From Microbacterium luticocti DSM 19459 (lineage in GTDB: Bacteria > Actinomycetota > Actinomycetes > Actinomycetales > Microbacteriaceae), in NCBI RefSeq assembly GCF_000422405.1, contig NZ_AULS01000001.1, positions 1 through 64,000 of the forward strand: DNA of 64,000 nucleotides, given 5' to 3'. The notes under the pieces were generated by a model, which saw only the letters and a list, made by a program, of their open reading frames with translations, searched no databases and was not told where the DNA came from. Position numbers and translations under genes: made by a program. Positions within the stretch are counted from its first letter, which is position 1; the number at the start of each line of letters is the position of its first letter. Positions 1 through 64,000 of the stretch are shown piece by piece.

Positions 1-220
1 GCAACACATCGAGATCGTCGATGCTGTCCGCCCCCGCGAGCATCCCGCCAAGGATCGTGCGGACCTTCACCGCCACGTTCGCCGCCGGAAGCGTCGAACA
101 CGCCTCGACCAGACCGGTCAGGCCCGCCTTCTCCGCCAGCGCGAGCACCGGAACCAGACCCGCATGCGACACGAGGTTGCCGTCATCGAACACCGGCACC
201 AGACCATGAGATGCTTTCAC
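1..220 (-). CDS. IS1380-family transposase, N-terminal part (3' truncated by window)
   Basis: Reading the minus strand from a GTG at 220 gives a protein starting MKASHGLVPVFDDGNLVSHA and continuing with AGLVPVLALAEKAGL, NVAVKVRTILGGMLAGADSI and DDLDVL. This run, a conserved aspartate-rich start followed by an MLAGADSIDDLD block, is typical of IS1380-family DDE transposases of actinobacteria. A purine-rich ribosome binding site (AGAGGGG, 231-237) precedes the GTG. Only about 73 codons are in the window, so the catalytic triad cannot be checked and it is unknown whether the gene is intact. It would cut and paste its own element. Confidence 0.75.
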   Translation of the reverse strand, partial: MKASHGLVPVFDDGNLVSHAGLVPVLALAEKAGLTGLVEACSTLPAANVAVKVRTILGGMLAGADSIDDLDVL

Positions 221-300
221 TTAAGAGATGCCCCTCTGTTCTCGGAAACGTTGACTTCAGCACTCAACATTTTCCCAGACCAGAAGGGCATTTCACTTAC
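1..300 (-). mobile_element. IS1380-family insertion sequence, 5' end (cut by window edge)
   Basis: The minus strand carries the start of an IS1380-type transposase that runs out of the window at base 1. The outer end of the element is placed near 295-302. There the sequence carries a TTCACTTA block that recurs beside the transposase start (217-223), and unrelated high-GC coding-like sequence begins just beyond. The exact terminal inverted repeat and target duplication cannot be confirmed because the other end lies outside the window. Family assignment rests on the transposase N-terminus. Confidence 0.6.
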
Positions 301-537
301 AGGCACGCCCTACACAAGCCAACCCAACCGGTGGATCAGGGTTCAGATCACGGCCCGCTGGCCCGCTATCTGCACCATTTTGGCGACTACGCCGACCGCG
401 CCGCGCTCGACGTGCTCAACAAGACCGCACCGAAGGCGCTCACCAAGCGGGCGCGCAAGCTGCCCGACCTCAGCAGCTTCGGCGCTGGTGCCGACAGCGG
501 CCGTACTGCGAGTCATTCGCGCGGCCTAAGCCGGTAG
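301..537 (+). pseudogene. truncated coding remnant beside the IS element
   Basis: An open frame ends at the TAG of 535-537. From about residue DQGSDHGPLARYLHHFGDYA onward it uses GC-rich third positions like a real gene (ADRAALDVLNK, then KRARKLPDLSSFGAGADS). No plausible start with a ribosome binding site lies between the inferred IS end and this stretch, and reading back into the IS gives non-coding-like sequence. It looks like the 3' end of a gene interrupted by the insertion sequence. I do not recognise the family. A frame open by chance in high-GC DNA remains possible. Confidence 0.35.
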
Positions 538-628
538 ACCCCTTCTCCGATCGAGAGGCACCTTGGCTCGGGGTGATTTCGGGGTGATTCTGCGGGTGCT
601 CTCCACCGAGCCGCACCACCTGAGAACA

Positions 629-659
629 AGAGAACCCCTGGCATGACCAGGGGTTCTCT
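629..659 (-). terminator. hairpin terminator flanking the displaced tRNA-Val 3' end
   Basis: A perfect 13-bp inverted repeat (629-641 with 647-659, 5-nt loop) lies immediately outside the 46-bp att repeat. Read on the minus strand it sits just after the tRNA-Val 3' end, as expected for the original chromosomal terminator of that tRNA gene before integration. Confidence 0.7.
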
Positions 660-705
660 GTGGTGGGCGATGCCGGACTCGAACCGACGACCTCTTCCGT
701 GTGAA
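660..705 (-). repeat. attL: displaced 3' half of tRNA-Val(CAC)
   Basis: These 46 bases are identical to 6766-6811. In tRNA terms they hold the encoded CCA, the acceptor 3' strand, the T arm and the anticodon loop up to the 3' side of the anticodon stem. The 5' half of a tRNA is absent, since the sequence after 705 diverges. This is the copy left behind when an element integrates into a tRNA gene. The integrase gene lies at the other end. Confidence 0.9.
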
Positions 706-822
706 TGACGATCGCCGCATGATGACGGGTGATATCGAGTGCTGGGGCGTAGTCGCCCGTTGACGTCCAAGCGTTCGCGCATGCTGCCCGGTGGTGCCCC
801 GTGATGGTCGCTGCCGGGCAGT

Positions 823-844
823 GTGCACAACGCGATGCACAACC
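823..844 (+). repeat. paired GTGCACAAC motifs near attL (possible arm-type sites)
   Basis: GTGCACAACG at 823-832 is followed by ATGCACAACC at 835-844, and the same GTGCACAACG decamer recurs at 6689-6698 close to the other attachment site. All copies lie inside the element, about 70-120 bp from a core repeat, where integrase arm or excisionase sites are usually found. The assignment is inference from position and repetition only. Confidence 0.3.
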
Positions 845-980
845 AGAGCACAGCCGAGCACACGCTGAGACACATCTACCCGGCGCGTGTCCTGACCTTG
901 GGTGTCCCGTTGATCTGCTGCCCGGTGTCGGCGCTGCGCGGCATGCTGTGAGTCGAGACGATGAGAGAGGGGGGCGGCTC

Positions 981-1229
981 GTGCTGACGTTCGATGAGGC
1001 TCGGCAGATCGCTGCTGAGCACTACGGCGAGCCGTTCGCTCGCACCGGCCGGGAGGACGACGGGTTCTGCCTCGTCACGCCGCAGCGCGTCGTCGACCAC
1101 GAGCGGATGGGCCTCGTCGAGATCGGCGGCGCGTGGATCGTCGTCGACCGTGCGACGGGTGCTCTCGACGAGTGGTCGCATCTCGCGCATCTCGATCGCG
1201 TGCAGCGCATGCGCTCGGCGCGCGCCTGA
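981..1229 (+). CDS. small protein resembling YrhB/Imm35-type immunity proteins
   Basis: This is an 82-residue protein starting at a GTG preceded by a strong purine-rich site (GAGAGAGGGGGG, 964-975). It reads MLTFDEARQIAAEHYGEP, a central FCLVTPQRVVD strand region and GGAWIVVDRATGALDEW near the C-terminus. The pattern (N-terminal amphipathic helix, beta strands, then a WIVVDRATG-like hairpin) resembles the small YrhB-domain or Imm35-like proteins that act as immunity or accessory proteins in actinobacteria. The match is by eye and weak. It is the only rightward gene on the attL side, the usual cargo position in integrated islands. No toxin partner is seen next to it. Confidence 0.55.
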   Translation: MLTFDEARQIAAEHYGEPFARTGREDDGFCLVTPQRVVDHERMGLVEIGGAWIVVDRATGALDEWSHLAHLDRVQRMRSARA

Positions 1230-1697
1230 CCGGACAGCGCCAGTTCAGCGCGCCCCTGCCGCTGCTGTGCGTCGATCTGAGACGTCGAGCACGCTGGCCG
1301 CTGTCGTCGTGCGTCCCGGCGCTGTCGCGTCGTCCTGCGCTCGCCAGGGCGCGGACAGGCGCGGCCGCGCGTCGAGGGCGTCGACGCGGACGCGTGCGCG
1401 CGAGACGCGACCGAAGGTACGTTCATTGCCGTCGCGCTCGACGGTGCGCCGAGAGTGCCGCTGATCCGTTCGGGGCGACGGTGAGGGCGCGCGCCGTCCT
1501 GCTGCACCCGTCAGCGTTGCCGAGCCGGGCGACGGGCTGCTGCAGCCTGAGTGCCGTGCTCGCGTACGGGCCGGGCGCGCGCTCTGGGCGGGTCAGCGCG
1601 AGCGTCGACGTCCGTGAAGATGTTCGTCGCGGTCACCGGGCCAGATCGCACGGCCCGCGACGATGCCCGGGCGATCTTCGCTCCCATGATGAGAACA
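1230..1697. other. gene-free stretch inside the element
   Basis: No reading frame here combines a plausible start, a ribosome binding site and a protein-like composition. The open frames are arginine-rich or low-complexity and look like chance frames of GC-rich DNA. The stretch separates the attL-side cargo gene from the leftward operon and its terminator. It may be decayed cargo or hold regulatory RNA or packaging sites, none of which I can show. Confidence 0.5.
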
Positions 1698-1734
1698 GAG
1701 AGGCCGGGCAGGAGACAAGACCGCCCGGCCTCTC
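1698..1734. terminator. strong hairpin terminator at the end of the leftward operon
   Basis: A perfect 12-bp inverted repeat (GAGAGGCCGGGC at 1698-1709 and its complement at 1723-1734) with a 13-nt loop lies 41 bp beyond the stop of the last leftward gene (1776). It would terminate that operon and, being symmetrical, also shield it from rightward transcription. Confidence 0.75.
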
Positions 1735-1775
1735 GTGGCTGACGGCGCGGAAGGGAGATGCGCGCCGTCACCGGT

Positions 1776-2441
1776 CTATGCGTCGACAGCAGCGTCGAAG
1801 CGACGCAGCCACTCGTCGACCTGGCCGTCGCGCCCGTCGTGGGCGACGCCGTAGCCGTCAGGGTCGGCACGGTAGACGTCCTGCCACGCGGCGATGCTCG
1901 CGTCGCTGCCCGCCGCGGCCTCGGACATCGCACGGTGCCATGCGATGTCGGGCGCGTTGCGCTGCTCGACATCACGCACGCTCTCCGCGGCTTCGACGCC
2001 GAGATCGGCGAGCCGGTCGAAGACGAGGCCGCGGACTTCAGCGACGATCTCGGCACCGCTGTTGGATTCGAGCACCTGCGGCAGCGTCTCGACGAGATCA
2101 GCGATCGCGAGCGCACGCGTACTGTCGGCGGCGGCGATGATCTCCCCGAGCGGTCGGCCGTTGTCGAGCAGGGTGCGCACCTTCGCCTGCTCGTGCTGCA
2201 TGCGAGCGATCTCGTCGGCGCTCGACGCGCTCAGACCGGCGAGCACGTCGTCGCGGCTTCGCGCGCCCTTCGGCAGGACGGGCCTCGCAGCCAGCAACCG
2301 CTCGCTCGCGGCCACACGCGCAGCGCGCTGGCGATCAGCCTGCCCGCTGGCGCTCAGGTTCGGATCGCTCATATCGCGCAAAGCGGCGATCTCGTCGTAG
2401 TAGCCGCGCATTGCGGCGGCGTATCGGCTCGTGTCTGTCAC
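1776..2441 (-). CDS. unknown helical protein, last gene of the element's leftward operon
   Basis: This is a 221-residue protein beginning MTDTSRYAAAMRGYYDEIAA from a GTG that overlaps the stop of the upstream gene by four bases (GTGA), with a GAGAGGGG site just before. It is predicted by eye to be almost wholly alpha-helical and acidic, rich in Ala, Arg, Asp and Glu. There is a central region SADEIARMQHEQAKVRTLL and a C-terminal VDEWLRRFDAAVDA. There is no signal peptide, membrane segment or cysteine motif. I do not recognise a family. Its translational coupling to the zinc-finger/HNH-like gene suggests a shared role in the element. A phage-interference or accessory replication function would be speculation. 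Confidence 0.7.
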   Translation of the reverse strand: MTDTSRYAAAMRGYYDEIAALRDMSDPNLSASGQADRQRAARVAASERLLAARPVLPKGARSRDDVLAGLSASSADEIARMQHEQAKVRTLLDNGRPLGEIIAAADSTRALAIADLVETLPQVLESNSGAEIVAEVRGLVFDRLADLGVEAAESVRDVEQRNAPDIAWHRAMSEAAAGSDASIAAWQDVYRADPDGYGVAHDGRDGQVDEWLRRFDAAVDA

Positions 2442-2923
2442 GATTGCCCCTCTCGGTTGGTGGCCTGTCGGCCCTTGGTGGCCGCGCTCGTCTGCGCGGT
2501 GGTCTGTGCTCGACGCTTCGCCTTCTGCGCCCGGTCGCGGGCGTTCTCGCGAGCGCGATACTCGGGATCGGCTCGGCGACGGCGCTTGTACTCGCGCAGC
2601 CGCTCGCGGCGACAGCCGACGCACTCGCTGTTCGTGGCGTCCTTGCCCCACGTGATGCGCACGTGCCCGCGTGGGCACATCAGCAGATCACCGCCGCCGT
2701 CCAACTGTGCGTTGTGGCTGAAGCACAGCGGCGCGTAGTCGCGCAGATCGGTCGACCACCGCACCGCCGTGCCGTCGTTCTTCTCGCCATAGTTCGTCGC
2801 TTCACCGACAAGGCCCCAGCCGTCCGCGAGGCTCGTGCACCCCGACACGACACATGGTCGCCCGACTGCAGTTCCGAACTCGCGTCGCAGCATCTCGTGC
2901 ACGATCACGTAGCCACTCGTCAT
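2438..2923 (-). CDS. zinc-binding protein with degenerate HNH-like motif
   Basis: This is a 161-residue protein. The N-terminal half has a CX5C pair (PCVVSGC), a tryptophan region and YAPLCFSHNAQLD, an arrangement similar to the small HNH endonuclease-like proteins of actinophages (C..C, then DY.PLC..H...D). The usual catalytic first histidine is not evident, so nuclease activity is doubtful. A second cysteine pair follows in LLMCPRGHVRITWG and ECVGCRRERLREYKRRRR, then a long basic tail (YRARENARDRAQKAKRRA) suited to nucleic-acid binding. It overlaps both neighbours by four bases. Such proteins are typical of phage and satellite genomes; the function here is unproven. Confidence 0.65.
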   Translation of the reverse strand: MTSGYVIVHEMLRREFGTAVGRPCVVSGCTSLADGWGLVGEATNYGEKNDGTAVRWSTDLRDYAPLCFSHNAQLDGGGDLLMCPRGHVRITWGKDATNSECVGCRRERLREYKRRRRADPEYRARENARDRAQKAKRRAQTTAQTSAATKGRQATNREGQS

Positions 2924-3192
2924 CGCTGACCGCCGATCTCGACGCCGACGAGAGCAGCGAGCACATCGCGCAGTTCGCCCGCCTCGGCCCGGTTCGCACC
3001 CGCCTCAGCACTCAGCGCCGCCATGTATGCCTTCACCGCTGCCTGGTGACGTGGGTGCATCTCGTCGAGCGCGCGCGTGTACTCGTCGACGGCGCGGCGA
3101 CGCTGCCGCTTCGCAGCCCGCAGCGACTCACGATCGGGTGCGGTCACGAGTCGACGTGCTTGCCGCACGACGGGTGCCAGAGAGCGGTCCAT
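2920..3192 (-). CDS. small basic helical protein of unknown function
   Basis: This is a 90-residue protein starting MDRSLAPVVRQARRLVTAPD. Its ATG shares a base with the stop of the preceding HTH gene (TGATG), and its own stop overlaps the start of the next gene (ATGA). The middle is strongly basic and helical (RAAKRQRRRAVDEYTRALDE), the rest amphipathic (AAVKAYMAALSAEAGANRAE). No family is recognised. The unbroken chain of overlaps means it is translated together with the HTH protein and the zinc-finger protein. A small DNA- or protein-binding accessory factor is possible. Confidence 0.65.
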   Translation of the reverse strand: MDRSLAPVVRQARRLVTAPDRESLRAAKRQRRRAVDEYTRALDEMHPRHQAAVKAYMAALSAEAGANRAEAGELRDVLAALVGVEIGGQR

Positions 3193-3527
3193 CACGCACC
3201 GCCGATCTCGCCGCAGTGCGGACACTCAGCGCCGAGCATGCGAGCGAGCGGCTGCGCCTTCACCCGGATGCCGTGTCCGTTCTCGCCGACGTGCGCGACA
3301 TCGACACTGCCCGCGCGAATCATCTTGTATGCCGTCGACACGTCGATGCGCATGATCTCGGCAAACTCGTCGACCTTCAGCAGCACGCGCCCCGCGAGCA
3401 TTTCCAGCGGCGACTCGATGACACGCTGGGGCGGGTTCGCCGCACGGTCGAGCAGCGCGTCGATGTCTTGTGGGTCCGGATCGAAGATGTCACCGGGAGG
3501 GATGATGTCGTCTGGGTAAGTGCTCAT
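3192..3527 (-). CDS. excisionase/MerR-like helix-turn-helix protein
   Basis: This is a 111-residue protein from an ATG preceded by GAGAGGAA at good spacing. Residues 1-40 are acidic and proline-rich (MSTYPDDIIPPGDIFDPDP). Residues 50-92 form a winged-helix DNA-binding unit of the kind in excisionases and MerR proteins (LLKVDEFAEIMRIDVSTAYK followed by MIRAGSVDVAHVGENGHGIR). A terminal CPHC pair could bind zinc. It heads the coupled run of four small genes, 98 bp beyond the initiator-like gene. It could be a regulator of the downstream genes or a second directionality factor; the data do not distinguish these. Confidence 0.65.
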   Translation of the reverse strand: MSTYPDDIIPPGDIFDPDPQDIDALLDRAANPPQRVIESPLEMLAGRVLLKVDEFAEIMRIDVSTAYKMIRAGSVDVAHVGENGHGIRVKAQPLARMLGAECPHCGEIGGA

Positions 3528-3625
3528 CGTGTCGTTCCTCTCGTCGGGTGCTTCAGGCTGGATGAAGCGGCTACCTCTCTCATCTGCGGTTCCTTGGTCT
3601 GCTGGCACACCTGTTGTGCACATGG

Positions 3626-4441
3626 TCACGGCTCCATCTGGCCAGGGAGACAACCGACGTCGGCCCACTGCTTCCCTCGTGCGGTCAGATGCTCGTACTC
3701 GGGTTCACCGTCAATCGGCCACGAACGGGCCGGACCGCGCTGGTCGAGACGTTGCCAGTAGCGGGCCATGAGCGTCGTGCACTCGTCGTTCGTAAGATTG
3801 CGCCACCTGACGATCTGGCGCTCATCCGGGATGCCCTGCCCCGAGAGGATGAACAGATCGCTCAGCAGCGACACCTGCGCGTCGGTGCAACCGCTGCGAC
3901 CGCCCGCGCTGGGAGTGTCACCGCTCTCGATCGCTTCGACATCGACGACATCATCGGCTTCGTCGTGCGACGCAAAGCGTTGCACCCGAGAGGGTCGTTC
4001 ATGACTCTCGTTGATAACTCTCGTTTGAGTCGCTGGGAGCGACCACCCCTGGTCGCTGTCAGCATCCACCTGGTCGCTGGGAGCGACTACCCGACGCGCT
4101 GCGTCATCGTCCTGGTGGTCGCTGTCAGCCACTACCAGTCCCGGCTCGACGTGCAGCGTGTAGAGGTTCGGGAGGTTCTTCGCGCCGACGCGACGGCGCT
4201 CGATCGAGATCAGGCCGCGCGCTTCGAGCGAGCGCAGCGACCGCATCACGGTGTCGCGCGAGACGCGCGCCTGAGCCGAGATCGTCGCGAAGCCGGGATG
4301 ACACTGCCCGCTCGTGCGCGCGTGCTTCATCAGGACGATCAGGACGGCATAGTCGTGCAGCGGCAGCGCCGTACTCTCGACGAGCCAGTCGGGGATCATC
4401 GTGAAGCCGTCGTGCTCTCGACGCGGTGCAGTCGGTGTCAT
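3626..4441 (-). CDS. replication-initiator / replisome-organizer-like protein
   Basis: This is a 271-residue protein. Residues about 10-105 form a winged helix-turn-helix of the phage O/RepA-N type: HDGFTMIPDWLVEST, then CHPGFATISAQARVSRDTVM, RSLRSLEARGLISIERRR and LPNLYTLHV. Residues about 106-185 are a polar linker, whose DNA carries repeated iterons. The C-terminal part (VSLLSDLFILSGQGIPDERQ, CTTLMARYWQRLDQRG) resembles the helical C-terminal domain of DnaD/replisome-organizer proteins. Such proteins bind an origin inside their own gene and recruit the host helicase. The gene follows the excisionase-like gene by 32 bp, as in phage satellites. The ribosome binding site (GGAGGG) is about 12 bases from the ATG, slightly far. 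Confidence 0.65.
   Translation of the reverse strand: MTPTAPRREHDGFTMIPDWLVESTALPLHDYAVLIVLMKHARTSGQCHPGFATISAQARVSRDTVMRSLRSLEARGLISIERRRVGAKNLPNLYTLHVEPGLVVADSDHQDDDAARRVVAPSDQVDADSDQGWSLPATQTRVINESHERPSRVQRFASHDEADDVVDVEAIESGDTPSAGGRSGCTDAQVSLLSDLFILSGQGIPDERQIVRWRNLTNDECTTLMARYWQRLDQRGPARSWPIDGEPEYEHLTARGKQWADVGCLPGQMEP
4029..4137. repeat. iterons inside the initiator gene (putative replication origin)
   Basis: Four related repeats with consensus GTCGCTGKSAGCRWCYACC begin at 4029, 4052, 4073 and 4118. The spacings are 23, 21 and 45 bp, that is one and two steps of about 22 bp, with a degenerate copy fitting the gap near 4096. They lie in the linker-coding part of the initiator-like gene. 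The adjacent stretch at about 3990-4028 is noticeably AT-richer and holds a repeated ACTCTCGTT. This matches the organisation of lambdoid origins, where O-protein iterons and an AT-rich unwinding zone sit within the O gene. Function is inferred. Confidence 0.6.
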
Positions 4442-4473
4442 TGTGCGTGCTCGCCCTCCGTCGAGTGAGTCGG

Positions 4474-4668
4474 TCAGCGAACAGGTGTCGGGGCGTCGAT
4501 CATCTCGATGAGCCGACGAGTGCTCACGAGCATGCGCGTCCCAAACCGTGTGACAGGTAGGTCGCCACGACGAGCCGCCTCGTAGGCCGCACCCCGAGAG
4601 ATGCCCAGTGCCTTTGCCGCCTCTTCGACCGTGCACGTGACTCGCGCGCTGAGTTCGTCCCTGTTCAT
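4474..4668 (-). CDS. excisionase-like HTH protein (helix-turn-helix 17 type)
   Basis: This is a 64-residue protein, MNRDELSARVTCTVEEAAKA then LGISRGAAYEAARRGDLPV and TRFGTRMLVSTRRLIEMI. It is a single winged HTH of the excisionase family, which bends DNA beside att sites and directs the integrase toward excision. A GGAGA site lies eight bases before the ATG. It is the first gene leftward from the divergent promoter region, directly ahead of the initiator-like gene, the usual xis-rep order of integrative elements. It could also act as a transcriptional regulator of the same promoters. Confidence 0.8.
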   Translation of the reverse strand: MNRDELSARVTCTVEEAAKALGISRGAAYEAARRGDLPVTRFGTRMLVSTRRLIEMIDAPTPVR

Positions 4669-4727
4669 GTCGTGTTCTCCACTCTCGATGGGGTCGATGT
4701 CATGACGCTACGTGCTACTGTGTGCCT
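4669..4727. promoter_or_regulatory. divergent control region of the element
   Basis: These 59 bp separate the excisionase-like gene from the XRE regulator. On the plus strand TACTGT (4716-4721) lies exactly six bases before the ATG at 4728, the spacing seen at several other leaderless genes in this window. The perfect palindrome GTCATGAC (4699-4706) sits between the two starts and is a candidate operator for the XRE protein. By analogy with other integrated islands this would be the switch between integration and excision/replication. Confidence 0.5.
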
Positions 4728-5396
4728 ATGACGAACCGTGTTCGGAAAACTGCAACACCCCTCGATAAGTGGGTGGGCGAGCGCATCCACGAGATCAGGG
4801 AGAAGCGCCACATCACGCAGGGAGAGTTCGCCGATCGGATGAAGGCACGCATCAAGAAGGGCTGGACGCGCCAGGTCGTCTGGCAGGTCGAGCGCGGGGA
4901 GAAGCCGCTCAGCACCCGCGAACTCATGCACATCGCCGACGTGCTCGCAGTGACGGTCGTTGACCTCATCAGCAGCAGCGAGCCCGTCGAGTTCGACGGC
5001 ATCGAGAGGCGCACCGACGATCTGGTCAATGGCGAGAGCGCCATGCCGGAGGTCGAAGGATGGGCACGCTTCGATGAAGCCGTCGCTGCCCTCCGCGATT
5101 GTGCCCTCGCGTGGGCGCGCTACGAGAACGCTGTCGACATCGTGAAGAACCGCGCACGAGACAGCGCCCACCTGCGGGACGACATCAAGCGGTACGCAGT
5201 CGCCGAGCGTGACCGAGCGCACCGCGAGATCGTCGATGCGTTTTCGTTCCGCCCGCCCGCCGACTTCGACGCCGACGCGTACACGCGACTGAACCCGACA
5301 CCCGATCTCACCGCCGCGCTCGACGTGCTGAGCGATATCGCCCTTCCGACGTATCCGTGGGCTAAGCGCCCCAAGCAAGAGAGGAATCACCGATGA
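4728..5396 (+). CDS. XRE-family regulator of the element
   Basis: This is a 222-residue protein. Residues 12-82 form a Cro/cI-type helix-turn-helix (LDKWVGERIHEIREKRHIT, QGEFADRMKARIKKG, RQVVWQVERGEKPLSTREL, MHIADVLAVTVVDLI). The remaining 140 residues are an unrecognised, largely helical region. The ATG at 4728 is preferred over a GTG two codons upstream because a TACTGT -10 element lies exactly six bases before it, implying a leaderless transcript. The stop overlaps the integrase start by four bases (ATGA), so repressor and integrase are co-translated. It probably represses the divergent xis-rep module. The extra C-terminal region could sense an inducer, for example a helper-phage protein, but this is inference. 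Confidence 0.75.
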   Translation: MTNRVRKTATPLDKWVGERIHEIREKRHITQGEFADRMKARIKKGWTRQVVWQVERGEKPLSTRELMHIADVLAVTVVDLISSSEPVEFDGIERRTDDLVNGESAMPEVEGWARFDEAVAALRDCALAWARYENAVDIVKNRARDSAHLRDDIKRYAVAERDRAHREIVDAFSFRPPADFDADAYTRLNPTPDLTAALDVLSDIALPTYPWAKRPKQERNHR

Positions 5397-6751
5397 TCTA
5401 TCGCAGATGCTCGTGCCGCGATGAGCGCGGCAAGCCGTACGGCAACCTGCCCGAGAACGCGACCGAGCAGCAGATCGCGCGGGCGTGCCCGCGGTTGCTC
5501 AGCGACCCGAAGCACGGCAAGTGGGGGTACTACCTCAGCCGCGGGTTCGGCTTCGACCCGAAGACCAAGAAGATGAAGCGGCTGCAGACGCGCGTCGCGA
5601 ACTTCAGCAGCAAGCGCGCTGCCCAGTCGGCCTATGCGAAGGCGAAGACCGAGCACGACGCTGGGCAGTTCCGCGAGACGAACCGTACGCCGTTCGCGCA
5701 GTGGTGCAACGAGTGGTTGGAGACGAGTGGGCTGTCGACGGGCCTCGTCGCGGCGTATCGACGCTACTTCGACAACGACGTCGCCCCGAGCGCGCTCGGA
5801 CGCATGCGACTCAGCGACATTCGGCGCGCCGACGTGCAGCGCTTCGTCGACGGCATGCTCGCAGCCGGTCGCGGGCTGCCCACGGTCAGGAAGGCGCATC
5901 GCGGGATTTCCAGCGCGTTCACCGCAGCCGTGCGGGGCGATCTCATCGCGGCGAACCCTGCTCACGGCGTCGTGTTCCCCAAGGAGCGTCGCCCGAAGTT
6001 CGAGCCGTGGTCGCCCGCGCAAGCGGGGCTGTTCCTCGATCATGCGGCGAAGCATCGGCTGGGCGTCGTGCTCGAAGTGGCGATGTTCACCGGGCTGCGT
6101 CCTGCAGAGTTGGCCGGGCTCAGATGGATCGACATCGACCTCGCGTCGCGCACTCTCACGGTGCGGTGGACGCGCACGATCGTCGACGGGAAAGTCGAAG
6201 AGAAGGAGCCGAAGACCGAAGAGAGCCAAGCGAGCATCGACCTCGAAGACCAGACGGTCGGCGCGCTCGTTGCGTGGCAGATCACCCAGCAGCACGAAAG
6301 GGAGCGGTTCGGCGCTCTCTGGCAGAACAGCGGCTACGTGTTCACGCACGAGGACGGTCGACCGCTGCGGCGCGACTACGTGCTGAAGAACGTGTTCAAG
6401 CCGGTGTGGGCCGCGACGAACGCGACGATCGCTGCTGAGAACGACAAGCGCGTCGCGCGCGGCGAGCAGCCCGAGCCGCTGCTGTCGTGGATCAAGATGC
6501 ACGGGCTGCGGCACATGCACGCGTCGCTCATGCTCGCGAGCGGGGCCGATATCGCGTTGACGTCGAAGCGGCTGCGGCACTCGTCGGTCGTCATCACGTC
6601 GGACGTTTACACGCACCTGATCGGCGACCGTGCCCGGCACGCTGCCGAGGCTGTCGCGGCACTCGTTCCGCGCGCAACTGCACACCCGGTGCACAACGAC
6701 GACGGTCAGATCGCGCCTGTCGACGCTGGGGGAGTGGGAACTCTTGCGTGA
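5393..6751 (+). CDS. int: tyrosine site-specific integrase
   Basis: This is a 452-residue phage-type tyrosine recombinase. The N-terminus (RRCSCRDERGKPYG, then WGYYLSRGFGF) is an arm-DNA-binding region. Residues about 98-190 are the core-binding SAM-like domain. The catalytic domain follows with Arg236 (TGLRPAELAGLRW), a likely Lys274, His370 and Arg373 (HGLRHMHASLM), His396 (RLRHSS) and the nucleophile Tyr406 (SDVYTHL). All expected catalytic residues are present, so it is probably active. It ends 14 bp before the attR core, inside a tRNA-Val gene, which fits its role in integrating the element. It is translationally coupled to the XRE regulator. Confidence 0.93.
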   Translation: MIYRRCSCRDERGKPYGNLPENATEQQIARACPRLLSDPKHGKWGYYLSRGFGFDPKTKKMKRLQTRVANFSSKRAAQSAYAKAKTEHDAGQFRETNRTPFAQWCNEWLETSGLSTGLVAAYRRYFDNDVAPSALGRMRLSDIRRADVQRFVDGMLAAGRGLPTVRKAHRGISSAFTAAVRGDLIAANPAHGVVFPKERRPKFEPWSPAQAGLFLDHAAKHRLGVVLEVAMFTGLRPAELAGLRWIDIDLASRTLTVRWTRTIVDGKVEEKEPKTEESQASIDLEDQTVGALVAWQITQQHERERFGALWQNSGYVFTHEDGRPLRRDYVLKNVFKPVWAATNATIAAENDKRVARGEQPEPLLSWIKMHGLRHMHASLMLASGADIALTSKRLRHSSVVITSDVYTHLIGDRARHAAEAVAALVPRATAHPVHNDDGQIAPVDAGGVGTLA

Positions 6752-6765
6752 TTCCGCGGGTTCCC

Positions 6766-6811
6766 GTGGTGGGCGATGCCGGACTCGAACCGACGACCTC
6801 TTCCGTGTGAA
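6766..6811 (-). repeat. attR: 46-bp core shared with attL, within tRNA-Val(CAC)
   Basis: The sequence is identical over 46 bp to 660-705. It reconstitutes the 3' half of the tRNA-Val gene, so the host tRNA stays functional after integration. The integrase gene lies immediately inside it. Confidence 0.9.
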
Positions 6812-6842
6812 GGAAGCGCGCTACCAACTGCGCCAATCGCCC
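6767..6842 (-). tRNA. tRNA-Val(CAC)
   Basis: The minus strand folds as a 76-nt tRNA with the CCA encoded. The acceptor stem is GGGCGAT with ATCGCCC, the D arm GCGCAGTTGGTAGCGC, the anticodon stem CTTCC/GGAAG around loop TTCACAC (anticodon CAC, reading GUG) and the T arm GTCGGTTCGAGTCCGGC. Its 3' 46 bp belong to the integrated element's att repeat. Confidence 0.95.
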
Positions 6843-6993
6843 GTCTCCCGAGGGGGACGAGTATCGATCGTACCGGATGTTCGGGGGTGTTTCCGACCAC
6901 GCGGCGGGTGACACGCGCGGGCGGTGCGCGGTTTTGCACTGCGGCCCGGATCGGCTACAGTCATATCTGCGCCGGAGTGATCCGGAGCGAAAT

Positions 6994-7066
6994 GCGGATG
7001 TAGCGCAGTTGGTAGCGCATCACCTTGCCAAGGTGAGGGTCGCGAGTTCGAGTCTCGTCATCCGCT
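6994..7066 (+). tRNA. tRNA-Gly(GCC)
   Basis: The sequence folds as a cloverleaf. The acceptor stem is GCGGATG/CATCCGC, the D arm GCGCAGTTGGTAGCGC, the anticodon stem TCACC/GGTGA with loop TTGCCAA (anticodon GCC) and the T arm GCGAGTTCGAGTCTCGT. CCA is not encoded. Confidence 0.95.
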
Positions 7067-7117
7067 CGAGTGCGGGGTTCCTTTCCGAAGGGACACGCCG
7101 TGGGGTTCGAACCACGC

Positions 7118-7191
7118 GGTGGCGTGGCCGAGAGGCTAGGCACCGGCCTGCAAAGCCGTTTACACGGGTTCGAATCCCGTCGCCACCTCCA
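7118..7191 (+). tRNA. tRNA-Cys(GCA)
   Basis: The acceptor stem is GGTGGCG/CGCCACC, the anticodon loop CTGCAAA gives anticodon GCA, and the T arm is ACGGGTTCGAATCCCGT. The discriminator base is T, as in tRNA-Cys, and the CCA end is encoded at 7189-7191. Confidence 0.95.
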
Positions 7192-7230
7192 CTCCCGGTC
7201 GCTGATCGGACAAGTGAACAGCCTTCACAG

Positions 7231-7302
7231 GCGCGATTGGCGCAGCGGTAGCGCGCTTCCCTGACACGGAAGAGGTCACTGGTTCGATCCCAGTATCGCG
7301 CA
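7231..7302 (+). tRNA. tRNA-Val(GAC)
   Basis: The acceptor stem is GCGCGAT/ATCGCGC, the D arm GCGCAGCGGTAGCGC, the anticodon stem CTTCC/GGAAG with loop CTGACAC (anticodon GAC) and the T arm ACTGGTTCGATCCCAGT. It is closely similar to the tRNA-Val(CAC) that hosts the element but lacks the exact 46-bp att sequence. CCA is not encoded. Confidence 0.95.
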
Positions 7303-7307
7303 CCGAG

Positions 7308-7331
7308 AAACCCCCGGTGAAACGGGGGTTT
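7308..7331 (+). terminator. rho-independent terminator of the tRNA cluster
   Basis: The stem AAACCCCCG (7308-7316) pairs with CGGGGGTTT (7323-7331), with a 6-nt loop and a T-run immediately after, four bases beyond the last tRNA. Confidence 0.85.
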
Positions 7332-7410
7332 TCGTGTTTCCGGGGTGCGTTGTGCGCGCCCCGCGGAAAAATGATCGCCGATCCGCCTGACATGTCCGGC
7401 ACACCTGCCG

Positions 7411-8514
7411 ATGGTGCCTGGTATGACGGCGATCGACAACGGGTTCCCCACCACACACGGTGCTGCGGCCACGCAGCGCCCGTCCGCGAAGCTGCCGAGA
7501 TCGGCACGGAAGGTGGCCGCGGTGGCCCTGGCCGCCGTCGTCATCCTGGCCGGCACCGCCGCAGCCGACAAGGCGCAGGCCGAGCAGGACGGCCGGGCGC
7601 AGACCCAGGTCGCCGCCGCGAACGCGCAGGCCCTGGTCATCGGTCACGACCGGATGCAGACCCTCGAGTCGGCGGCGTTCCTGCGCGTGAAGGCCGCTCG
7701 CGAGCTCGTCGCGGCCCGCACGGCGTTCGACGCCGCCGCGGCCACAGCCGAGGGGACACTCGGCGCCGCCAAGGGCAAAGTCGACGTCGCCGCCGAGCGC
7801 ACGCGCCTGGCCGCGATCCGTCGTGCTGCCACGGCCGCCGTCGACGCCGCCGCGGTGACGACACAGACCGCCGCCGCCGGCGCCCTCACCAGCGCGGTGA
7901 AGGCGAAGATCCGCGCCTATGACGCCGCTCACGCGCGGACGGCCGCGTCGACCCGTGCCGCGCAGACCGCGCAGGTCTACACCGCCGCTCCGGCCACGTC
8001 GGGCGCGGGCGCCGCGAAGAGCGCCACCGCCAAGCGTGCCACCGCCACCGCATCCACCAAGAGCACCGCCAAGAGCGCGAAGAGCCCGGCGAAGGCGCCC
8101 GCACCCAAGGCGAAGGCGAGCTCGTCCGGTGGCTGGTTCGCGCAGATGCGCTCCATCCTCACTCAGGTGGGCGGGGGCGGCATCCGTCTGGTGCAGTACA
8201 ACGGCGTGTGCGCGGGCGGGCGCGCGGTCGCCTGCTCGACGCAGGGCACCATCAAGGTCAGCTCCGCCATCGCCTCGTGGACCCACGCCCGCAAGGTCTG
8301 GGCGATGACCCACGAGCTCGCCCACCAGTACCAGTTCCGGGTGTGGGGCAAGCTGATGGCCTCGAAGACCTACCGCAGCCTGTTCGGCGGCAACATCGAG
8401 CTGCTCGCCAACTGCATGGCATCGGCCCGCGGCGCGACCGCACACGGCATGCACTGCTCGGCGAAGCAGATCTCCTGGGCGCGCAACATCTGGTCGGGAC
8501 GCATCGTCGGCTGA
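7411..8514 (+). CDS. secreted Ala-rich protein with C-terminal HExxH metallopeptidase-like domain
   Basis: This is a 367-residue protein. Residues about 33-52 form a basic-then-hydrophobic export signal (RKVAAVALAAVVILAGTAAA). Residues 55-250 are very Ala-rich and probably coiled coil plus a Lys/Ala/Thr-rich linker. The last 115 residues form a compact domain (GGGGIRLVQYNGVCAGGRAV) with four cysteines and the zincin motif THELAHQYQF (His301, Glu302, His305), followed by NIELLANCMASARG. That motif suggests a zinc peptidase or an inactive relative acting at the cell surface. No specific family is recognised. The ATG at 7423 is an alternative start; neither has a good ribosome binding site. Confidence 0.7.
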   Translation: MVPGMTAIDNGFPTTHGAAATQRPSAKLPRSARKVAAVALAAVVILAGTAAADKAQAEQDGRAQTQVAAANAQALVIGHDRMQTLESAAFLRVKAARELVAARTAFDAAAATAEGTLGAAKGKVDVAAERTRLAAIRRAATAAVDAAAVTTQTAAAGALTSAVKAKIRAYDAAHARTAASTRAAQTAQVYTAAPATSGAGAAKSATAKRATATASTKSTAKSAKSPAKAPAPKAKASSSGGWFAQMRSILTQVGGGGIRLVQYNGVCAGGRAVACSTQGTIKVSSAIASWTHARKVWAMTHELAHQYQFRVWGKLMASKTYRSLFGGNIELLANCMASARGATAHGMHCSAKQISWARNIWSGRIVG

Positions 8515-8593
8515 CCGCGGCAGGGGATGAGATTCCTCTCACAACACCCCGATCCACAGCATCCATTGATAACGGATTCGTAACGTCGAAGGG

Positions 8594-9859
8594 ATGCCAG
8601 CAGCTACACGACTGTCCGCACTCGATGGGCTCCGCGGCGTCGCGGCGCTCGTCGTGGTCGTCCACCATGCCCTTCTGGTCTCACCGTCGATGGCGGCCGC
8701 GTACTACGGCGGCTCGGTCGGCGACGACCCGCTGCACGTCGCGCTGGCGTACTCGCCGCTGCATCTGCTGTGGGGCGGCGCGGAGGCCGTGGTCGTGTTC
8801 TTCGTGCTCTCGGGGTTCGTGCTCGCCCGGCAGGTGCGCTCACGCTCGTTCGACTGGTTCGCCTACTTTCCGTCCCGCCTGCTGCGCCTGTACCTGCCGG
8901 TGATCGCGGCGGTGGCCTTCGCGTACGCGATCATGCTGCTGCCCCACGACGGGGCGCCCGACAGCCCGTGGCTCGACCGTGACGCCGGCTACCCGTTCGG
9001 GGCGATCCTGCAGGACGTGACCCTGCTCGGCGGCGTGTCGGGCGTCGTCTCGCCGCTGTGGACCTTGCGGTGGGAGGTGATCTTCTCGCTGCTCCTGCCC
9101 ATCGCCGCATACGCGGCACGGCTGATCCCCGCGTGGCTGCTCGGTGCCGCCTGCGTCGTGCTGTCGACGGTCGGCGCGGCTCGCGACGTCGCGGCGCTGC
9201 AGTACCTGCCGATCTTCGGTGTCGGCGTCGCCATCGAAGGCGAATGGGATCGCATCGGCCGCATCGTGGATCGGATCAGCCGCCGCGCCGGGTGGCTCGT
9301 GTGGACCGCTGTGCTGGCGGTGGCGACGGTGCTGCTGAGCATGCACTGGCTGCTCGTGCTGCCGCTCGGCCACGCCGCGACCGTGATGCTCGCCCAGGGG
9401 CCGATCGTGGTGGGCGCCGGCATCCTCGTGATCGCCGCGGTGCACTGCACGCCCGTACGGCGTCTGCTGACCTGGCGGCCGATCGCCCTGCTCGGGGCGA
9501 TCTCGTTCAGCCTGTACCTCATCCACGAGCCGCTGGTGATCCTGATGGCCAACGTGACGGATGCCGCGCGCTGGACCGTTCTGGCCGCGGTACCGCTGGC
9601 GCTGGCGACCGCCTGGGTGTTCTGGCTCGTCGTGGAGCGCCCGGCGCACCACCTCGCCCGTACCGTGCGGGCGCGGGCGGTGTGGCATCCGCCCGCCGAC
9701 GCGGGTGCGCGGCAGCAGCCCGGGTCGGACGGTGCGCCGGGCGAGCCCGGGCCCGTGCGCGACCGAGCGCCGGGCACAGGGTTCGCCACGACGCCCGACA
9801 CGATGGGCCCCTCCGTGCACGACGGCGCGGCACGCGAACGCACCCCGGCGCACCGCTGA
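8594..9859 (+). CDS. acyltransferase-3 family membrane protein
   Basis: This is a 421-residue integral membrane protein with about ten hydrophobic segments. The N-terminus RLSALDGLRGVAALVVVVHH holds the family's signature (Asp-Gly-Leu-Arg-Gly and the active-site histidines), followed by AEAVVVFFVLSGFVLARQV and SRLLRLYLPVIAA. Such enzymes O-acetylate or O-acylate cell-surface glycans or lipids using acyl-CoA. The last 60 residues are a polar, Gly/Pro/Ala-rich cytoplasmic tail. It is monocistronic, with a GAAGGG site before the ATG. The acceptor substrate cannot be told from the sequence. Confidence 0.85.
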   Translation: MPAATRLSALDGLRGVAALVVVVHHALLVSPSMAAAYYGGSVGDDPLHVALAYSPLHLLWGGAEAVVVFFVLSGFVLARQVRSRSFDWFAYFPSRLLRLYLPVIAAVAFAYAIMLLPHDGAPDSPWLDRDAGYPFGAILQDVTLLGGVSGVVSPLWTLRWEVIFSLLLPIAAYAARLIPAWLLGAACVVLSTVGAARDVAALQYLPIFGVGVAIEGEWDRIGRIVDRISRRAGWLVWTAVLAVATVLLSMHWLLVLPLGHAATVMLAQGPIVVGAGILVIAAVHCTPVRRLLTWRPIALLGAISFSLYLIHEPLVILMANVTDAARWTVLAAVPLALATAWVFWLVVERPAHHLARTVRARAVWHPPADAGARQQPGSDGAPGEPGPVRDRAPGTGFATTPDTMGPSVHDGAARERTPAHR

Positions 9860-10012
9860 GCGCACCCCGGCCACGGATGCGTGCGCCGCGCCCGGCCGTG
9901 TGCGGCGGGGTCGGTACGCACTGTTCGCACCCCGCCGCGCGATCGCATGCAACCCGCCCGCCGGCACGGGTCGTGCGCACCGCGCCTGATCGCGCGTACG
10001 ACCCGCGCGCAT

Positions 10013-10018
10013 TAGGCT
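10013..10018 (+). promoter_or_regulatory. -10 element of a leaderless gene (TAGGCT)
   Basis: TAGGCT ends six bases before the ATG at 10025, so the transcript would start at the start codon. The same spacing recurs at other genes of this window. Confidence 0.6.
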
Positions 10019-10024
10019 CACGTC

Positions 10025-10540
10025 ATGGCCCACCTCGTGCTCACCGTCGTCGGCGACGATCGCGCCGGCCTCGTTCAAGCCCTCGCCGACACCGTCGCCG
10101 CCCACGGCGGCAACTGGGAGCGCAGCGAACTGGCCGAACTCGCCGGCGCGTTCGCGGGCATTGTGCTCGTCGACGTGCCCGACGCCGACGTGGATGCGCT
10201 GACCGCCGCCCTGAGCGCGTTGAGCGGACTGCTGACCATCACGCCGTACCGCGGCGGTGAAGCGGATGCCACACCACCCGGCGAGCGGGTCACCTTCACC
10301 GTGCTCGGCAACGATCATCCGGGCATCGTCCGCGACATCACCCGCGCGCTGGTCGGCCACGGGTTGACCATCGACCGGTTCACCAGCCGCACCCTCGCCG
10401 CGCCGATGGCCGGCGGGGAGTTGTTCGAGGCCGCCGTCACCGCCCGCGCGACCTCCGACGCCGACACCGCCGACGCCGTCGCTGAACTGGAACGGCTCGC
10501 CGCCGAGATCCAGGTCGAGGTGACGGTCGCCGGAGGCTGA
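10025..10540 (+). CDS. double-ACT-domain protein, GcvR-like regulator
   Basis: This is a 171-residue protein made of two ACT domains. The first is at residues 2-80 (MAHLVLTVVGDDRAGLVQAL, then ADTVAAHGGNWERSELAELA), the second at residues about 88-170 (VTFTVLGNDHPGIVRDITRA, LVGHGLTIDRFTSRTLAAP). Both start with the GxDRxG/GNDHPG ligand-binding turn. This layout is that of glycine-cleavage-system repressor-like (GcvR) amino-acid-sensing proteins, which act through protein partners rather than by binding DNA. Its ligand is unknown. It is expressed from a leaderless promoter and stands just upstream of the thrS leader. Confidence 0.8.
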   Translation: MAHLVLTVVGDDRAGLVQALADTVAAHGGNWERSELAELAGAFAGIVLVDVPDADVDALTAALSALSGLLTITPYRGGEADATPPGERVTFTVLGNDHPGIVRDITRALVGHGLTIDRFTSRTLAAPMAGGELFEAAVTARATSDADTADAVAELERLAAEIQVEVTVAGG

Positions 10541-10553
10541 CGGCCGGCCCGAC

Positions 10554-10559
10554 TAGACT
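10554..10559 (+). promoter_or_regulatory. -10 element (TAGACT) for the thrS leader transcript
   Basis: TAGACT ends six bases before the ATG of the 20-codon leader ORF at 10566. Transcription is therefore expected to begin at that ATG, leaving a 135-nt leader before thrS. Confidence 0.6.
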
Positions 10560-10565
10560 TCCGGT

Positions 10566-10628
10566 ATGCAGCCAGTCGTCCGAGCCCGCAACGAGCAGGC
10601 GGCGGCGCGCGGCCGGCGAACGCGCTAG
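10566..10628 (+). CDS. putative leader peptide upstream of thrS
   Basis: This 20-codon reading frame (MQPVVRARNEQAAARGRRTR) starts exactly six bases after a TAGACT -10 element, so it would be translated from a leaderless mRNA. It ends 72 bases before the thrS GTG. It is arginine-rich (six Arg) with one Thr codon next to the end. GC-rich inverted repeats between its stop and thrS (about 10630-10665) could form alternative hairpins. Translation-dependent control of thrS is plausible, but which amino acid would be sensed is unclear. No T-box element is visible. The ORF could also be fortuitous. Confidence 0.45.
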   Translation: MQPVVRARNEQAAARGRRTR

Positions 10629-10700
10629 GCCCGAGCGGGCAGCGGCGCGACACGCCGCGAAGCTGAGCCATCCGAGCCCTCTTTCTCTGGAGACCTTCCT

Positions 10701-12710
10701 GTGACTGACGCTGTCATTCCGTCGGACGTGAGCTATCCCGCCGACGGATTCGCCCTGTTCCCTGACCGTGCCGTGATCGCGCTGCGCGTCAACGGTGAGC
10801 TCAAAGACCTCGCCACGCTGGTGACCGAGACGGATGCCGTCGAGCCGATCCGCATCGACAGTCCCGAGGGCCTGGCGATCCTGCGCCATTCCACCGCGCA
10901 CGTGCTCGCGCAGGCGGTGCAGCGGGTCAAGCCGCAGACCAACCTGGGGATCGGACCGCCGATCACCGACGGGTTCTACTACGACTTCGGAGCCCCCGAG
11001 CCGTTCACCCCCGAAGACCTCAAGGCCATCGAGAAGGAGATGCAGCGCATCGTCCGTGACGGCCAGCGGTTCGTCCGCCGGGTGGTCACCGACGACCAGG
11101 CGCGGCAGGAGCTGCGCGACGAACCGTTCAAGCTCGAACTGATCGGGTTGAAGGGCGGCGGCGCCGAGAAGACCGAGGGCGCGTCGGTCGAGGTCGGCGC
11201 GGGCGAGCTGACCATCTACGACAACGTGAACCGCGACGGCGAGACGGTCTGGAAGGACCTGTGCCGCGGGCCGCACCTGCCGAACACCCGCCTGATCGGC
11301 AATGGTTGGGCGCTGCAGCGCATCGCCGGCGCCTACTGGCGCGGCAACGAGCACAACCCGCAGCTGCAGCGGGTGTACGGCACCGCCTGGCCCACCAAGG
11401 ACGAGCTGCGCGCGTACCAGCACCGCCTCGAGGAGGCCGCCAAGCGCGACCACCGCAAACTCGGGCGCGAGCTCGACCTGTTCTCGTTCCCCGACGAGAT
11501 CGGATCGGGGCTGAGTGTGTGGCATCCCAAGGGCGGCATCGTCCGCGGCGAGATGGAACAGCACGCGCGACGTCGGCACATCGACGCCGGCTACACCTAC
11601 GTGTACACGCCGCACATCTCCAAGGAGGATCTGTTCCTCACCTCGAACCACCTGGTCACCTACCGGGAGGGCATGTTCCCGCCGATCCGCATGGACGAGG
11701 AGGTCGACGAGCACGGGCACGTCGTCAAGGCGGGGCAGGACTACTACCTCAAGCCGATGAACTGTCCGATGCATATCCTCATCTACAAGGAGCGTGCACG
11801 CAGCTACCGTGACCTGCCGATGCGGCTGGCCGAGAACGGCACCGTGTACCGCAACGAGTTGTCGGGCGCACTGCACGGGCTCACCCGGGTGCGCGGGTTC
11901 ACCCAGGACGACTCGCACCTGTTCGTCACTCCCGAACAGCTCGAATCCGAGGCGACGCGGGTGCTCGAGTTCGTCATCTCGATGCTGCGCGACTTCGGCC
12001 TGGACGACTTCGAGCTCGAGCTGTCGATGCGTGACGACGAGAAGTCGAAGTGGATCGGCTCGGACGAGTTCTGGGAGTACTCGACGAACGCGCTGCGCAA
12101 CGTCGCCCTGGCCAGCGGTCTGAAGCTCACCGAGGTGCCGGGCGAGGCCGCGTTCTACGGGCCGAAGATCGACCTGAAGACCAAGGACGCGATCGGCCGG
12201 GTGTGGCAGCTGTCCACCGTGCAGGTGGACCCCAACCTGCCCGAGCGTTTCGGTCTGGAGTACACCGGGCCCGACGGCGAGAAGCACCGGCCGATCATGA
12301 TCCACCGGGCCCTGTTCGGCTCGATCGAGCGGTTCTTCGCCATCCTGCTCGAGCACTATGCCGGGGCGTTCCCGGTGTGGCTCGCACCGGTGCAGGTGGT
12401 GGGCATCCCCGTCGCCGAGGAGTACGCCGGCTACCTGGACGGCATCGTCGAGCGGCTGCGTGCCGACGGCGTGCGCGCCGAGGTCGACCACAGCGACGAC
12501 CGCATGCAGAAGAAGATCCGTACCCACACCACGCAGAAGGTGCCGTTCCAGCTCATCGCGGGGGAGCAGGACCGCTCCGCCGGCACCGTCTCGTTCCGGT
12601 TCCGCGACGGCTCGCAGCGCAACGGCGTGCCGGTCGACGAGGCGCTGCGTCTGGTGCGGCACGCCATCGACACGAAGGCGCTGGTGAACGCCGCCGAGGA
12701 CCTGTCGTGA
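10701..12710 (+). CDS. thrS: threonyl-tRNA synthetase
   Basis: This is a 669-residue class II synthetase that charges tRNA-Thr. The N-terminus is a TGS-like domain. Residues 60-240 are the editing domain with the HxxxH motif (His63, His67 in [12 protein letters not shown]) and LCRGPHLPN. The catalytic core has motif 2 ([20 protein letters not shown], with DDSHLF) and motif 3 ([17 protein letters not shown]), followed by the anticodon-binding domain ([15 protein letters not shown]). The GTG start has GGAG eight bases upstream. It is preceded by a putative leader ORF, and its stop overlaps the start of the HIT gene (GTGA). Confidence 0.97.
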
Positions 12711-13264
12711 CGGATGTCGCCGACGACACGGTCGCGGGGCTGGTGGCCGCCAGCGACCTGCCCGGCGTGCCCGACGAGTTCCAGCGACTGTGGACGCCGC
12801 ACCGCATGGCCTACATCCAGGCCGGGGCCGACGCGATGCGGGCGGACTGCCCGTTCTGCGCGGCGCCCGACAAGAGGGACGAGGACGGGCTGATCGTGCA
12901 CCGCGGGCAGACGGCGTACGTGTTGCTCAACCTGTTCCCGTACAACTCCGGTCACCTGCTGGTCTGCCCGTACCGGCACATCGCCACGTACGACCAGGCG
13001 AGCCCGGAGGAGGTCGCCGAGATCGGAGCGCTCACGCAGCATGCCATGCAGGTGCTGCGTGGCGTGTCGCGGTGCGACGGGTTCAACATCGGCATGAACC
13101 AGGGGAGGGTCGCCGGCGCCGGTGTCGACGAGCACCTGCACCAGCACATCGTGCCCCGCTGGGAGACCGACGCGAACTTCTTCCCGATCATCGCGAAGAC
13201 CAAGGCGCTGCCGCAGCTGCTCGGCGAGGTGCGCCGGGCCGTCGCCAACGCCTGGGCCGGCTGA
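12707..13264 (+). CDS. HIT-family nucleotide hydrolase/transferase (AP4A phosphorylase-like)
   Basis: This is a 185-residue histidine-triad protein with the motif [10 protein letters not shown] (His143, His145, His147). CPFC at 48-51 could bind zinc, and [16 protein letters not shown] is typical of the actinobacterial Ap4A-phosphorylase branch (mycobacterial Rv2613c-like). That branch splits diadenosine tetraphosphate, a by-product of aminoacyl-tRNA synthetases, which fits its translational coupling to thrS, an arrangement conserved in actinobacteria. The GTG start overlaps the thrS stop. Confidence 0.88.
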
Positions 13265-13309
13265 GGCCGCACGCGCACGCCGCGGCATCCGCCGCGAGCA
13301 TCACGAGCG

Positions 13310-13372
13310 CAGGAGATATCTCCGGCTCAGGAGGATCCGGCGCAGATTCTCCTGAGCCCGTGAGATCTCCTG
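13310..13372. repeat. long imperfect palindrome between convergent genes
   Basis: CAGGAGAT (13310-13317) pairs with ATCTCCTG (13365-13372). Inside it, GGCTCAGGA-GA (13324-13335) pairs with TCTCCTGAGCC (13348-13358). The result is an extended two-part stem over 63 bp between the convergent HIT and pdxY genes. It would serve as a bidirectional terminator and also looks like a member of a dispersed palindromic repeat. No second copy is present in this window. Confidence 0.55.
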
Positions 13373-13420
13373 TTCCGGTGACGCGGACACCGGGTCGGAT
13401 GAACGGATGCGGATGCCGGC

Positions 13421-14272
13421 TCAGCGCACCTGCGTGACCTCGAACTGCATCCGCGGGTGGGCATAGAACTCCTGCGCCTCGACCAGCTGCAGCTCGCGCT
13501 TGCCCGACTCGTGGGTCAGCCGCAGCAGATCCCAAACGCTCGACGTGGTGCGGGCGAGGGCCTCGGCGGCACTGCCCGTGGCCCGGTAGTGCGCGGTGAA
13601 CAGGGCGGCCGTGACATCCCCCGACCCGTTCGCCTTCAGCGGCAGGAGTGGCGTCTGCACGATCCACGCGCCGGCATCGTCGACGGCCAGCATCTCGATC
13701 GTGCCCTCCGGGCGGTCGGGGCGCTCGACGCTGGTGACCAGCACCGTGCGCGGCCCGATCGCGCGGGCCGCGTCGACCGAGGCGAGCGTCGATGCGAGAT
13801 CGGCGGGCTCGGTGCGTGTCAGATAACCGAGCTCGAACTGGTTCGGCGTGATGATGTCGGCGGCCGGTACCACCCGGTCGCGCAGCAGTTCGGGGATCGC
13901 GGGGGCGACGAAGCATCCCGACTTCGCGTTGCCCATCACCGGGTCGCACGCGTACACGGCGTGCGGGTTGGCGGCCTTGACACGGGCGACGGCATCCAGG
14001 ATGACGTCGGCGATGCCCTCGCCGCCCTGGTAGCCGCTGAGCACCACGTCGACCTCGCCGAGCACGCCGCGCTCTTCGATGCCGGTGATGACGTCGCGCA
14101 CGTCGTCGGGGCTGATCAGAGGTCCGCGCCAGGCGCCGTATCCGGTGTGGTTCGAGAAGTTCACGGTGTACACCGGCAGCACCTCGACGCCGATCCGCTG
14201 AAGCGGGAAGACGGCGGCCGAGTTGCCGACGTGGCCGTAGGCGACGGCGGACTGGATGGAGAGGATGTTCAC
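13421..14272 (-). CDS. pdxY: pyridoxal kinase
   Basis: This is a 283-residue ribokinase-superfamily enzyme that phosphorylates pyridoxal to PLP in salvage. Visible features are the N-terminal MNILSIQSAVAYGHVGNSAA, the substrate loop TVNFSNHTGYGAW, the mid-protein YACDPVMGNAKSGCFV and ADIITPNQFELGYLT, and the C-terminal anion-hole motif KANGSGDVTAALF with the catalytic Asp. The GTG at 14272 is eight bases beyond the stop of the MocR regulator, so both are one transcription unit, divergent from pdxS. Recycling of PLP and de novo synthesis are thus controlled side by side. Confidence 0.92.
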   Translation of the reverse strand: MNILSIQSAVAYGHVGNSAAVFPLQRIGVEVLPVYTVNFSNHTGYGAWRGPLISPDDVRDVITGIEERGVLGEVDVVLSGYQGGEGIADVILDAVARVKAANPHAVYACDPVMGNAKSGCFVAPAIPELLRDRVVPAADIITPNQFELGYLTRTEPADLASTLASVDAARAIGPRTVLVTSVERPDRPEGTIEMLAVDDAGAWIVQTPLLPLKANGSGDVTAALFTAHYRATGSAAEALARTTSSVWDLLRLTHESGKRELQLVEAQEFYAHPRMQFEVTQVR

Positions 14273-14279
14273 CGCTCGA

Positions 14280-15602
14280 TCATCCCATCTCACGCCTGGC
14301 GGCATCGACCGCGGTGGCCAGATCGGCGGCCAGCTGGGCGGCATCCGGGTCCGCCAACTCGTGCACGGTGAGCCGCAGATGCCGCGAGGCCGACTCGTCG
14401 ATGCCGAACTCGTCACCGGTGCGCGCCAGCCACCTCAGCCGCGTCAGGTGCGCCGACACCAGGCGCGCGGGCGCGGGTACGGGCACCCACAGGTTGAGTC
14501 CGTCGCCGGATGCCACGGGCAGGTCGAGCGCGCGCAGTCGGGCGGCGAACGCCGCATTGCGGGCCGCATAGTGCGCGCCGGCCTGCTCGATGCGCTCGCG
14601 CACGGCGTGGTCGGCCAGCAGTGCGTGCGCGAGCCGCTGCAGGAGGTGGCTGACCCAGGTGGTGCCGGGGCTCAGCCGCAGCGCGAGACGATGCGCGGTC
14701 TCGGGGTCCGAGGCGGTGACCGCCAGGCACATGTCGGGGCCGAGGAACTTCGACACCGACCGCACCAGAGCGAACCGGCGGTGGTCGGCTGCGACGATGC
14801 TGTGGAACGGCCGCCGCGACAACAGCGAGAAGTGATCGTCCTCGATGACGAGCACATACGGGTGGTCGGCGAGCACCTCGCGCAGTTCGGCGGCGCGGGC
14901 GGCCGACAGGCTCGCGCCGGTCGGGTTCTGCGCCCGGGGCGTGCAGATCACCGCGCGGACCCCGGCATCGAGCGCGGCGCGCAGCCCCTCGGCGGTCATG
15001 CCCTCTTCGTCGGTGGCCACCGGCACGGCACGGTATCCGCCCAGGCGGACGGTGTGGATGCCGGCGAGCCAGCACGGGTCCTCGAGGGCCACCGCGTCGT
15101 CGCGGGTCAGTGCCTGGGCGAGCAGCCGCTCCACCGCATCCACCGCGCCCGAGGTGACCGTCAGACGCACCTCGCGGGGGGCGAGGTCGGCCCCCATCCA
15201 CGCGTGCGCCCACTGCTGCAGGCCGGCGTCGATCACCGGTTCGCCGTACAGCACGGGACGGCCGACGACGGCGGACAGCGCCGCGGTGGGGTCGGGGATC
15301 AGCCGCGGGTCGGGGTTGCCGGTGCCCACATCGCGCAGGGCACTGTTCGGCGCGTAGCCCTCTTGCGCCACCGGCGCGGGGTCGGCCAGGCGGGTGCCGG
15401 CCCGCCCGAGGGTGACCACGAGCCCGGCCTGGGCGAGTTGCCGGTACGCGGCGACGATCGTGTTGCGGTTCACGCCGAGCCGTTCGGCCAGGGTGCGCAC
15501 CGGGGGCAGCGTATCGCCGGCACGCAGGGTGCCGCGCTCGTGCAGGGCGCGCACGCTGTCGGCGATCTCGGCCGCGGTGCGACCGGTGATGGTCGTGGTC
15601 AT
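14280..15602 (-). CDS. pdxR: MocR-family PLP-dependent regulator, PdxR type
   Basis: This is a 440-residue protein. The N-terminus is a GntR-type winged helix ([40 protein letters not shown]). A fold-type-I aminotransferase domain follows, with the NPTG motif (226-229) and the PLP lysine Lys285 ([12 protein letters not shown]). It starts at an ATG with GGAGG just upstream. PdxR-type MocR proteins sense PLP and activate pdxS-pdxT. Its divergent position to pdxS, and pdxY directly downstream, support that role. The PdxR name rests on context plus domain order. Confidence 0.85.
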
Positions 15603-15729
15603 GACACCTCCGCTGACGACTGTACGCGGACGTGGTACGTTTTGGCATAGGCCAATGACGGGCAAGGACCGCGCACCGGTGGCGACAGCATCCGGTGCCT
15701 TGCACGCGCACACAGCGAGGAGAAGGACC
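15603..15729. promoter_or_regulatory. divergent control region pdxR / pdxS
   Basis: These 127 bp contain direct repeats around GTACG (CTGTACGCGGACGTGGTACG near 15617-15637). Next to them is the inverted repeat TTGG-CATAGG-CCAA at about 15640-15655. Repeats of this kind are typical binding sites for PdxR-type regulators. The pdxS ribosome site GAGGAGAAGGA lies at the end of the region. Confidence 0.5.
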
Positions 15730-16626
15730 ATGGCAGACGAAACCCGGACCGCAGGCACCGCGCGCGTCAAGCGCGGCCTGGCCGAGATGCTCAAGGGCGG
15801 CGTCATCATGGACGTCGTCACCGCCGACCAGGCGAAGGTCGCCGAAGAGGCGGGGGCCGTCGCGGTGATGGCGCTGGAGCGCGTGCCCGCCGACATCCGC
15901 GCGCAGGGCGGGGTGGCCCGGATGAGCGACCCGGACCTGATCGACGACATCATCGCCGCGGTGTCGATCCCGGTGATGGCGAAGGCGCGGATCGGCCACT
16001 TCGTCGAGGCGCAGGTGCTGCAGGAGCTCGGCGTCGATTACATCGACGAGTCCGAAGTGCTTTCGCCGGCCGACTACGTCAACCACATCGACAAGTGGAA
16101 CTTCACGGTGCCGTTCGTGTGCGGTGCCACCAACCTGGGTGAGGCGCTGCGCCGCATCACCGAGGGTGCGGCCATGATCCGCTCCAAGGGCGAGGCCGGC
16201 ACGGGGGATGTCTCCGAGGCGACCAAGCACATCCGTAAGATCAACGCCGAGATCGCCGCGCTGCGGTCGATGAGCCGCGACGAGCTGTACGTGGCGGCCA
16301 AGGAACTTCAGGCGCCGTACGAGCTCGTCGCCGAAGTCGCCGAGACCGGAAAGCTGCCGGTCGTGTTGTTCGTCGCCGGGGGAGTGGCGACGCCGGCGGA
16401 TGCCGCGATGATGATGCAGCTGGGGGCGGACGGCGTGTTCGTCGGCTCGGGCATCTTCAAGTCGGGCGATCCTGCCGCGCGCGCTGCGGCCATCGTGAAG
16501 GCGACCACGTTCTACGACGACCCCACGGTCGTCGCGGAGGTCTCGCGCGGCCTTGGTGAGGCGATGGTCGGCATCAACGTGGCCGACCTCGCCGCCCCGC
16601 ACCGCCTGGCCGAGCGCGGCTGGTGA
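15730..16626 (+). CDS. pdxS: pyridoxal 5'-phosphate synthase, synthase subunit
   Basis: This is a 298-residue (beta/alpha)8 enzyme (PdxS/SnzP/PDX1) that builds PLP from ribose 5-phosphate, glyceraldehyde 3-phosphate and ammonia. Visible landmarks are [20 protein letters not shown], the catalytic lysine Lys85 in [11 protein letters not shown], the strand [14 protein letters not shown], the phosphate loop [16 protein letters not shown] and [15 protein letters not shown]. The ATG is preceded by AGGAGAAGGA. It overlaps pdxT by four bases (GTGA), with which it forms the 12+12 complex. Confidence 0.97.
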
Positions 16627-17219
16627 CCGCCACGCCGCCGCGCATCGGCGTGCTCGCGCTGCAGGGCGACGTGCGCGAGCACGTGCAGGTGTTGCGCGGG
16701 CTGGGCGCCGAGGCGGTGCCGGTACGCCGGCCGGACGACCTCGCCGCGGTGGCGGGTCTGGTGATCCCCGGCGGTGAGTCGAGCGTCATCGACAAACTGT
16801 CGCGCACGTTTGGTCTGCGCGAGCCCATCCGTGCGGCCATCGCCGCGGGGCTGCCGGTGTACGGCACGTGCGCCGGGCTGATCATGCTCGCCGACCGGAT
16901 CGTCGACGGCATCGACGGACAGCAGACGTTCGGGGGACTGGACATCACGGTGCGCCGCAACGCGTTCGGCGGCCAGGTGTTCTCGTTCGAGGCCGATCTG
17001 ACGGTTCCGGAACTGGGCGACCCGCCGGTGCACGCGGTGTTCATCCGCGCTCCGATCGTCGAGCGGGTCGGACCCGGCGTCCAGACCCTCGCCGCACTGC
17101 CGGACGGCACGGTCGTGGGCGTGCGTGCCGGAAACCTCATCGGCACCTCGTTCCACCCCGAGATGAACGGGGAGACCCGCTTCCATCGGTTGCTGCTCGA
17201 GATGGCGCGGGGACGCTGA
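16623..17219 (+). CDS. pdxT: pyridoxal 5'-phosphate synthase, glutaminase subunit
   Basis: This is a 198-residue class I glutaminase (SNO family) that feeds ammonia to PdxS. The triad is Cys83 ([12 protein letters not shown]), His178 and Glu180 (SFHPEM). The substrate loop [13 protein letters not shown] is typical of PdxT. The GTG start overlaps the pdxS stop, so the two subunits are made together. Confidence 0.96.
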
Positions 17220-17242
17220 GCCGATCACCCGCACACCGGGGC

Positions 17243-17248
17243 TAGCCT
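17243..17248 (+). promoter_or_regulatory. -10 element of a leaderless gene (TAGCCT)
   Basis: TAGCCT ends six bases before the GTG at 17255. No ribosome binding site precedes that GTG, in keeping with a leaderless message. Confidence 0.5.
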
Positions 17249-17254
17249 CTCACT

Positions 17255-17908
17255 GTGGCGAAGGGCACTGTGACGAAGGGCGTCGGCGCGAAGGGCACCG
17301 GCGCGAAGGGCACCGGCGCGACGGGCGATGCGGCGAACGGCAGGGCACCCGAAAGCACCGGCACGACCCGGGATGCCGCAGCCTCACCCCGCTGGATCGC
17401 GCTGCTGCGCGGGGTGAACGTCGGCGGGATCACGATCCGCAGTGCCGACCTGCGCGACGTGTTCGACGGGCTCGGCGCGAGTGACGTGCGCACGGTGCTC
17501 GCCAGCGGCAACGTGCTGTTCACCGCTTCCGGTGCGCGCGCGACGTGGAAGCGCCGCATCGAGCGGGCGCTGCGCGACCGGTTCGGCTACGACGCCTGGA
17601 TCATCCTGCTCACCCGCGACGAGCTCGCCGCGGTCGCGGCATCCTTCCCCTTCGACGAGGACGACGCCGATCGGCATCCGTACATCGTGTTCTGCGCCGA
17701 CGACGAGGTGCACGCGCAGGTACGGGATGCCGCGACCGCCGCCGCCGGCGACGACGAACCGGTCGCAGCCGGGGACGGTGTCGTCTATTGGCACGCGCGC
17801 ACCGGCACCTCGACGACCTCGCCGGTGGCCCGCGCGCTGGCACGCGCCGCATTCCGCACCGGCACCACCACCCGCAACCTGCGCACGGTGCAGAAGATGC
17901 TCGGATAG
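17255..17908 (+). CDS. DUF1697-family protein
   Basis: This is a 217-residue protein. The first 45 residues are a repetitive Gly/Lys/Thr-rich extension (VGAKGTGAKGTGATG). The DUF1697 fold follows: RWIALLRGVNVGGITIRSAD, VRTVLASGNVLFTA, a mid region WIILLTRDELAAVAASFPF and the C-terminal TTTRNLRTVQKMLG, which is diagnostic of the family. The biochemical role of DUF1697 is unknown. The start is set at the GTG behind a TAGCCT -10 element. A later start that removes the low-complexity extension cannot be excluded. Confidence 0.8.
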   Translation: MAKGTVTKGVGAKGTGAKGTGATGDAANGRAPESTGTTRDAAASPRWIALLRGVNVGGITIRSADLRDVFDGLGASDVRTVLASGNVLFTASGARATWKRRIERALRDRFGYDAWIILLTRDELAAVAASFPFDEDDADRHPYIVFCADDEVHAQVRDAATAAAGDDEPVAAGDGVVYWHARTGTSTTSPVARALARAAFRTGTTTRNLRTVQKMLG

Positions 17909-17925
17909 GCGTACTTCCCCGTGGG

Positions 17926-18044
17926 CGTGTCCCAGAACCTGCGACTTCCCGGCACCGACACCCGCACGTTGTGAGACATCGTGGTCGGGCGTGTCCCAGA
18001 ACCTGCGGACTGCGGAGCGTTCAACCCACGAGTTCTGAGACACG
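17926..18044 (+). repeat. two 55-bp palindrome-ended repeats, 64-bp period
   Basis: The units at 17926-17980 and 17990-18044 belong to the same family as 30929-30983 and 49701-49883. Each is 55 bp with TGTCYCA near the left end and TGRGACA near the right end. The family feature CAGAAC...GTTCTG extends the inverted ends to about 11 bp. The two copies are 64 bp apart start to start, exactly as in the 49.7-kb cluster. They lie between DUF1697 and yebC. Confidence 0.85.
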
Positions 18045-18136
18045 CCGTGGCCGAGCGGGCGGGCAGGCGCTCTGTCGTGGTCTTGTCTGTGCGCGCCGGC
18101 GAGAGACGGTGCGGAAGATGCTCGGCTGATATTCCG

Positions 18137-18142
18137 TAGACT
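18137..18142 (+). promoter_or_regulatory. -10 element (TAGACT) of yebC
   Basis: TAGACT ends seven bases before the yebC ATG (18150), implying a leaderless or near-leaderless message. Little room remains for a ribosome binding site. Confidence 0.55.
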
Positions 18143-18149
18143 GGAAGGC

Positions 18150-18908
18150 ATGTCCGGCCACTCCAAGTGGGCGACGACCAAGCACAAGAAGGCCGTCATC
18201 GACGCGCGTCGTGCCAAGTCGTTCGCCAAGCTCATCAAGAACATCGAAGTCGCCGCCAAGATCGGCGGTGCCGACCTCGCGGGCAACCCGACGCTGTACG
18301 ACGCCGTGCAGAAGGCGAAGAAGACGTCGGTGCCCAACGACAACATCGACCGCGCGATCAAGCGCGGTGCGGGCATCTCGGGCGAGTCGGTCGACTACCA
18401 GACGATCATGTACGAGGGCTACGCCCCCGGCGGCGTGGCGATCCTCATCGAGTGCCTCACCGACAACAAGAACCGCGCGGCCGCCGAGGTGCGCACCGCG
18501 CTCAGCCGCAACGGCGGCAACCTCGCCGACCCCGGCAGCGTCTCGTACAACTTCAGCCGCAAGGGCGTCATCGTCGTCTCGGGCGAGGGCACCACCGAGG
18601 ACGACGTCATGATGGCGGCCCTCGAGGCCGGCGCCGAAGAGATCGAGCCGCACCCGTCCGGGTTCGAGGTCATCACCGAGGCATCCGACCTGGTCGCCGT
18701 CCGCGCCGCACTGCAGGAGGCGGGCCTGGACTACGAGTCCGCCGACGTCGAGTTCGTGCCGTCGCTGAAGGTCGAGGTCGACGCCGAGACCGCCCGCAAG
18801 GTGTTCCGCGTCATCGACGCGCTCGAAGACAGCGACGACGTGCAGAACGTGTACAGCAACGTCGACCTGTCCGCCGAGGTGCAGGCCGAGCTCGAGCAGG
18901 ACGACTGA
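18150..18908 (+). CDS. yebC: YebC/PmpR-family translation-associated protein
   Basis: This is a 252-residue protein of the TACO1/YebC family. It opens with the hallmark [20 protein letters not shown] and [20 protein letters not shown], and continues with [36 protein letters not shown] and [16 protein letters not shown]. Family members have been described as DNA-binding regulators and more recently as factors easing ribosome stalling at proline stretches. Its place directly ahead of ruvCAB is conserved in many bacteria. Confidence 0.95.
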
Positions 18909-18946
18909 GCGACGCGCGTCGCGACCGCCTGCTGCGACACCGTGCC

Positions 18947-18952
18947 TAGGCT
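18947..18952 (+). promoter_or_regulatory. -10 element (TAGGCT) of leaderless ruvC
   Basis: TAGGCT ends six bases before the ruvC ATG at 18959. The 50 bp between yebC and ruvC contain no ribosome binding site. Confidence 0.6.
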
Positions 18953-18958
18953 GGGCAG

Positions 18959-19531
18959 ATGACGGCCGGACGACTGCGCGTGCTGGGCATCGACCCCGGG
19001 CTGACCCGGTGTGGCGTCGGTGTCGTGGACGTCGCGCCCGACCGGTCGGCGCGGCTGGTGTACGTCGGCGTGGTGCGCTCGGCCGCCGACGCCCGCATCG
19101 AACAGCGGCTCGCGGCGATCGCCGCAGGCATCCGCGACGTGCTCGACGCGCACGACCCCGACGTGCTCGCCGTGGAGCGGGTGTTCGCGCAGAACAACCG
19201 CAACACCGTGATGGGCACCGCCCAGGCCAGCGGCATCGCCCTGCTGCTCGCCGCCGAGCGGGGCATCCCCGCCGCCACGCACACCCCCACCGAGGTGAAG
19301 GCCGCGATCACCGGATACGGTGCCGCGGACAAACGGCAGGTGCAGGCGATGGTGGCCCGCATCCTTCGCCTGGACGAGGCGCCGCGGCCGGCCGACGCGG
19401 CCGACGCGCTCGCCCTCGCGCTGTGCCATGCCTGGCGACGGGGTGACATCGCCGCGCCCGCCGCGCAGAGCGTCGGCCTGACCCCCGCCCAGCGCGCGTG
19501 GGCCGCAGCCGAGAAGGCGGCGCGCCGATGA
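18959..19531 (+). CDS. ruvC: crossover junction endodeoxyribonuclease RuvC
   Basis: This is a 190-residue Holliday-junction resolvase. Catalytic acidic residues are visible: Asp12 ([12 protein letters not shown]), Glu72 ([12 protein letters not shown]) and Asp145/Asp148 ([14 protein letters not shown]). It cuts four-way junctions in the complex with RuvA and RuvB, which follow. The last 25 residues ([11 protein letters not shown]) are a typical Ala-rich tail. It appears to have its own leaderless promoter. Confidence 0.96.
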
Positions 19532-19580
19532 TGCCGCAGACCGGCGGCGTGTCGGTCGAACATATGTCCGAGGTCGAGTC

Positions 19581-19586
19581 TAGGCT
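19581..19586 (+). promoter_or_regulatory. -10 element (TAGGCT) of leaderless ruvA
   Basis: TAGGCT ends six bases before the ruvA ATG at 19593, inside the 61-bp gap after ruvC. Confidence 0.6.
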
Positions 19587-19592
19587 GGCGGC

Positions 19593-20225
19593 ATGATCTC
19601 CTCCCTGCACGGAACGGTGCTGCACGCCGGCTCGGACACCGTCGACATCGAGGTCGGCGGCATGGGCTTCACCGTGGCGGTACCGCCCGACGTGGCCCGC
19701 ACCGCGCGGGTCGGCGAGTCGCTGCGGCTGCACACGCAGCTGATCGTCCGCGACGACGCGTTCTCGCTGTACGGGTTCGCCGAGCGCGCCCAGTCGGCCC
19801 TGTTCACCACGCTGCTGTCGGTGACCGGGGTCGGGCCGAAGTCGGCACTCGGGGTGCTGTCGGCGATGAGCGTCGATCAGATCGCCCAGGCCGTGGCCGA
19901 CGACGACGACGCTCCGTTCCGGCGGGTGTCGGGCATCGGACCCAAGACCGCCAAGCTGATCGTCGTGCAGCTGGCAGGAAAGCTCGCGCCGACCGCCACC
20001 GCGGCCACCGCCACCACGACGGTCGACGCCACCACCGGGCGGGTGGTGGCGGCCCTGGTGGGTCTGGGGTGGTCGGAGCGGGTGGCCGTCGACGCGGTCG
20101 AGACGGTGGCGACGGATGCCTCGGACGCCGACCGTGCGCAGGTCCCCGCGCTGCTGCGTCTGGCCCTGGCCCACCTGGGGCCGGCCCGACAGGGCGCGGC
20201 GCGGGCGGAGGCCGGTCGTGGCTGA
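19593..20225 (+). CDS. ruvA: Holliday junction branch-migration protein RuvA
   Basis: This is a 210-residue protein with the three RuvA domains: an N-terminal OB fold ([20 protein letters not shown]), tandem helix-hairpin-helix motifs ([17 protein letters not shown] and [18 protein letters not shown]) and a C-terminal RuvB-contacting domain ([20 protein letters not shown]) after an Ala/Thr linker. It binds junction DNA as a tetramer and loads RuvB. Its stop lies eight bases inside ruvB. Confidence 0.96.
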
Positions 20226-21249
20226 GCTCGACCCGCAGGCCCTCGACGAGACCGAGCTCGCCATCGAGGGGGCGCTGCGCCCGGCGTCGCTGGCCGAGTT
20301 CATCGGCCAGCAGAAGGTGCGCGGCCAGCTGCAGCTGTTGCTGGACGCCGCACGCATCCAGCAACGGCCCGCCGATCACATCCTGCTGGCGGGTCCTCCC
20401 GGCCTCGGCAAGACGACCCTCGCGATGATCGTCGCCCACGAGAGCGATCGCCCGCTGCGCATGTCGAGCGGTCCGGCCATCCAGCACGCCGGCGACCTCG
20501 CCGCGCTGCTGTCGAGCCTGACCAGCGGCGAGGTGCTGTTCATCGACGAGGTGCACCGCATGGCCCGGTCGGCCGAAGAGATGCTCTATCTGGCGATGGA
20601 GGACTTCCGCATCGACATCATGGTCGGCAAGGGTGCCGGTGCCACCAGCATCCCGCTCGATCTCGCGCCGTTCACGCTCGTGGGAGCCACCACCCGTTCC
20701 GGACTGCTGCCGAATCCGCTGCGCGACCGGTTCGGGTTCACCGCCCACCTGGAGTACTACGACGCCGACGAACTCGAGCAGGTCATCCGCCGCTCGGCGG
20801 CGATGCTCGAGATCGACCTGCCGCAGCCGGCCCGTGCCGAGATCGCCCGGCGCTCCCGGGGCACGCCGCGCATCGCGAACCGGTTGCTGCGGCGCGTACG
20901 TGACTACGTCATCGTGCACGGCTCGGGCACGGACGGCACCGCCGTCGACACCGCAGTGGTCGACGCCGCGCTCGACCTGTACGACGTCGACGCGATCGGC
21001 CTGGACCGGCTCGACCGTGCCGTACTCGATGTGCTGATCCGCCGCTTCGGCGGGGGACCGGTGGGGTTGAACACGCTGGCGGTCACCGTCGGTGAAGAGG
21101 CCGAGACGATCGAGTCGGTGGTCGAGCCGTATCTGGTGCGGATCGGCTTCATGGGGCGCACTCCGCGGGGACGCATCGCGACGCCCGAGGCGTATGCGCA
21201 CCTGCGGCTGCCGCGCCCGGACGGGGCGCTGAACCTCGATGACCTATAA
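20218..21249 (+). CDS. ruvB: Holliday junction DNA helicase RuvB
   Basis: This is a 343-residue AAA+ motor that drives branch migration. The Walker A motif is [16 protein letters not shown], Walker B is [10 protein letters not shown], sensor 1 is [20 protein letters not shown], and the arginine region is [19 protein letters not shown]. The C-terminal winged helix ([30 protein letters not shown]) is complete. The GTG start lies within the end of ruvA with GGAG ahead of it, so the two are coupled. Confidence 0.97.
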
Positions 21250-21250
21250 T
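21245..21250 (+). promoter_or_regulatory. consensus -10 element (TATAAT) of the yajC-secDF operon
   Basis: A perfect TATAAT overlaps the stop codon of ruvB. No convincing -35 box is seen. Transcription from it would give a leader of about 70 nt ahead of yajC. Confidence 0.6.
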
Positions 21251-21325
21251 CGCTGAAGACTTCCCCCGGATTCTTCCCGGCAGCGCCGCCGTGCCCCGCC
21301 GCAATCGAAAGGTGCCCATCCCTTC

Positions 21326-21748
21326 ATGGACCTCGGAACGTTCTTCCAGAACTACGGCCTGATCATCCTGTTGGTGATCCTCCTCGTCTTCATGTTCTGG
21401 AGCTCACGGCGACGGATGGCGAAGCAGAAGGCCGAGCAGGAGGCGAAGGCCCGGCAGACCGTTCCCGGTGCCGAGGTGCTGCTGCAGGGAGGCCTGTACG
21501 GCACGATCGTGTCGTACGACCCCGACAACCTCGACCAGCCGGCGGTCGTCGAGATCGCCCCCGGTGTCGACATCAAGGTGCACAGCCAGGCGATCTTGCG
21601 CATCGTGAACCCAACCGACGAGACCCCCGCGGCATCCGACGGCGACCTGGCCGCACCCGCCGAGGACGGCCCGCGCGTCGAGACCGCGGAAGAGACCGCC
21701 CGCCGGCTGCGCGAGAACGACGACAAGAAGGACACGCCCGAGGCCTGA
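21326..21748 (+). CDS. yajC: preprotein translocase subunit YajC
   Basis: This is a 140-residue single-pass membrane protein. One N-terminal transmembrane segment (YGLIILLVILLVFMFWSSRR) is followed by the typical cytosolic domain (GAEVLLQGGLYGTIVSYDPD, VVEIAPGVDIKVHSQAILRI) and an acidic tail. YajC is the small partner of SecD-SecF, which follow, and supports Sec-dependent export. Confidence 0.93.
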   Translation: MDLGTFFQNYGLIILLVILLVFMFWSSRRRMAKQKAEQEAKARQTVPGAEVLLQGGLYGTIVSYDPDNLDQPAVVEIAPGVDIKVHSQAILRIVNPTDETPAASDGDLAAPAEDGPRVETAEETARRLRENDDKKDTPEA

Positions 21749-21780
21749 GCCCGGCACTCCCACCAGAAAGCTGACCCTCC

Positions 21781-23517
21781 GTGGCCACATCCACCCCTGT
21801 CCGGCACGCCTGGCGCGCGCTGCTGGGCCTTGTGATCGTCATCGCCGTGCTGTTCGGCATCAACGCCCTCGGCGTGTACGTGTTCCAGAAGGCGTCGTGG
21901 GTGCCCGAACTGGCGCTCGACCTGCAGGGCGGCACGCAGATCATCCTGCAGGCCAAGACCCCGGACGGTTCGGCGCCGACCACCGACCAGATGCAGCAGG
22001 CCGCGACGATCATCCGCCAGCGGGTGGATGCCTCGGGCGTGGGCGAGTCCGACATCACCACACAGGCCGGCAACCAGATCGTCGTGCAGATCCCCGGTCA
22101 GGCCGACGAGCAGACCCGTGAACGCATCGAGGCCTCGGCCCAGATGCAGCTGCGCTCGGTGCTGTACACCGGGGCACCGGCGACCTCGTTCGTCGGCGAC
22201 GACGGAAAGCAGACGCCGTACCCCACCCCGGCGCCGACGCTGCAGGCCACTCCGACCGCGTCGCCGAGCAACGGCAGCGATCCGAGTTGGATCACGCCGA
22301 AGCTGCAGGCCCAATTCCTCGCCTACGACTGCGGCTCCAAAGACAACGACCCGGCCAACGCGCCCAAGGATCAGCCGCTGATCACCTGCTCGGACGACGG
22401 CTCGGTGAAGTACATCCTGGGCCCGGTCGAGCTCGACGGCTCGCAGATCACCGACGCCGGCTACGGACAGAACTCCCAGAACGGTCAGTGGGAGGTGCAG
22501 CTGAAGTTCAACGCGGAGGGCACCAAGGCGTTCGCCGAGGTCAGCCAGCGGCTGTACGGGCTGAAGGCCGAATCGCCGCGCGACCAGTTCGCGTTCGTGC
22601 TCGACGGCAAGGTCATCTCGGCTCCGGCGATGAACGGCATCATCACCGACGGCAACCCGTCGATCACCGGCAGCTTCACACAAGAGAGCGCGAAGACCCT
22701 CGCCGACCAGCTGAAGTACGGCGCGCTGCCGCTGAGCTTCACCGTGGTCAGCTCCGACACCATCTCGGCGACGCTCGGCTCGCAGCAGCTGCGGATCGGC
22801 CTCATCGCGGGCCTGATCGGTCTCGCCCTGGTCGCCGTGTACTCGCTGCTGAGCTATCGCGCCCTCGGTTTCGTGATCATCGCATCGTTGGCGGTCATGG
22901 CGGTGATCACCTACGTGCTGCTGTGCATCCTCGCCTGGCGAATGGGCTTCCGCCTGTCGCTGGCGGGCGTGGCCGGTCTGATCGTGACGATCGGATTCAC
23001 GGCGGACTCGTTCATCGTGTACTTCGAGCGCATCCGCGACGAACTGCGCGACGGTAAATCGATCACCGGCGCCGTCGAAGACGGCTGGGGCCGCGCCAAG
23101 CGCACGATCTACATCGCCAAGGCGGTGAACATCCTCGCCGCGGTGGTGCTGTACATCCTCGCGGATGCCACCGTGAAGGGCTTCGCGTTCACGCTCGGGA
23201 TCACCACGGCCATCGACATCCTGATCTTCATCATCTTCACCCACCCGGTGATGCAGCTGGTGGCGCGCACCCGCTTCTTCGGTGAGGGTCATGCGCTCTC
23301 GGGCATGGACCCGGACGCGCTGGGCGCCGTCTACCGCGGGCGCGCGGAGTTCCGCGCCCCCGCCGTCGAGGCACCCGGCGCCGCCGCACGGCGCGCGGCC
23401 CGTTCGCGCGGTGAGGCGGCACGCCGTCAGACCATCGCCGAGCGCAAGCTGGCCGCAGAGGCCGCCGCGAAGAACGGCGGCAGTACCGACGCACCGACGA
23501 AGGGGGCTGACCGCTGA
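21781..23517 (+). CDS. secD: protein translocase subunit SecD
   Basis: This is a 578-residue membrane protein that uses the proton gradient to complete Sec export. The N-terminal transmembrane segment (LLGLVIVIAVLFGINALGVY) is followed by the SecD motif ELALDLQGGTQIIL. A large periplasm-equivalent P1 domain carries an extra Pro/Thr/Ser-rich insert (PYPTPAPTLQATPTASPSNG) near residues 142-165. Five further membrane segments include GVAGLIVTIGFTADSFIVYF with the family's Asp. The C-terminus is a charged Ala/Arg-rich cytosolic tail. It starts with GTG, and its stop touches the secF start (TGATG). Confidence 0.95.
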   Translation: MATSTPVRHAWRALLGLVIVIAVLFGINALGVYVFQKASWVPELALDLQGGTQIILQAKTPDGSAPTTDQMQQAATIIRQRVDASGVGESDITTQAGNQIVVQIPGQADEQTRERIEASAQMQLRSVLYTGAPATSFVGDDGKQTPYPTPAPTLQATPTASPSNGSDPSWITPKLQAQFLAYDCGSKDNDPANAPKDQPLITCSDDGSVKYILGPVELDGSQITDAGYGQNSQNGQWEVQLKFNAEGTKAFAEVSQRLYGLKAESPRDQFAFVLDGKVISAPAMNGIITDGNPSITGSFTQESAKTLADQLKYGALPLSFTVVSSDTISATLGSQQLRIGLIAGLIGLALVAVYSLLSYRALGFVIIASLAVMAVITYVLLCILAWRMGFRLSLAGVAGLIVTIGFTADSFIVYFERIRDELRDGKSITGAVEDGWGRAKRTIYIAKAVNILAAVVLYILADATVKGFAFTLGITTAIDILIFIIFTHPVMQLVARTRFFGEGHALSGMDPDALGAVYRGRAEFRAPAVEAPGAAARRAARSRGEAARRQTIAERKLAAEAAAKNGGSTDAPTKGADR

Positions 23518-24509
23518 TGGGCGTCATGAGCCGGTTCGGCAACAACCTGTATTCGGGCAAGGTCTCTTTCCCGTTCATCCCCAAGCGGCGCATCTGGTTC
23601 GTCATCGCGGCACTGTTGGTCGTCGGCTCGGTGCTGGTGCCGCTGGTGCGGCCGGTGCAGTTCTCGATCGAGTTCACCGGCGGGTCGCAGTTCACCGTGT
23701 CGGGCGTGAGCAGCCCCGATCAGACGAAGGCCACCGAGGCGGTCACCTCGGTCGTTCCCGACGCCACCACCAAGGTCACCACGGTGGGCGCCGACGGCGT
23801 GCGCGTGCAGACCAACCAGATGTCCCCGCAGCAGACCGAGGACGTCCGTGCGGCGCTTGCGAAGATCTACGACGTCGATGCCAAAGAGGTGACCGCATCG
23901 TTCATCGGCCCGAGCTGGGGCGCCGACGTCACCCGACAGTCGCTGTGGGGCCTGGCGATCTTCCTCGCCCTGACGTTCCTCATCCTGGCGCTGTACTTCC
24001 GCACCTGGAAGATGTCGGGCGCGGCGATCATCGGGCTGGTCGACGTGCTGGTGATCACCATCGGCATCTATGCCCTGGCCGGGTTCGAGATCTCGCCGGC
24101 GGCGGTGATCGGGTTCCTCACCATCCTCGCCTATTCGTTGTACGACACCACGGTCGTGTTCGACAAGATCCGTGAGAACACGCACGAGGACGGCGAACAC
24201 GCCAACCGCACGTTCGGCGAGTCGGTGAACCTGGCGGTCAACCAGACCCTGGTGCGCTCGATCAACACGACCGTGGTGGCGATCCTCCCCGTCGGGGCGA
24301 TCCTGTTCATCGGTGCGTTCGCGCTGGGCGCGCAGACCCTCAGCGACATCTCGCTGGCGATCTTCGTCGGCATCATCGTCGCCGCCTACTCGACGCTGTT
24401 CGTGGCCTCGCCGCTGTATTCGCTGTTCCGCGAGAGCGAACCGGCAGTGAAGGCCCACGACCAGAAGGTGCGCAAGGCGCGGGCCAAGGCCACTGCGGTC
24501 ACCGTCTGA
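23517..24509 (+). CDS. secF: protein translocase subunit SecF
   Basis: This is a 330-residue partner of SecD. It has an N-terminal transmembrane segment (IWFVIAALLVVGSVLVPLV), the SecF signature FSIEFTGGSQFTVSGV, the P1-like domain, and the five-helix bundle containing GFLTILAYSLYDTTVVFDKI and NQTLVRSINTTVVAILPVGA. It is translationally coupled to secD by a one-base overlap. Confidence 0.95.
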   Translation: MGVMSRFGNNLYSGKVSFPFIPKRRIWFVIAALLVVGSVLVPLVRPVQFSIEFTGGSQFTVSGVSSPDQTKATEAVTSVVPDATTKVTTVGADGVRVQTNQMSPQQTEDVRAALAKIYDVDAKEVTASFIGPSWGADVTRQSLWGLAIFLALTFLILALYFRTWKMSGAAIIGLVDVLVITIGIYALAGFEISPAAVIGFLTILAYSLYDTTVVFDKIRENTHEDGEHANRTFGESVNLAVNQTLVRSINTTVVAILPVGAILFIGAFALGAQTLSDISLAIFVGIIVAAYSTLFVASPLYSLFRESEPAVKAHDQKVRKARAKATAVTV

Positions 24510-24618
24510 CCGGCTCGGCCGCGGCCGGCGTCTCGTGACGAGAGCCGGGTGGCGCGAACGGGGTGACACCGGCTGCGTGACCAGGGCCGGCGGGCACGGG
24601 CACTGCGAGGCCCGGGCG

Positions 24619-24624
24619 TAGGAT
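24619..24624 (+). promoter_or_regulatory. -10 element (TAGGAT) ahead of rel
   Basis: TAGGAT lies 30 bp before the rel GTG, and GGAGGGGG (24640-24647) is the ribosome binding site. The 109 bp from the end of secF to this element show no other feature. Confidence 0.5.
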
Positions 24625-24654
24625 GGTGCCAGCCGACGCGGAGGGGGTGCATGG

Positions 24655-26904
24655 GTGGCCGAGACAGTCCCCGCGGGGCAGAGTTCCTCGCTGCGGCGAC
24701 TCGTCCCGCGCATCTTCTCACGCAGTCAGCGCCGCGACGACGTCGAACAGCTGATCCGCACCGTGCGCTCGCACCACCCCAAGGGTGACCTGTCGATCAT
24801 CGAGCGCGCGTATTCGACGGCGGATGCCGCGCACACCGGGCAGAAGCGGCAGAGCGGCGAGCCGTACATCACCCACCCGCTCGCGGTGGCGCAGATCCTC
24901 GCCGATCTCGGCCTCGGGCCGCGCGCGGTCGCGGCCGCGCTGCTGCACGACACCGTCGAAGACACCGACTACGGGCTCGACCGGCTCACCATGGAGTTCG
25001 GCGACGAGGTGGCCATGCTCGTGGACGGGGTCACCAAGCTCGACAAGGTGAAGTACGGCGAAAGCGCCCAGGCTGAGACGGTGCGCAAGATGATCGTGGC
25101 CATGTCACGAGACATCCGGGTGCTGCTGATCAAACTCGCCGACCGCCTGCACAACGCCCGCACGTGGGGGTTCGTGCCGCCCGAGAAGGCGAAGAAGAAG
25201 GCCACCGAGACCCTCGAGATCTACGCGCCGCTCGCGCACCGGCTGGGCATCCAGGCCATCAAGGCCGAACTCGAGGACCTGTCGTTCGCGGTGCTGCAGC
25301 CCAAGCTCTACGCCGAGATCGACAGCCTCGTCAAACAGCGCACGCCGCAGCGCGAACAGTACGTGCACAGTGTCATCACCGACGTCGAGGCCGACCTGCG
25401 CGAACTGAAGATCCGCGGGCAGGTGATGGGGCGGCCCAAGCAGTTGTACTCGGTGTACCAGAAGATGGTGGTGCGCGGTCGCGAGTTCGACGACATCTAC
25501 GATCTGATCGGCATCCGGGTGCTGGTGAACACGGTGCGCGACTGCTATGCGGTGCTCGGCGCGATCCACGCGCGGTGGACACCGCTGCCGGGGCGTTTCA
25601 AGGACTACATCGCCACCCCGAAGTTCAACCTGTACCAGTCGTTGCACACCACGGTGATCGGTCCCGGCGGGCGCACGGTGGAGATCCAGATCCGCACCCA
25701 TGAGATGCATCAGCAGGCCGAGTACGGCGTGGCCGCGCACTGGAAGTACAAGGAGCGGGTCAACGGCGGCAAGTCGGGCGCCCGCGTGGACGCCGACATG
25801 GCATGGCTGGCGCACATCTCGGACTGGCAGGCCGAGACCGCCGACCCGGGGGAGTTCCTCGAATCGCTGCGGTTCGAGATCGGCGCCAAAGAGGTGTACG
25901 TCTTCACCCCCAAAGGCCGCGTGATCGGGCTGCCCGCCGGCGCCACCCCGGTGGATTTCGCCTACGCCGTGCACACCGAGGTCGGGCACCGCACCATGGG
26001 GGCGAAGGTCAACGGGCGCCTGGTGCCGCTGGAGTCCGAGCTGCACTCCGGTGACGTCGTCGAGGTCTTCACGTCCAAGAATCCGGATGCCGGACCCAGC
26101 CAGGATTGGCTCAGCTTCGTCAAGAGCACCCGGGCGCGCAGCAAGATCCGTGGCTGGTTCACGAAGGAGCGCCGCGAAGAGGCGATCGAGCAGGGCAAGG
26201 AGGCCATCGCCCGGGCGATGCGCCGGCAGAACCTGCCGCTGCAGCGGCTGATGAACCAGGATTCGTTCGCCGAGGTCGCCCAGCAGCTGCGCTACGAGGA
26301 TGTCTCGGCGCTGTACGCCGCCGTCGGCGAGGGCCACGTGTCGACCCAGTCGGTGCTCGAGAAGGTCACGGCCCTGGTGACGGTGAACGAGGCGGTGACC
26401 GGTCCCATCGACCTGCCGCCGCACGGCGGAAAGCCGCGCGCGCACCGCGGCAGCGACTCGGGGATCCTCGTGCGGGGGGCCGACGACATCCTCGTCAAGC
26501 TCGCCAAGTGCTGCACACCCGTGCCCGGTGACCAGATCGTCGGGTTCGTCACCCGCGGCAGCGGAGTCTCGGTACACCGCGCCGACTGCACGAACGTGAA
26601 GGCGCTGATGGCCGAGAAGGACCGTCTCATCGACGTCGAGTGGGCCCCTACCGCCAAGAGCGTGTTCCTGGTGCAGATCCAGGTCGAGGCGCTCGACCGC
26701 TCGGGGCTGCTCAGCGACGTCACCCGCGTGCTCAGCGAACATCACGTCAACATCCTGTCGGCCACCGTGTCGACCAGCGACGACCGCCTGGCGATCAGCC
26801 GGTTCGTGTTCGAGATGGGCGACACCGTGCACCTGGACCGGGTGCTGAACGCGGTGCGGCGCATCGACGCCGTGTACGACGTCTACCGGGTGACCTCGGG
26901 CTGA
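24655..26904 (+). CDS. relA: bifunctional (p)ppGpp synthetase/hydrolase (Rel)
   Basis: This is a 749-residue long RelA/SpoT homolog that makes and degrades the starvation alarmone. Domains in order are: an HD hydrolase ([42 protein letters not shown]), intact and so probably active; the synthetase ([49 protein letters not shown]); TGS ([20 protein letters not shown]); a zinc-finger/helical region ([20 protein letters not shown]); and a C-terminal ACT domain ([20 protein letters not shown]). It starts at a GTG behind GGAGGGGG. It stands after secF as in many actinobacteria. Confidence 0.96.
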
Positions 26905-27440
26905 TCCGCCGCCAGCGCACGCAGCAGCGTCAATCCGGCGCGTTTGTTGGGCAGCGGGCCGGCACTGTGCAGCCACTGAACCGCCGTGTGCGCATCCGCG
27001 ATGCCGGTGCGTACCATCATCTCGGCCGCCTCGCGGTGGGCGGCATCGGCGACCCGGACCAGGTCTGCCAGAGTGCGTGTGGGTGTGGTGACGTGCACGC
27101 CCCCGAGCACCATCACCTGGTCGGCGTCGAGCCGCCGGTCATGGTATTCGATGCGGCGGTCGAGGATGTGCCCACGCCGCTGCGCGCTGACGCGCTGGGC
27201 ACTGTGCCGCCCGGGCGGAAAGGCGAGCGCCCCGTGGATCCACGCCGCGCTCAAGCCGGTGGCGGCCAGCTGCCCGCCCAGCAGCGGGGCGAGGGATGCC
27301 GCGCGCAGCGCCGCCGTCTCCACCGCATCGGCGGGCAGGAACGCCTCGCCCACCGGGGCGAGATGCCCGTCCAGACATGCGGCGAACAGCTCCGCCTCAG
27401 AAAGCCTGTCGCCGGGAAAGTACAGGTGCAGGGAGTGCAT
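26883..27440 (-). CDS. AbiEi-antitoxin-like / type IV TA-like protein
   Basis: This is a 185-residue protein starting [20 protein letters not shown]. It has [17 protein letters not shown], a strand-rich middle with [20 protein letters not shown] and [19 protein letters not shown], and a helical C-terminus ([20 protein letters not shown]). The TP-RT-ADL motif is characteristic of the AbiEi-like transcriptional-regulator family that is abundant and mostly orphan in Microbacteriaceae. No cognate nucleotidyltransferase toxin lies next to it. Its 3' end overlaps the end of rel by 22 bases in convergent orientation. Confidence 0.7.
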
Positions 27441-27501
27441 GTACGGCAGTGTGCCGCATCCACCCGCGCCGCGGGGGACACAAGCCCGAGCTGTGGAGAA
27501 C

Positions 27502-28821
27502 TCAGCCGCCGACGGCCTTGAGCCAGGTGCGCCGGGCCGCCAGCGCCTCGCGCGCCTGGGCGGCCGCCCGGTCATCGCCGGCGGCTTCGGCGGCGGCGAG
27601 CTCGGACTCGAGCTTGGCGATCGCGTCGGTGAGCTGGCGGGTCAGATCGGTGGCGCGGGCCTTGGTCTCGGGGTTGTTCCGCTTCCAGTCCGCGTCCTCG
27701 CGGGTGCGCACGCTCTGCTCGATCTTGCGCAGGTCGTCGTCCAGTGCGCGTTCGGTGTCGCGGGGGAAGATGCGACCGATCTCGTCCCACCGGCGCTGGA
27801 TGCGGGTGAGCGCGGCGCGCGCCTTGGCGAGGTCGGGCTCGTCGACGATCGGGGCGGCCTCGTCCAGCAGCCCACGCTTGAGTTCGATCTTCTCGCGAGA
27901 TGCCTCGATCTCGGCGCTCTCGCGTTCGCTGCGTGCGGCGTACAGGGCGTCACCGGCCGCCTTGAAGCGCGCCCACAGCGCATCGTCGGCCTTCTTGCCG
28001 GCGCGGCCCGCCGACTTCCATGCGTCCAGGAGGTCGCGGTACGCCGCGATGCCGTCCTCGCCCTTGGGGGCCAGTGCCTCGGCACGTTCGATGAGCGTGG
28101 TCTTGCGGGCGCGGGCCGCCTTGTGCACCTCGTCGAGGTCGGCATAGAACTCACGACGTTGTTTGTCGATGACCGCGCGGGCATCGCGGAACCGCTTCCA
28201 CAGGCGCTGTGCGGCCGACTTGGGCAGGCGCGGTCCGTCCTTCTGCTGGGTCTGCCACTGCTCGAACAGCTCGGCGACCTGGGCGGTGGTCTGCTTCCAC
28301 TGCACCGACTTCGGGTCGCGGGCGGCCAGCGCCTCCATCTGCTCGACCAGAGCGGTGCGCGCCGCGACGGCGGCATCCACGGCGGCGCGCGCGGCCTCGG
28401 CCTCGACGGCCGCGGCCTGCTCGAGTTCGGCGACCAGCGCGTCCAGGCGCCGCTGCAGGCTTGCGAGGTCGCCGACGGCTGCGGCATCCACCGTCTTCTC
28501 GCGCACCGCGAGCGCGGTGGCGCGCAGATCGCTCGCCGAGGCGCCGCCGCGACGGTGCCGGGCCTCGAGCAGGACGACCTCACCGGCCAGGTCGGCGAAC
28601 TTGCGCTCGAAGTACGCGAGAGCCTCGTCGGGCGTGCCGTCGGGGTACTCGCCCACCACGCGCCATCCGTCTTCGGTGCGCACCGACACGACGCCGTTCT
28701 CGTCCACGCGGCCCCAGGTCTCTGCTGCCGTCTCGGGCACCGCCGGGGCGGTGGGGGCGGACGCCGGCGGGGGGCCGGGCACGGGCGGGGTCACGGGGGT
28801 GTTCTCTGCGTCGGCAGTCAC
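27502..28821 (-). CDS. DUF349-family protein
   Basis: This is a 439-residue cytosolic protein with a Pro/Ala-rich N-terminus. A small domain follows (TWGRVDENGVVSVRTEDGWR), then repeated DUF349 helical modules (LWKRFRDARAVIDKQRREFY, DALWARFKAAGDALYAARSE, AALTRIQRRWDEIGRIFPRD, each with a W/F-x-x-R/A pattern). A long coiled coil ends it. DUF349 proteins have no settled function. A TAGGCT -10 element on the minus strand (28874-28879) and a GAGG site precede the GTG start. Confidence 0.85.
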   Translation of the reverse strand: MTADAENTPVTPPVPGPPPASAPTAPAVPETAAETWGRVDENGVVSVRTEDGWRVVGEYPDGTPDEALAYFERKFADLAGEVVLLEARHRRGGASASDLRATALAVREKTVDAAAVGDLASLQRRLDALVAELEQAAAVEAEAARAAVDAAVAARTALVEQMEALAARDPKSVQWKQTTAQVAELFEQWQTQQKDGPRLPKSAAQRLWKRFRDARAVIDKQRREFYADLDEVHKAARARKTTLIERAEALAPKGEDGIAAYRDLLDAWKSAGRAGKKADDALWARFKAAGDALYAARSERESAEIEASREKIELKRGLLDEAAPIVDEPDLAKARAALTRIQRRWDEIGRIFPRDTERALDDDLRKIEQSVRTREDADWKRNNPETKARATDLTRQLTDAIAKLESELAAAEAAGDDRAAAQAREALAARRTWLKAVGG

Positions 28822-28896
28822 GGGTGCACCTCATCACGGCTGGCGCCGATCGTGGGGAATGGACGGGTCACAAGCCTAGTACGAGACGTGTGCCGG

Positions 28897-29205
28897 TCAC
28901 GGCGTGGTCGAGCCGCTGGGGGCGGGCGCGGTGGGCGCCGGGGTGGGGGCTGTGGCCGTGGGTGCGGGCGTCGAGACCGCTGTCGTGGTCGGTGACGGCG
29001 CGGGAGCGGGCGCGCCCGGTCCGGCCGTGTAATAGGCGACCTGCACGCCGATCACGCCGACCAACAGCACGGCGCCGACGATGCCGCCCACAACATTGTC
29101 GCGGGTGCGGCGGTGCTGCTGCCGGGCGTTGAGCTCTTGACGCGCCTGATACGCGCGTGCGCGTTCGCGCTGGATGCGGGCATCCCTGTCCTTCGCCGCG
29201 GCCAC
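28897..29205 (-). CDS. membrane-anchored stub resembling the N-terminus of actinobacterial cyclophilins
   Basis: This is a 102-residue protein. A charged helix (MAAAKDRDARIQRERARAYQ, ARQELNARQQHRRTRDN) leads into one transmembrane segment (VVGGIVGAVLLVGVIGVQVA) and then YYTAGPGAPAPAPSPT and a Pro/Thr-rich tail. The layout, including the segment ending in an AGPG-P-PSP run, is like the anchor of the membrane-bound peptidyl-prolyl isomerases commonly encoded near rel in this order. The cyclophilin domain, however, is absent. GAGGAGG lies six bases before the GTG, and a minus-strand TAGGAT -10 is at 29246-29251. It may be a standalone small membrane protein or a decayed isomerase gene. Confidence 0.6.
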   Translation of the reverse strand: MAAAKDRDARIQRERARAYQARQELNARQQHRRTRDNVVGGIVGAVLLVGVIGVQVAYYTAGPGAPAPAPSPTTTAVSTPAPTATAPTPAPTAPAPSGSTTP

Positions 29206-29325
29206 CGAGCCTCCTCGTCCGTCGTCAGCACGACCCTGCAGCACGATCCTATGGGCGCCGGTGACACCGCGACAAAGCGGGCGCTCGTGCCGGACATCAC
29301 CGGCGGCGACGTCGGCGGGCGCGGA

Positions 29326-29331
29326 TAGCCT
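29326..29331 (+). promoter_or_regulatory. -10 element (TAGCCT) of leaderless rarA
   Basis: TAGCCT ends six bases before the GTG at 29338. Confidence 0.55.
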
Positions 29332-29337
29332 GGGGGA

Positions 29338-30885
29338 GTGACCACCCCCACCGCGCTGTTCTCGGGCCAGACGCCGCTGGCCGTGCGCATGCGGCCCACC
29401 TCGCTCGACGAGGTCGCGGGACAGCGGCATCTGCTGCGGCCGGGGTCGCCGCTGGTCACGCTCGCCGACCCGAGCGCGACAAGTCCCGGCGCGGTGTCGG
29501 TGATCCTGTGGGGGCCGCCGGGCACCGGCAAGACCACGCTGGCGCAGGCCATCGCCCGGTCGTCGGGGCGGCGCTTCGTGGAGCTGTCGGCGGTGACGGC
29601 GGGCGTGCGCGACGTGCGCGAGGTGATGCAGGATGCTCTGAACCAGCGCGACCTGTACGGGCAGTCCACGATCCTGTTCCTCGACGAGAGCCACCGGTTC
29701 ACCAAGGCCCAGCAGGACGCCCTGCTGCCCGGCGTCGAGAACGGCTGGGTGGTGTTGATCGCGGCCACCACCGAGAACCCGTCGTTCTCGGTGATCTCGC
29801 CGTTGCTCAGCCGATCTCTGCTGCTCACGCTGCAGCCGCTGTCGGACGACGACCTGGGCATGCTCCTGGACCGCGCGGTCGCCGACCCCCGGGGCCTGGC
29901 AGGTGCGGTGCGACTCGCCGACGATGCCCGGACGGCACTGGTGCGGCTGGCCTCGGGTGACGCGCGCCGGGCGCTCACGGCACTGGAGGCCGCGGCATCC
30001 CTCGCCACACCCGCCGCGGCGCACGACGGCGCGGCCGGCGCCGATTCGGCCGGTGACGGGCACGAGGGGGAGCGCCGTGGCGATGCGGCCGGTGACGCCG
30101 GACCGGCGACGGTCACCGCCGAGCACCGTGGCGACGCGGCCGGTGACGAGCCGGGCGCCGACGCGGACAGTGACGAGCACGACGCGCGCGCGGACGGCGA
30201 CGAGCGCGAGGGGGAGCACCATGCCGACGCGGCCGGTGACGCCGGACCGGCGACGGTCACCGCCGAACACGTCGCGCAGGCCGTGGACAAGGCGCTGCTG
30301 CGCTACGACCGTCAGGGCGACGAGCACTACGACGTGATCAGCGCGTTCATCAAGTCCATCCGCGGATCGGACGTGGACGCGGCGATGCACTATCTGGCCC
30401 GCATGATCGAAGCCGGCGAGGACCCCCGTTTCATCGCCCGGCGCCTGGTCATCTCGGCGGCCGAAGACATCGGACTGGCCGACCCGCAGGCCCTGCAGAT
30501 CGCCGTGGCCGCCGCGGACGCGGTCGCGTTCATCGGCATGCCCGAAGGCCGCATCCCGCTCGCCGAAGCGACCGCCTACCTGGCGACGACCGCGAAATCG
30601 AACGCCGCGTATCTGGCGATCGACGCGGCGATCGCCGACGTGCGCGCCGGCGGGTTCGGTCGGGTGCCCGTGCACCTGCGCGACGCCCACTACCCCGGCG
30701 CGAAGCGGCTCGGACACGGCAAGGGGTACGTGTACCCGCACGACAGTGAGATCGGAGTGTCGGCGCAGCAGTACCTGCCCGACGAGCTGCGCGGGCGCCG
30801 CTACTACGAGCCGAAACCGCTGGGCGCCGAGCGCGACGTGCAGGCACGGCTCGAGAAGATCCGCCGCATCCTCGGCGGCGCCTGA
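29338..30885 (+). CDS. rarA: replication-associated recombination protein A (AAA+ ATPase, MgsA/RarA)
   Basis: This is a 515-residue clamp-loader-like AAA+ protein that acts at stalled forks. Walker A is [17 protein letters not shown], Walker B is [10 protein letters not shown], sensor 1 is [20 protein letters not shown], and the C-terminal tetramerisation domain includes [20 protein letters not shown] and [20 protein letters not shown]. Between the AAA+ lid and the C-terminal domain (about residues 222-310) lies an acidic Ala/Gly/Asp/His-rich insertion. It contains the same [15 protein letters not shown] segment twice, the DNA copies at 30064-30126 and 30208-30270, 144 bp apart. RarA proteins normally have no such insert. 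Confidence 0.92.
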
Positions 30886-30928
30886 GCGCGCCGGCACCTG
30901 GCCGCGTGCCGGCCGCCGCGCCGGGGAG

Positions 30929-30983
30929 CATGTCTCAGATGGTGCGGGATGCGGCGTGGGGCACCCGCAGCTTGTGGGACACG
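30929..30983 (+). repeat. single 55-bp palindrome-ended repeat
   Basis: One unit of the family at 17926 and 49701. It has TGTCTCA at 30931-30937 and TGGGACA at 30975-30981, the same 55-bp length and the conserved GTGCGGGATGC core. It lies between rarA and the rpsD promoter. Confidence 0.8.
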
Positions 30984-31037
30984 CGCCGGTCAGGATGCCC
31001 CGGCCCGCATCCTCGGCGGCGGCCGGGCTCGATCTGC

Positions 31038-31043
31038 TAGGCT
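31038..31043 (+). promoter_or_regulatory. -10 element (TAGGCT) and long leader of rpsD
   Basis: TAGGCT at 31038-31043 would start a transcript with a leader of about 140 nt before the rpsD GTG. The leader includes a GC-rich inverted repeat around 31097-31126. S4 commonly represses its own mRNA in other bacteria; whether this leader serves that purpose is not shown by the sequence. Confidence 0.5.
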
Positions 31044-31189
31044 GGATCGGCTCGAAACCGTGTTTTCGGGCATCCCCTTTCTTCTTCACACCATCCGGTC
31101 TGCCCCGGCGTGCAGTCCGGACCGGCGGAGGAAGGGCGATACGCCCGCGAGCCGTGAGAGACACGGCCGCGTCATGGAAGGAACACTTC

Positions 31190-31819
31190 GTGGCATCGAA
31201 GTCCCAGGACCGCCGCAAGGTCCGCCTGTCCCGCGCCCTCGGCGTCGCCCTCACCCCGAAGGCGGCGCGCTACCTCGAGAAGCGCCCCTACGGTCCCGGC
31301 GAGCACGGCCGCACCAAGCGCAAGCAGGACAGCGACTACGCCGTCCGTCTGCGCGAGAAGCAGCGTCTGCGCGAGCAGTACGGCATCCGCGAGAAGCAGC
31401 TGCGCATCCAGTTCGAAGAGGCCCGTCGCAAGGACGGGCTGACCGGTGAGAACCTCGTCGAGCAGCTGGAGATGCGCCTGGACGCGCTCGTGCTGCGCGC
31501 CGGCTTCGCGCGCACCATGGCGCAGGCCCGCCAGTTCGTGGTGCACCGGCACATCCTCGTCGACGGACAGCTCGTCGACCGCCCGTCGTTCCGGGTCAAG
31601 CCCGGCCAGCTCATCCACGTCAAGGCCCGCAGCGAGGGCACCGAGCCCTTCCAGGTCGCAGCCGCCGGCGGCAACGCCGAGGTGCTGCCCCCGGTGCCCG
31701 GCTACCTCGAGGTCGACCTCGACAAGCTGCAGGCCCGCCTGGTGCGCCGGCCCAAGCGCGCCGAGGTGCCCGTCGTCTGTGACGTGCAGCTCGTCGTCGA
31801 GTACTACGCCGCGCGCTGA
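31190..31819 (+). CDS. rpsD: 30S ribosomal protein S4
   Basis: This is a 209-residue primary 16S rRNA-binding protein. The N-terminus (DRRKVRLSRALGVALTPKAA, RPYGPGEHGRTKRKQDSDYA) lacks the zinc-binding cysteines, so it is the C-minus form. The S4 domain follows with MRLDALVLRAGFARTMAQAR and HRHILVDGQLVDRPSFRVKP. The GTG start has GGAAGGAA seven bases upstream. It is monocistronic, with a strong terminator downstream. Confidence 0.97.
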   Translation: MASKSQDRRKVRLSRALGVALTPKAARYLEKRPYGPGEHGRTKRKQDSDYAVRLREKQRLREQYGIREKQLRIQFEEARRKDGLTGENLVEQLEMRLDALVLRAGFARTMAQARQFVVHRHILVDGQLVDRPSFRVKPGQLIHVKARSEGTEPFQVAAAGGNAEVLPPVPGYLEVDLDKLQARLVRRPKRAEVPVVCDVQLVVEYYAAR

Positions 31820-31848
31820 TCGGGCCCGACTCGCTCAGTTCGCACAGA

Positions 31849-31878
31849 CGAGGGCGCCGGGGGATCCCGGCGCCCTCG
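31849..31878 (+). terminator. rpsD terminator
   Basis: A perfect 13-bp stem (31849-31861 with 31866-31878) closes on a 4-nt loop (GGAT) 30 bp after the rpsD stop. It is followed by TGGCATTT. Confidence 0.85.
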
Positions 31879-31940
31879 TGGCATTTCCGCCTACGATGGA
31901 CAGGCGGCGCCGACACGGCTCCGCGCAGGGAAGGGATGAC

Positions 31941-32324
31941 ATGAAGAAGCTCCTGTGGTTCCTCGTCGGCGTGGCCGGAGGCTTCGTCCTCGCCCACCTC
32001 GTCAACAAGGACCCGCGCGGCCGCGACATGCTCGCCGACATCGACGCCCGGATCACCGAGTTCACCGGCCGCGTCGGCGATGCCTACCGCGACCAGGAGG
32101 CGCGCATCTCGCAGACCGTGGCCGACGCGCGCGACGGCGCGGTCGACCTGGTGCAGACGGCACGGGATGCCGCAGCCGACGCGGCCGGAAAGGTCAAGGA
32201 CGTCGCAGCCTCCGCCGTCGAGACCGTCGCCGACACCGCCTCGGACCTCGCCGAGAAGGCCACGGATGTGGCATCCGACGTCGCCGAAAAGGCGCAGGAC
32301 GCCGCCCGCAAGCTCGCCGACTGA
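31941..32324 (+). CDS. small membrane-anchored helical (YtxH/LEA-like) protein
   Basis: This is a 127-residue protein. An N-terminal membrane segment (MKKLLWFLVGVAGGFVLAHL) with VNKDPRGRDMLADIDARI is followed by about 85 residues of Ala/Asp/Val repeats of 11-like periodicity (TARDAAADAAGKVKD, SDLAEKATDVASDVAEK). These should form a long amphipathic helix, like YtxH or LEA-type proteins. The role is unknown; it is commonly found between rpsD and alaS in related genomes. The start has GGGATGAC upstream. Confidence 0.75.
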   Translation: MKKLLWFLVGVAGGFVLAHLVNKDPRGRDMLADIDARITEFTGRVGDAYRDQEARISQTVADARDGAVDLVQTARDAAADAAGKVKDVAASAVETVADTASDLAEKATDVASDVAEKAQDAARKLAD

Positions 32325-32377
32325 TCCCTCCCGCACCCGGGCCTGTGGCCCCTTGCTGCCTTCCGGAGCACACACGC

Positions 32378-35038
32378 ATGAAGACCGCTGAGATCGCCCA
32401 GCGCTACCTCGACTATTTCGAACGCAACGACCACGTGATCGTGCCGTCGGCGTCGCTGGTCACCGACGACCCGTCGATCCTGTTCACGATCGCCGGGATG
32501 GTGCCGTTCATCCCGTACCTGAACGGCCTGGTGCCCGCGCCTTTCCCGCGCGCCGCCGACTGCCAGAAGTGCATCCGCACGCTCGACATCGAAGAGGTCG
32601 GTCACACCGCGCGGCACGGCACGTTCTTCCAGATGCTCGGCAACTGGTCGTTCGGCGACTACTTCAAAGAGGGCGCCATCGGCTACGCCTGGGAACTGCT
32701 GACCACACCCACCTCCGACGGCGGTCTCGGCTTCGCCGAGCGCGACCTGTGGGTCACCGTCTATGAAGACGACGACGAGGCGGCCAGACTGTGGAAGCGC
32801 ATCGCCGGACTGCCCGAGTCACGCATCCAGCGCATGGGCAAAGAGGACAACTACTGGCACACCGGCCAGCCCGGCCCCGGCGGCCCGTGCTCGGAGATCT
32901 ACTTCGACCGCGGACCCGCGTACGGCCAGGACGGCGGTCCGGCCGTGGACGACAACCGGTTCACCGAGATCTGGAACCTGGTGTTCATGCAGGAGCAGAT
33001 CACGAACGTGCGGTCGAAGACCGAGTTCGAGGTGGTCGGACCTCTCCCCAAGAAGAACATCGACACCGGCATGGGTCTGGAGCGCGTCGCGTTCATCACG
33101 CAGGGCGTCGAGAACATGTACGAGATCGACCAGGTGCGCCCGGTGCTCGACCGCGCGGTCGACCTGTCGGGCCGGCGCTACGGGGCCGAGCACGCCGACG
33201 ACGTGCGCTTCCGGGTGATCGCCGACCACGTGCGCTCATCGCTCATGCTCCTGAGCGACGGGGTCACCCCCGCGAACGAAGGCCGCGGCTACATCCTGCG
33301 CCGGCTGATGCGGCGCACCGTGCGCGCCATGCGCCTGCTGGGCGTGGACGGACCCACCTTCCCCGAGCTGTTCGCCGCCTCGCGTGACGCGATGAAGGAT
33401 GCCTACCCCGAGGTCGCCACGGACTGGACACGGATCTCGCAGTACGCCTTCGCCGAAGAGGAGACCTTCCTGCGCACGCTCGCGGCCGGCTCCACCATCC
33501 TCGACCTCGCCATCGACCAGACCAAGAAGACCGGCAATACCGCTCTCAGCGGGTCGGAGGCGTTCCTGCTGCACGACACGTACGGCTTTCCGATCGACCT
33601 GACCCTCGAGGTCGCCGAAGAGGCCGGACTGTCGGTCGATCGGGGCGCGTTCGACACGCTCATGCAGGAGCAGAAGGCACGCGCGAAGGCCGACGCCCGC
33701 TCGCGCAAGCGAGCGCTCGCCGACCAGAGCGTGTACCGGGCGTTCCGGGCCCAGGGCGAGACCGTGTTCACCGGCTACACCGACCTGGAGACCGAGTCGA
33801 CCGTGCTCGGCCTGCTCGTCGACGGGGTGCCCGCCGAGCGGGCGGTGCAGGGCCAGATCGCCGAAGTGATCCTGGCCGAGACCGCGCTGTACGCCGAGAG
33901 CGGTGGACAGGTGGCCGACAAGGGCATGATCGTCGGCCCCGGCTACGAACTGGACGTGCTCGACGTGCAGAAACCGGTGCCGGGCCTGGTCAGCCACACC
34001 GTCGAGGTGCGGCAGGGCGAGGTGGGCGTGGGGCAGCCGGCGACCAGCGTGGTGGATGCCGCGAACCGGCGCGCCGCCGCACAGGCACACTCCGCGACCC
34101 ACCTGGTGCACGCCGCACTGCGCGACACCCTCGGCAAGACGGCGACGCAGGCAGGCTCGCTCAACCGTGCCGGCTACCTGCGCTTCGACTTCACCTGGGG
34201 TCAGGCGCTGTCGGACGACACCAAGAGCGAGATCGAAGAGATCGCCAACAACGCGGTGCGCGAGAACCTGCAGGTGACCACGCGCGTTCTGCCGCTGGCC
34301 GAGGCCAAAAAGCTGGGCGCGATGGCTCTGTTCGGTGAGAAGTACGGCGACACCGTGCGCATGGTCGACATCGGCGGTCCCTGGTCGCGCGAGCTGTGCG
34401 CCGGCACGCACGTGTCCACCAGCGCCGAGGTGGGGCTGATCAACCTCGTCGGCGAATCGTCGGTGGGCGCCTCCAACCGGCGGGTCGAGGCCCTGGTGGG
34501 CCTGGACGCCTTCCGTGATCTGGCCGCCGAGCGGGCGATCGTCTCGCAGCTCACGTCGGCGCTGAAGACACCGCGCGAGCAGCTGCCCGCTCGCATCGCG
34601 GAACTGAGCGCCCAGCTGAAGGCCGCTGAGAAGAAGATCGCCGCGTTCGAGGCGCGCGCCCTCGCCGACCGGGCTCCGGCGCTGGCGCAGACCGCGACCC
34701 CTGTCGACGGCTACCGGCTCGTCGCGCAGTCCATCGGTACGGTCGGTTCGGCCGACGACGCCCGCACCCTGGCCCTGCAGGTGCGCGACCGGCTGGGCGC
34801 CGACGCCGCCGTGGTGGCACTGGGTGCCGAGGCGAAGGGCCGCCCCCTGGTGGTCGTGGCGCTCAACGAGGCCGCCCGGGCCGCCGGGGCGCGGGCCGGC
34901 GTTCTCGCCAAGGCCGCGGCATCCGTCCTCGGCGGCGGAGGCGGCGGACGCGACGATGTGGCACAGGGCGGCGGGACGGATGCCGCAGCCCTGCCGGCCG
35001 CGCTCGAGGCGGTGCGGGCCGGACTGGAGCGCGGATGA
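32378..35038 (+). CDS. alaS: alanyl-tRNA synthetase
   Basis: This is an 886-residue class II synthetase. The aminoacylation domain opens MKTAEIAQRYLDYFERNDHV and has TARHGTFFQMLGNWSFGDYF. The editing domain carries AHSATHLVHAALRDTL (zinc histidines near residue 571) and LCAGTHVSTSAEVGLI. The C-terminal oligomerisation/C-Ala region ends with a glycine-rich DHHA1-type segment (KAAASVLGGGGGGRDDVAQG). It charges tRNA-Ala and clears Ser/Gly errors. The stop overlaps ruvX by four bases (ATGA). Confidence 0.97.
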   Translation: MKTAEIAQRYLDYFERNDHVIVPSASLVTDDPSILFTIAGMVPFIPYLNGLVPAPFPRAADCQKCIRTLDIEEVGHTARHGTFFQMLGNWSFGDYFKEGAIGYAWELLTTPTSDGGLGFAERDLWVTVYEDDDEAARLWKRIAGLPESRIQRMGKEDNYWHTGQPGPGGPCSEIYFDRGPAYGQDGGPAVDDNRFTEIWNLVFMQEQITNVRSKTEFEVVGPLPKKNIDTGMGLERVAFITQGVENMYEIDQVRPVLDRAVDLSGRRYGAEHADDVRFRVIADHVRSSLMLLSDGVTPANEGRGYILRRLMRRTVRAMRLLGVDGPTFPELFAASRDAMKDAYPEVATDWTRISQYAFAEEETFLRTLAAGSTILDLAIDQTKKTGNTALSGSEAFLLHDTYGFPIDLTLEVAEEAGLSVDRGAFDTLMQEQKARAKADARSRKRALADQSVYRAFRAQGETVFTGYTDLETESTVLGLLVDGVPAERAVQGQIAEVILAETALYAESGGQVADKGMIVGPGYELDVLDVQKPVPGLVSHTVEVRQGEVGVGQPATSVVDAANRRAAAQAHSATHLVHAALRDTLGKTATQAGSLNRAGYLRFDFTWGQALSDDTKSEIEEIANNAVRENLQVTTRVLPLAEAKKLGAMALFGEKYGDTVRMVDIGGPWSRELCAGTHVSTSAEVGLINLVGESSVGASNRRVEALVGLDAFRDLAAERAIVSQLTSALKTPREQLPARIAELSAQLKAAEKKIAAFEARALADRAPALAQTATPVDGYRLVAQSIGTVGSADDARTLALQVRDRLGADAAVVALGAEAKGRPLVVVALNEAARAAGARAGVLAKAAASVLGGGGGGRDDVAQGGGTDAAALPAALEAVRAGLERG

Positions 35039-35505
35039 CGTTCCGGCGCGGGGTGCGGCTCGGCGTCGACGTGGGCCGTGCCCGCATCGGCGTCGCCCGC
35101 TGCGACCCCGATGGGATGCTCGCCGTGCCCGTCGAGACCGTCCCGCGCGACGACGCCTCGGTGGCGCGGGTGTTGGCGCTGGCGACCGAGCACGACGCGG
35201 TCGAGCTCGTCGTCGGCCTGCCCCTGAACCTGCGCGGTGACGACACGCCCTCGACCGCGGACGCCCGGGCGTTCGCCGGCGCGCTGGCCGCGGCATCCCT
35301 GCGACCGGTGCGGCTCGTCGACGAGCGGCTGAGCACGGTGAGCGCGCACGCCGCGCTGCGCGGGTCGGGCAGAACCCAGCGTTCTTCTCGTAGCATTGTG
35401 GACCAGGTCGCCGCGGTGGTCTTCCTGCAGCAGGCTCTCGACATCGAGAAGCGCACAGGTCGCCCGGCCGGCGACCTCGTCCCCCCAGCGCAGGAGCCCG
35501 CCTGA
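35035..35505 (+). CDS. ruvX: Holliday junction resolvase-like YqgF/RuvX
   Basis: This is a 156-residue RNase H-fold protein with RLGVDVGRARIGVARCDPDG (catalytic Asp), LVVGLPLNLRGDD, VRLVDERLSTVSAHAALR and SIVDQVAAVVFLQQAL. YqgF proteins act in 16S rRNA 5'-end processing and possibly on recombination intermediates. It is coupled by overlap to alaS in front and to mltG behind (TGATG), the conserved alaS-ruvX-mltG order. Confidence 0.93.
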   Translation: MTFRRGVRLGVDVGRARIGVARCDPDGMLAVPVETVPRDDASVARVLALATEHDAVELVVGLPLNLRGDDTPSTADARAFAGALAAASLRPVRLVDERLSTVSAHAALRGSGRTQRSSRSIVDQVAAVVFLQQALDIEKRTGRPAGDLVPPAQEPA

Positions 35506-37100
35506 TGCCCGAAGCCCGTCCCGACGGCGACGACCCGTTCGCCGACCTCTACGGCCGCCTGCCCGACCCGCGTTCGGGGCAGACCGGCGCACACGCCGCC
35601 GACGCTGCCGACGGCGCCGTGCCCACGTCCCGCCGTGCCGCCCGTGAAGCCGCGCGCCGCGCGGCGGCGGCGGGCGGTGCCAGCCGCGACGGCGCCGCCG
35701 GGGACACGCCGGCCACCGGCGGACGCGACGCCGCCCGGCAGCAGCCGACACCGGTGTCGGCGCCACGGCCGACGGATGCCGGAGCGCCGGCCTCTGCGGC
35801 CGGCGGTGCGGCGCAGGCCGCGTCCGCGCACCGGCACACGCCCTCGCGGCCGACGGCTACCGACCAGGCGGCTGCCGACCAGCACGCCGCGCACGGTCAG
35901 GGGGCTCACGGCCACACGTCGGCCGGCACCGCGCACCGCCCCTCGGTGGAGGATCTGTTCACCGGCGCCGCCACCACCGACGCGCTCGGCACCGTCCCGC
36001 CCGGCAAGAGTCGGCGGGCCAAGCGTCGCGGTCGCTGGATCGCACTGGCGGTCGTGCTGGTGGTGCTCGGTGGCATCGCCGGCGGCGGCTATTACGTGTG
36101 GCACACCTACGAGCCGCAGATCCGCTCACTGATGGGGTGGGAAGAGCCGAAGGACTACGAGGCCGGACAGGCGCACGGCGAGGCTCTGGTGACGATCGTC
36201 GCCGGCGACACCGGTGCCTCGATCTCGAAGTCGCTCGCGTCGGCCGGGGTCACCAAGACCCCCGGCGTGTTCTACGACATGCTGGTGTCCAGCCACGCGA
36301 ATCCGACGTTCTACCCGGGCGTGTACAAGCTGCAGAAGATGATGACGGCGAAGGACGCGTTGACCGCGCTGACCGACCCGGCCAACAAGCTCGAGAACTC
36401 GGCGCTGCTGCCCGAAGGCCTCACCGAGGATCAGATCCTGAAGCGCCTGTCGGACGCGCTGAAGATCCCGCTCGCCGATTTCCAGGCCGCCGTCAAGGAC
36501 CCGTCGGCGTACGGGGTGAAGGCGAAGAGCCTCGAGGGCTGGCTGTTCCCCGCGATGTACACGTTCCCGCCCGGGGTCACCGCGAAAGATGTCATCAAGA
36601 CGATGGTCGACCGCACCGTGAGCTCGCTCGACGACGCCGGGGTGGCGCAGGCCGACCGGGAACGGATCCTCACGATCGCGTCGATCATCCAGCGCGAGGC
36701 ACGCTCGTCCGACGACTTCTACAAGGTGTCGCGGGTGATCGAGAACCGCCTCGATCCGAACAATCAGGAGACGTTCGGCAAGCTGCAGATGGACTCGACC
36801 GCCCAGTACGGGTACGGCGAGATGCACGACGGCACCGCAAGCTCGTCGGCGGCTGCGCTGAAGGACGACAACCCGTGGAACACCTATGTGCACGCGGGGC
36901 TGCCGGTCGGACCCATCAGCAACCCGGGGGACGTTGCCATCGACGCCGCGATGCACCCCGCCGCCGGCCCATGGCTGTACTTCGTGACGGTGAACCTCGA
37001 CACCGGCAAGACGGTGTTCAGCACCACGTACGCAGAGCATGAGAAGGCCGTCACCCAGTTCCAGCAGTGGTGCAAGGCGCACCCGGACTCGGGATGTTGA
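35505..37100 (+). CDS. mltG: endolytic murein transglycosylase MltG
   Basis: This is a 531-residue protein. About 170 cytosolic residues are disordered and rich in Ala, His, Thr and Gly, with acidic patches. One transmembrane segment (WIALAVVLVVLGGIAGGGYY, near 176-195) follows, then the extracellular YceG domain. That domain has VTIVAGDTGASISKSLASAG, a LysM-like region, LEGWLFPAMYTFPPGVTAKD, the catalytic glutamate in ILTIASIIQREARS and the C-terminal NPWNTYVHAGLPVGPISNPG. It cuts nascent glycan strands at the membrane. The unusually long N-terminal tail is typical for actinobacteria. The gene overlaps aroE by seven bases. Confidence 0.93.
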   Translation: MPEARPDGDDPFADLYGRLPDPRSGQTGAHAADAADGAVPTSRRAAREAARRAAAAGGASRDGAAGDTPATGGRDAARQQPTPVSAPRPTDAGAPASAAGGAAQAASAHRHTPSRPTATDQAAADQHAAHGQGAHGHTSAGTAHRPSVEDLFTGAATTDALGTVPPGKSRRAKRRGRWIALAVVLVVLGGIAGGGYYVWHTYEPQIRSLMGWEEPKDYEAGQAHGEALVTIVAGDTGASISKSLASAGVTKTPGVFYDMLVSSHANPTFYPGVYKLQKMMTAKDALTALTDPANKLENSALLPEGLTEDQILKRLSDALKIPLADFQAAVKDPSAYGVKAKSLEGWLFPAMYTFPPGVTAKDVIKTMVDRTVSSLDDAGVAQADRERILTIASIIQREARSSDDFYKVSRVIENRLDPNNQETFGKLQMDSTAQYGYGEMHDGTASSSAAALKDDNPWNTYVHAGLPVGPISNPGDVAIDAAMHPAAGPWLYFVTVNLDTGKTVFSTTYAEHEKAVTQFQQWCKAHPDSGC

Positions 37101-37933
37101 TCGGCCCAGACCTGCTCGCGGTCTGGGGCGACCCGATCGCCCACAGCCTCTCGCCGGTCCTGCACACCGCCGCCTACCGTGCGCTCGGGCTGGACTGGCG
37201 GTACACCAGGCGGCGGGTGGATGCCGCATCCTTCGGCGCAGCCCTGCACGGCCTGGACGCGTCCTGGCGCGGCCTGTCGCTGACCATGCCCCTGAAGACG
37301 CCCGCGTTCCGCGCCGCACGCACCCGCGACCGGCGGGCGGAGCTGTCGGGCGCCGTGAACACGCTGCTGCTGACCGACGACGGGCCGCACGGGTTCAACA
37401 CCGACGTCGGCGGCATCGCACGCGACCTGCGCACGCACGGACTGGCCGGTGTCGGCTCGGCCCGGGTGATCGGTGCCGGAGCGACCGCCACCTCGGCCGT
37501 GCTCGCCCTGGCCGAGCTGGGCGCGACCGCCGTCGAGGTCGCGGCGCGACGGGTCGACTCGGCCGCACCGCTCGTGGCGCTGGGGGAGCGTATCGGCGTG
37601 GCGGTGCATGCTGTGCCGTTGGATGCCGCCGGCCACGAGCCCACGCCGTTGACCGTGGCCGCGCTGCCCGGCGGTGCCCAGGTGCCCGACGAGGTCGCCG
37701 ACGCGGCGGCGGCGGGCGGCGGCATCCTCTACGACGTCGTCTACGGGCAGTGGCCGACCGACCTGGCGCGGGCATGGCAGCGGGCCGGGGGCACCGCCGT
37801 TCCCGGCCGTGGAATGCTCACCGAGCAGGCGCTGCTGCAGGTGCGCGTGTTTGTGCACGGCGACCCCGACACGCCCCTGCCGGACGAGCCGGCGGTGCTG
37901 GCCGCGATGCGCGCGGCCGTCACCGGCGACTGA
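37094..37933 (+). CDS. aroE: shikimate 5-dehydrogenase
   Basis: This is a 279-residue enzyme reducing 3-dehydroshikimate to shikimate with NADPH. The substrate site is GDPIAHSLSPVLHTAAYRAL, with Lys in LTMPLKTPAF and Asn/Asp in HGFNTDVGGIARDL. The nucleotide loop is ARVIGAGATATSAVLAL, and the C-terminal PGRGMLTEQALLQVRVF contains the conserved Gln. The ATG overlaps the mltG stop. It heads the block aroE-aroC-aroK-aroB-aroQ. Confidence 0.94.
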   Translation: MLIGPDLLAVWGDPIAHSLSPVLHTAAYRALGLDWRYTRRRVDAASFGAALHGLDASWRGLSLTMPLKTPAFRAARTRDRRAELSGAVNTLLLTDDGPHGFNTDVGGIARDLRTHGLAGVGSARVIGAGATATSAVLALAELGATAVEVAARRVDSAAPLVALGERIGVAVHAVPLDAAGHEPTPLTVAALPGGAQVPDEVADAAAAGGGILYDVVYGQWPTDLARAWQRAGGTAVPGRGMLTEQALLQVRVFVHGDPDTPLPDEPAVLAAMRAAVTGD

Positions 37934-37963
37934 GCCTGCGCGAGGGCGTGGGAGACTGGAGCC

Positions 37964-39175
37964 ATGCTCCGCGTGCTCACGGCCGGCGAATCGCACGGCC
38001 CCGAACTCGTCGCCCTCATGGAGGGCATGCCCGCCGGCGTGCCCGTCTCGCGCGAGGCGATCCAGGCCGACCTGCAGCGTCGCAAGCTCGGGTACGGCCG
38101 CGGGTCGCGCATGAAGTTCGAACAGGACGAGCTGACCGTCTCGGCCGGCGTGCGACACGGCTACACGATCGGCAGCCCCATCGCGGTGCGGATCGGCAAC
38201 ACCGAGTGGCCGAAGTGGACCGAGGTGATGAGCGCCGAACCCGTCGACCTCACCGACCGCTCTCGCGGACGCGGTGCACCGCTGACCCGCCCGCGGCCTG
38301 GCCACGCCGACCTCGTCGGCATGCAGAAGTACGGGTTCGACGAGGCCCGGCCGATCCTCGAACGCGCCAGCGCCCGCGAGACGGCGGCCCGGGTCGCGCT
38401 CGGTGCGATCGCGCGGGCGTTCCTGGCGGAACTCGGCATCGGCCTGGTCAGCCACACGCTCTCGATCGGCCCCGTGCAGGTGCCGCCGGATGCCCCGGTG
38501 CCCGGCCCGGGCGACGTCGCAGCACTGGACGCCGACCCGCTGCGATGCTTCGATGCGGCTACCAGCGCGCGCATGGTCGCCGAGGTCGACGCCGCCCGCA
38601 AGGACGGCGACACCCTCGGCGGCATCGTCGAAGTGCTCGCCTACGGGCTGCCGCCCGGGCTGGGTTCGCACGTGCAGTGGGACCGCCGCCTGGACGGCCG
38701 GCTCGCGCAGGCGCTCATGAGCATCCAGGCCATCAAGGCCGTCGAGGTCGGCGACGGGTTCGAGACCACCCGCCGCCGCGGCTCGGCCGCGCACGATGAG
38801 CTCTTCGCCGCCGACGACGGCATCGTGCGCGCGAGCGACCGTGCCGGTGGCACCGAGGGCGGCATGTCGACCGGCACCGTGCTGCGGGTGCGCGCCGGGA
38901 TGAAACCGATCGCGACCGTGCCGCACGCCCTGCGCACGGTGGATGTGGCCACCGGCGAGACCGCATCGGCACACCATCAACGCTCCGACGTGTGCGCGGT
39001 GCCCGCCGCGGGCGTGGTCGCCGAGGCGATGGTCGCACTCGTTGTGGCCGAGGCGGTGCTCGAGAAGTTCGGCGGTGACAGCGTCGCCGAGACCCGCCGC
39101 AACCTCGACGGGTACCTCGCCGCGATCCCCGACACCCTGCGCACGGCCGCCCACAGCGACCCCGCCCGGGCATGA
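37964..39175 (+). CDS. aroC: chorismate synthase
   Basis: This is a 403-residue FMN-dependent enzyme converting EPSP to chorismate. Signatures seen are [80 protein letters not shown]-type region [20 protein letters not shown] and the C-terminal [20 protein letters not shown]. It lies 30 bp after aroE and overlaps aroK by four bases. Confidence 0.97.
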
Positions 39176-39705
39176 CCGGCCGCGCCGTCGTGCTGATCGG
39201 CCCGATGGGGGCCGGCAAGACGAGCATCGGCCGCAAGGTCGCCAAGGCCCTGGGTGTGGGCTTCTTCGACACCGACGTCGCCGTCTCGCGCACGTACGGA
39301 CCGATCCCCGAGATCTTCGCGGCAGCGGGTGAAGCGCGCTTTCGCGAGCTGGAGCGCGAGGCCGTCAAGGAGGGTCTTCGCACCGACGGCATCGTCGCGC
39401 TCGGCGGCGGGGCGGTGCTCGATGCCGACACCCGAGCCGACCTGGCCGCTCACCGGGTCGTGCTGTTGACCGTCGACCCGCGTACCGTGGCCGGTCGCAT
39501 CCGCACCTCCACCCGCCCGCTGCTGCAGGGTGAGGACGCCCTGGCCCGGTGGCGGCAGGTCAGCGCCGAGCGGCGGGAGCTGTACGACCGGCTCGCCGAC
39601 GTCACCTTCGACACCTCGACCGGACACATCCGCGACATCGTCGCGCGGGTGGCCGATTGGGTGCGCTCCAGTCGGGCGCACGACGCCCAGGAAGGACAGC
39701 GATGA
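39172..39705 (+). CDS. aroK: shikimate kinase
   Basis: This is a 177-residue P-loop kinase phosphorylating shikimate at the 3-OH. Walker A is [17 protein letters not shown]. Substrate-binding Asp is in FFDTDVAV, Arg in [12 protein letters not shown], the glycine loop is [11 protein letters not shown], and the lid arginines are in [15 protein letters not shown]. It is coupled by ATGA overlaps to aroC and aroB. Confidence 0.95.
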
Positions 39706-40784
39706 CCGACACCACCGTCATCCCGGTCGCCGCCGAGCGGCCCTACGAGGTCGCCGTCGGCCGCGGCATCCTGCGCGACCGGCTACCGGCCGTCGTGCCC
39801 GAGGGTGCCGCGAAGCTGCTGCTGGTGCACCAGCCGTCGATGGCGACCGCCGCCGAACAGCTGCGCGAAGCCCTCGCCGCCACCGGGCGACAGGTGCTGC
39901 TCGCCGAGATCCCCGACGCCGAGGCGGGCAAGCGCATCGAGGTCGCGTCGTTCTGCTGGCAGATCCTCGGCCAGGCCGACTTGACGCGCAGCGACGCGGT
40001 GATCGGCTTCGGCGGGGGCGCGGTGACCGACCTGGCCGGTTTCGTCGCCGCGACCTGGCTGCGCGGCGTCGACGTCATCCAGCTGCCGACCACCGTGCTG
40101 GGCATGGCCGATGCCGCCGTCGGCGGCAAGACCGGGATCAACACCAACGAGGGCAAGAACCTCGTCGGCGCGTTCTGGACGCCGCGCGCGGTGATCTGCG
40201 ACCTCGACCTGCTCGACAGCCTGTCGGCCAACGAACGTGTGGCCGGGTTCGCCGAGGTCGTCAAGGCCGGGTTCATCCGCCACCCCGAGATCCTCGACCT
40301 CGTCGAAGCCGACCCGCAGGCTGCGGTCGACCCCGGCTCCGACGCGTTCCGCCGCTGCATGGAACTGGCGATCGGCATGAAGGCGCAGGTGGTGGGACAG
40401 GACCTGCGCGAGGCGGGGCTGCGCGAGATGCTCAATTACGGGCACACCCTCGGGCACGCCATCGAGTACGCCGAGCGATACCAGTGGCGCCACGGCGCGG
40501 CGATCAGCGTCGGCATGATGTACGCCGCCGAGCTGTCACGGCTGGCCGGACGCCTCGACGACGCCGCTGTCGACCGGCATCGCGACATCCTCACCTCGCT
40601 GGGGCTGCCGACCACTTACCGGGCCGGCGCGTGGCAGCAGCTGCTGGCCACGATGCGCCGCGACAAGAAGGCGCGCGGCAGCATGCTGCGCTTCGTCGTG
40701 CTCGACGGCATCGGCCGTCCGACGGTGATGCAGGCGCCCGACGAGTCGCTGCTGTACGCCGCCTACCAGGAGATCGGGTCATGA
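39702..40784 (+). CDS. aroB: 3-dehydroquinate synthase
   Basis: This is a 360-residue NAD- and metal-dependent enzyme making 3-dehydroquinate from DAHP. Landmarks are FGGGAVTDLAGFVAATWLRG, PTTVLGMADAAVGGKTGINT, KNLVGAFWTPRAVICDLDLL, EVVKAGFIRHPEIL (metal Glu), and the zinc histidines of LNYGHTLGHAIEYA and the downstream His in WRHGAAISVGMMYA. The ATG has GAAGGA upstream and overlaps the aroK stop. Confidence 0.96.
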   Translation: MTDTTVIPVAAERPYEVAVGRGILRDRLPAVVPEGAAKLLLVHQPSMATAAEQLREALAATGRQVLLAEIPDAEAGKRIEVASFCWQILGQADLTRSDAVIGFGGGAVTDLAGFVAATWLRGVDVIQLPTTVLGMADAAVGGKTGINTNEGKNLVGAFWTPRAVICDLDLLDSLSANERVAGFAEVVKAGFIRHPEILDLVEADPQAAVDPGSDAFRRCMELAIGMKAQVVGQDLREAGLREMLNYGHTLGHAIEYAERYQWRHGAAISVGMMYAAELSRLAGRLDDAAVDRHRDILTSLGLPTTYRAGAWQQLLATMRRDKKARGSMLRFVVLDGIGRPTVMQAPDESLLYAAYQEIGS

Positions 40785-41239
40785 GCGCACCGCGCCGCCT
40801 GCTGCTGGTCAACGGGCCGAACCTGAACCTGCTCGGGGTGCGCGAGCCCGAGGTGTACGGCACCGCCACCCTCGCCGACGTGGAACGGATCGCCGCCGAC
40901 GCGGCCGCCGCCCGCGGCTTCGACGTGCAGGCGGTGCAGAGCAACCACGAAGGCGTGCTCATCGACGCCATCCACGCCGCGCGCACCGAGTGCGCAGGGA
41001 TCGTCATCAACCCGGGCGGGCTCACCCACACCTCGGTCGTGCTGCGCGACGCGCTGTCGGGCGTCGCGCTCCCGGTCGCCGAGGTGCACATTTCGGATGT
41101 GTACGCCCGCGAGCAGTTCCGGCAGGTCTCGTACGTGCGTGACGTCGCGGCCGTGCACGTGATCGGCGAGGGCGTCGCCGGCTACGCGACCGCCGTGAAC
41201 CTGCTCATCGACGTGATCGCCGGCCAGTCCGAGGGCTGA
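40781..41239 (+). CDS. aroQ: 3-dehydroquinate dehydratase, type II
   Basis: This is a 152-residue dodecameric enzyme. Active-site features are LLVNGPNLNLLGVREPEVYG (Arg and Tyr of the lid), VQSNHEGVLIDAIHAAR, INPGGLTHTSVVLRDAL and PVAEVHISDVYAREQFRQVS. It overlaps aroB by four bases. Together the block covers steps two to five and seven of the shikimate pathway; DAHP synthase and EPSP synthase are not in the window. Confidence 0.95.
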   Translation: MSAPRRLLLVNGPNLNLLGVREPEVYGTATLADVERIAADAAAARGFDVQAVQSNHEGVLIDAIHAARTECAGIVINPGGLTHTSVVLRDALSGVALPVAEVHISDVYAREQFRQVSYVRDVAAVHVIGEGVAGYATAVNLLIDVIAGQSEG

Positions 41240-41285
41240 CCCGGCCACGGCGTCGCGAGTGCCGAACCGCCGCCCCGGCGCGCTT

Positions 41286-41389
41286 CGGCGCGCCCCGCGC
41301 TCACGCGGCCCCGGCGCGCCCCGCGCTCACGCGGCCCCGGCGCGCCCCGCGCTCACGCGGCCCCGGCGCGCCCCGCGCTCACGCGGCCC
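41286..41389. repeat. four tandem 26-bp GC-rich repeats
   Basis: Four identical, directly adjacent copies of a 26-bp unit begin at 41286, 41312, 41338 and 41364. The start of the unit is CGGCGCGCCCCGCGCTCACG. The array sits between the convergent aroQ and MFS genes. The MFS stop codon (41379-41381) lies within the last copy, so unit-number changes cannot lengthen that protein. The array has no spacers and is not CRISPR-like. Confidence 0.9.
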
Positions 41390-42821
41390 CGACCGCGGCC
41401 CGCTTCGCCTCGGCCGCAGCCGTGGGGCGCGGCCGCGACGGCAGCGTGAGGCACACGCCGATCGCGACGACGGTGAAGCCCACCGCCCACCAGAACGCCG
41501 TGTCGAAGCCGGACGCCACGTCGGCGATCCCGTGCGCGCCGCGGGTCGAGGCATCCAGGATCACCGCCAGCACCGCGGTGCCGAACGCGCCGCCGATCTG
41601 CTGCGCGAGACGTGTGACGATGCTGGCATGCGGCACCTGCTCCCGCTCCAGCCCGAGGTAGGCGACCGACATCACCGGGATCATCACGGCGCCCATGCCG
41701 AAGCCGCGCACGACCAGCACCGCAGCCAGCCACCAGTCGTTCGTCGCCGCGTGGGCGAGTGCGAACGGCACGGTCGCCGCCCCCATCACGACGAACCCGG
41801 CGATCGCCACCAGGCGCGCGCCGATCGCATCGGTGAGCCTGCCCGCCAGCGTCCGGCTCAGCAGCGCGCCGACCCCCTGCGGAATGAGCAGCAGCGCGGC
41901 GGTGAGCGCGTCCGCGCCGCGCACCAGCTGGAAGAACAGCGGCAGCAGCAGCATCGCGCCGTACAGCGACGCGCCCGACAGGAACAGCACCGCGGTCGAC
42001 GAGGCGACCGGCCTGCGGGCCAGCAGGCCGACATCGACCAGCGCGGTGGCGGGGCGGCGCAGCTGCACGAGCACGAACAGCGCGAGGAACACGACGCCCG
42101 CCGCCGCGGGCGGCCAGACGTCCAGACGTGCGAAGCCGCCGTCGCGGCTCACGTTCGAGAGTCCGAAGAGCACGCCGACCAGCCCCGGCGAGACCAGCAC
42201 CAGTCCGAGCCAGTCCAGCACCGGCCGGCCCCGCGGCGGGTCGGCGGGGATCAGCCTCCAGGCGAGCAGCAGCCCGACCAGGCAGAACGGCACGTTCACC
42301 CAGAAGATCCAGCGCCAGTCCAGGAGGTTCAGGATGAGTCCGCCGATGGTGGGGCCGAGGATGGGCCCGAGCGCGGCGGGCAGGCTCACCGTCGCCATCA
42401 GCCGGCCGAGTCCGGCACCGCCCGGCACCTGCTGGATGGCCAGGGTCGCCATCAGCGGCATCATGAGACCGCCGCCGACGCCCTGCACGACCCGGAACGC
42501 GATGAGGCTGGGCGCGTCCCACGCGAGCGAGCACGCGATCGAGGCGACGAGGAAGATCGTGAGCGCGATCATCCAGAGCCGTTTGCCGCCGATGCGCGCC
42601 TGCGCCCAGCCGACCGCGGGGATCGCGACGCCCAGCGCGAGCAGATACGCGGTGGTCACCCACTGGATCGTGCCGATGGGCACGTCCAGGTCGACGGCGA
42701 GGGTCTTCAGCGCGATGCTCATGATCGTGCTGTCGAAGATGACGGCCAGGCCCCCGACCATGAGCACGAGGGCCGTGACGATCGCGCGGCGGGGGACGGC
42801 AGGGGCGGATGCCTCGGACAT
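41379..42821 (-). CDS. DHA2-type MFS multidrug exporter
   Basis: This is a 480-residue membrane protein with about 14 hydrophobic segments, as in EmrB/QacA proton-driven exporters. Motif D is IMSIALKTLAVDLDVP and motif A is LGVAIPAVGWAQARIGGKRL. Motif C is ALGPILGPTIGGLI, and the helix preceding the central loop reads FWVNVPFCLVGLLLAWRLIP. The divergent TetR regulator 72 bp away, with an operator-like palindrome between, suggests drug- or metabolite-inducible export. Substrates are unknown. Confidence 0.88.
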   Translation of the reverse strand: MSEASAPAVPRRAIVTALVLMVGGLAVIFDSTIMSIALKTLAVDLDVPIGTIQWVTTAYLLALGVAIPAVGWAQARIGGKRLWMIALTIFLVASIACSLAWDAPSLIAFRVVQGVGGGLMMPLMATLAIQQVPGGAGLGRLMATVSLPAALGPILGPTIGGLILNLLDWRWIFWVNVPFCLVGLLLAWRLIPADPPRGRPVLDWLGLVLVSPGLVGVLFGLSNVSRDGGFARLDVWPPAAAGVVFLALFVLVQLRRPATALVDVGLLARRPVASSTAVLFLSGASLYGAMLLLPLFFQLVRGADALTAALLLIPQGVGALLSRTLAGRLTDAIGARLVAIAGFVVMGAATVPFALAHAATNDWWLAAVLVVRGFGMGAVMIPVMSVAYLGLEREQVPHASIVTRLAQQIGGAFGTAVLAVILDASTRGAHGIADVASGFDTAFWWAVGFTVVAIGVCLTLPSRPRPTAAAEAKRAAVGAA

Positions 42822-42843
42822 GCGGATCCTTAAGAGTCAGAGC

Positions 42844-42890
42844 TGTATCTAACAGACGTGACCGACGATACGCCGTCACGATAAGATACA
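42844..42890. promoter_or_regulatory. operator-like nested palindromes between MFS and tetR genes
   Basis: TGTATCT (42844-42850) is mirrored by AGATACA (42884-42890). Within it, CGTGAC (42857-42862) is mirrored by GTCACG (42875-42880). The right arm overlaps TAAGAT (42882-42887), a -10 element ending six bases before the tetR ATG, so occupancy would shut off tetR and, on the other strand, the exporter. Confidence 0.6.
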
Positions 42891-42893
42891 CAA

Positions 42894-43517
42894 ATGAATC
42901 TTCAGGAGTCGGTGCGACGGCGGCGCGGGAAGCAGCTCGAGGACGCGATCCTCGATGCCGGCTGGGAGCAGCTGATCGTCGACGGATACGGCGGTTTCAC
43001 CATCGACGCGGTGGCCGAGCGCGCCGGCACCAGCCGCTCGGTGATCTACCGGCGCTGGCCCGACCGCTGGGCGTTGCTGGAGGCATCCGTCGCCCACGGC
43101 CTGCGCCGCGACCGCGTCGAGGTGCCCGACACCGGCTCGCTGCGCGGCGACGCCATCGAACTGTTGCGGCGTGCGAGCGCGAGCCGCGGCCAGCTGGCCC
43201 CGCTGATGAGCGTGCTGGTGGGGGCGTACTTCTCCGAGTCGGGGCGCACCTTCGCCCATCTGCGCGAGCAGGCGTTCGGCGGCCGCGGCGGCGGCATGGA
43301 CGTGATCCTCGACCGCGCCGTGCAGCGCGGCGAAGCGGATGCCGCACGCCTGACGCCGCGCGTGCGCACGGTCGCCGCCGACCTGATGCGGCACGACATG
43401 CTGATGACGTTCACCCCGTTGCCGGACGAGCAGATCACCGCGATCGTCGACGAGATCCTGCTGCCGCTGGTGGCCCCGCGGCCCCCAGCCCCCGAGGGTG
43501 CGGACGACATCCCGTAG
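42894..43517 (+). CDS. TetR-family regulator
   Basis: This is a 207-residue protein. Residues about 10-60 are the TetR HTH (RGKQLEDAILDAGWEQLIVD, GFTIDAVAERAGTSRSVIYR, RWPDRWALLEASV). The rest is a helical ligand-binding domain of the kind found with YRRWP-type regulators. It appears leaderless. It is transcribed away from the MFS exporter and probably represses both. Its stop codon TAG is also part of the TAGAAT -10 of efp. Confidence 0.88.
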   Translation: MNLQESVRRRRGKQLEDAILDAGWEQLIVDGYGGFTIDAVAERAGTSRSVIYRRWPDRWALLEASVAHGLRRDRVEVPDTGSLRGDAIELLRRASASRGQLAPLMSVLVGAYFSESGRTFAHLREQAFGGRGGGMDVILDRAVQRGEADAARLTPRVRTVAADLMRHDMLMTFTPLPDEQITAIVDEILLPLVAPRPPAPEGADDIP

Positions 43518-43520
43518 AAT
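43515..43520 (+). promoter_or_regulatory. -10 element (TAGAAT) of efp
   Basis: TAGAAT overlaps the tetR stop codon and would start a leader of about 50 nt. The leader contains a GC-rich inverted repeat (GGGC...GCCC near 43528-43547). Confidence 0.55.
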
Positions 43521-43577
43521 CAGACGTCGGGCTCGTGCCGGGCCCGTCCCCGACCGACGAAACGGACCACATCACCC

Positions 43578-44138
43578 ATGGCATCCACCGCAGACATCCG
43601 CAACGGCGTCGTCCTCAACCTCGACGGCCAGCTCTGGAGCGTCGTGGAGTTCCAGCACGTCAAGCCCGGCAAGGGCGGCGCGTTCGTGCGCACCAAGCTG
43701 AAGAACGTCGTCACCGGCCGCACCAACGACAAGACGTTCAACGCCGGCTCGAAGGTCGAGATCGAGAACGTCGACCGCCGCGACTTCACCTACCTGTACA
43801 GCGACGGCGACGGCTTCGTGTTCATGGACGCGACCGACTACGACCAGATCACGGTTCCCGCCGCGGTGGTCGGCGACGCGAAGAACTTCCTGCTCGAGAA
43901 CCAGCAGGTCACGATCGCCCTGCACGACGGCAACCCGCTGTACGTCGAACTCCCCGCCTCGGTGGTGCTCGAGATCACCTACACCGAGCCCGGACTGCAG
44001 GGCGACCGCTCGTCGGCCGGCACGAAGGCCGCCACCGTCGAGACCGGGTACGAGATCCAGGTGCCGCTGTTCCTCGAGACCGGCACGAAGGTCAAGGTCG
44101 ACACCCGCACCGGCGACTACCTCGGCCGCGTGAACTGA
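43578..44138 (+). CDS. efp: translation elongation factor P
   Basis: This is a 186-residue three-domain tRNA-mimic that rescues ribosomes at polyproline. Domain I has [20 protein letters not shown], where the loop lysine at PGKGG is the functional residue. Domain II contains the EFP signature region, and domain III ends [15 protein letters not shown]. It is followed by nusB after 13 bases, a conserved pair. Confidence 0.97.
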
Positions 44139-44151
44139 GCGCGCCCGCCCG

Positions 44152-44562
44152 ATGAGCGCACGCACGAAGGCGCGCAAGCGCGCCCTGGACATCCTGTTCC
44201 AGGCCGACGTCCGCGGCGACGAGGTCGCGACGATCCTCGCCGCCGAGGCGCAGCGCGCCGCCAACGAGCCGGCGCGTGAGGCCTCGTGGCTGTATGCGCG
44301 CGAGATCGTCGACGGGATCATCGACAACCAGGGCGAGATCGACGAGCAGATCACCACCTTCGCCAAGGACTGGCCGCTGTCCCGGATGCCCGCGGTGGAC
44401 CGTGCCCTGTTGCGTATCGCCACCTGGGAGATCCTCTACAACGACGAGGTGCCCACCGCGGTCGCCATCGATGAGGCTGTCGAGTTGGCCAAGGAGTTCT
44501 CCACCGACGAGTCGGGCGCGTTCGTCAACGGCGTGCTCGCCCGCATCGCGCGCTCGTCCTGA
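44152..44562 (+). CDS. nusB: transcription antitermination factor NusB
   Basis: This is a 136-residue all-helical protein. SARTKARKRALDILFQADVR is the arginine-rich RNA-binding N-terminus. It also has LSRMPAVDRALLRIATWEIL and VPTAVAIDEAVELAKEFSTD, both conserved. With S10 it binds boxA during rRNA transcription. Confidence 0.95.
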   Translation: MSARTKARKRALDILFQADVRGDEVATILAAEAQRAANEPAREASWLYAREIVDGIIDNQGEIDEQITTFAKDWPLSRMPAVDRALLRIATWEILYNDEVPTAVAIDEAVELAKEFSTDESGAFVNGVLARIARSS

Positions 44563-44568
44563 CGACGG

Positions 44569-47500
44569 ATGTCGGTGGCCCCGGCTGGAATGGGTCCCGT
44601 GACCGCACCGTTCTTCGATCCCGAGCAGATCCGACGCCAGGCGCTCGGTTTCGGGTTCGTGCGCGGCGTCGACTACTTCCGGCAGGGCGCCGTGCGCTCG
44701 GTGGCGTGGGACGAGGATGCCGGCGTCCTGCGCGGCACCGTGTCCGGAAGCCGTTCCGCGGTGTATCGCACGACGATCCGACCGGACGGCGCCGGCGGCA
44801 TCGCCAGTGCGTCGTGCACGTGCCCGATGACCGCCTGGTGCAAGCACACCGTCGCGACGATGCTCGCCTCGAACGAACGGACGGGGCCCCCGCCGCGACG
44901 CACGCCCGTACCCGCCCGTCCTGCACCGGCCGCGGCCACCACGGCGGAACCGGCCGCTCGGCAGGACGTGCGCGCGTGGGCGGCGGCCGACGGGTTCGCG
45001 CCGGCTCCGACGCCCGTGCCGGCGCCGACACCGTCGTGGCGCGACCTGCTGCGCGACGGCACGGCGTCCGGCGGTGCGGCACCGGGCGCGGTGCCGCTGG
45101 CGCTCGGGGTCGAGCTGCGCCAGCGCTCCCGCACCGGCGCCTCGCGCTGGGCGCCCCGCTCCGTCGCGACCGCGACGGCTCGCAGCCTCGCCACGGCCGG
45201 GGGAGAGGTGCTGGTCGGACTGCGCCCGCTGATGCGCAGCACCTCGACCGGAAACTGGATCCGCGGCCAGGCGGCATGGGACACGCTGCGACGCCAGGGG
45301 TCGCTGTTTCGCACCGACCACGTTCGCTGGATGCTCGAGCTGCACAGCATCGCACACGGCACCCGTGCCATCGGTCCGTTCGTCGACGTGTCGGACTGGC
45401 TCACCCTCGACACGGTGGCGTCCGATCTGCTGTGGCCGCACCTGGCCACTGCACCCGCGCACGGCATCGAGATCGTGTCGGCCGCCAAGGGGCAGGAGGT
45501 GCGGATGGCATCCGACGCCGACGCGGCCATCGTGGTGCAGCGGGACGGGCGCGGCTTGAGACTCGTGCCCGAGGTGCGCATCGAGGACGCCGTCGTCGAC
45601 CCTGAGAGGGTCCGCGCCGTCGACCGCACCGGCGTGTACTCGTGGACCGTGTCGCGTGGTCGGATCGCTCTGACGCTGGCCCCCGGTGCGCTCGGTGAGC
45701 CGCTGCGCACGCTGCTCGAGCATCCTGCCGGCATGTCCGTTCCCGCCGCCGAGGTCCAGGAGTTCTTGAGCGGTGGGTACGCGCGGCTGGCGCGCCGGGC
45801 GAAGATCGTGGCCGGCGCCGGAGTCGCGGTCCCCGAGCCGTCGCCGCCGGTGCTCGAGCTGTCGGTGAGATTCCGGCCGCGCGAGGTCGTCGAGTACGCG
45901 TGGGAGTGGGTGTACGCGTCGGGCGACCGGTTCCCGCTCACCGGGGAGCATCCCGATCGCGACGCCGAGGCGGAGGCCGAGGTGCGGGGTCGGCTCGATG
46001 CGGTATGGCCGCCGGCGGCGGGGCCGCCCGCCACAGCGATCACGACCTGCAGCGGCATCGAGGCCGCCGAGTTCATCGCCGAGACCGTCCCCGCGCTCGA
46101 GGCTCTCGACGGCGTCCGCGTCGTCACCCACGGCCGGCGCCGCACCTACCAGGAGCTGACCGGTGACCCCGAGATCACCGTGTCGACCGTGGAGAGCACC
46201 GACCCCGACTGGTTCGACCTCGGCGTGCTCGTGACGATCGACGGCCACGCCATCCCGTTCCAGCCGCTGTTCACCGCACTGGCGAAACGGCAGAGCAAGC
46301 TCCTGCTCGTCGACGGCAGCTACTTCTCGCTGCGCCACCCTGCGCTCGACCGGCTGCGGGAGCTGATCGACGAGGCGGCCGAACTGACCGAATGGGAGAC
46401 CGGGCCGCGCATCAGCCGGTATCAGACTGCGTTGTGGGAGGACTTCGAGGACCTCGCCGACGTCGCCGAACCCGCCGTCTCGTGGCGGGCGGCCGTCGAC
46501 GGGCTGCGGGACGTGCAGCGCATCGAGTCGACGCCGCTGCCGGCTGGTCTGCACGCCGAGCTGCGCCCGTATCAGCGCGCCGGGTACGACTGGCTCGCGT
46601 TCCTGTGGCGCCACCGGCTCGGCGGCATCCTCGCCGACGACATGGGGCTGGGCAAGACGCTGCAGATGCTCGCGTTCTTCGCCCACGCGGTGCAGACGGG
46701 CCCGCGGCGCCCGTTCCTGGTGGTGGCGCCCACCTCGGTGCTGACGACCTGGCGCGACGAAGCGGCGCGGTTCACACCGGGCCTGTGGGTGGCCGTCGTC
46801 GACGCGACGCGGGCGCGGCGCCGCAGTCCGCTCCCGGCCGATGCCGACGTCGTCGTGACCTCGTACGCGCTGCTGCGGCTGGACGAGGACGAGTTCGTCG
46901 CGGTGGACTGGGCCGGCGTCGTGCTCGATGAGGCCCAGTTCGTGAAGAACCCGGCGACCAGGCTGCACAAGGCGGTCCGCCGACTGCGCGCCGACGTGAC
47001 GTTCGCGATCACCGGCACGCCGATGGAGAACACCCTTGCCGAACTCTGGGCCTTGCTGTCACTGACCTCGCCCGGGCTTTTCCCGTCCGCCCGCCGGTTC
47101 CGGCAGGAGTACATCGGCCCGATCGAGCAGGGCAAGGTGCCCGAGAATCAGGAGGGGGCGCCGTACCGGTCCGCCCGCCTGGCCCGGCTGCGGCGCCGGG
47201 TGCGCCCGCTCATGCTGCGGCGCACGAAGGAGCACGTGGCCGCCGAACTGCCGGCGAAGCAGGAGCAGGTGCTGCACATCGAGCTGACCGCCGCCCACCG
47301 GGCCCGCTACGACACCGTGCTGCAGCGCGAGCGGCAGAAGGTGCTGGGGCTGCTCGAGGACCTCGACCGCAACCGCTTCATCGTGTTCCGGTCGCTGACG
47401 CTGCTGCGCCTGCTCGCACTGTCGCCGGCGCTGGTCGATCCCGCCGACGCGCGCATCCCGTCGGCCAAGCTCGACGAGCTCGTCTCCCAGGTCGCCGAAC

Positions 47501-47964
47501 TCGCCGCCGAGGGGCACCGATGCCTGGTCTTCAGCCAGTTCACGTCGTTCCTCGACCTGGCCGCGCAGCGACTGGATGCCGCGGGCATCGCCAGCGCGCA
47601 CCTCGACGGCTCGACCCGGCGGCGCGGCGAGGTCGTCGACGGGTTCCGCACCGGCGACGCCCCGGTGTTCCTGATCAGCCTGAAGGCGGGCGGGTTCGGA
47701 CTCACCCTCACGGAGGCCGACTACGTGTTCCTGCTCGACCCGTGGTGGAACCCGGCGGCCGAAGCCCAGGCCGTCGACCGCACCCACCGGATCGGGCAGA
47801 CCCGGAGCGTGTTCGTGTACCGGATGATCGCCGGCGGCACCATCGAAGAGAAGGTACTCGCCCTGCAGCAGCGCAAGGCCCGGCTGTTCCGCTCGGTCAT
47901 GGACGAGGACGATCTGTTCGCGCAGTCCCTGACCGCCGACGACATCCGCGGCCTGTTCGCCTGA
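44569..47964 (+). CDS. SNF2-family helicase-like ATPase with N-terminal SWIM zinc finger
   Basis: This is an 1131-residue protein. A SWIM zinc finger near residues 83-93 (CTCPMTAWCKH) is followed by a Pro/Ala linker and a long bacterial SNF2-associated region. The two RecA lobes come next: Walker A LADDMGLGKTLQMLAFF (about 690), DEAQ box VVLDEAQFVKNP (about 785), a mid motif ITGTPMENTLAELWALLS, LVFSQFTSFLDLAAQRL and motif VI EAQAVDRTHRIGQTRSVFVY. It is a DNA translocase of the bacterial RapA/HepA-like class; the process it serves is unknown. It lies seven bases after nusB. The ATG at 44569 is used; starts at 44590 or 44599 are also possible. Confidence 0.9.
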   Translation: MSVAPAGMGPVTAPFFDPEQIRRQALGFGFVRGVDYFRQGAVRSVAWDEDAGVLRGTVSGSRSAVYRTTIRPDGAGGIASASCTCPMTAWCKHTVATMLASNERTGPPPRRTPVPARPAPAAATTAEPAARQDVRAWAAADGFAPAPTPVPAPTPSWRDLLRDGTASGGAAPGAVPLALGVELRQRSRTGASRWAPRSVATATARSLATAGGEVLVGLRPLMRSTSTGNWIRGQAAWDTLRRQGSLFRTDHVRWMLELHSIAHGTRAIGPFVDVSDWLTLDTVASDLLWPHLATAPAHGIEIVSAAKGQEVRMASDADAAIVVQRDGRGLRLVPEVRIEDAVVDPERVRAVDRTGVYSWTVSRGRIALTLAPGALGEPLRTLLEHPAGMSVPAAEVQEFLSGGYARLARRAKIVAGAGVAVPEPSPPVLELSVRFRPREVVEYAWEWVYASGDRFPLTGEHPDRDAEAEAEVRGRLDAVWPPAAGPPATAITTCSGIEAAEFIAETVPALEALDGVRVVTHGRRRTYQELTGDPEITVSTVESTDPDWFDLGVLVTIDGHAIPFQPLFTALAKRQSKLLLVDGSYFSLRHPALDRLRELIDEAAELTEWETGPRISRYQTALWEDFEDLADVAEPAVSWRAAVDGLRDVQRIESTPLPAGLHAELRPYQRAGYDWLAFLWRHRLGGILADDMGLGKTLQMLAFFAHAVQTGPRRPFLVVAPTSVLTTWRDEAARFTPGLWVAVVDATRARRRSPLPADADVVVTSYALLRLDEDEFVAVDWAGVVLDEAQFVKNPATRLHKAVRRLRADVTFAITGTPMENTLAELWALLSLTSPGLFPSARRFRQEYIGPIEQGKVPENQEGAPYRSARLARLRRRVRPLMLRRTKEHVAAELPAKQEQVLHIELTAAHRARYDTVLQRERQKVLGLLEDLDRNRFIVFRSLTLLRLLALSPALVDPADARIPSAKLDELVSQVAELAAEGHRCLVFSQFTSFLDLAAQRLDAAGIASAHLDGSTRRRGEVVDGFRTGDAPVFLISLKAGGFGLTLTEADYVFLLDPWWNPAAEAQAVDRTHRIGQTRSVFVYRMIAGGTIEEKVLALQQRKARLFRSVMDEDDLFAQSLTADDIRGLFA

Positions 47965-48036
47965 ACCGCCGGACCGGCCGTCCGCCCGGTCTGTGCACGC
48001 ACGGCCGTGAACGCCGGTCACACAGGATCGGCCGCG

Positions 48037-48042
48037 TAGACT
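48037..48042 (+). promoter_or_regulatory. -10 element (TAGACT) of the MBL-Rieske gene
   Basis: TAGACT lies 27 bp before the ATG at 48070, and GGGAGGA is the ribosome binding site in between. The gap after the SNF2 gene (47965-48036) shows no other feature. Confidence 0.55.
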
Positions 48043-48069
48043 CGGTGGGCGATTCGAACGGGAGGACAC

Positions 48070-49656
48070 ATGCGGATCACCGGCCTCGGCCATGCGGGCA
48101 TGTTCATCGAGACCACCGGCGGCAGCATCATCTGCGACCCGGTGATCGGCCCGAGCTTCTACGGATCGTGGTTCCCGTTCCCCGACAACCGCAGCCTGGA
48201 CTGGGAGCGGTTCGGGGCGGCCGACTTCCTCTACATCTCGCACCGGCACCGCGACCACTTCGACCCGGCGCTCATGCAGCGGTACATCCGCACAGACATC
48301 CGGGTGCTGCTGCCGGAATACCCGACCGACGACCTCGAAGACGACCTGCGCCGTCTCGGTTACACGAACATCGTCTACACCCAAGCGGGCGTTCCGCTCG
48401 AGTTCGGTGACCTGAAGCTCATGGTCACGCCACTGCGCGCCCCCAGCGACGGGCCGATCGGCGACTCGTCGCTGTCGGTCGACGACGGGACCGCCAGCAT
48501 CCTGAACCAGAATGACTCGCACCCGCTGGATCTGGAGAAGCTGCTCGGCTTCTCGAAACCCGACGCGTATTTCACGCAGGTGTCGGGGGCGATCTGGTGG
48601 CCGATGGTGTACGACCTGCCGCAGGACGCCAAGCAGAACTTCGCCCGGCTCAAGCGTGACGCGCAGAACAAGCGCGCCATGTACTACATCGAGAAGGTCG
48701 ACGCCGAGCACGTGTTCCCGATGGCGGGGCCGCCGATGTTCCTGCGCGAGGAGCTGTTCCGGTACAACGGGTGGGGCCTTGAAGACGATGCCATCTTCAC
48801 CGACCAGGCCCAGTTCCTCGAGCACATGCGGCAGCTGCGACCCGAGCAGAAGGGGTACCTGTTCCTGCCCGGAACACAGGTCGACCTCGACCACGGTCGG
48901 ATCAGCGTGACTCAGACGCTGTACACCGACGCCGAGATCGACCGCATCTTCGGCGACAAGTGGACGTACCTGGCCGAGCAGCGCGATGCGCGGCAGGACG
49001 AGATCCGCGCGGAAGAGGCATCCCGTGCCCCGGTGATGGCCCCCGATGAGATGCTCGCCGCGCTGAAAGCGTGGTGGGAGCCGCTGCTGCGCAAGTCCCG
49101 CACGATCCGGCTCGGTGTCGGCGGCAACGTGCGGTTCCGCATCGGCGAGCTCGACATGGTCGTCGACTTTCCGAAGGCCAAGGTGCGCGAGTATGCGGGC
49201 GAGGAATGCATCTACTGGTACACGATCCCCGCTGACCTCGTCTCGACGAACATCCGCGACCACGAGATCGACTGGTCGAACTCGATCTTCCTGTCGATGC
49301 AGTTCTCGGTCGGGCGGAGCGGCAAGTTCAACGAGTTCCTCACCACGTTCCTGAAGTGCCTGTCGGTGGATCGGATCGAGTACGTCGAGAACTGGTATCA
49401 GGAGCAGACCGACCAGACCGAGGATGTGCAGCTGGGCGACTGGACGATCCAGCGCCGCTGCCCGCACCTGCGCGCCGACCTGTCGAAGACCGGCACGATC
49501 CAGGACGGCGTGCTCACCTGCAGCATGCACGACTGGAAGTGGGACCTGACCACCGGCCGCTGCCTCACCACGCAGGGCCACCCGATCCGCGCCGAGCAGT
49601 GCCCGGTCGCCGAAGGCCCGGTTGCCGAAGGCTCGGTCGCCGAGCCCGTGCGCTGA
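48070..49656 (+). CDS. metallo-beta-lactamase fold hydrolase fused to a Rieske [2Fe-2S] domain
   Basis: This is a 528-residue cytosolic protein. Residues 1-300 are an UlaG-like metallo-beta-lactamase fold with the metal motif SHRHRDHFD (His58, His60, Asp62, His63). A helical middle follows (AALKAWWEPLLRKSRTIRLG). The C-terminus is a Rieske domain with Cys464-x-His466 and Cys484-x-x-His487 (RRCPHLR, CSMHDWKWDL). The domain pair recalls CMP-sialate hydroxylase, which combines the same folds in the reverse order. A redox enzyme with a metal-site partner is therefore likely, substrate unknown. The tail ends in a short PVAEG repeat. It is a single gene with its own promoter. Confidence 0.82.
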   Translation: MRITGLGHAGMFIETTGGSIICDPVIGPSFYGSWFPFPDNRSLDWERFGAADFLYISHRHRDHFDPALMQRYIRTDIRVLLPEYPTDDLEDDLRRLGYTNIVYTQAGVPLEFGDLKLMVTPLRAPSDGPIGDSSLSVDDGTASILNQNDSHPLDLEKLLGFSKPDAYFTQVSGAIWWPMVYDLPQDAKQNFARLKRDAQNKRAMYYIEKVDAEHVFPMAGPPMFLREELFRYNGWGLEDDAIFTDQAQFLEHMRQLRPEQKGYLFLPGTQVDLDHGRISVTQTLYTDAEIDRIFGDKWTYLAEQRDARQDEIRAEEASRAPVMAPDEMLAALKAWWEPLLRKSRTIRLGVGGNVRFRIGELDMVVDFPKAKVREYAGEECIYWYTIPADLVSTNIRDHEIDWSNSIFLSMQFSVGRSGKFNEFLTTFLKCLSVDRIEYVENWYQEQTDQTEDVQLGDWTIQRRCPHLRADLSKTGTIQDGVLTCSMHDWKWDLTTGRCLTTQGHPIRAEQCPVAEGPVAEGSVAEPVR

Positions 49657-49700
49657 GCCGCCGTCCCGCAGCCGGCCGACGCGACCACGCCCGTGACGCC

Positions 49701-49883
49701 CGTGTCCCACAAGATGCGGGATGCCAACTCCGAAACCCACAGGTTCTGAGACACGCCCGCGGGGCATGTCTCACAAGATGCGGGATGCCACCTCCGAAAC
49801 CCACGGGTTCTGAGACACGCCCGCGACCGATGTCCCAGAAGATGCGGGATGCCACCGCCGAAACCCACACGTTCTGAGACACG
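49701..49883 (+). repeat. three 55-bp palindrome-ended repeats, 64-bp period
   Basis: The units at 49701-49755, 49765-49819 and 49829-49883 are nearly identical. Each has TGTCYCA at its left and TGAGACA at its right end, a GATGCGGGATGCCA block and a CCGAAACCCAC block. The starts are exactly 64 bp apart, as in the pair at 17926. The cluster fills most of the 351-bp gap between the MBL-Rieske gene and pyrR. The remainder holds only the pyrR promoter and leader. Confidence 0.9.
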
Positions 49884-49946
49884 CACGAGCCCGCCGCACG
49901 TTTCCGAGGGGAAGTCGGGGTCGTCGGCGGGGGAGCCGGCACCCGA

Positions 49947-49952
49947 TAGACT
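49947..49952 (+). promoter_or_regulatory. -10 element (TAGACT) of the pyr operon
   Basis: TAGACT at this position would start transcription near 49959, giving a leader of about 50 nt that contains the PyrR-type element. Confidence 0.6.
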
Positions 49953-49967
49953 CGAACGAGCAGGCAA

Positions 49968-49999
49968 CCTTTAACCCCGTCCCGTGAGGCGGAGAAGGG
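49968..49999 (+). promoter_or_regulatory. PyrR-type RNA binding element overlapping the ribosome site
   Basis: CCTT...AAGG closes a hairpin whose loop holds GTCCCGTGAGGC, close to the conserved PyrR-binding loop (GUCC-GAGAGGC type). The descending strand includes GGAGAAGGG, the ribosome binding site of pyrR. No terminator hairpin follows, so control would be translational, as described for mycobacterial pyrR. When UMP-bound PyrR holds the hairpin, the site is hidden. Confidence 0.6.
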
Positions 50000-50007
50000 A
50001 GCGGCGG

Positions 50008-50538
50008 ATGAGCACGCGCACCGTGCTGCATGACGCTGACATCGCACGAGCCCTGACTCGGATCTCGCACGAGATCCTGGAGTCGAACAAGGGCGCACAG
50101 AACCTCGTGATCCTGGGCATCCCGACGCGAGGCGTCACCCTCGCGCACCGCATCGCGGCGCTGATCGGCGACGTCGCCGGCACGCCGGTGCCGGTGGGGG
50201 CGATGGATGTCACGATGTACCGCGACGATCTGCACCGACATCCCACGCGCACCCCGCAACCGACCTCGATCCCGCCCGGCGGCATCGACGGCCGCACCGT
50301 CGTGCTCGTCGACGACGTGCTGTTCTCGGGCCGCAGCATCCGCGCCGCCCTCGACGCACTGCAAGACATCGGCCGGCCCGCCGCGGTGCGCCTGGCGATC
50401 CTCGTCGACCGGGGGCACCGCGAACTGCCCATCCGCCCCGACTTCGTGGGCAAGAACCTGCCGAGCTCCCGCGACGAGCGCGTCAACGTGCGCCTGGCCG
50501 AGGTCGACGGCGCCGACGAGGTGACGATCGAGTCATGA
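50008..50538 (+). CDS. pyrR: bifunctional pyr operon regulator / uracil phosphoribosyltransferase
   Basis: This is a 176-residue PRTase-fold RNA-binding protein. It opens [20 protein letters not shown], continues [19 protein letters not shown], and carries the PRPP motif [20 protein letters not shown] and the C-terminal [20 protein letters not shown]. It senses uridine nucleotides and represses the operon it heads. The ATG at 50008 is chosen because GGAGAAGGGA precedes it. It overlaps pyrB by four bases. Confidence 0.95.
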
Positions 50539-51542
50539 GGCACCTGCTCGACACCCGCACCCTCGACCGCGCCGACGCGCTGCGGATCCTCGACGTCGCC
50601 GAAGACATGGCGGGCACCCAGCGCCGCGAGGTCAAGAAGCTTCCGACGCTGCGCGGCAAGACCGTCGTGAACCTGTTCTTCGAGGACTCCACCCGCACCC
50701 GCATCTCGTTCGAGGCCGCCGCCAAACGGCTCTCAGCCGATGTGATCAACTTCTCGGCCAAGGGCTCGTCCGTCTCGAAGGGCGAGTCGCTGCAGGACAC
50801 CGCACAGACCCTGCAGGCGATGGCCGCCGACGCGGTGGTGATCCGGCACGGCGCCTCGGGCGCGCCGCGCACCCTCGCCACCAGCGGCTGGATCAGCGCC
50901 GGTGTGCTCAACGCCGGCGACGGCACCCACGAGCACCCCACCCAGGCGCTGCTGGACGCCTACACCATCCGCAAGCGCCGGTTCGGCGACGCCAGCCGCG
51001 GACGCGACCTGAGCGGGGTCCGCGTGACGATCGTCGGCGACATCCTGCACTCACGGGTCGCCCGTTCGAACGTGTGGCTGCTGCACACGCTGGGCGCCAA
51101 GGTTGCGCTGGTCGCCCCGCCCACGCTGGTGCCCCAGGATGTCTCGGGCTGGCCGGTGCAGGTCGGCTACGACCTCGACGAGGCCGTGGCCGACGGGCCC
51201 GACGCGCTCATGATGCTGCGCATCCAGGCCGAGCGCATGAACGCCGCGTATTTCCCCACCGAACGGGAGTATTCCCGGCACTGGGGACTGACGCCGGAAC
51301 GATTCGCCGCGCTGCCGGAGAGTACGATGGTGATGCATCCCGGTCCGATGAACCGGGGCTTGGAGATCTGCGCCCAGGCGGCGGACTCGCCCCGGTCGAC
51401 CGTGCTCGACCAGGTCACGAACGGGGTGTCGGTGCGCATGGCCGCGCTCTACCTGCTGCTGGCGGGGGAGCGGCCCGCGCCCGCAGACGACCCCGCCACG
51501 AACGACGCGACGACACCGAACCAGAAGGAGGACGCACGATGA
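50535..51542 (+). CDS. pyrB: aspartate carbamoyltransferase, catalytic chain
   Basis: This is a 335-residue enzyme. The carbamoyl-phosphate site is [20 protein letters not shown], with [18 protein letters not shown] and [18 protein letters not shown]. The aspartate side has [20 protein letters not shown] and [14 protein letters not shown]. No regulatory pyrI is present. The gene has ATGA overlaps on both sides. Confidence 0.96.
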
Positions 51543-52840
51543 CCGAGGTCCTCCTGTTCCGCGGAGCATCGCTGGAAGGTGACACGGCCGCCGACATCCT
51601 CGTGGCCGACGGTCGCATCGCCGAGGTCGGCACCGGGCTTTCGCACGCCGGCGCCCGCGAGATCGACGTCGACGGGCTCATCGCCCTGCCGGGCCTGGTC
51701 GACCTGCACACCCATCTGCGCGAGCCCGGGTACGAGGCATCCGAGACCGTCCGCACCGGGTCCGAGGCGGCCGCCGCCGGCGGCTACACCGCCGTGTTCG
51801 CCATGCCCAACACCTCGCCCGTGGCCGACACCGCCGGCGTCGTCGAGCAGGAGCTCGCCCTCGGCGAGGCGGCGGGCCTGGTCACCGTGCAGCCGATCGG
51901 CGCGGTGACGGTCGGTCAGAAGGGCGAGCGGCTGGCCGAGCTCGGTGCCATGGCCGCCTCCCGCGCCCGGGTGCGGGTGTTCAGCGACGACGGCTTCTGC
52001 GTCTGGGACCCGCTCATCATGCGACGCGCCCTCGAGTACGTGAAAGCGTTCGACGGTGTGATCGCCCAGCACGCCCAGGACCCGCGGCTGACCGAGGGCG
52101 CCCAGATGAACGAGGGCGCCGTGTCGGCCGAGCTGGGACTTGCCGGCTGGCCCGCGGTCGCCGAAGAGTCGATCATCGCCCGCGACGTGCTGCTGGCCGA
52201 ACACGTCGGCTCCCGCCTGCACGTGTGCCACCTGTCCACGGCCGGCTCGGTGGACCTGATCCGCTGGGCCAAGAAGCGCGGCATCGCGGTGACCGCCGAG
52301 GTCACCCCGCACCACCTGCTGCTGGACGAGGAACTCGTTCGCGGCTACGACGCCCGGTTCAAGGTGAACCCGCCGCTGCGCCGCGCCGAAGACGTCCACG
52401 CGGTGCGCGAAGGGTTGGCCGACGGCACGATCGACATCGTCGCCACCGACCACGCCCCGCACCCCGACGAGGCGAAGAGCTGCGAGTGGCAGGCCGCCGC
52501 CAACGGCATGGTCGGACTCGAGTCCGCCCTGCGCGTGGTGCACGCCGCGATGGTGCAGACCGGCCTGCTCGACTGGGCCGACGTCGCCCGCGTGATGTCG
52601 CGCACCCCGGCGCGCATCGGGCGCCTGGCCGGTCACGGTCGGCCGATCGCCGCCGGTGAACCCGCGGAACTCACCTTCTACGACCCGGATGCGGCGGGCA
52701 CGTTCGAGGCCGCCGACCTGCGCGGTCGCAGTCGCAACTCGCCGTACCTCGGCCGGCCACTGCCCGGCTCGGTGCGGTGGACGGTGCACGCCGGAGCGCC
52801 CACCGTGGCCGACGGCACGCTCACGCAGGTGCCCGCATGA
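51539..52840 (+). CDS. pyrC: dihydroorotase
   Basis: This is a 433-residue type I zinc amidohydrolase. The metal histidines are in [15 protein letters not shown], with [17 protein letters not shown], further metal His in VIAQHAQDP and [15 protein letters not shown], and the catalytic Asp in [13 protein letters not shown]. It cyclises carbamoyl-aspartate. It is coupled to pyrB and to the following membrane-protein gene. Confidence 0.96.
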
Positions 52841-53340
52841 CCCGCGAAGGCGCCCTGCTGGTCATGGTCGCCGTCGCGGCGGTGCTGCTGGCGCTGATGG
52901 CGTGGGCCTGGCGGCGACGAACCCGGCGCGACGCGCAGCCGCTGAGCACGGTCACCGCCCTGCCGGACGGTGCACACGTGACGGCCCGCTTCGACGGGCT
53001 GTACGTGGCCACCACCCGGCAGGGGGAGCCGCTCGAGCGCGTCGCCGCCCCCGGACTCGGGTTCCGCTCCAAGGCGCAGATCACGGTGGCCGACGCCGGC
53101 ATCGCCCTGGACATCCCCGGTCAGGACCGTATCGTCCTGCCGGCCGAGCGCATCGACGAGGTGGCACAGGCCACGCTCGCCATCGACCGCGTCGTCGAAA
53201 AGGACGGCCTGGTGCGCGTCACCTGGCGCACCGACCCCGGCTTCGCCGTCGACACCTACCTCAGACCGCAGGATGCCTCCGCCAAGGCGCTGGCCGAGCG
53301 CATCCGCCCCCTCATCCACCGGACAGGATCCGCCGCATGA
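52837..53340 (+). CDS. small membrane protein of the actinobacterial pyr operon
   Basis: This is a 167-residue protein. One N-terminal transmembrane segment ([20 protein letters not shown]) is followed by an arginine-rich stop-transfer and a beta-rich domain ([40 protein letters not shown]). The same position between pyrC and carA is held by a membrane protein in other actinobacteria (Rv1382-like), function unknown. The gene overlaps both neighbours by four bases, so it is made with the pathway enzymes. Confidence 0.85.
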
Positions 53341-54477
53341 CCCTCACCACCGACCCCGCCGTACTCGTGCTCGAGGACGGCACCCGCCACCGCGGCCGCG
53401 CCTACGGCGCCCGCGGCACCACGCTGGGCGAAGTCGTCTTCGCCACCGGCATGACCGGATACCAGGAGACCCTCACCGACCCGTCCTATGCCGGCCAGAT
53501 CGTGCTGCAGACCGCACCGCACATCGGCAACACCGGCATGAACGACGAAGACCCCGAGTCGCGGCGCATCTGGGTCGCCGGCTACATCGTGCGCGACCCC
53601 TCACGGGTCGTATCGAACTGGCGCGCCGACGAGTCACTCGACGACGCGCTCATCCGCGACGGGATCGTCGGCATCAGCGGCATCGACACCCGAGCCGTCA
53701 CCCGCCACATCCGCTCGGCGGGCAGCATGCGCGGCGGCATCTTCTCAGGCGAGGCCGCCGGCCTGGACGTCGACGAGCAGCTGCGCCGCGTGCGTGAGGC
53801 CCCCGAGATGGCCGGACAGAACCTGTCCGCGCAGGTGTCGGTCGAAACGGCGACAGTCGTGCCCGCACGAGGCGAGCGGATCGGCGCCGTCGCCCTCATC
53901 GACCTGGGGATCAAGCAGGCCAGCATCGAGAACCTCGCCGACCGCGGCTTCGACGTGCACGTGCTGCCGTACGACGCCACCTACGAGCAGATCCGCGACG
54001 CGAACGTCGACGCGGTGTTCTACTCGAACGGGCCGGGCGATCCCGCCACCGCCGACGAGCAGGTCGCGCTGCTGCGGCGCGTGCTCGACGACCGGGTGCC
54101 GTTCTTCGGCATCTGCTTCGGCAACCAGCTGCTGGGCAGGGCGCTCGGCTTCACCACCTACAAGCTGCCGTTCGGCCACCGCGGCATCAACCAGCCGGTG
54201 CTCGACAAGCAGACCGGGCGCGTGGAGATCACCGCCCACAACCACGGCTTCGCCGTCGACGCGCCCGTGACCGGCGTGGTCGACAGCCCGCACGGCTACG
54301 GCCGTGTCGAGGTCAGCCACGTCGGCCTCAACGACAACGTGGTCGAGGGTCTGCGGGCGCTCGACGTGCCGGCCTTCAGCGTCCAGTACCATCCCGAGGC
54401 CGCCGGCGGACCGCACGACGCCAACTACCTGTTCGACCGGTTCCGTGACCTCGTCGTCGCGACCCTGAAGGAGAACA

Positions 54478-54485
<8 letters not shown>
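53337..54485 (+). CDS. carA: carbamoyl-phosphate synthase, small subunit
   Basis: This is a 382-residue glutaminase subunit. The N-terminal half has [20 protein letters not shown]. The class I glutaminase half carries [19 protein letters not shown], the nucleophile Cys in [16 protein letters not shown], and His/Glu in [20 protein letters not shown]. It feeds ammonia to CarB for arginine and pyrimidine synthesis. The stop overlaps carB by eight bases. Confidence 0.97.
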
Positions 54486-57764
<3,279 letters not shown>

Positions 57765-57768
<4 letters not shown>

Positions 57769-58577
57769 GCTCGTTCGGCGCGCGGCTGCGGCAGGCGAGT
57801 GCCGCCCACGGGCGGTTGTGCGTGGGCATCGACCCGCACCCGGGGCTGTTGACCGCGTGGGGGCTGGATGTGTCGGCCGACGGTGCCCGTCGCTTCGGGC
57901 TGGCGGTCGTTCGGGCCGCGGCATCCCGCGTCGGCGTGGTCAAGCCTCAGGTGGCGTTCTTCGAGCGGTACGGATCGGCCGGCTTCGCGGCGCTCGAAGA
58001 GGTGATCGGCTCCGCGCGCGCAGCGGGGCTGATCGTGATCGCCGACGCGAAGCGCGGCGACATCGGGTCGACGATGCAGGGCTACGCCGAGGCGTGGCTG
58101 GCCCCGGGCGCCGCGTTGGAGGCCGACGCGCTGACGGTGAGCCCCTACCTGGGTGTGGGCGCTCTGGCCGACACCGCACGGTTCGCCCTGGCGCACGGCA
58201 AGGGCCTGTTCGTGTTGGCCGCCACCAGCAACCCCGAAGCGGCCGGACTGCAACGCGCCGCCACGGCGACAGGGGTGCCGGTGGCCGCCCAGGTGTGCGC
58301 GCAGGTGCGCGCGCTGGACGTGGACGGCAGCCTCGGCGTGGTGATCGGCGCGACCTGCGACCGTGACGCCTTCGGCCTGAGCGACGCCGCCCTGACCGGC
58401 CTGCCCGTGCTCGCTCCCGGGTTCGGCCATCAGGGCGCCGCGCTCTCAGACCTGGGCCGGCTGTTCGGCCCGGCTGCGCCCGAGGTGCTCGCCAGTGCGA
58501 GCCGCAGCATCCTCTCGGCCGGCCCCGACGGGTTGGCCGAGGCCATCGAGACCCATCAGAGCGAACTGGAGGCGTGA
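57765..58577 (+). CDS. pyrF: orotidine 5'-phosphate decarboxylase (type 2)
   Basis: This is a 270-residue TIM-barrel enzyme making UMP. It has [36 protein letters not shown], the catalytic Lys/Asp set in [20 protein letters not shown] and the phosphate-binding [16 protein letters not shown], the pattern of the mycobacterial (long) class. The GTG start overlaps carB, and its stop overlaps the gmk start. PyrE and PyrD are not in this operon. Confidence 0.95.
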
Positions 58578-59476
58578 ACGTGGTCGATGCCCAGCATCCC
58601 CCCGAGGTGGACCGGGTCGCGGCGTCGCAGAAGGCGGTCGCCGCGAGGCGGGCGCGGGCGGCGCTCAAACGCGACATCTCGACCAGGGTCGTGCCGCCGC
58701 AGGACGTGCTGCGTCGGGCGTCGGACGATGCGGGGTCGGCGGCCGGCACGCTGCGGATCACCGAGTTCTTGACGGCCCTGCCGGCGATCGGCGAGGGAAA
58801 GCGCGACCGCATCCTCGCGCAGCTGGACATCTCACCGGTCAAGCGTCTGGGCGGGCTGGGCGTGCGGCAGCGCCGCGCCCTGGCGCTCTGGCTGGACGAG
58901 CGGTTCCCGCAGGTGCACCCGCGCGACGGCCGCAGTCGGCTGCTCGTGCTGGCCGGACCCACCGCGGTGGGCAAGGGCACGGTCGCCGCCCGTATCCAGC
59001 AGGACCACCCGCAGATCCTGCTGTCGGTGTCGGCCACCACGCGTCCGCCGCGCCCGGGCGAGGTCGAGGGCGTGCACTACTACTTCGTCGACGACGCCGC
59101 GTTCGACCGGATGATCGCCGCCGGCGAGCTGCTCGAGCATGCGACCGTGCACAACCGGTTCCGCTACGGCACCCCGCGTGCGCCGATCGAGCGGGCCCTC
59201 GCCGACGGGCGCACCGTGCTGCTGGAGATCGACCTGCAGGGGGCACGGCAGGTGCGGGCGGCCGAGCCGTCGGCGACCCTGGTGTTCCTGCTGCCGCCCA
59301 GCTGGGACGAGTTGGTGGGGCGCCTCATCGGGCGGGGAACCGAGGACGCCCAGGAGCGTGCTCGGCGGCTGCGCACCGCGAAGGTGGAACTGGCCGCGCA
59401 GGGCGAGTTCGACCATCTCGTCGTCAACGACGACGTCGCCCGCGCCGCCGCCGAGGTGGCCGCTCTGGCCCGGTGA
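58574..59476 (+). CDS. gmk: mIHF-like DNA-binding domain fused to guanylate kinase
   Basis: This is a 300-residue protein, about 100 longer than ordinary guanylate kinases. Residues about 10-110 match the actinobacterial integration host factor. They have the helical start (AVAARRARAALKRDISTR), the RITEFLTALPAIGEGKRDRI helix and two-turn HhH region, and LGGLGVRQRRALALWLDE. In most actinobacteria mihF is a separate gene between pyrF and gmk. Residues 120-300 are the kinase: P-loop GPTAVGKGT (128-136), SATTRPPRPGEVEGVHYYFV, VLLEIDLQGARQVR and VNDDVARAAAEVAALAR. The frame is continuous, with no start site in between. It phosphorylates GMP; DNA binding by the extension is inferred. Confidence 0.88.
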   Translation: MNVVDAQHPPEVDRVAASQKAVAARRARAALKRDISTRVVPPQDVLRRASDDAGSAAGTLRITEFLTALPAIGEGKRDRILAQLDISPVKRLGGLGVRQRRALALWLDERFPQVHPRDGRSRLLVLAGPTAVGKGTVAARIQQDHPQILLSVSATTRPPRPGEVEGVHYYFVDDAAFDRMIAAGELLEHATVHNRFRYGTPRAPIERALADGRTVLLEIDLQGARQVRAAEPSATLVFLLPPSWDELVGRLIGRGTEDAQERARRLRTAKVELAAQGEFDHLVVNDDVARAAAEVAALAR

Positions 59477-59553
59477 CCCGCGTCGGTCCCCAGTGCCGCG
59501 GATGCCACGGTGACCGGCTCCGGGTTCTCGGCGGGTGCGGCGTGGCCACCCGG

Positions 59554-59559
59554 TAGACT
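59554..59559 (+). promoter_or_regulatory. -10 element (TAGACT) of rpoZ
   Basis: TAGACT lies about 60 bp before the rpoZ ATG, in the 143-bp gap after gmk. Confidence 0.55.
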
Positions 59560-59619
59560 GGAGGCACGCCCGGCGCGTCGCGCACGGTGCGGTCCACGTT
59601 CCCAGAAGGAGGGCCTGTC

Positions 59620-59874
59620 ATGGCCGGAAGCAACCAGGGCATCATCGACCCGCCCATCGACAACCTGCTCGAGAAGGTCGACTCGAAGTACCAGCTCGTC
59701 ATCTACGCCGCCAAGCGTGCGCGTCAGATCAACGACTACTACTCCGACCTGCACGAGGGCAACCTGTTCGACAATGTCGGGCCGCTGGTCGACTCCACGG
59801 TCGAGGACAAGCCGTTGACCATCGCGCTCCACGAGATCAACGAGGACAAGCTCCGCCTGCGCCCGGCGGAGTGA
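59620..59874 (+). CDS. rpoZ: RNA polymerase omega subunit
   Basis: This is an 84-residue protein with [37 protein letters not shown] (the conserved KRARQIN core) and the C-terminal [19 protein letters not shown]. The ATG at 59620 is chosen because AGAAGGAGGG precedes it. It assists polymerase assembly and is a (p)ppGpp-contact subunit in some bacteria. The flavoprotein gene coaBC, usually next, is missing here. Confidence 0.95.
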
Positions 59875-59892
59875 CGCTTCGTTTCCTCTGGC

Positions 59893-59928
59893 TGCCCCCG
59901 GAACGCGGTATGTCCGCGGCCGGGGGCA
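59893..59928 (+). terminator. hairpin between rpoZ and metK
   Basis: TGCCCCCGG (59893-59901) pairs with CCGGGGGCA (59920-59928), and inside it CGCGG (59904-59908) pairs with CCGCG (59914-59918). The CATACT just after could be the metK -10. There is no T-run, so it may be a terminator, an attenuator or only an RNA stabiliser. Confidence 0.55.
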
Positions 59929-59959
59929 TACTGGTGCCCACATCGATCCTGGGAGCACA

Positions 59960-61153
59960 ATGACGCAGCTGCGCCTGTTCACGTCCGAATCCGTCACCGA
60001 GGGCCACCCCGACAAGATCTGCGACCAGATCTCCGACTCCATCCTCGATGAGCTGCTCGCCAAAGACCCCGGCAGCCGGGTCGCCGTCGAGACCCTGGTC
60101 ACCACGGGCCTCGTGCACGTGGCCGGCGAGGTGCGCACCGAGGCGTGGGCCGACGTGCCCGGCACCGTGCGCGCGGTGGTCAACCGCATCGGGTACACCT
60201 CCAGCGACACCGGGTTCGACGGCGATTCGTGCGGGGTCAGCGTGTCGATCGGCGAGCAGTCCAGCGACATCGCCGCCGGGGTCGACCGGGCGCTCGAACA
60301 CCGCGACGACGGTTCCACCGACCCCAACGACGAGCTGGGGGCCGGTGACCAGGGCATCATGTTCGGGTACGCCACCACCGAGACGCCCGAGCTCATGCCG
60401 ATCACGGCATGGACCGCGCACCGGCTCGCGGAGCGGCTCAGCCAGGCTCGGCGGTCGGATGCGCTGCCGTTCCTGCGCCCGGACGGCAAGACCCAGGTCA
60501 CCGTCGGCTTCGAGGGCGACGTGCCCCGCACCATCGAGACGGTCGTGCTGTCGACCCAGCACCACCCCGACATCTCGATGGCCGCCCTGCGCGCGGCGGT
60601 GCGCGCCGAGGTCATCGACCCCGTCCTGGCCACCACCGGCCTGGACGCCTCGCACGCCGAATACTTCATCAACCCCGCCGGACCCTTCGTGATCGGCGGG
60701 CCCAAGGGCGACGCGGGCCTGACCGGCCGCAAGATCATCATCGACACCTATGGCGGCGCCGCCCGGCACGGCGGGGGTGCCTTCAGCGGCAAGGACCCGT
60801 CGAAGGTCGACCGCTCCGGCGCCTACGCGATGCGCTGGGTCGCCAAGAACGCGGTCGCCGCGGGTCTCGCGCGGCGGCTGGAGCTGCAGGTCGCCTACGC
60901 GATCGGTAAGGCGAGCCCGGTCGGACTGTACGTCGAGACCTTCGGCACCGGCGCGGTGCCCGACGAGGTGATCACGAACGCGATCCGCGAGGTGTTCGAC
61001 CTGCGACCGCGTGCCATCATCGAGCAGCTCGATCTGCTGCGCCCGATCTACGCGCAGACCGCCGCGTACGGGCACTTCGGACGGGAGCTGCCCGACTTCA
61101 CCTGGGAGCGCACCGACCGCGTCGACGAGTTGCGCGCCGCCGCCGGGATCTGA
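59960..61153 (+). CDS. metK: S-adenosylmethionine synthetase
   Basis: This is a 397-residue enzyme. Landmarks are [40 protein letters not shown], the P-loop-like [20 protein letters not shown] and the conserved C-terminal [19 protein letters not shown]. It makes AdoMet from methionine and ATP. priA begins two bases beyond its stop. Confidence 0.97.
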
Positions 61154-61154
61154 G

Positions 61155-63152
61155 GTGACCGGGCGCCGGGTCGGGCGGGTGCTCGTCGACTCGCCGCTGC
61201 CGCAGCTGGACCGGCTGTTCGACTACGCGATCGGTGACGACCTCGCCGACACGGCCGTACCGGGCGTGCGGGTGAAGGTGCCGTTGCGCAGCGCCGGACG
61301 CGTCGTCGACGGGTATCTCGTCGAGATCGGCGAAGCGGATGCCGCAGACCGGCCGCTGTCGCAGATCGATGCCGTGGTGTCCCCGGTGCCGGTGCTGCCG
61401 CATCGCCTGTACACGCTGGCGCGGCGGGTGGCCGACCGCGCCGCCGGCTCGGCCGGTGACATCCTGCGCCTGGTCGTGCCGAAACGGATGGTGCGCGCCG
61501 AGAAGGCCTGGCTGGCCGCAGCCGCGCCCGAGGCCGCACACATCGACGCCGCGCGAGCCAGCCGGGCCGACGACGTGCTCGGCGAGTACCCCGGTCTGAC
61601 CGACGCCGTCAACGACGCGCGGCGGGTCGCCCTCGACGCCCCGCCGCACCCGGTGCGGCTGAGCGAGACCGACACCGTCGGCGCCTGGGCGCTGCTGCTG
61701 GCCGCCGCCGCCGCGCACACCCTCGCGCGCGGACAGAGCGCCGTGCTGGTTGTGCCCGACCACCGCGACCTCGACCAGGTCCAGCGCGCGCTGGCGGAGC
61801 TCGTTCCCGAGACGGCTGTGGTGCGGATGGACGCCGAGCAGTCCGGGCCCGAGCGTTACGCCGCGTACCTGCGGGTGCTCGCCGACGCGCCGTGCGTGGT
61901 GATCGGCAAACGGTCCGCGGTGTATGCGCCCGCCGCATCGCTCGGCCTGATCGCGATCTGGGACGACGGCGACCCGCTGTTGTCCGAACCGCTCAGTCCC
62001 GGCGTGCACGCCCGCGACGCCGCGCTGGTGCGGCAGGAGCTCGAACCGTGCGCGCTCGTGTTCGCCGGTCACACCCGCACCACCGACGTACAGCGACTGG
62101 TCGAGGCGGGCTGGGTGCGCGAAGTGCCGGCGGCCCGGCGACGCTCGCCCCGCGTGGTGCTGTCGGCCACGCGCGAGGGCGAGGCGCGCGGAGCACGGGT
62201 GCCGTCGGCGGCCTTCGCCGCGGCCCGTGAAGCCCTGCGCACCGGCCCGGTGCTCGTGCAGGTGGCCCGACCCGGGTATGCACCCACCCTGGTCTGCGCG
62301 GAATGCCGCCGGCCCGCCCGTTGCGCGGTGTGCGGCGGACCGCTGCGCGCCGCACGGCCGGGGGCGGTGCCGCAGTGCTCATGGTGCGGCCGCGCCGCGC
62401 ACGGCTGGACGTGCGGCTGCGGCTCGACCCGGGTGCGCATGGCCTCGTCGGGCAGCGAGCGCACCGCCGACGAGCTCGGCCGCGCGTTCCCCGGCACCCG
62501 GGTCATCCTCGCCGACGGCGAGCACCCCGTGGCCGCCGTCGGGGCCGCACCGGCCCTGGTGATCGCCACGCGCGGTGCGGAGCCGATCGCCGTGGACGGG
62601 TACCGCGCGGTGCTGCTGCTGGACGGCGACAGGATGCTGCAGGCCGACGACCTGCGGATCACGGAGTCCGCCCTGCGCTGGTGGTCGAACGCGGCGGCAC
62701 TGGCGGCGCCCGGGGCACCGGTGCACCTGGTGGGCGTCGCCGGACCGGTGGCCCGGGCCCTGGCCACCTGGACGCAGCCGGCCTATGCGCGTGCGGAACT
62801 CGCCGAGCGCGCACCGCTGAAGATGCCGCCCGCCGTGCGGGTCGCCGTCGTGGAGGGCACCGCACGCCAGGTGCAGGCGGCGCTTGCCGCGGTGCACGAA
62901 GCGGTGCCGGGCCTCGACGCCGACGCGGTGCTCGGTCCCGTGCCGGTCGGCGACGGGGCCGAGGCCGCCGGCGACGGCGCCCGCCGCGCCCTGGTGCGGT
63001 TCGGGTACGCGCAGGGCCGGGCGGTGGCCGACGCATTGCGCGGTGCCGTGGTCACCGCCGCGCTGAGCACGCGACGCCGGACCAAGGGCGCCCCGGCCGG
63101 CTCCCGGAATACACTCAGAGTGCGGCTCGACGTGCTCGATCCCGAGCTGTGA
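61155..63152 (+). CDS. priA: primosomal protein N' (PriA), actinobacterial helicase-degenerate form
   Basis: This is a 665-residue protein. The N-terminal 3'-DNA-binding domain has RVLVDSPLPQLDRLFDYAIG and GVRVKVPLRSAGRVVDGYLV. The helicase lobes follow, but no Walker A lysine loop is visible and the DEEH box reads IWDDGDPLLSE, so ATPase activity is unlikely. The zinc-binding cysteines are kept (LVCAECRRPARCAVCGGPL, CSWCGRAAHGWTCGCGS). Loss of helicase motifs is common to actinobacterial PriA, annotated as probable replication restart factor. The GTG start follows metK by one base and precedes fmt by 17 bases. Confidence 0.9.
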   Translation: MTGRRVGRVLVDSPLPQLDRLFDYAIGDDLADTAVPGVRVKVPLRSAGRVVDGYLVEIGEADAADRPLSQIDAVVSPVPVLPHRLYTLARRVADRAAGSAGDILRLVVPKRMVRAEKAWLAAAAPEAAHIDAARASRADDVLGEYPGLTDAVNDARRVALDAPPHPVRLSETDTVGAWALLLAAAAAHTLARGQSAVLVVPDHRDLDQVQRALAELVPETAVVRMDAEQSGPERYAAYLRVLADAPCVVIGKRSAVYAPAASLGLIAIWDDGDPLLSEPLSPGVHARDAALVRQELEPCALVFAGHTRTTDVQRLVEAGWVREVPAARRRSPRVVLSATREGEARGARVPSAAFAAAREALRTGPVLVQVARPGYAPTLVCAECRRPARCAVCGGPLRAARPGAVPQCSWCGRAAHGWTCGCGSTRVRMASSGSERTADELGRAFPGTRVILADGEHPVAAVGAAPALVIATRGAEPIAVDGYRAVLLLDGDRMLQADDLRITESALRWWSNAAALAAPGAPVHLVGVAGPVARALATWTQPAYARAELAERAPLKMPPAVRVAVVEGTARQVQAALAAVHEAVPGLDADAVLGPVPVGDGAEAAGDGARRALVRFGYAQGRAVADALRGAVVTAALSTRRRTKGAPAGSRNTLRVRLDVLDPEL

Positions 63153-63169
63153 CACCCCCGAGGAGGACG

Positions 63170-64000
63170 ATGCGTCTGGTGTTCGCCGGTACCCCCGAGG
63201 TCGCCGTGCCGTCGCTGATGAGGCTGGTCGAGGCCGGTCACGAGGTCGCGCTCGTCGTGACCCGACCGGACGCCCCACTCGGACGCAAGCGAGTGCTCAC
63301 CCCCTCGCCGGTGGCCGCTGCGGCCGAACGTCTCGGACTTCCCGTGCTGCGCGCCGCCCGTTTCGACCAGGCCGCGACCACCGCCGTCGCGCAGGCCCGT
63401 CCCGAGCTGGGCGTCGTGGTCGCGTACGGCGCCCTGGTGCGCGAGCCGTTGCTGTCGCTGCCGGGGCACGGCTGGATCAACCTGCACTTCTCACTGCTGC
63501 CGCGCTGGCGCGGTGCGGCGCCGGTGCAGCATGCGCTCATCGCGGGCGATGAGGTGACCGGGGCGAGCGTGTTCCGGCTCGTGCCGCAGCTGGACGCCGG
63601 CGACGTGTATGCGACACTGCGCTACGAGGTGCCCCCGTTGGCCACTGCCGGCGATGTGCTCGACGCGCTGGCCCACCGCGGTGCCTACCTGGTCGAGGAC
63701 GTCGTGGCGGCCATCGGTTCGGGCACCGCGCAGGCACATCCGCAGATCGGGGCGGCGACGCTCGCGCCGAAGCCGACCGCCGACGACGGATGCCTGCGCT
63801 GGGACGAGCCGGCCGCGCACGTCATCGCCCGGTGGCAGGGCACGACGCCCGAGCCGGGCGCCTACACGACCGTCGATGGCGTGCGGGTGAAGGTGCTCGC
63901 CCTGCGCCCGGCCGACCGCGACGTGCGGCTGGGCGCCGGGCGGATCGCCGAGGACGGCGGTGAGGTGCTGATCGGCACCGCTGACGAGCCTGTGCTCATC
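63170..64000 (+). CDS. fmt: methionyl-tRNA formyltransferase (3' end beyond window)
   Basis: 277 codons are present. MRLVFAGTPEVAVPSLMRLV opens the formyltransferase domain, with LGVVVAYGALVREPLLSLPG, the catalytic Asn and His in GWINLHFSLLPRWRGAAPVQ (SLLPRWRG is diagnostic), and VTGASVFRLVPQLDAGDVYA with Asp. The C-terminal tRNA-binding domain begins near residue 205 and is cut by the window edge. AGGAGGA precedes the ATG. It formylates Met-tRNAi. Confidence 0.96.
   Translation, partial: MRLVFAGTPEVAVPSLMRLVEAGHEVALVVTRPDAPLGRKRVLTPSPVAAAAERLGLPVLRAARFDQAATTAVAQARPELGVVVAYGALVREPLLSLPGHGWINLHFSLLPRWRGAAPVQHALIAGDEVTGASVFRLVPQLDAGDVYATLRYEVPPLATAGDVLDALAHRGAYLVEDVVAAIGSGTAQAHPQIGAATLAPKPTADDGCLRWDEPAAHVIARWQGTTPEPGAYTTVDGVRVKVLALRPADRDVRLGAGRIAEDGGEVLIGTADEPVLI

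Follow-up and report, generated by a model that had tools for sequence, protein, structure and literature searches.

The thrS gene in the window, by which we mean the whole stretch of 64,000 nucleotides analyzed here, is preceded by a short leaderless ORF that is, as judged by comparison with its relatives, a divergent and atypical copy of a Microbacterium thrS leader. As a sequence feature, a leaderless leader of thrS that is conserved and kept in frame is nearly certain. Its best explanation, to which we assign a probability of roughly 0.7 on comparative grounds, is a cis-acting leader of thrS that senses threonine.

A preliminary description of this locus had placed a TAGACT hexamer six bases before the ATG of a 20-codon ORF preceding thrS, and both elements were confirmed, at 10554-10559 and 10566-10628, with a spacing of 6 nt to the ATG at 10566 (Table 1). 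The window transcript is predicted to begin at or next to this ATG. A two-hexamer sigma-70 promoter scan of 10400-10800 found no promoter, and the assignment of the -10 element therefore rests on spacing and conservation. The identity of thrS was confirmed with NCBIfam TIGR00418 (E 4.7e-190). A scan of the window's leader found no intrinsic terminator. The T-box, which had been described as absent, was likewise not found by Rfam, either in the whole window at gathering thresholds, where only four tRNAs were returned, or in 10500-10760 at E up to 1, where nothing matched. The spacer before the thrS ribosome site had been called hairpin-capable; two hairpins, H1 and H2, are indeed predicted and H2 covaries in relatives, but the folding energy of the window leader is unremarkable, since it folds less well than shuffled sequences (z +2.1; 199 of 200 shuffles as good).

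Table 1. Features of the thrS leader region, in window coordinates.
Feature	Position	Strand	Basis
P1 -10 element, TAGACT	10554..10559	+	6 nt before start codon
Leaderless leader-peptide ORF, 20 codons, MQPVVRARNEQAAARGRRTR, stop TAG	10566..10628	+	sequence and frame comparison
Codon pair CGA ACG (Arg-Thr)	10617..10622	+	kept across leaders
Proposed sensor codon ACG	10620..10622	+	conserved Thr of the CGA ACG pair
Hairpin H1, GCCC-GAGC-GGGC	10629..10640	+	alignment A2
Hairpin H2, GCGGCG-CGACA-CGCCGC	10642..10658	+	compensatory changes in relatives
Conserved box GAAGCTGAG, core AGCTGA	10659..10667	+	AGCTGA in 77/77 leaders
thrS Shine-Dalgarno, GGAG	10689..10692	+	read from sequence
thrS, threonine--tRNA ligase, GTG start	10701..12710	+	NCBIfam TIGR00418

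Directly upstream of the leader, an ACT-domain protein gene occupies 10025-10540 and ends at 10540; its product matches a glycine cleavage repressor model weakly, below the model cut-off. Downstream, an ORF at 12710-13264 overlaps the 3' end of thrS and continues into what reads by eye as a HIT-like protein, based on CPFC and a second, ten-residue motif. The four tRNA genes lie within about 530 bp at 6770-7302, one of them on the minus strand.

To describe the distribution of the leader, we searched genomes with a covariance model, R1, which has 57 positions and derives from an alignment of 62 leaders (A2). The R1 core was found in at least 76 of 198 Microbacterium genomes, one copy each at E up to 0.01, a lower bound because the search used strict filters; under the same filters the other 122 genomes gave no match. 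Matches to thrS itself, a few of them weak fragments, occurred in at least 197 of the 198 genomes. All 76 R1 matches have a thrS context: 60 fall in our thrS upstream set, and the remaining 16 were retrieved separately, each with thrS directly downstream. The upstream set, a non-random choice of 110 regions from 110 genomes (30 loci plus 80 regions among the matches listed), contains 60 regions with the core and 50 without. Among the best 80 of 589 loci, the named thrS closest to that of the window came from Microbacterium kyungheense (88%); five of these 80 named loci, being short or at contig ends, were left out of the upstream comparison. Named carriers of the leader include M. lacticum and M. 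oleivorans. The leader set used below comprised 84 core-bearing loci, reduced to 77 distinct leaders after removal of duplicates.

Searches of wider samples returned little else. A family sample of 299 genomes in 85 genera gave R1 matches in three Microbacterium genomes and one other (G447, E 0.004); this last match falls within a long ORF, inspection by eye revealed no thrS among the ORFs there, and it was taken as chance. A class sample of 296 genomes, under strict filters, gave three Microbacterium matches and four weak ones in other families (E 0.004-0.05), as well as a second, weak match in G045 (E 0.04). The window's own genome contains a second match, at C10:36641, which lies inside an apparent coding region and was also taken as chance. 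When a loose rule for leader ORFs was applied to named loci outside Microbacterium, few ORFs passed (e.g. in L024, L040, L071, L076 and L081), none with the core or an RTxxA end. Three ORFs passed among 29 class loci, of which L280 offers hardly any sequence before the gene; two contain 0-1 Thr, and the third, in L279 from another family of the class, has three consecutive Thr codons, lies 211 nt before the thrS match and starts 4 nt after a -10-like TAGCGT. The L279 ORF is possibly an unrelated threonine leader.

The reading frame was assessed across the 77 leaders with a strict rule (TANNNT, 5-8 nt, NTG, in any frame); neither the -10 nor the start codon is part of the covariance model or of the regular expression that selected the leaders. 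Exactly one start satisfied this rule in 76 of the 77 leaders, and all 76 starts were in frame with the CGA ACG of the 3' core, at distances of 12, 15-19 and 21-23 codons. The spacer between -10 and start was 6 nt in 55 of them and 7 nt in 21. The sole exception, G157, has TAGACC, a spacer of 6 and an in-frame ATG. Start codons in the full set were ATG (68) and GTG (9). A similar rule applied to the 50 core-less thrS upstreams recovered no such short ORF (0/50). These results bear out the earlier reading of the locus as a translated, leaderless leader of a synthetase gene, in so far as frame comparison allows us to infer translation of the ORF. An alignment of thrS upstreams had been suggested as a check on conservation, and it showed that the frame (76/76) and the pair CGA ACG or CGA ACT are kept, but not the variable part of the peptide. 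That the ORF arose by chance beside an ordinary promoter would agree with a window peptide that is unremarkable when taken alone and with a fold no better than shuffles; we give this a negligible probability in view of the comparative frame, threonine and thrS-context results and of the core-less upstreams, which have no such ORF.

We counted threonine codons between the start and the CGA, upstream of the core (1235 codons). Threonine made up 17.2% of codons in frame, compared to 4.3% and 4.8% in the other two frames, 5.8% in shuffled controls (maximum 7.9% in 1000 shuffles) and 5.5% in thrS itself (29 genes), and it still reached 13.3% in frame when the codon before CGA was left out. Individual peptides contain 1-7 threonines, most often 4 or 5, and 75 of the 77 end in R-T-x-x-A, which puts the conserved threonine four codons before the usual stop. 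Because the peptides are threonine-rich in frame and share this end, the family signal is probably threonine. The conserved pair is CGA ACG in 68 leaders and CGA ACT in 9, and in all 76 model matches the threonine codon varies only synonymously, between ACG and ACT, yet ACC accounts for 62% of threonine codons in 29 thrS genes. The preceding arginine codon is CGA in 76/76 model matches, although CGA represents 2.5% of arginine codons in the same genes (29 of 30 were used; G079, whose reading frame was interrupted by a stop, was left out). The selecting expression demands CGAAC[GT] and GAGCGGGC, so this constancy is partly by construction; nevertheless, all 76 matches of the covariance model, which tolerates changes, also satisfy the expression. 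The covariance model found no intact leader with another codon pair in 59 core-less upstreams, where it returned one decayed leader (L006) and three weaker matches, and a scan for the H1 motif with up to two mismatches gave seven scattered matches and no leader.

In the variable part of the peptide, 49 close pairs of leaders differed 88, 75 and 87 times at codon positions 1, 2 and 3, respectively, in a comparison where the pairs are not mutually independent and a few starts in the count set lie too far downstream. Since the differences are spread equally over the three positions, conservation of the peptide itself is confined to its end, and a sensor made of codons would fit better than a functional peptide. 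In five divergent leaders (L234, L239, L241, L242 and L243), CGA ACG or CGA ACT is followed by an extra threonine codon (RTTxA) or, in L239, by proline, and all five have CAGCTGA instead of AAGCTGA.

The preliminary description had called the peptide rich in arginine rather than threonine and suggested that a different signal may be read. Its account of the peptide holds for the window, with six arginines and one threonine in 20 residues, and CGA is constant in the family, but the relatives are threonine-rich and nearly all share the R-T-x-x-A end. A sensor of arginine or of CGA decoding, in which the rare CGA or arginine-rich peptides like that of the window read arginyl-tRNA, could account for a CGA in every model match and for the window peptide. 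We consider it very unlikely, because arginine amounts to 11.7% across leaders, because upstream of the core it stands at 8.7% in the right frame versus 16.8 and 30.5% in the wrong ones, the reverse of threonine, and because the downstream gene is thrS. As the lower arginine content of the right frame disfavors arginine as the family signal, this candidate was rejected.

The window belongs to the 4 of 77 leaders with a single-threonine peptide. The usual stop TGA has become CGA in the window and a TAG 6 nt earlier closes the frame, both changes being common to G098; in these two leaders the final x-A of the peptide is lost and the RNA motif is retained. The GCC stretch is kept in the window although it now lies outside the ORF, and H1 gains a C-G pair there. 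The sequence of the H2 stem differs from that of the relatives and still pairs over six bases. Thus, the promoter, start, CGA-ACG, H1, H2 and AGCTGA are all retained in the window copy, and a rough pattern found no second promoter between the leader and thrS.

These two leaders bear on a different role for the peptide end, in which the C-terminal R-T-x-x-A-stop acts as an arrest or termination-stall signal, so that the ribosome stalls at or near the stop on another cue than the supply of charged tRNA-Thr and frees downstream expression. Such a peptide would explain why conservation is much stronger in the final residues than elsewhere, and why the stop lies within a nearly invariant motif, part of which is in the selecting expression. 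It would not account for the loss of x-A and the earlier stop in the window and G098 alongside a retained RNA motif, nor for a threonine enrichment that reaches upstream of the motif (the 13.3% above), and we regard an arrest peptide as unlikely.

H1 has the nearly invariant form GCCY-GAGC-GGGC and overlaps the stop codon in relatives (GCC TGA GC GGGC); its only stem change is U-G to C-G, in 2 of 62, and because of this invariance covariation can neither test nor prove it. Over the whole structure, 98.6% of cells pair. Both-sided compensatory changes occurred in 22 cells, compared to 7.0 in shuffles and 0-2 when the structure was slid along the alignment, with the caveat that the structure itself came from the alignment being tested; all 22 lie in H2, as do the two strongest mutual-information signals. 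Hairpin H2 is thus supported by covariation. The AGCTGA core, which is found in 77/77 leaders, was not part of the selecting expression. Covariation in the leader alignment gave no competing antiterminator pairing, and a possible competitor of H1 had a mean pairing probability of about 0.24 (76 leaders).

Two familiar outputs were looked for in this RNA. The leader alignments showed no U-tract after H2, as a trp-type intrinsic terminator would have. Sequestration of the Shine-Dalgarno was not apparent either, since in a thermodynamic model its mean unpaired probability was 0.29, 0.35 and 0.31 at the modelled ribosome positions, so that ribosome position barely shifts accessibility. A mini-hairpin over the Shine-Dalgarno (GGA-N-YCC), seen in 69/76 leader-bearing versus 10/44 leader-less loci, was rejected because this comparison is confounded by relatedness and modelled accessibility is unchanged. 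An extra hairpin in seven leaders with a long tail before thrS was also rejected, as only 1/7 approached 5% significance in comparison with shuffles. Upstream of the Shine-Dalgarno, the tail averages 11.0 C and 5.3 G in leader-bearing loci (n 77) and 8.5 C and 8.3 G in leader-less loci (n 44), related species in this comparison not being independent. Within the ORF, a small hairpin, GYGAC-N4-GTCRC, recurs in many leaders 14-27 nt before CGA (codons e.g. GCG ACC GTC GTC GCG; mean pairing probability about 0.29 in register).

A second -10 of the TAGCCT type before thrS was detected with a rough pattern in 36 of the 77 leaders. Such a downstream promoter would bypass the leader; in the 41 leaders where none was found, thrS apparently relies on P1 and the leader. 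The 36 loci in which thrS has a promoter-like element of its own, together with the near invariance of H1 and AGCTGA as nucleotides, would suit a small RNA or structured RNA element that is independent of thrS and just happens to sit in front of it, the ORF being incidental. We think this highly improbable, as the in-frame starts (76/76) and the frame-specific enrichment of threonine point to translation, and thrS follows every one of the 76 matches at E up to 0.01.

For a threonine-sensing leader, we propose the following sequence of events. Transcription from P1 would start at the ATG, and a 70S ribosome would load at the RNA 5' end, as suggested by the -10 spacing. According to comparative genomics, the ribosome would translate a short threonine-rich peptide ending in Arg(CGA)-Thr(ACG/ACT)-x-x-Ala-stop, whose threonine codons, and in particular the conserved one close to the stop, would read the level of charged tRNA-Thr. 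A ribosome stalled at a threonine codon, or at the stop inside H1, would set whether H1 and H2 form, and its position would determine whether RNA polymerase continues into thrS, such that low charged tRNA-Thr would raise thrS. The output might be premature termination of the Rho type downstream of H2, where the sequence is rich in C and poor in G; we prefer this output because a U-tract is missing and the Shine-Dalgarno shows no obvious sequestration, but with low confidence, as a guess from the C-rich tail. Speculatively, the ribosome may be paced by the rare CGA immediately ahead of the sensor codon. A fuller version of this scheme is doubtful in our estimate: the CGA would gate the ribosome before a single sensor threonine codon, a terminating ribosome would melt the hairpin around its own stop, and thrS expression would be decided, with neither an intrinsic terminator nor a Shine-Dalgarno switch, by what this hairpin, H2 and AGCTGA build together, either a small fold (possibly a pseudoknot) or a site at which Rho or a protein loads.

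Cis control of thrS is exerted in E. coli by the thrS operator and in Bacillus by a T-box, which read ThrRS protein or uncharged tRNA directly and involve no leader peptide. The Microbacterium leader likewise controls thrS in cis under our proposal, but has a leader peptide and no T-box. In Streptomyces lividans TK24, a leaderless leader peptide, thrL, lies upstream of thrS and is called threonine-dependent by its authors, an assignment that rests on transcript mapping and sequence (PMC8079986). A leader peptide before thrS is therefore no novelty as such. For thrL, the available text of that study reports one hairpin and no uridine-rich stretch (PMC8079986). Its peptide, MKRVRPFLETTPGFVPAR, resembles the Microbacterium leader as a leaderless peptide before thrS and, compared by eye, has two adjacent threonines but not the RTxxA end. 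In mycobacteria, leaderless polycysteine short ORFs attenuate downstream genes (Canestrari et al. 2020, as described in PMC9031893), with control on translation (PMC9031893, PMC13236596). These are also actinobacterial leaderless short ORFs rich in one amino acid; as far as the available accounts go, they differ in using cysteine, contiguous codons, a non-synthetase gene and translational control, of which we saw no sign in Microbacterium. Synthetase attenuators with leader peptides include pheST of gamma-proteobacteria and trpS and leuS of some Streptomyces (PMC1262725). Their leader peptides contain codons for the amino acid that the synthetase handles, and hairpins come after them, as in the Microbacterium leader, but the latter is without a U-tract terminator. 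For threonine operons, the same actinobacterial survey, in its available part, reports neither attenuators nor a conserved upstream RNA structure (PMC1262725).

In the open-access literature on thrS leader peptides and attenuation, we found no description of the Microbacterium family. Sequence comparison points to a leaderless mini-gene that Microbacterium keeps in frame and has apparently tuned to threonine; that literature yielded no described example from the genus. Its dozens of natural variants could serve for studying actinobacterial attenuation without U-tract terminators, and they also bear on why one rare arginine codon is kept.

The gain and loss of the leader was followed on a tree of thrS that comprised 53 loci, some of them from other genera; the leader is present in 30 of these and absent from 23. 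Its distribution needs 8 changes on this tree, at least 7 by supported branches, and the leader is therefore dispensable. Shared sequence suggests one origin with repeated loss; alternatively, the leader may have been transferred. In species without the leader, thrS is preceded, by eye, by a TAGCCT-type promoter or by a P1-like -10 abutting the thrS ribosome site. The latter arrangement is found in L042 (M. thalli) and L167 (G170), where a P1-like -10 is joined to the ribosome site as if the leader had been deleted; the tree neighbors of L042, L015 and L016, carry the leader. The decayed leader mentioned above lies before thrS at L006:1358-1442 (Microbacterium sp. 70-16; 18.7 bits, E 0.07), where P1 and the ORF pattern are gone and an H2-like hairpin and AAAACTGAGTAGCC are left. 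L170 (G131) retains GAAGCTGAGTAGCC ahead of thrS but no other part of the leader, perhaps as another remnant.
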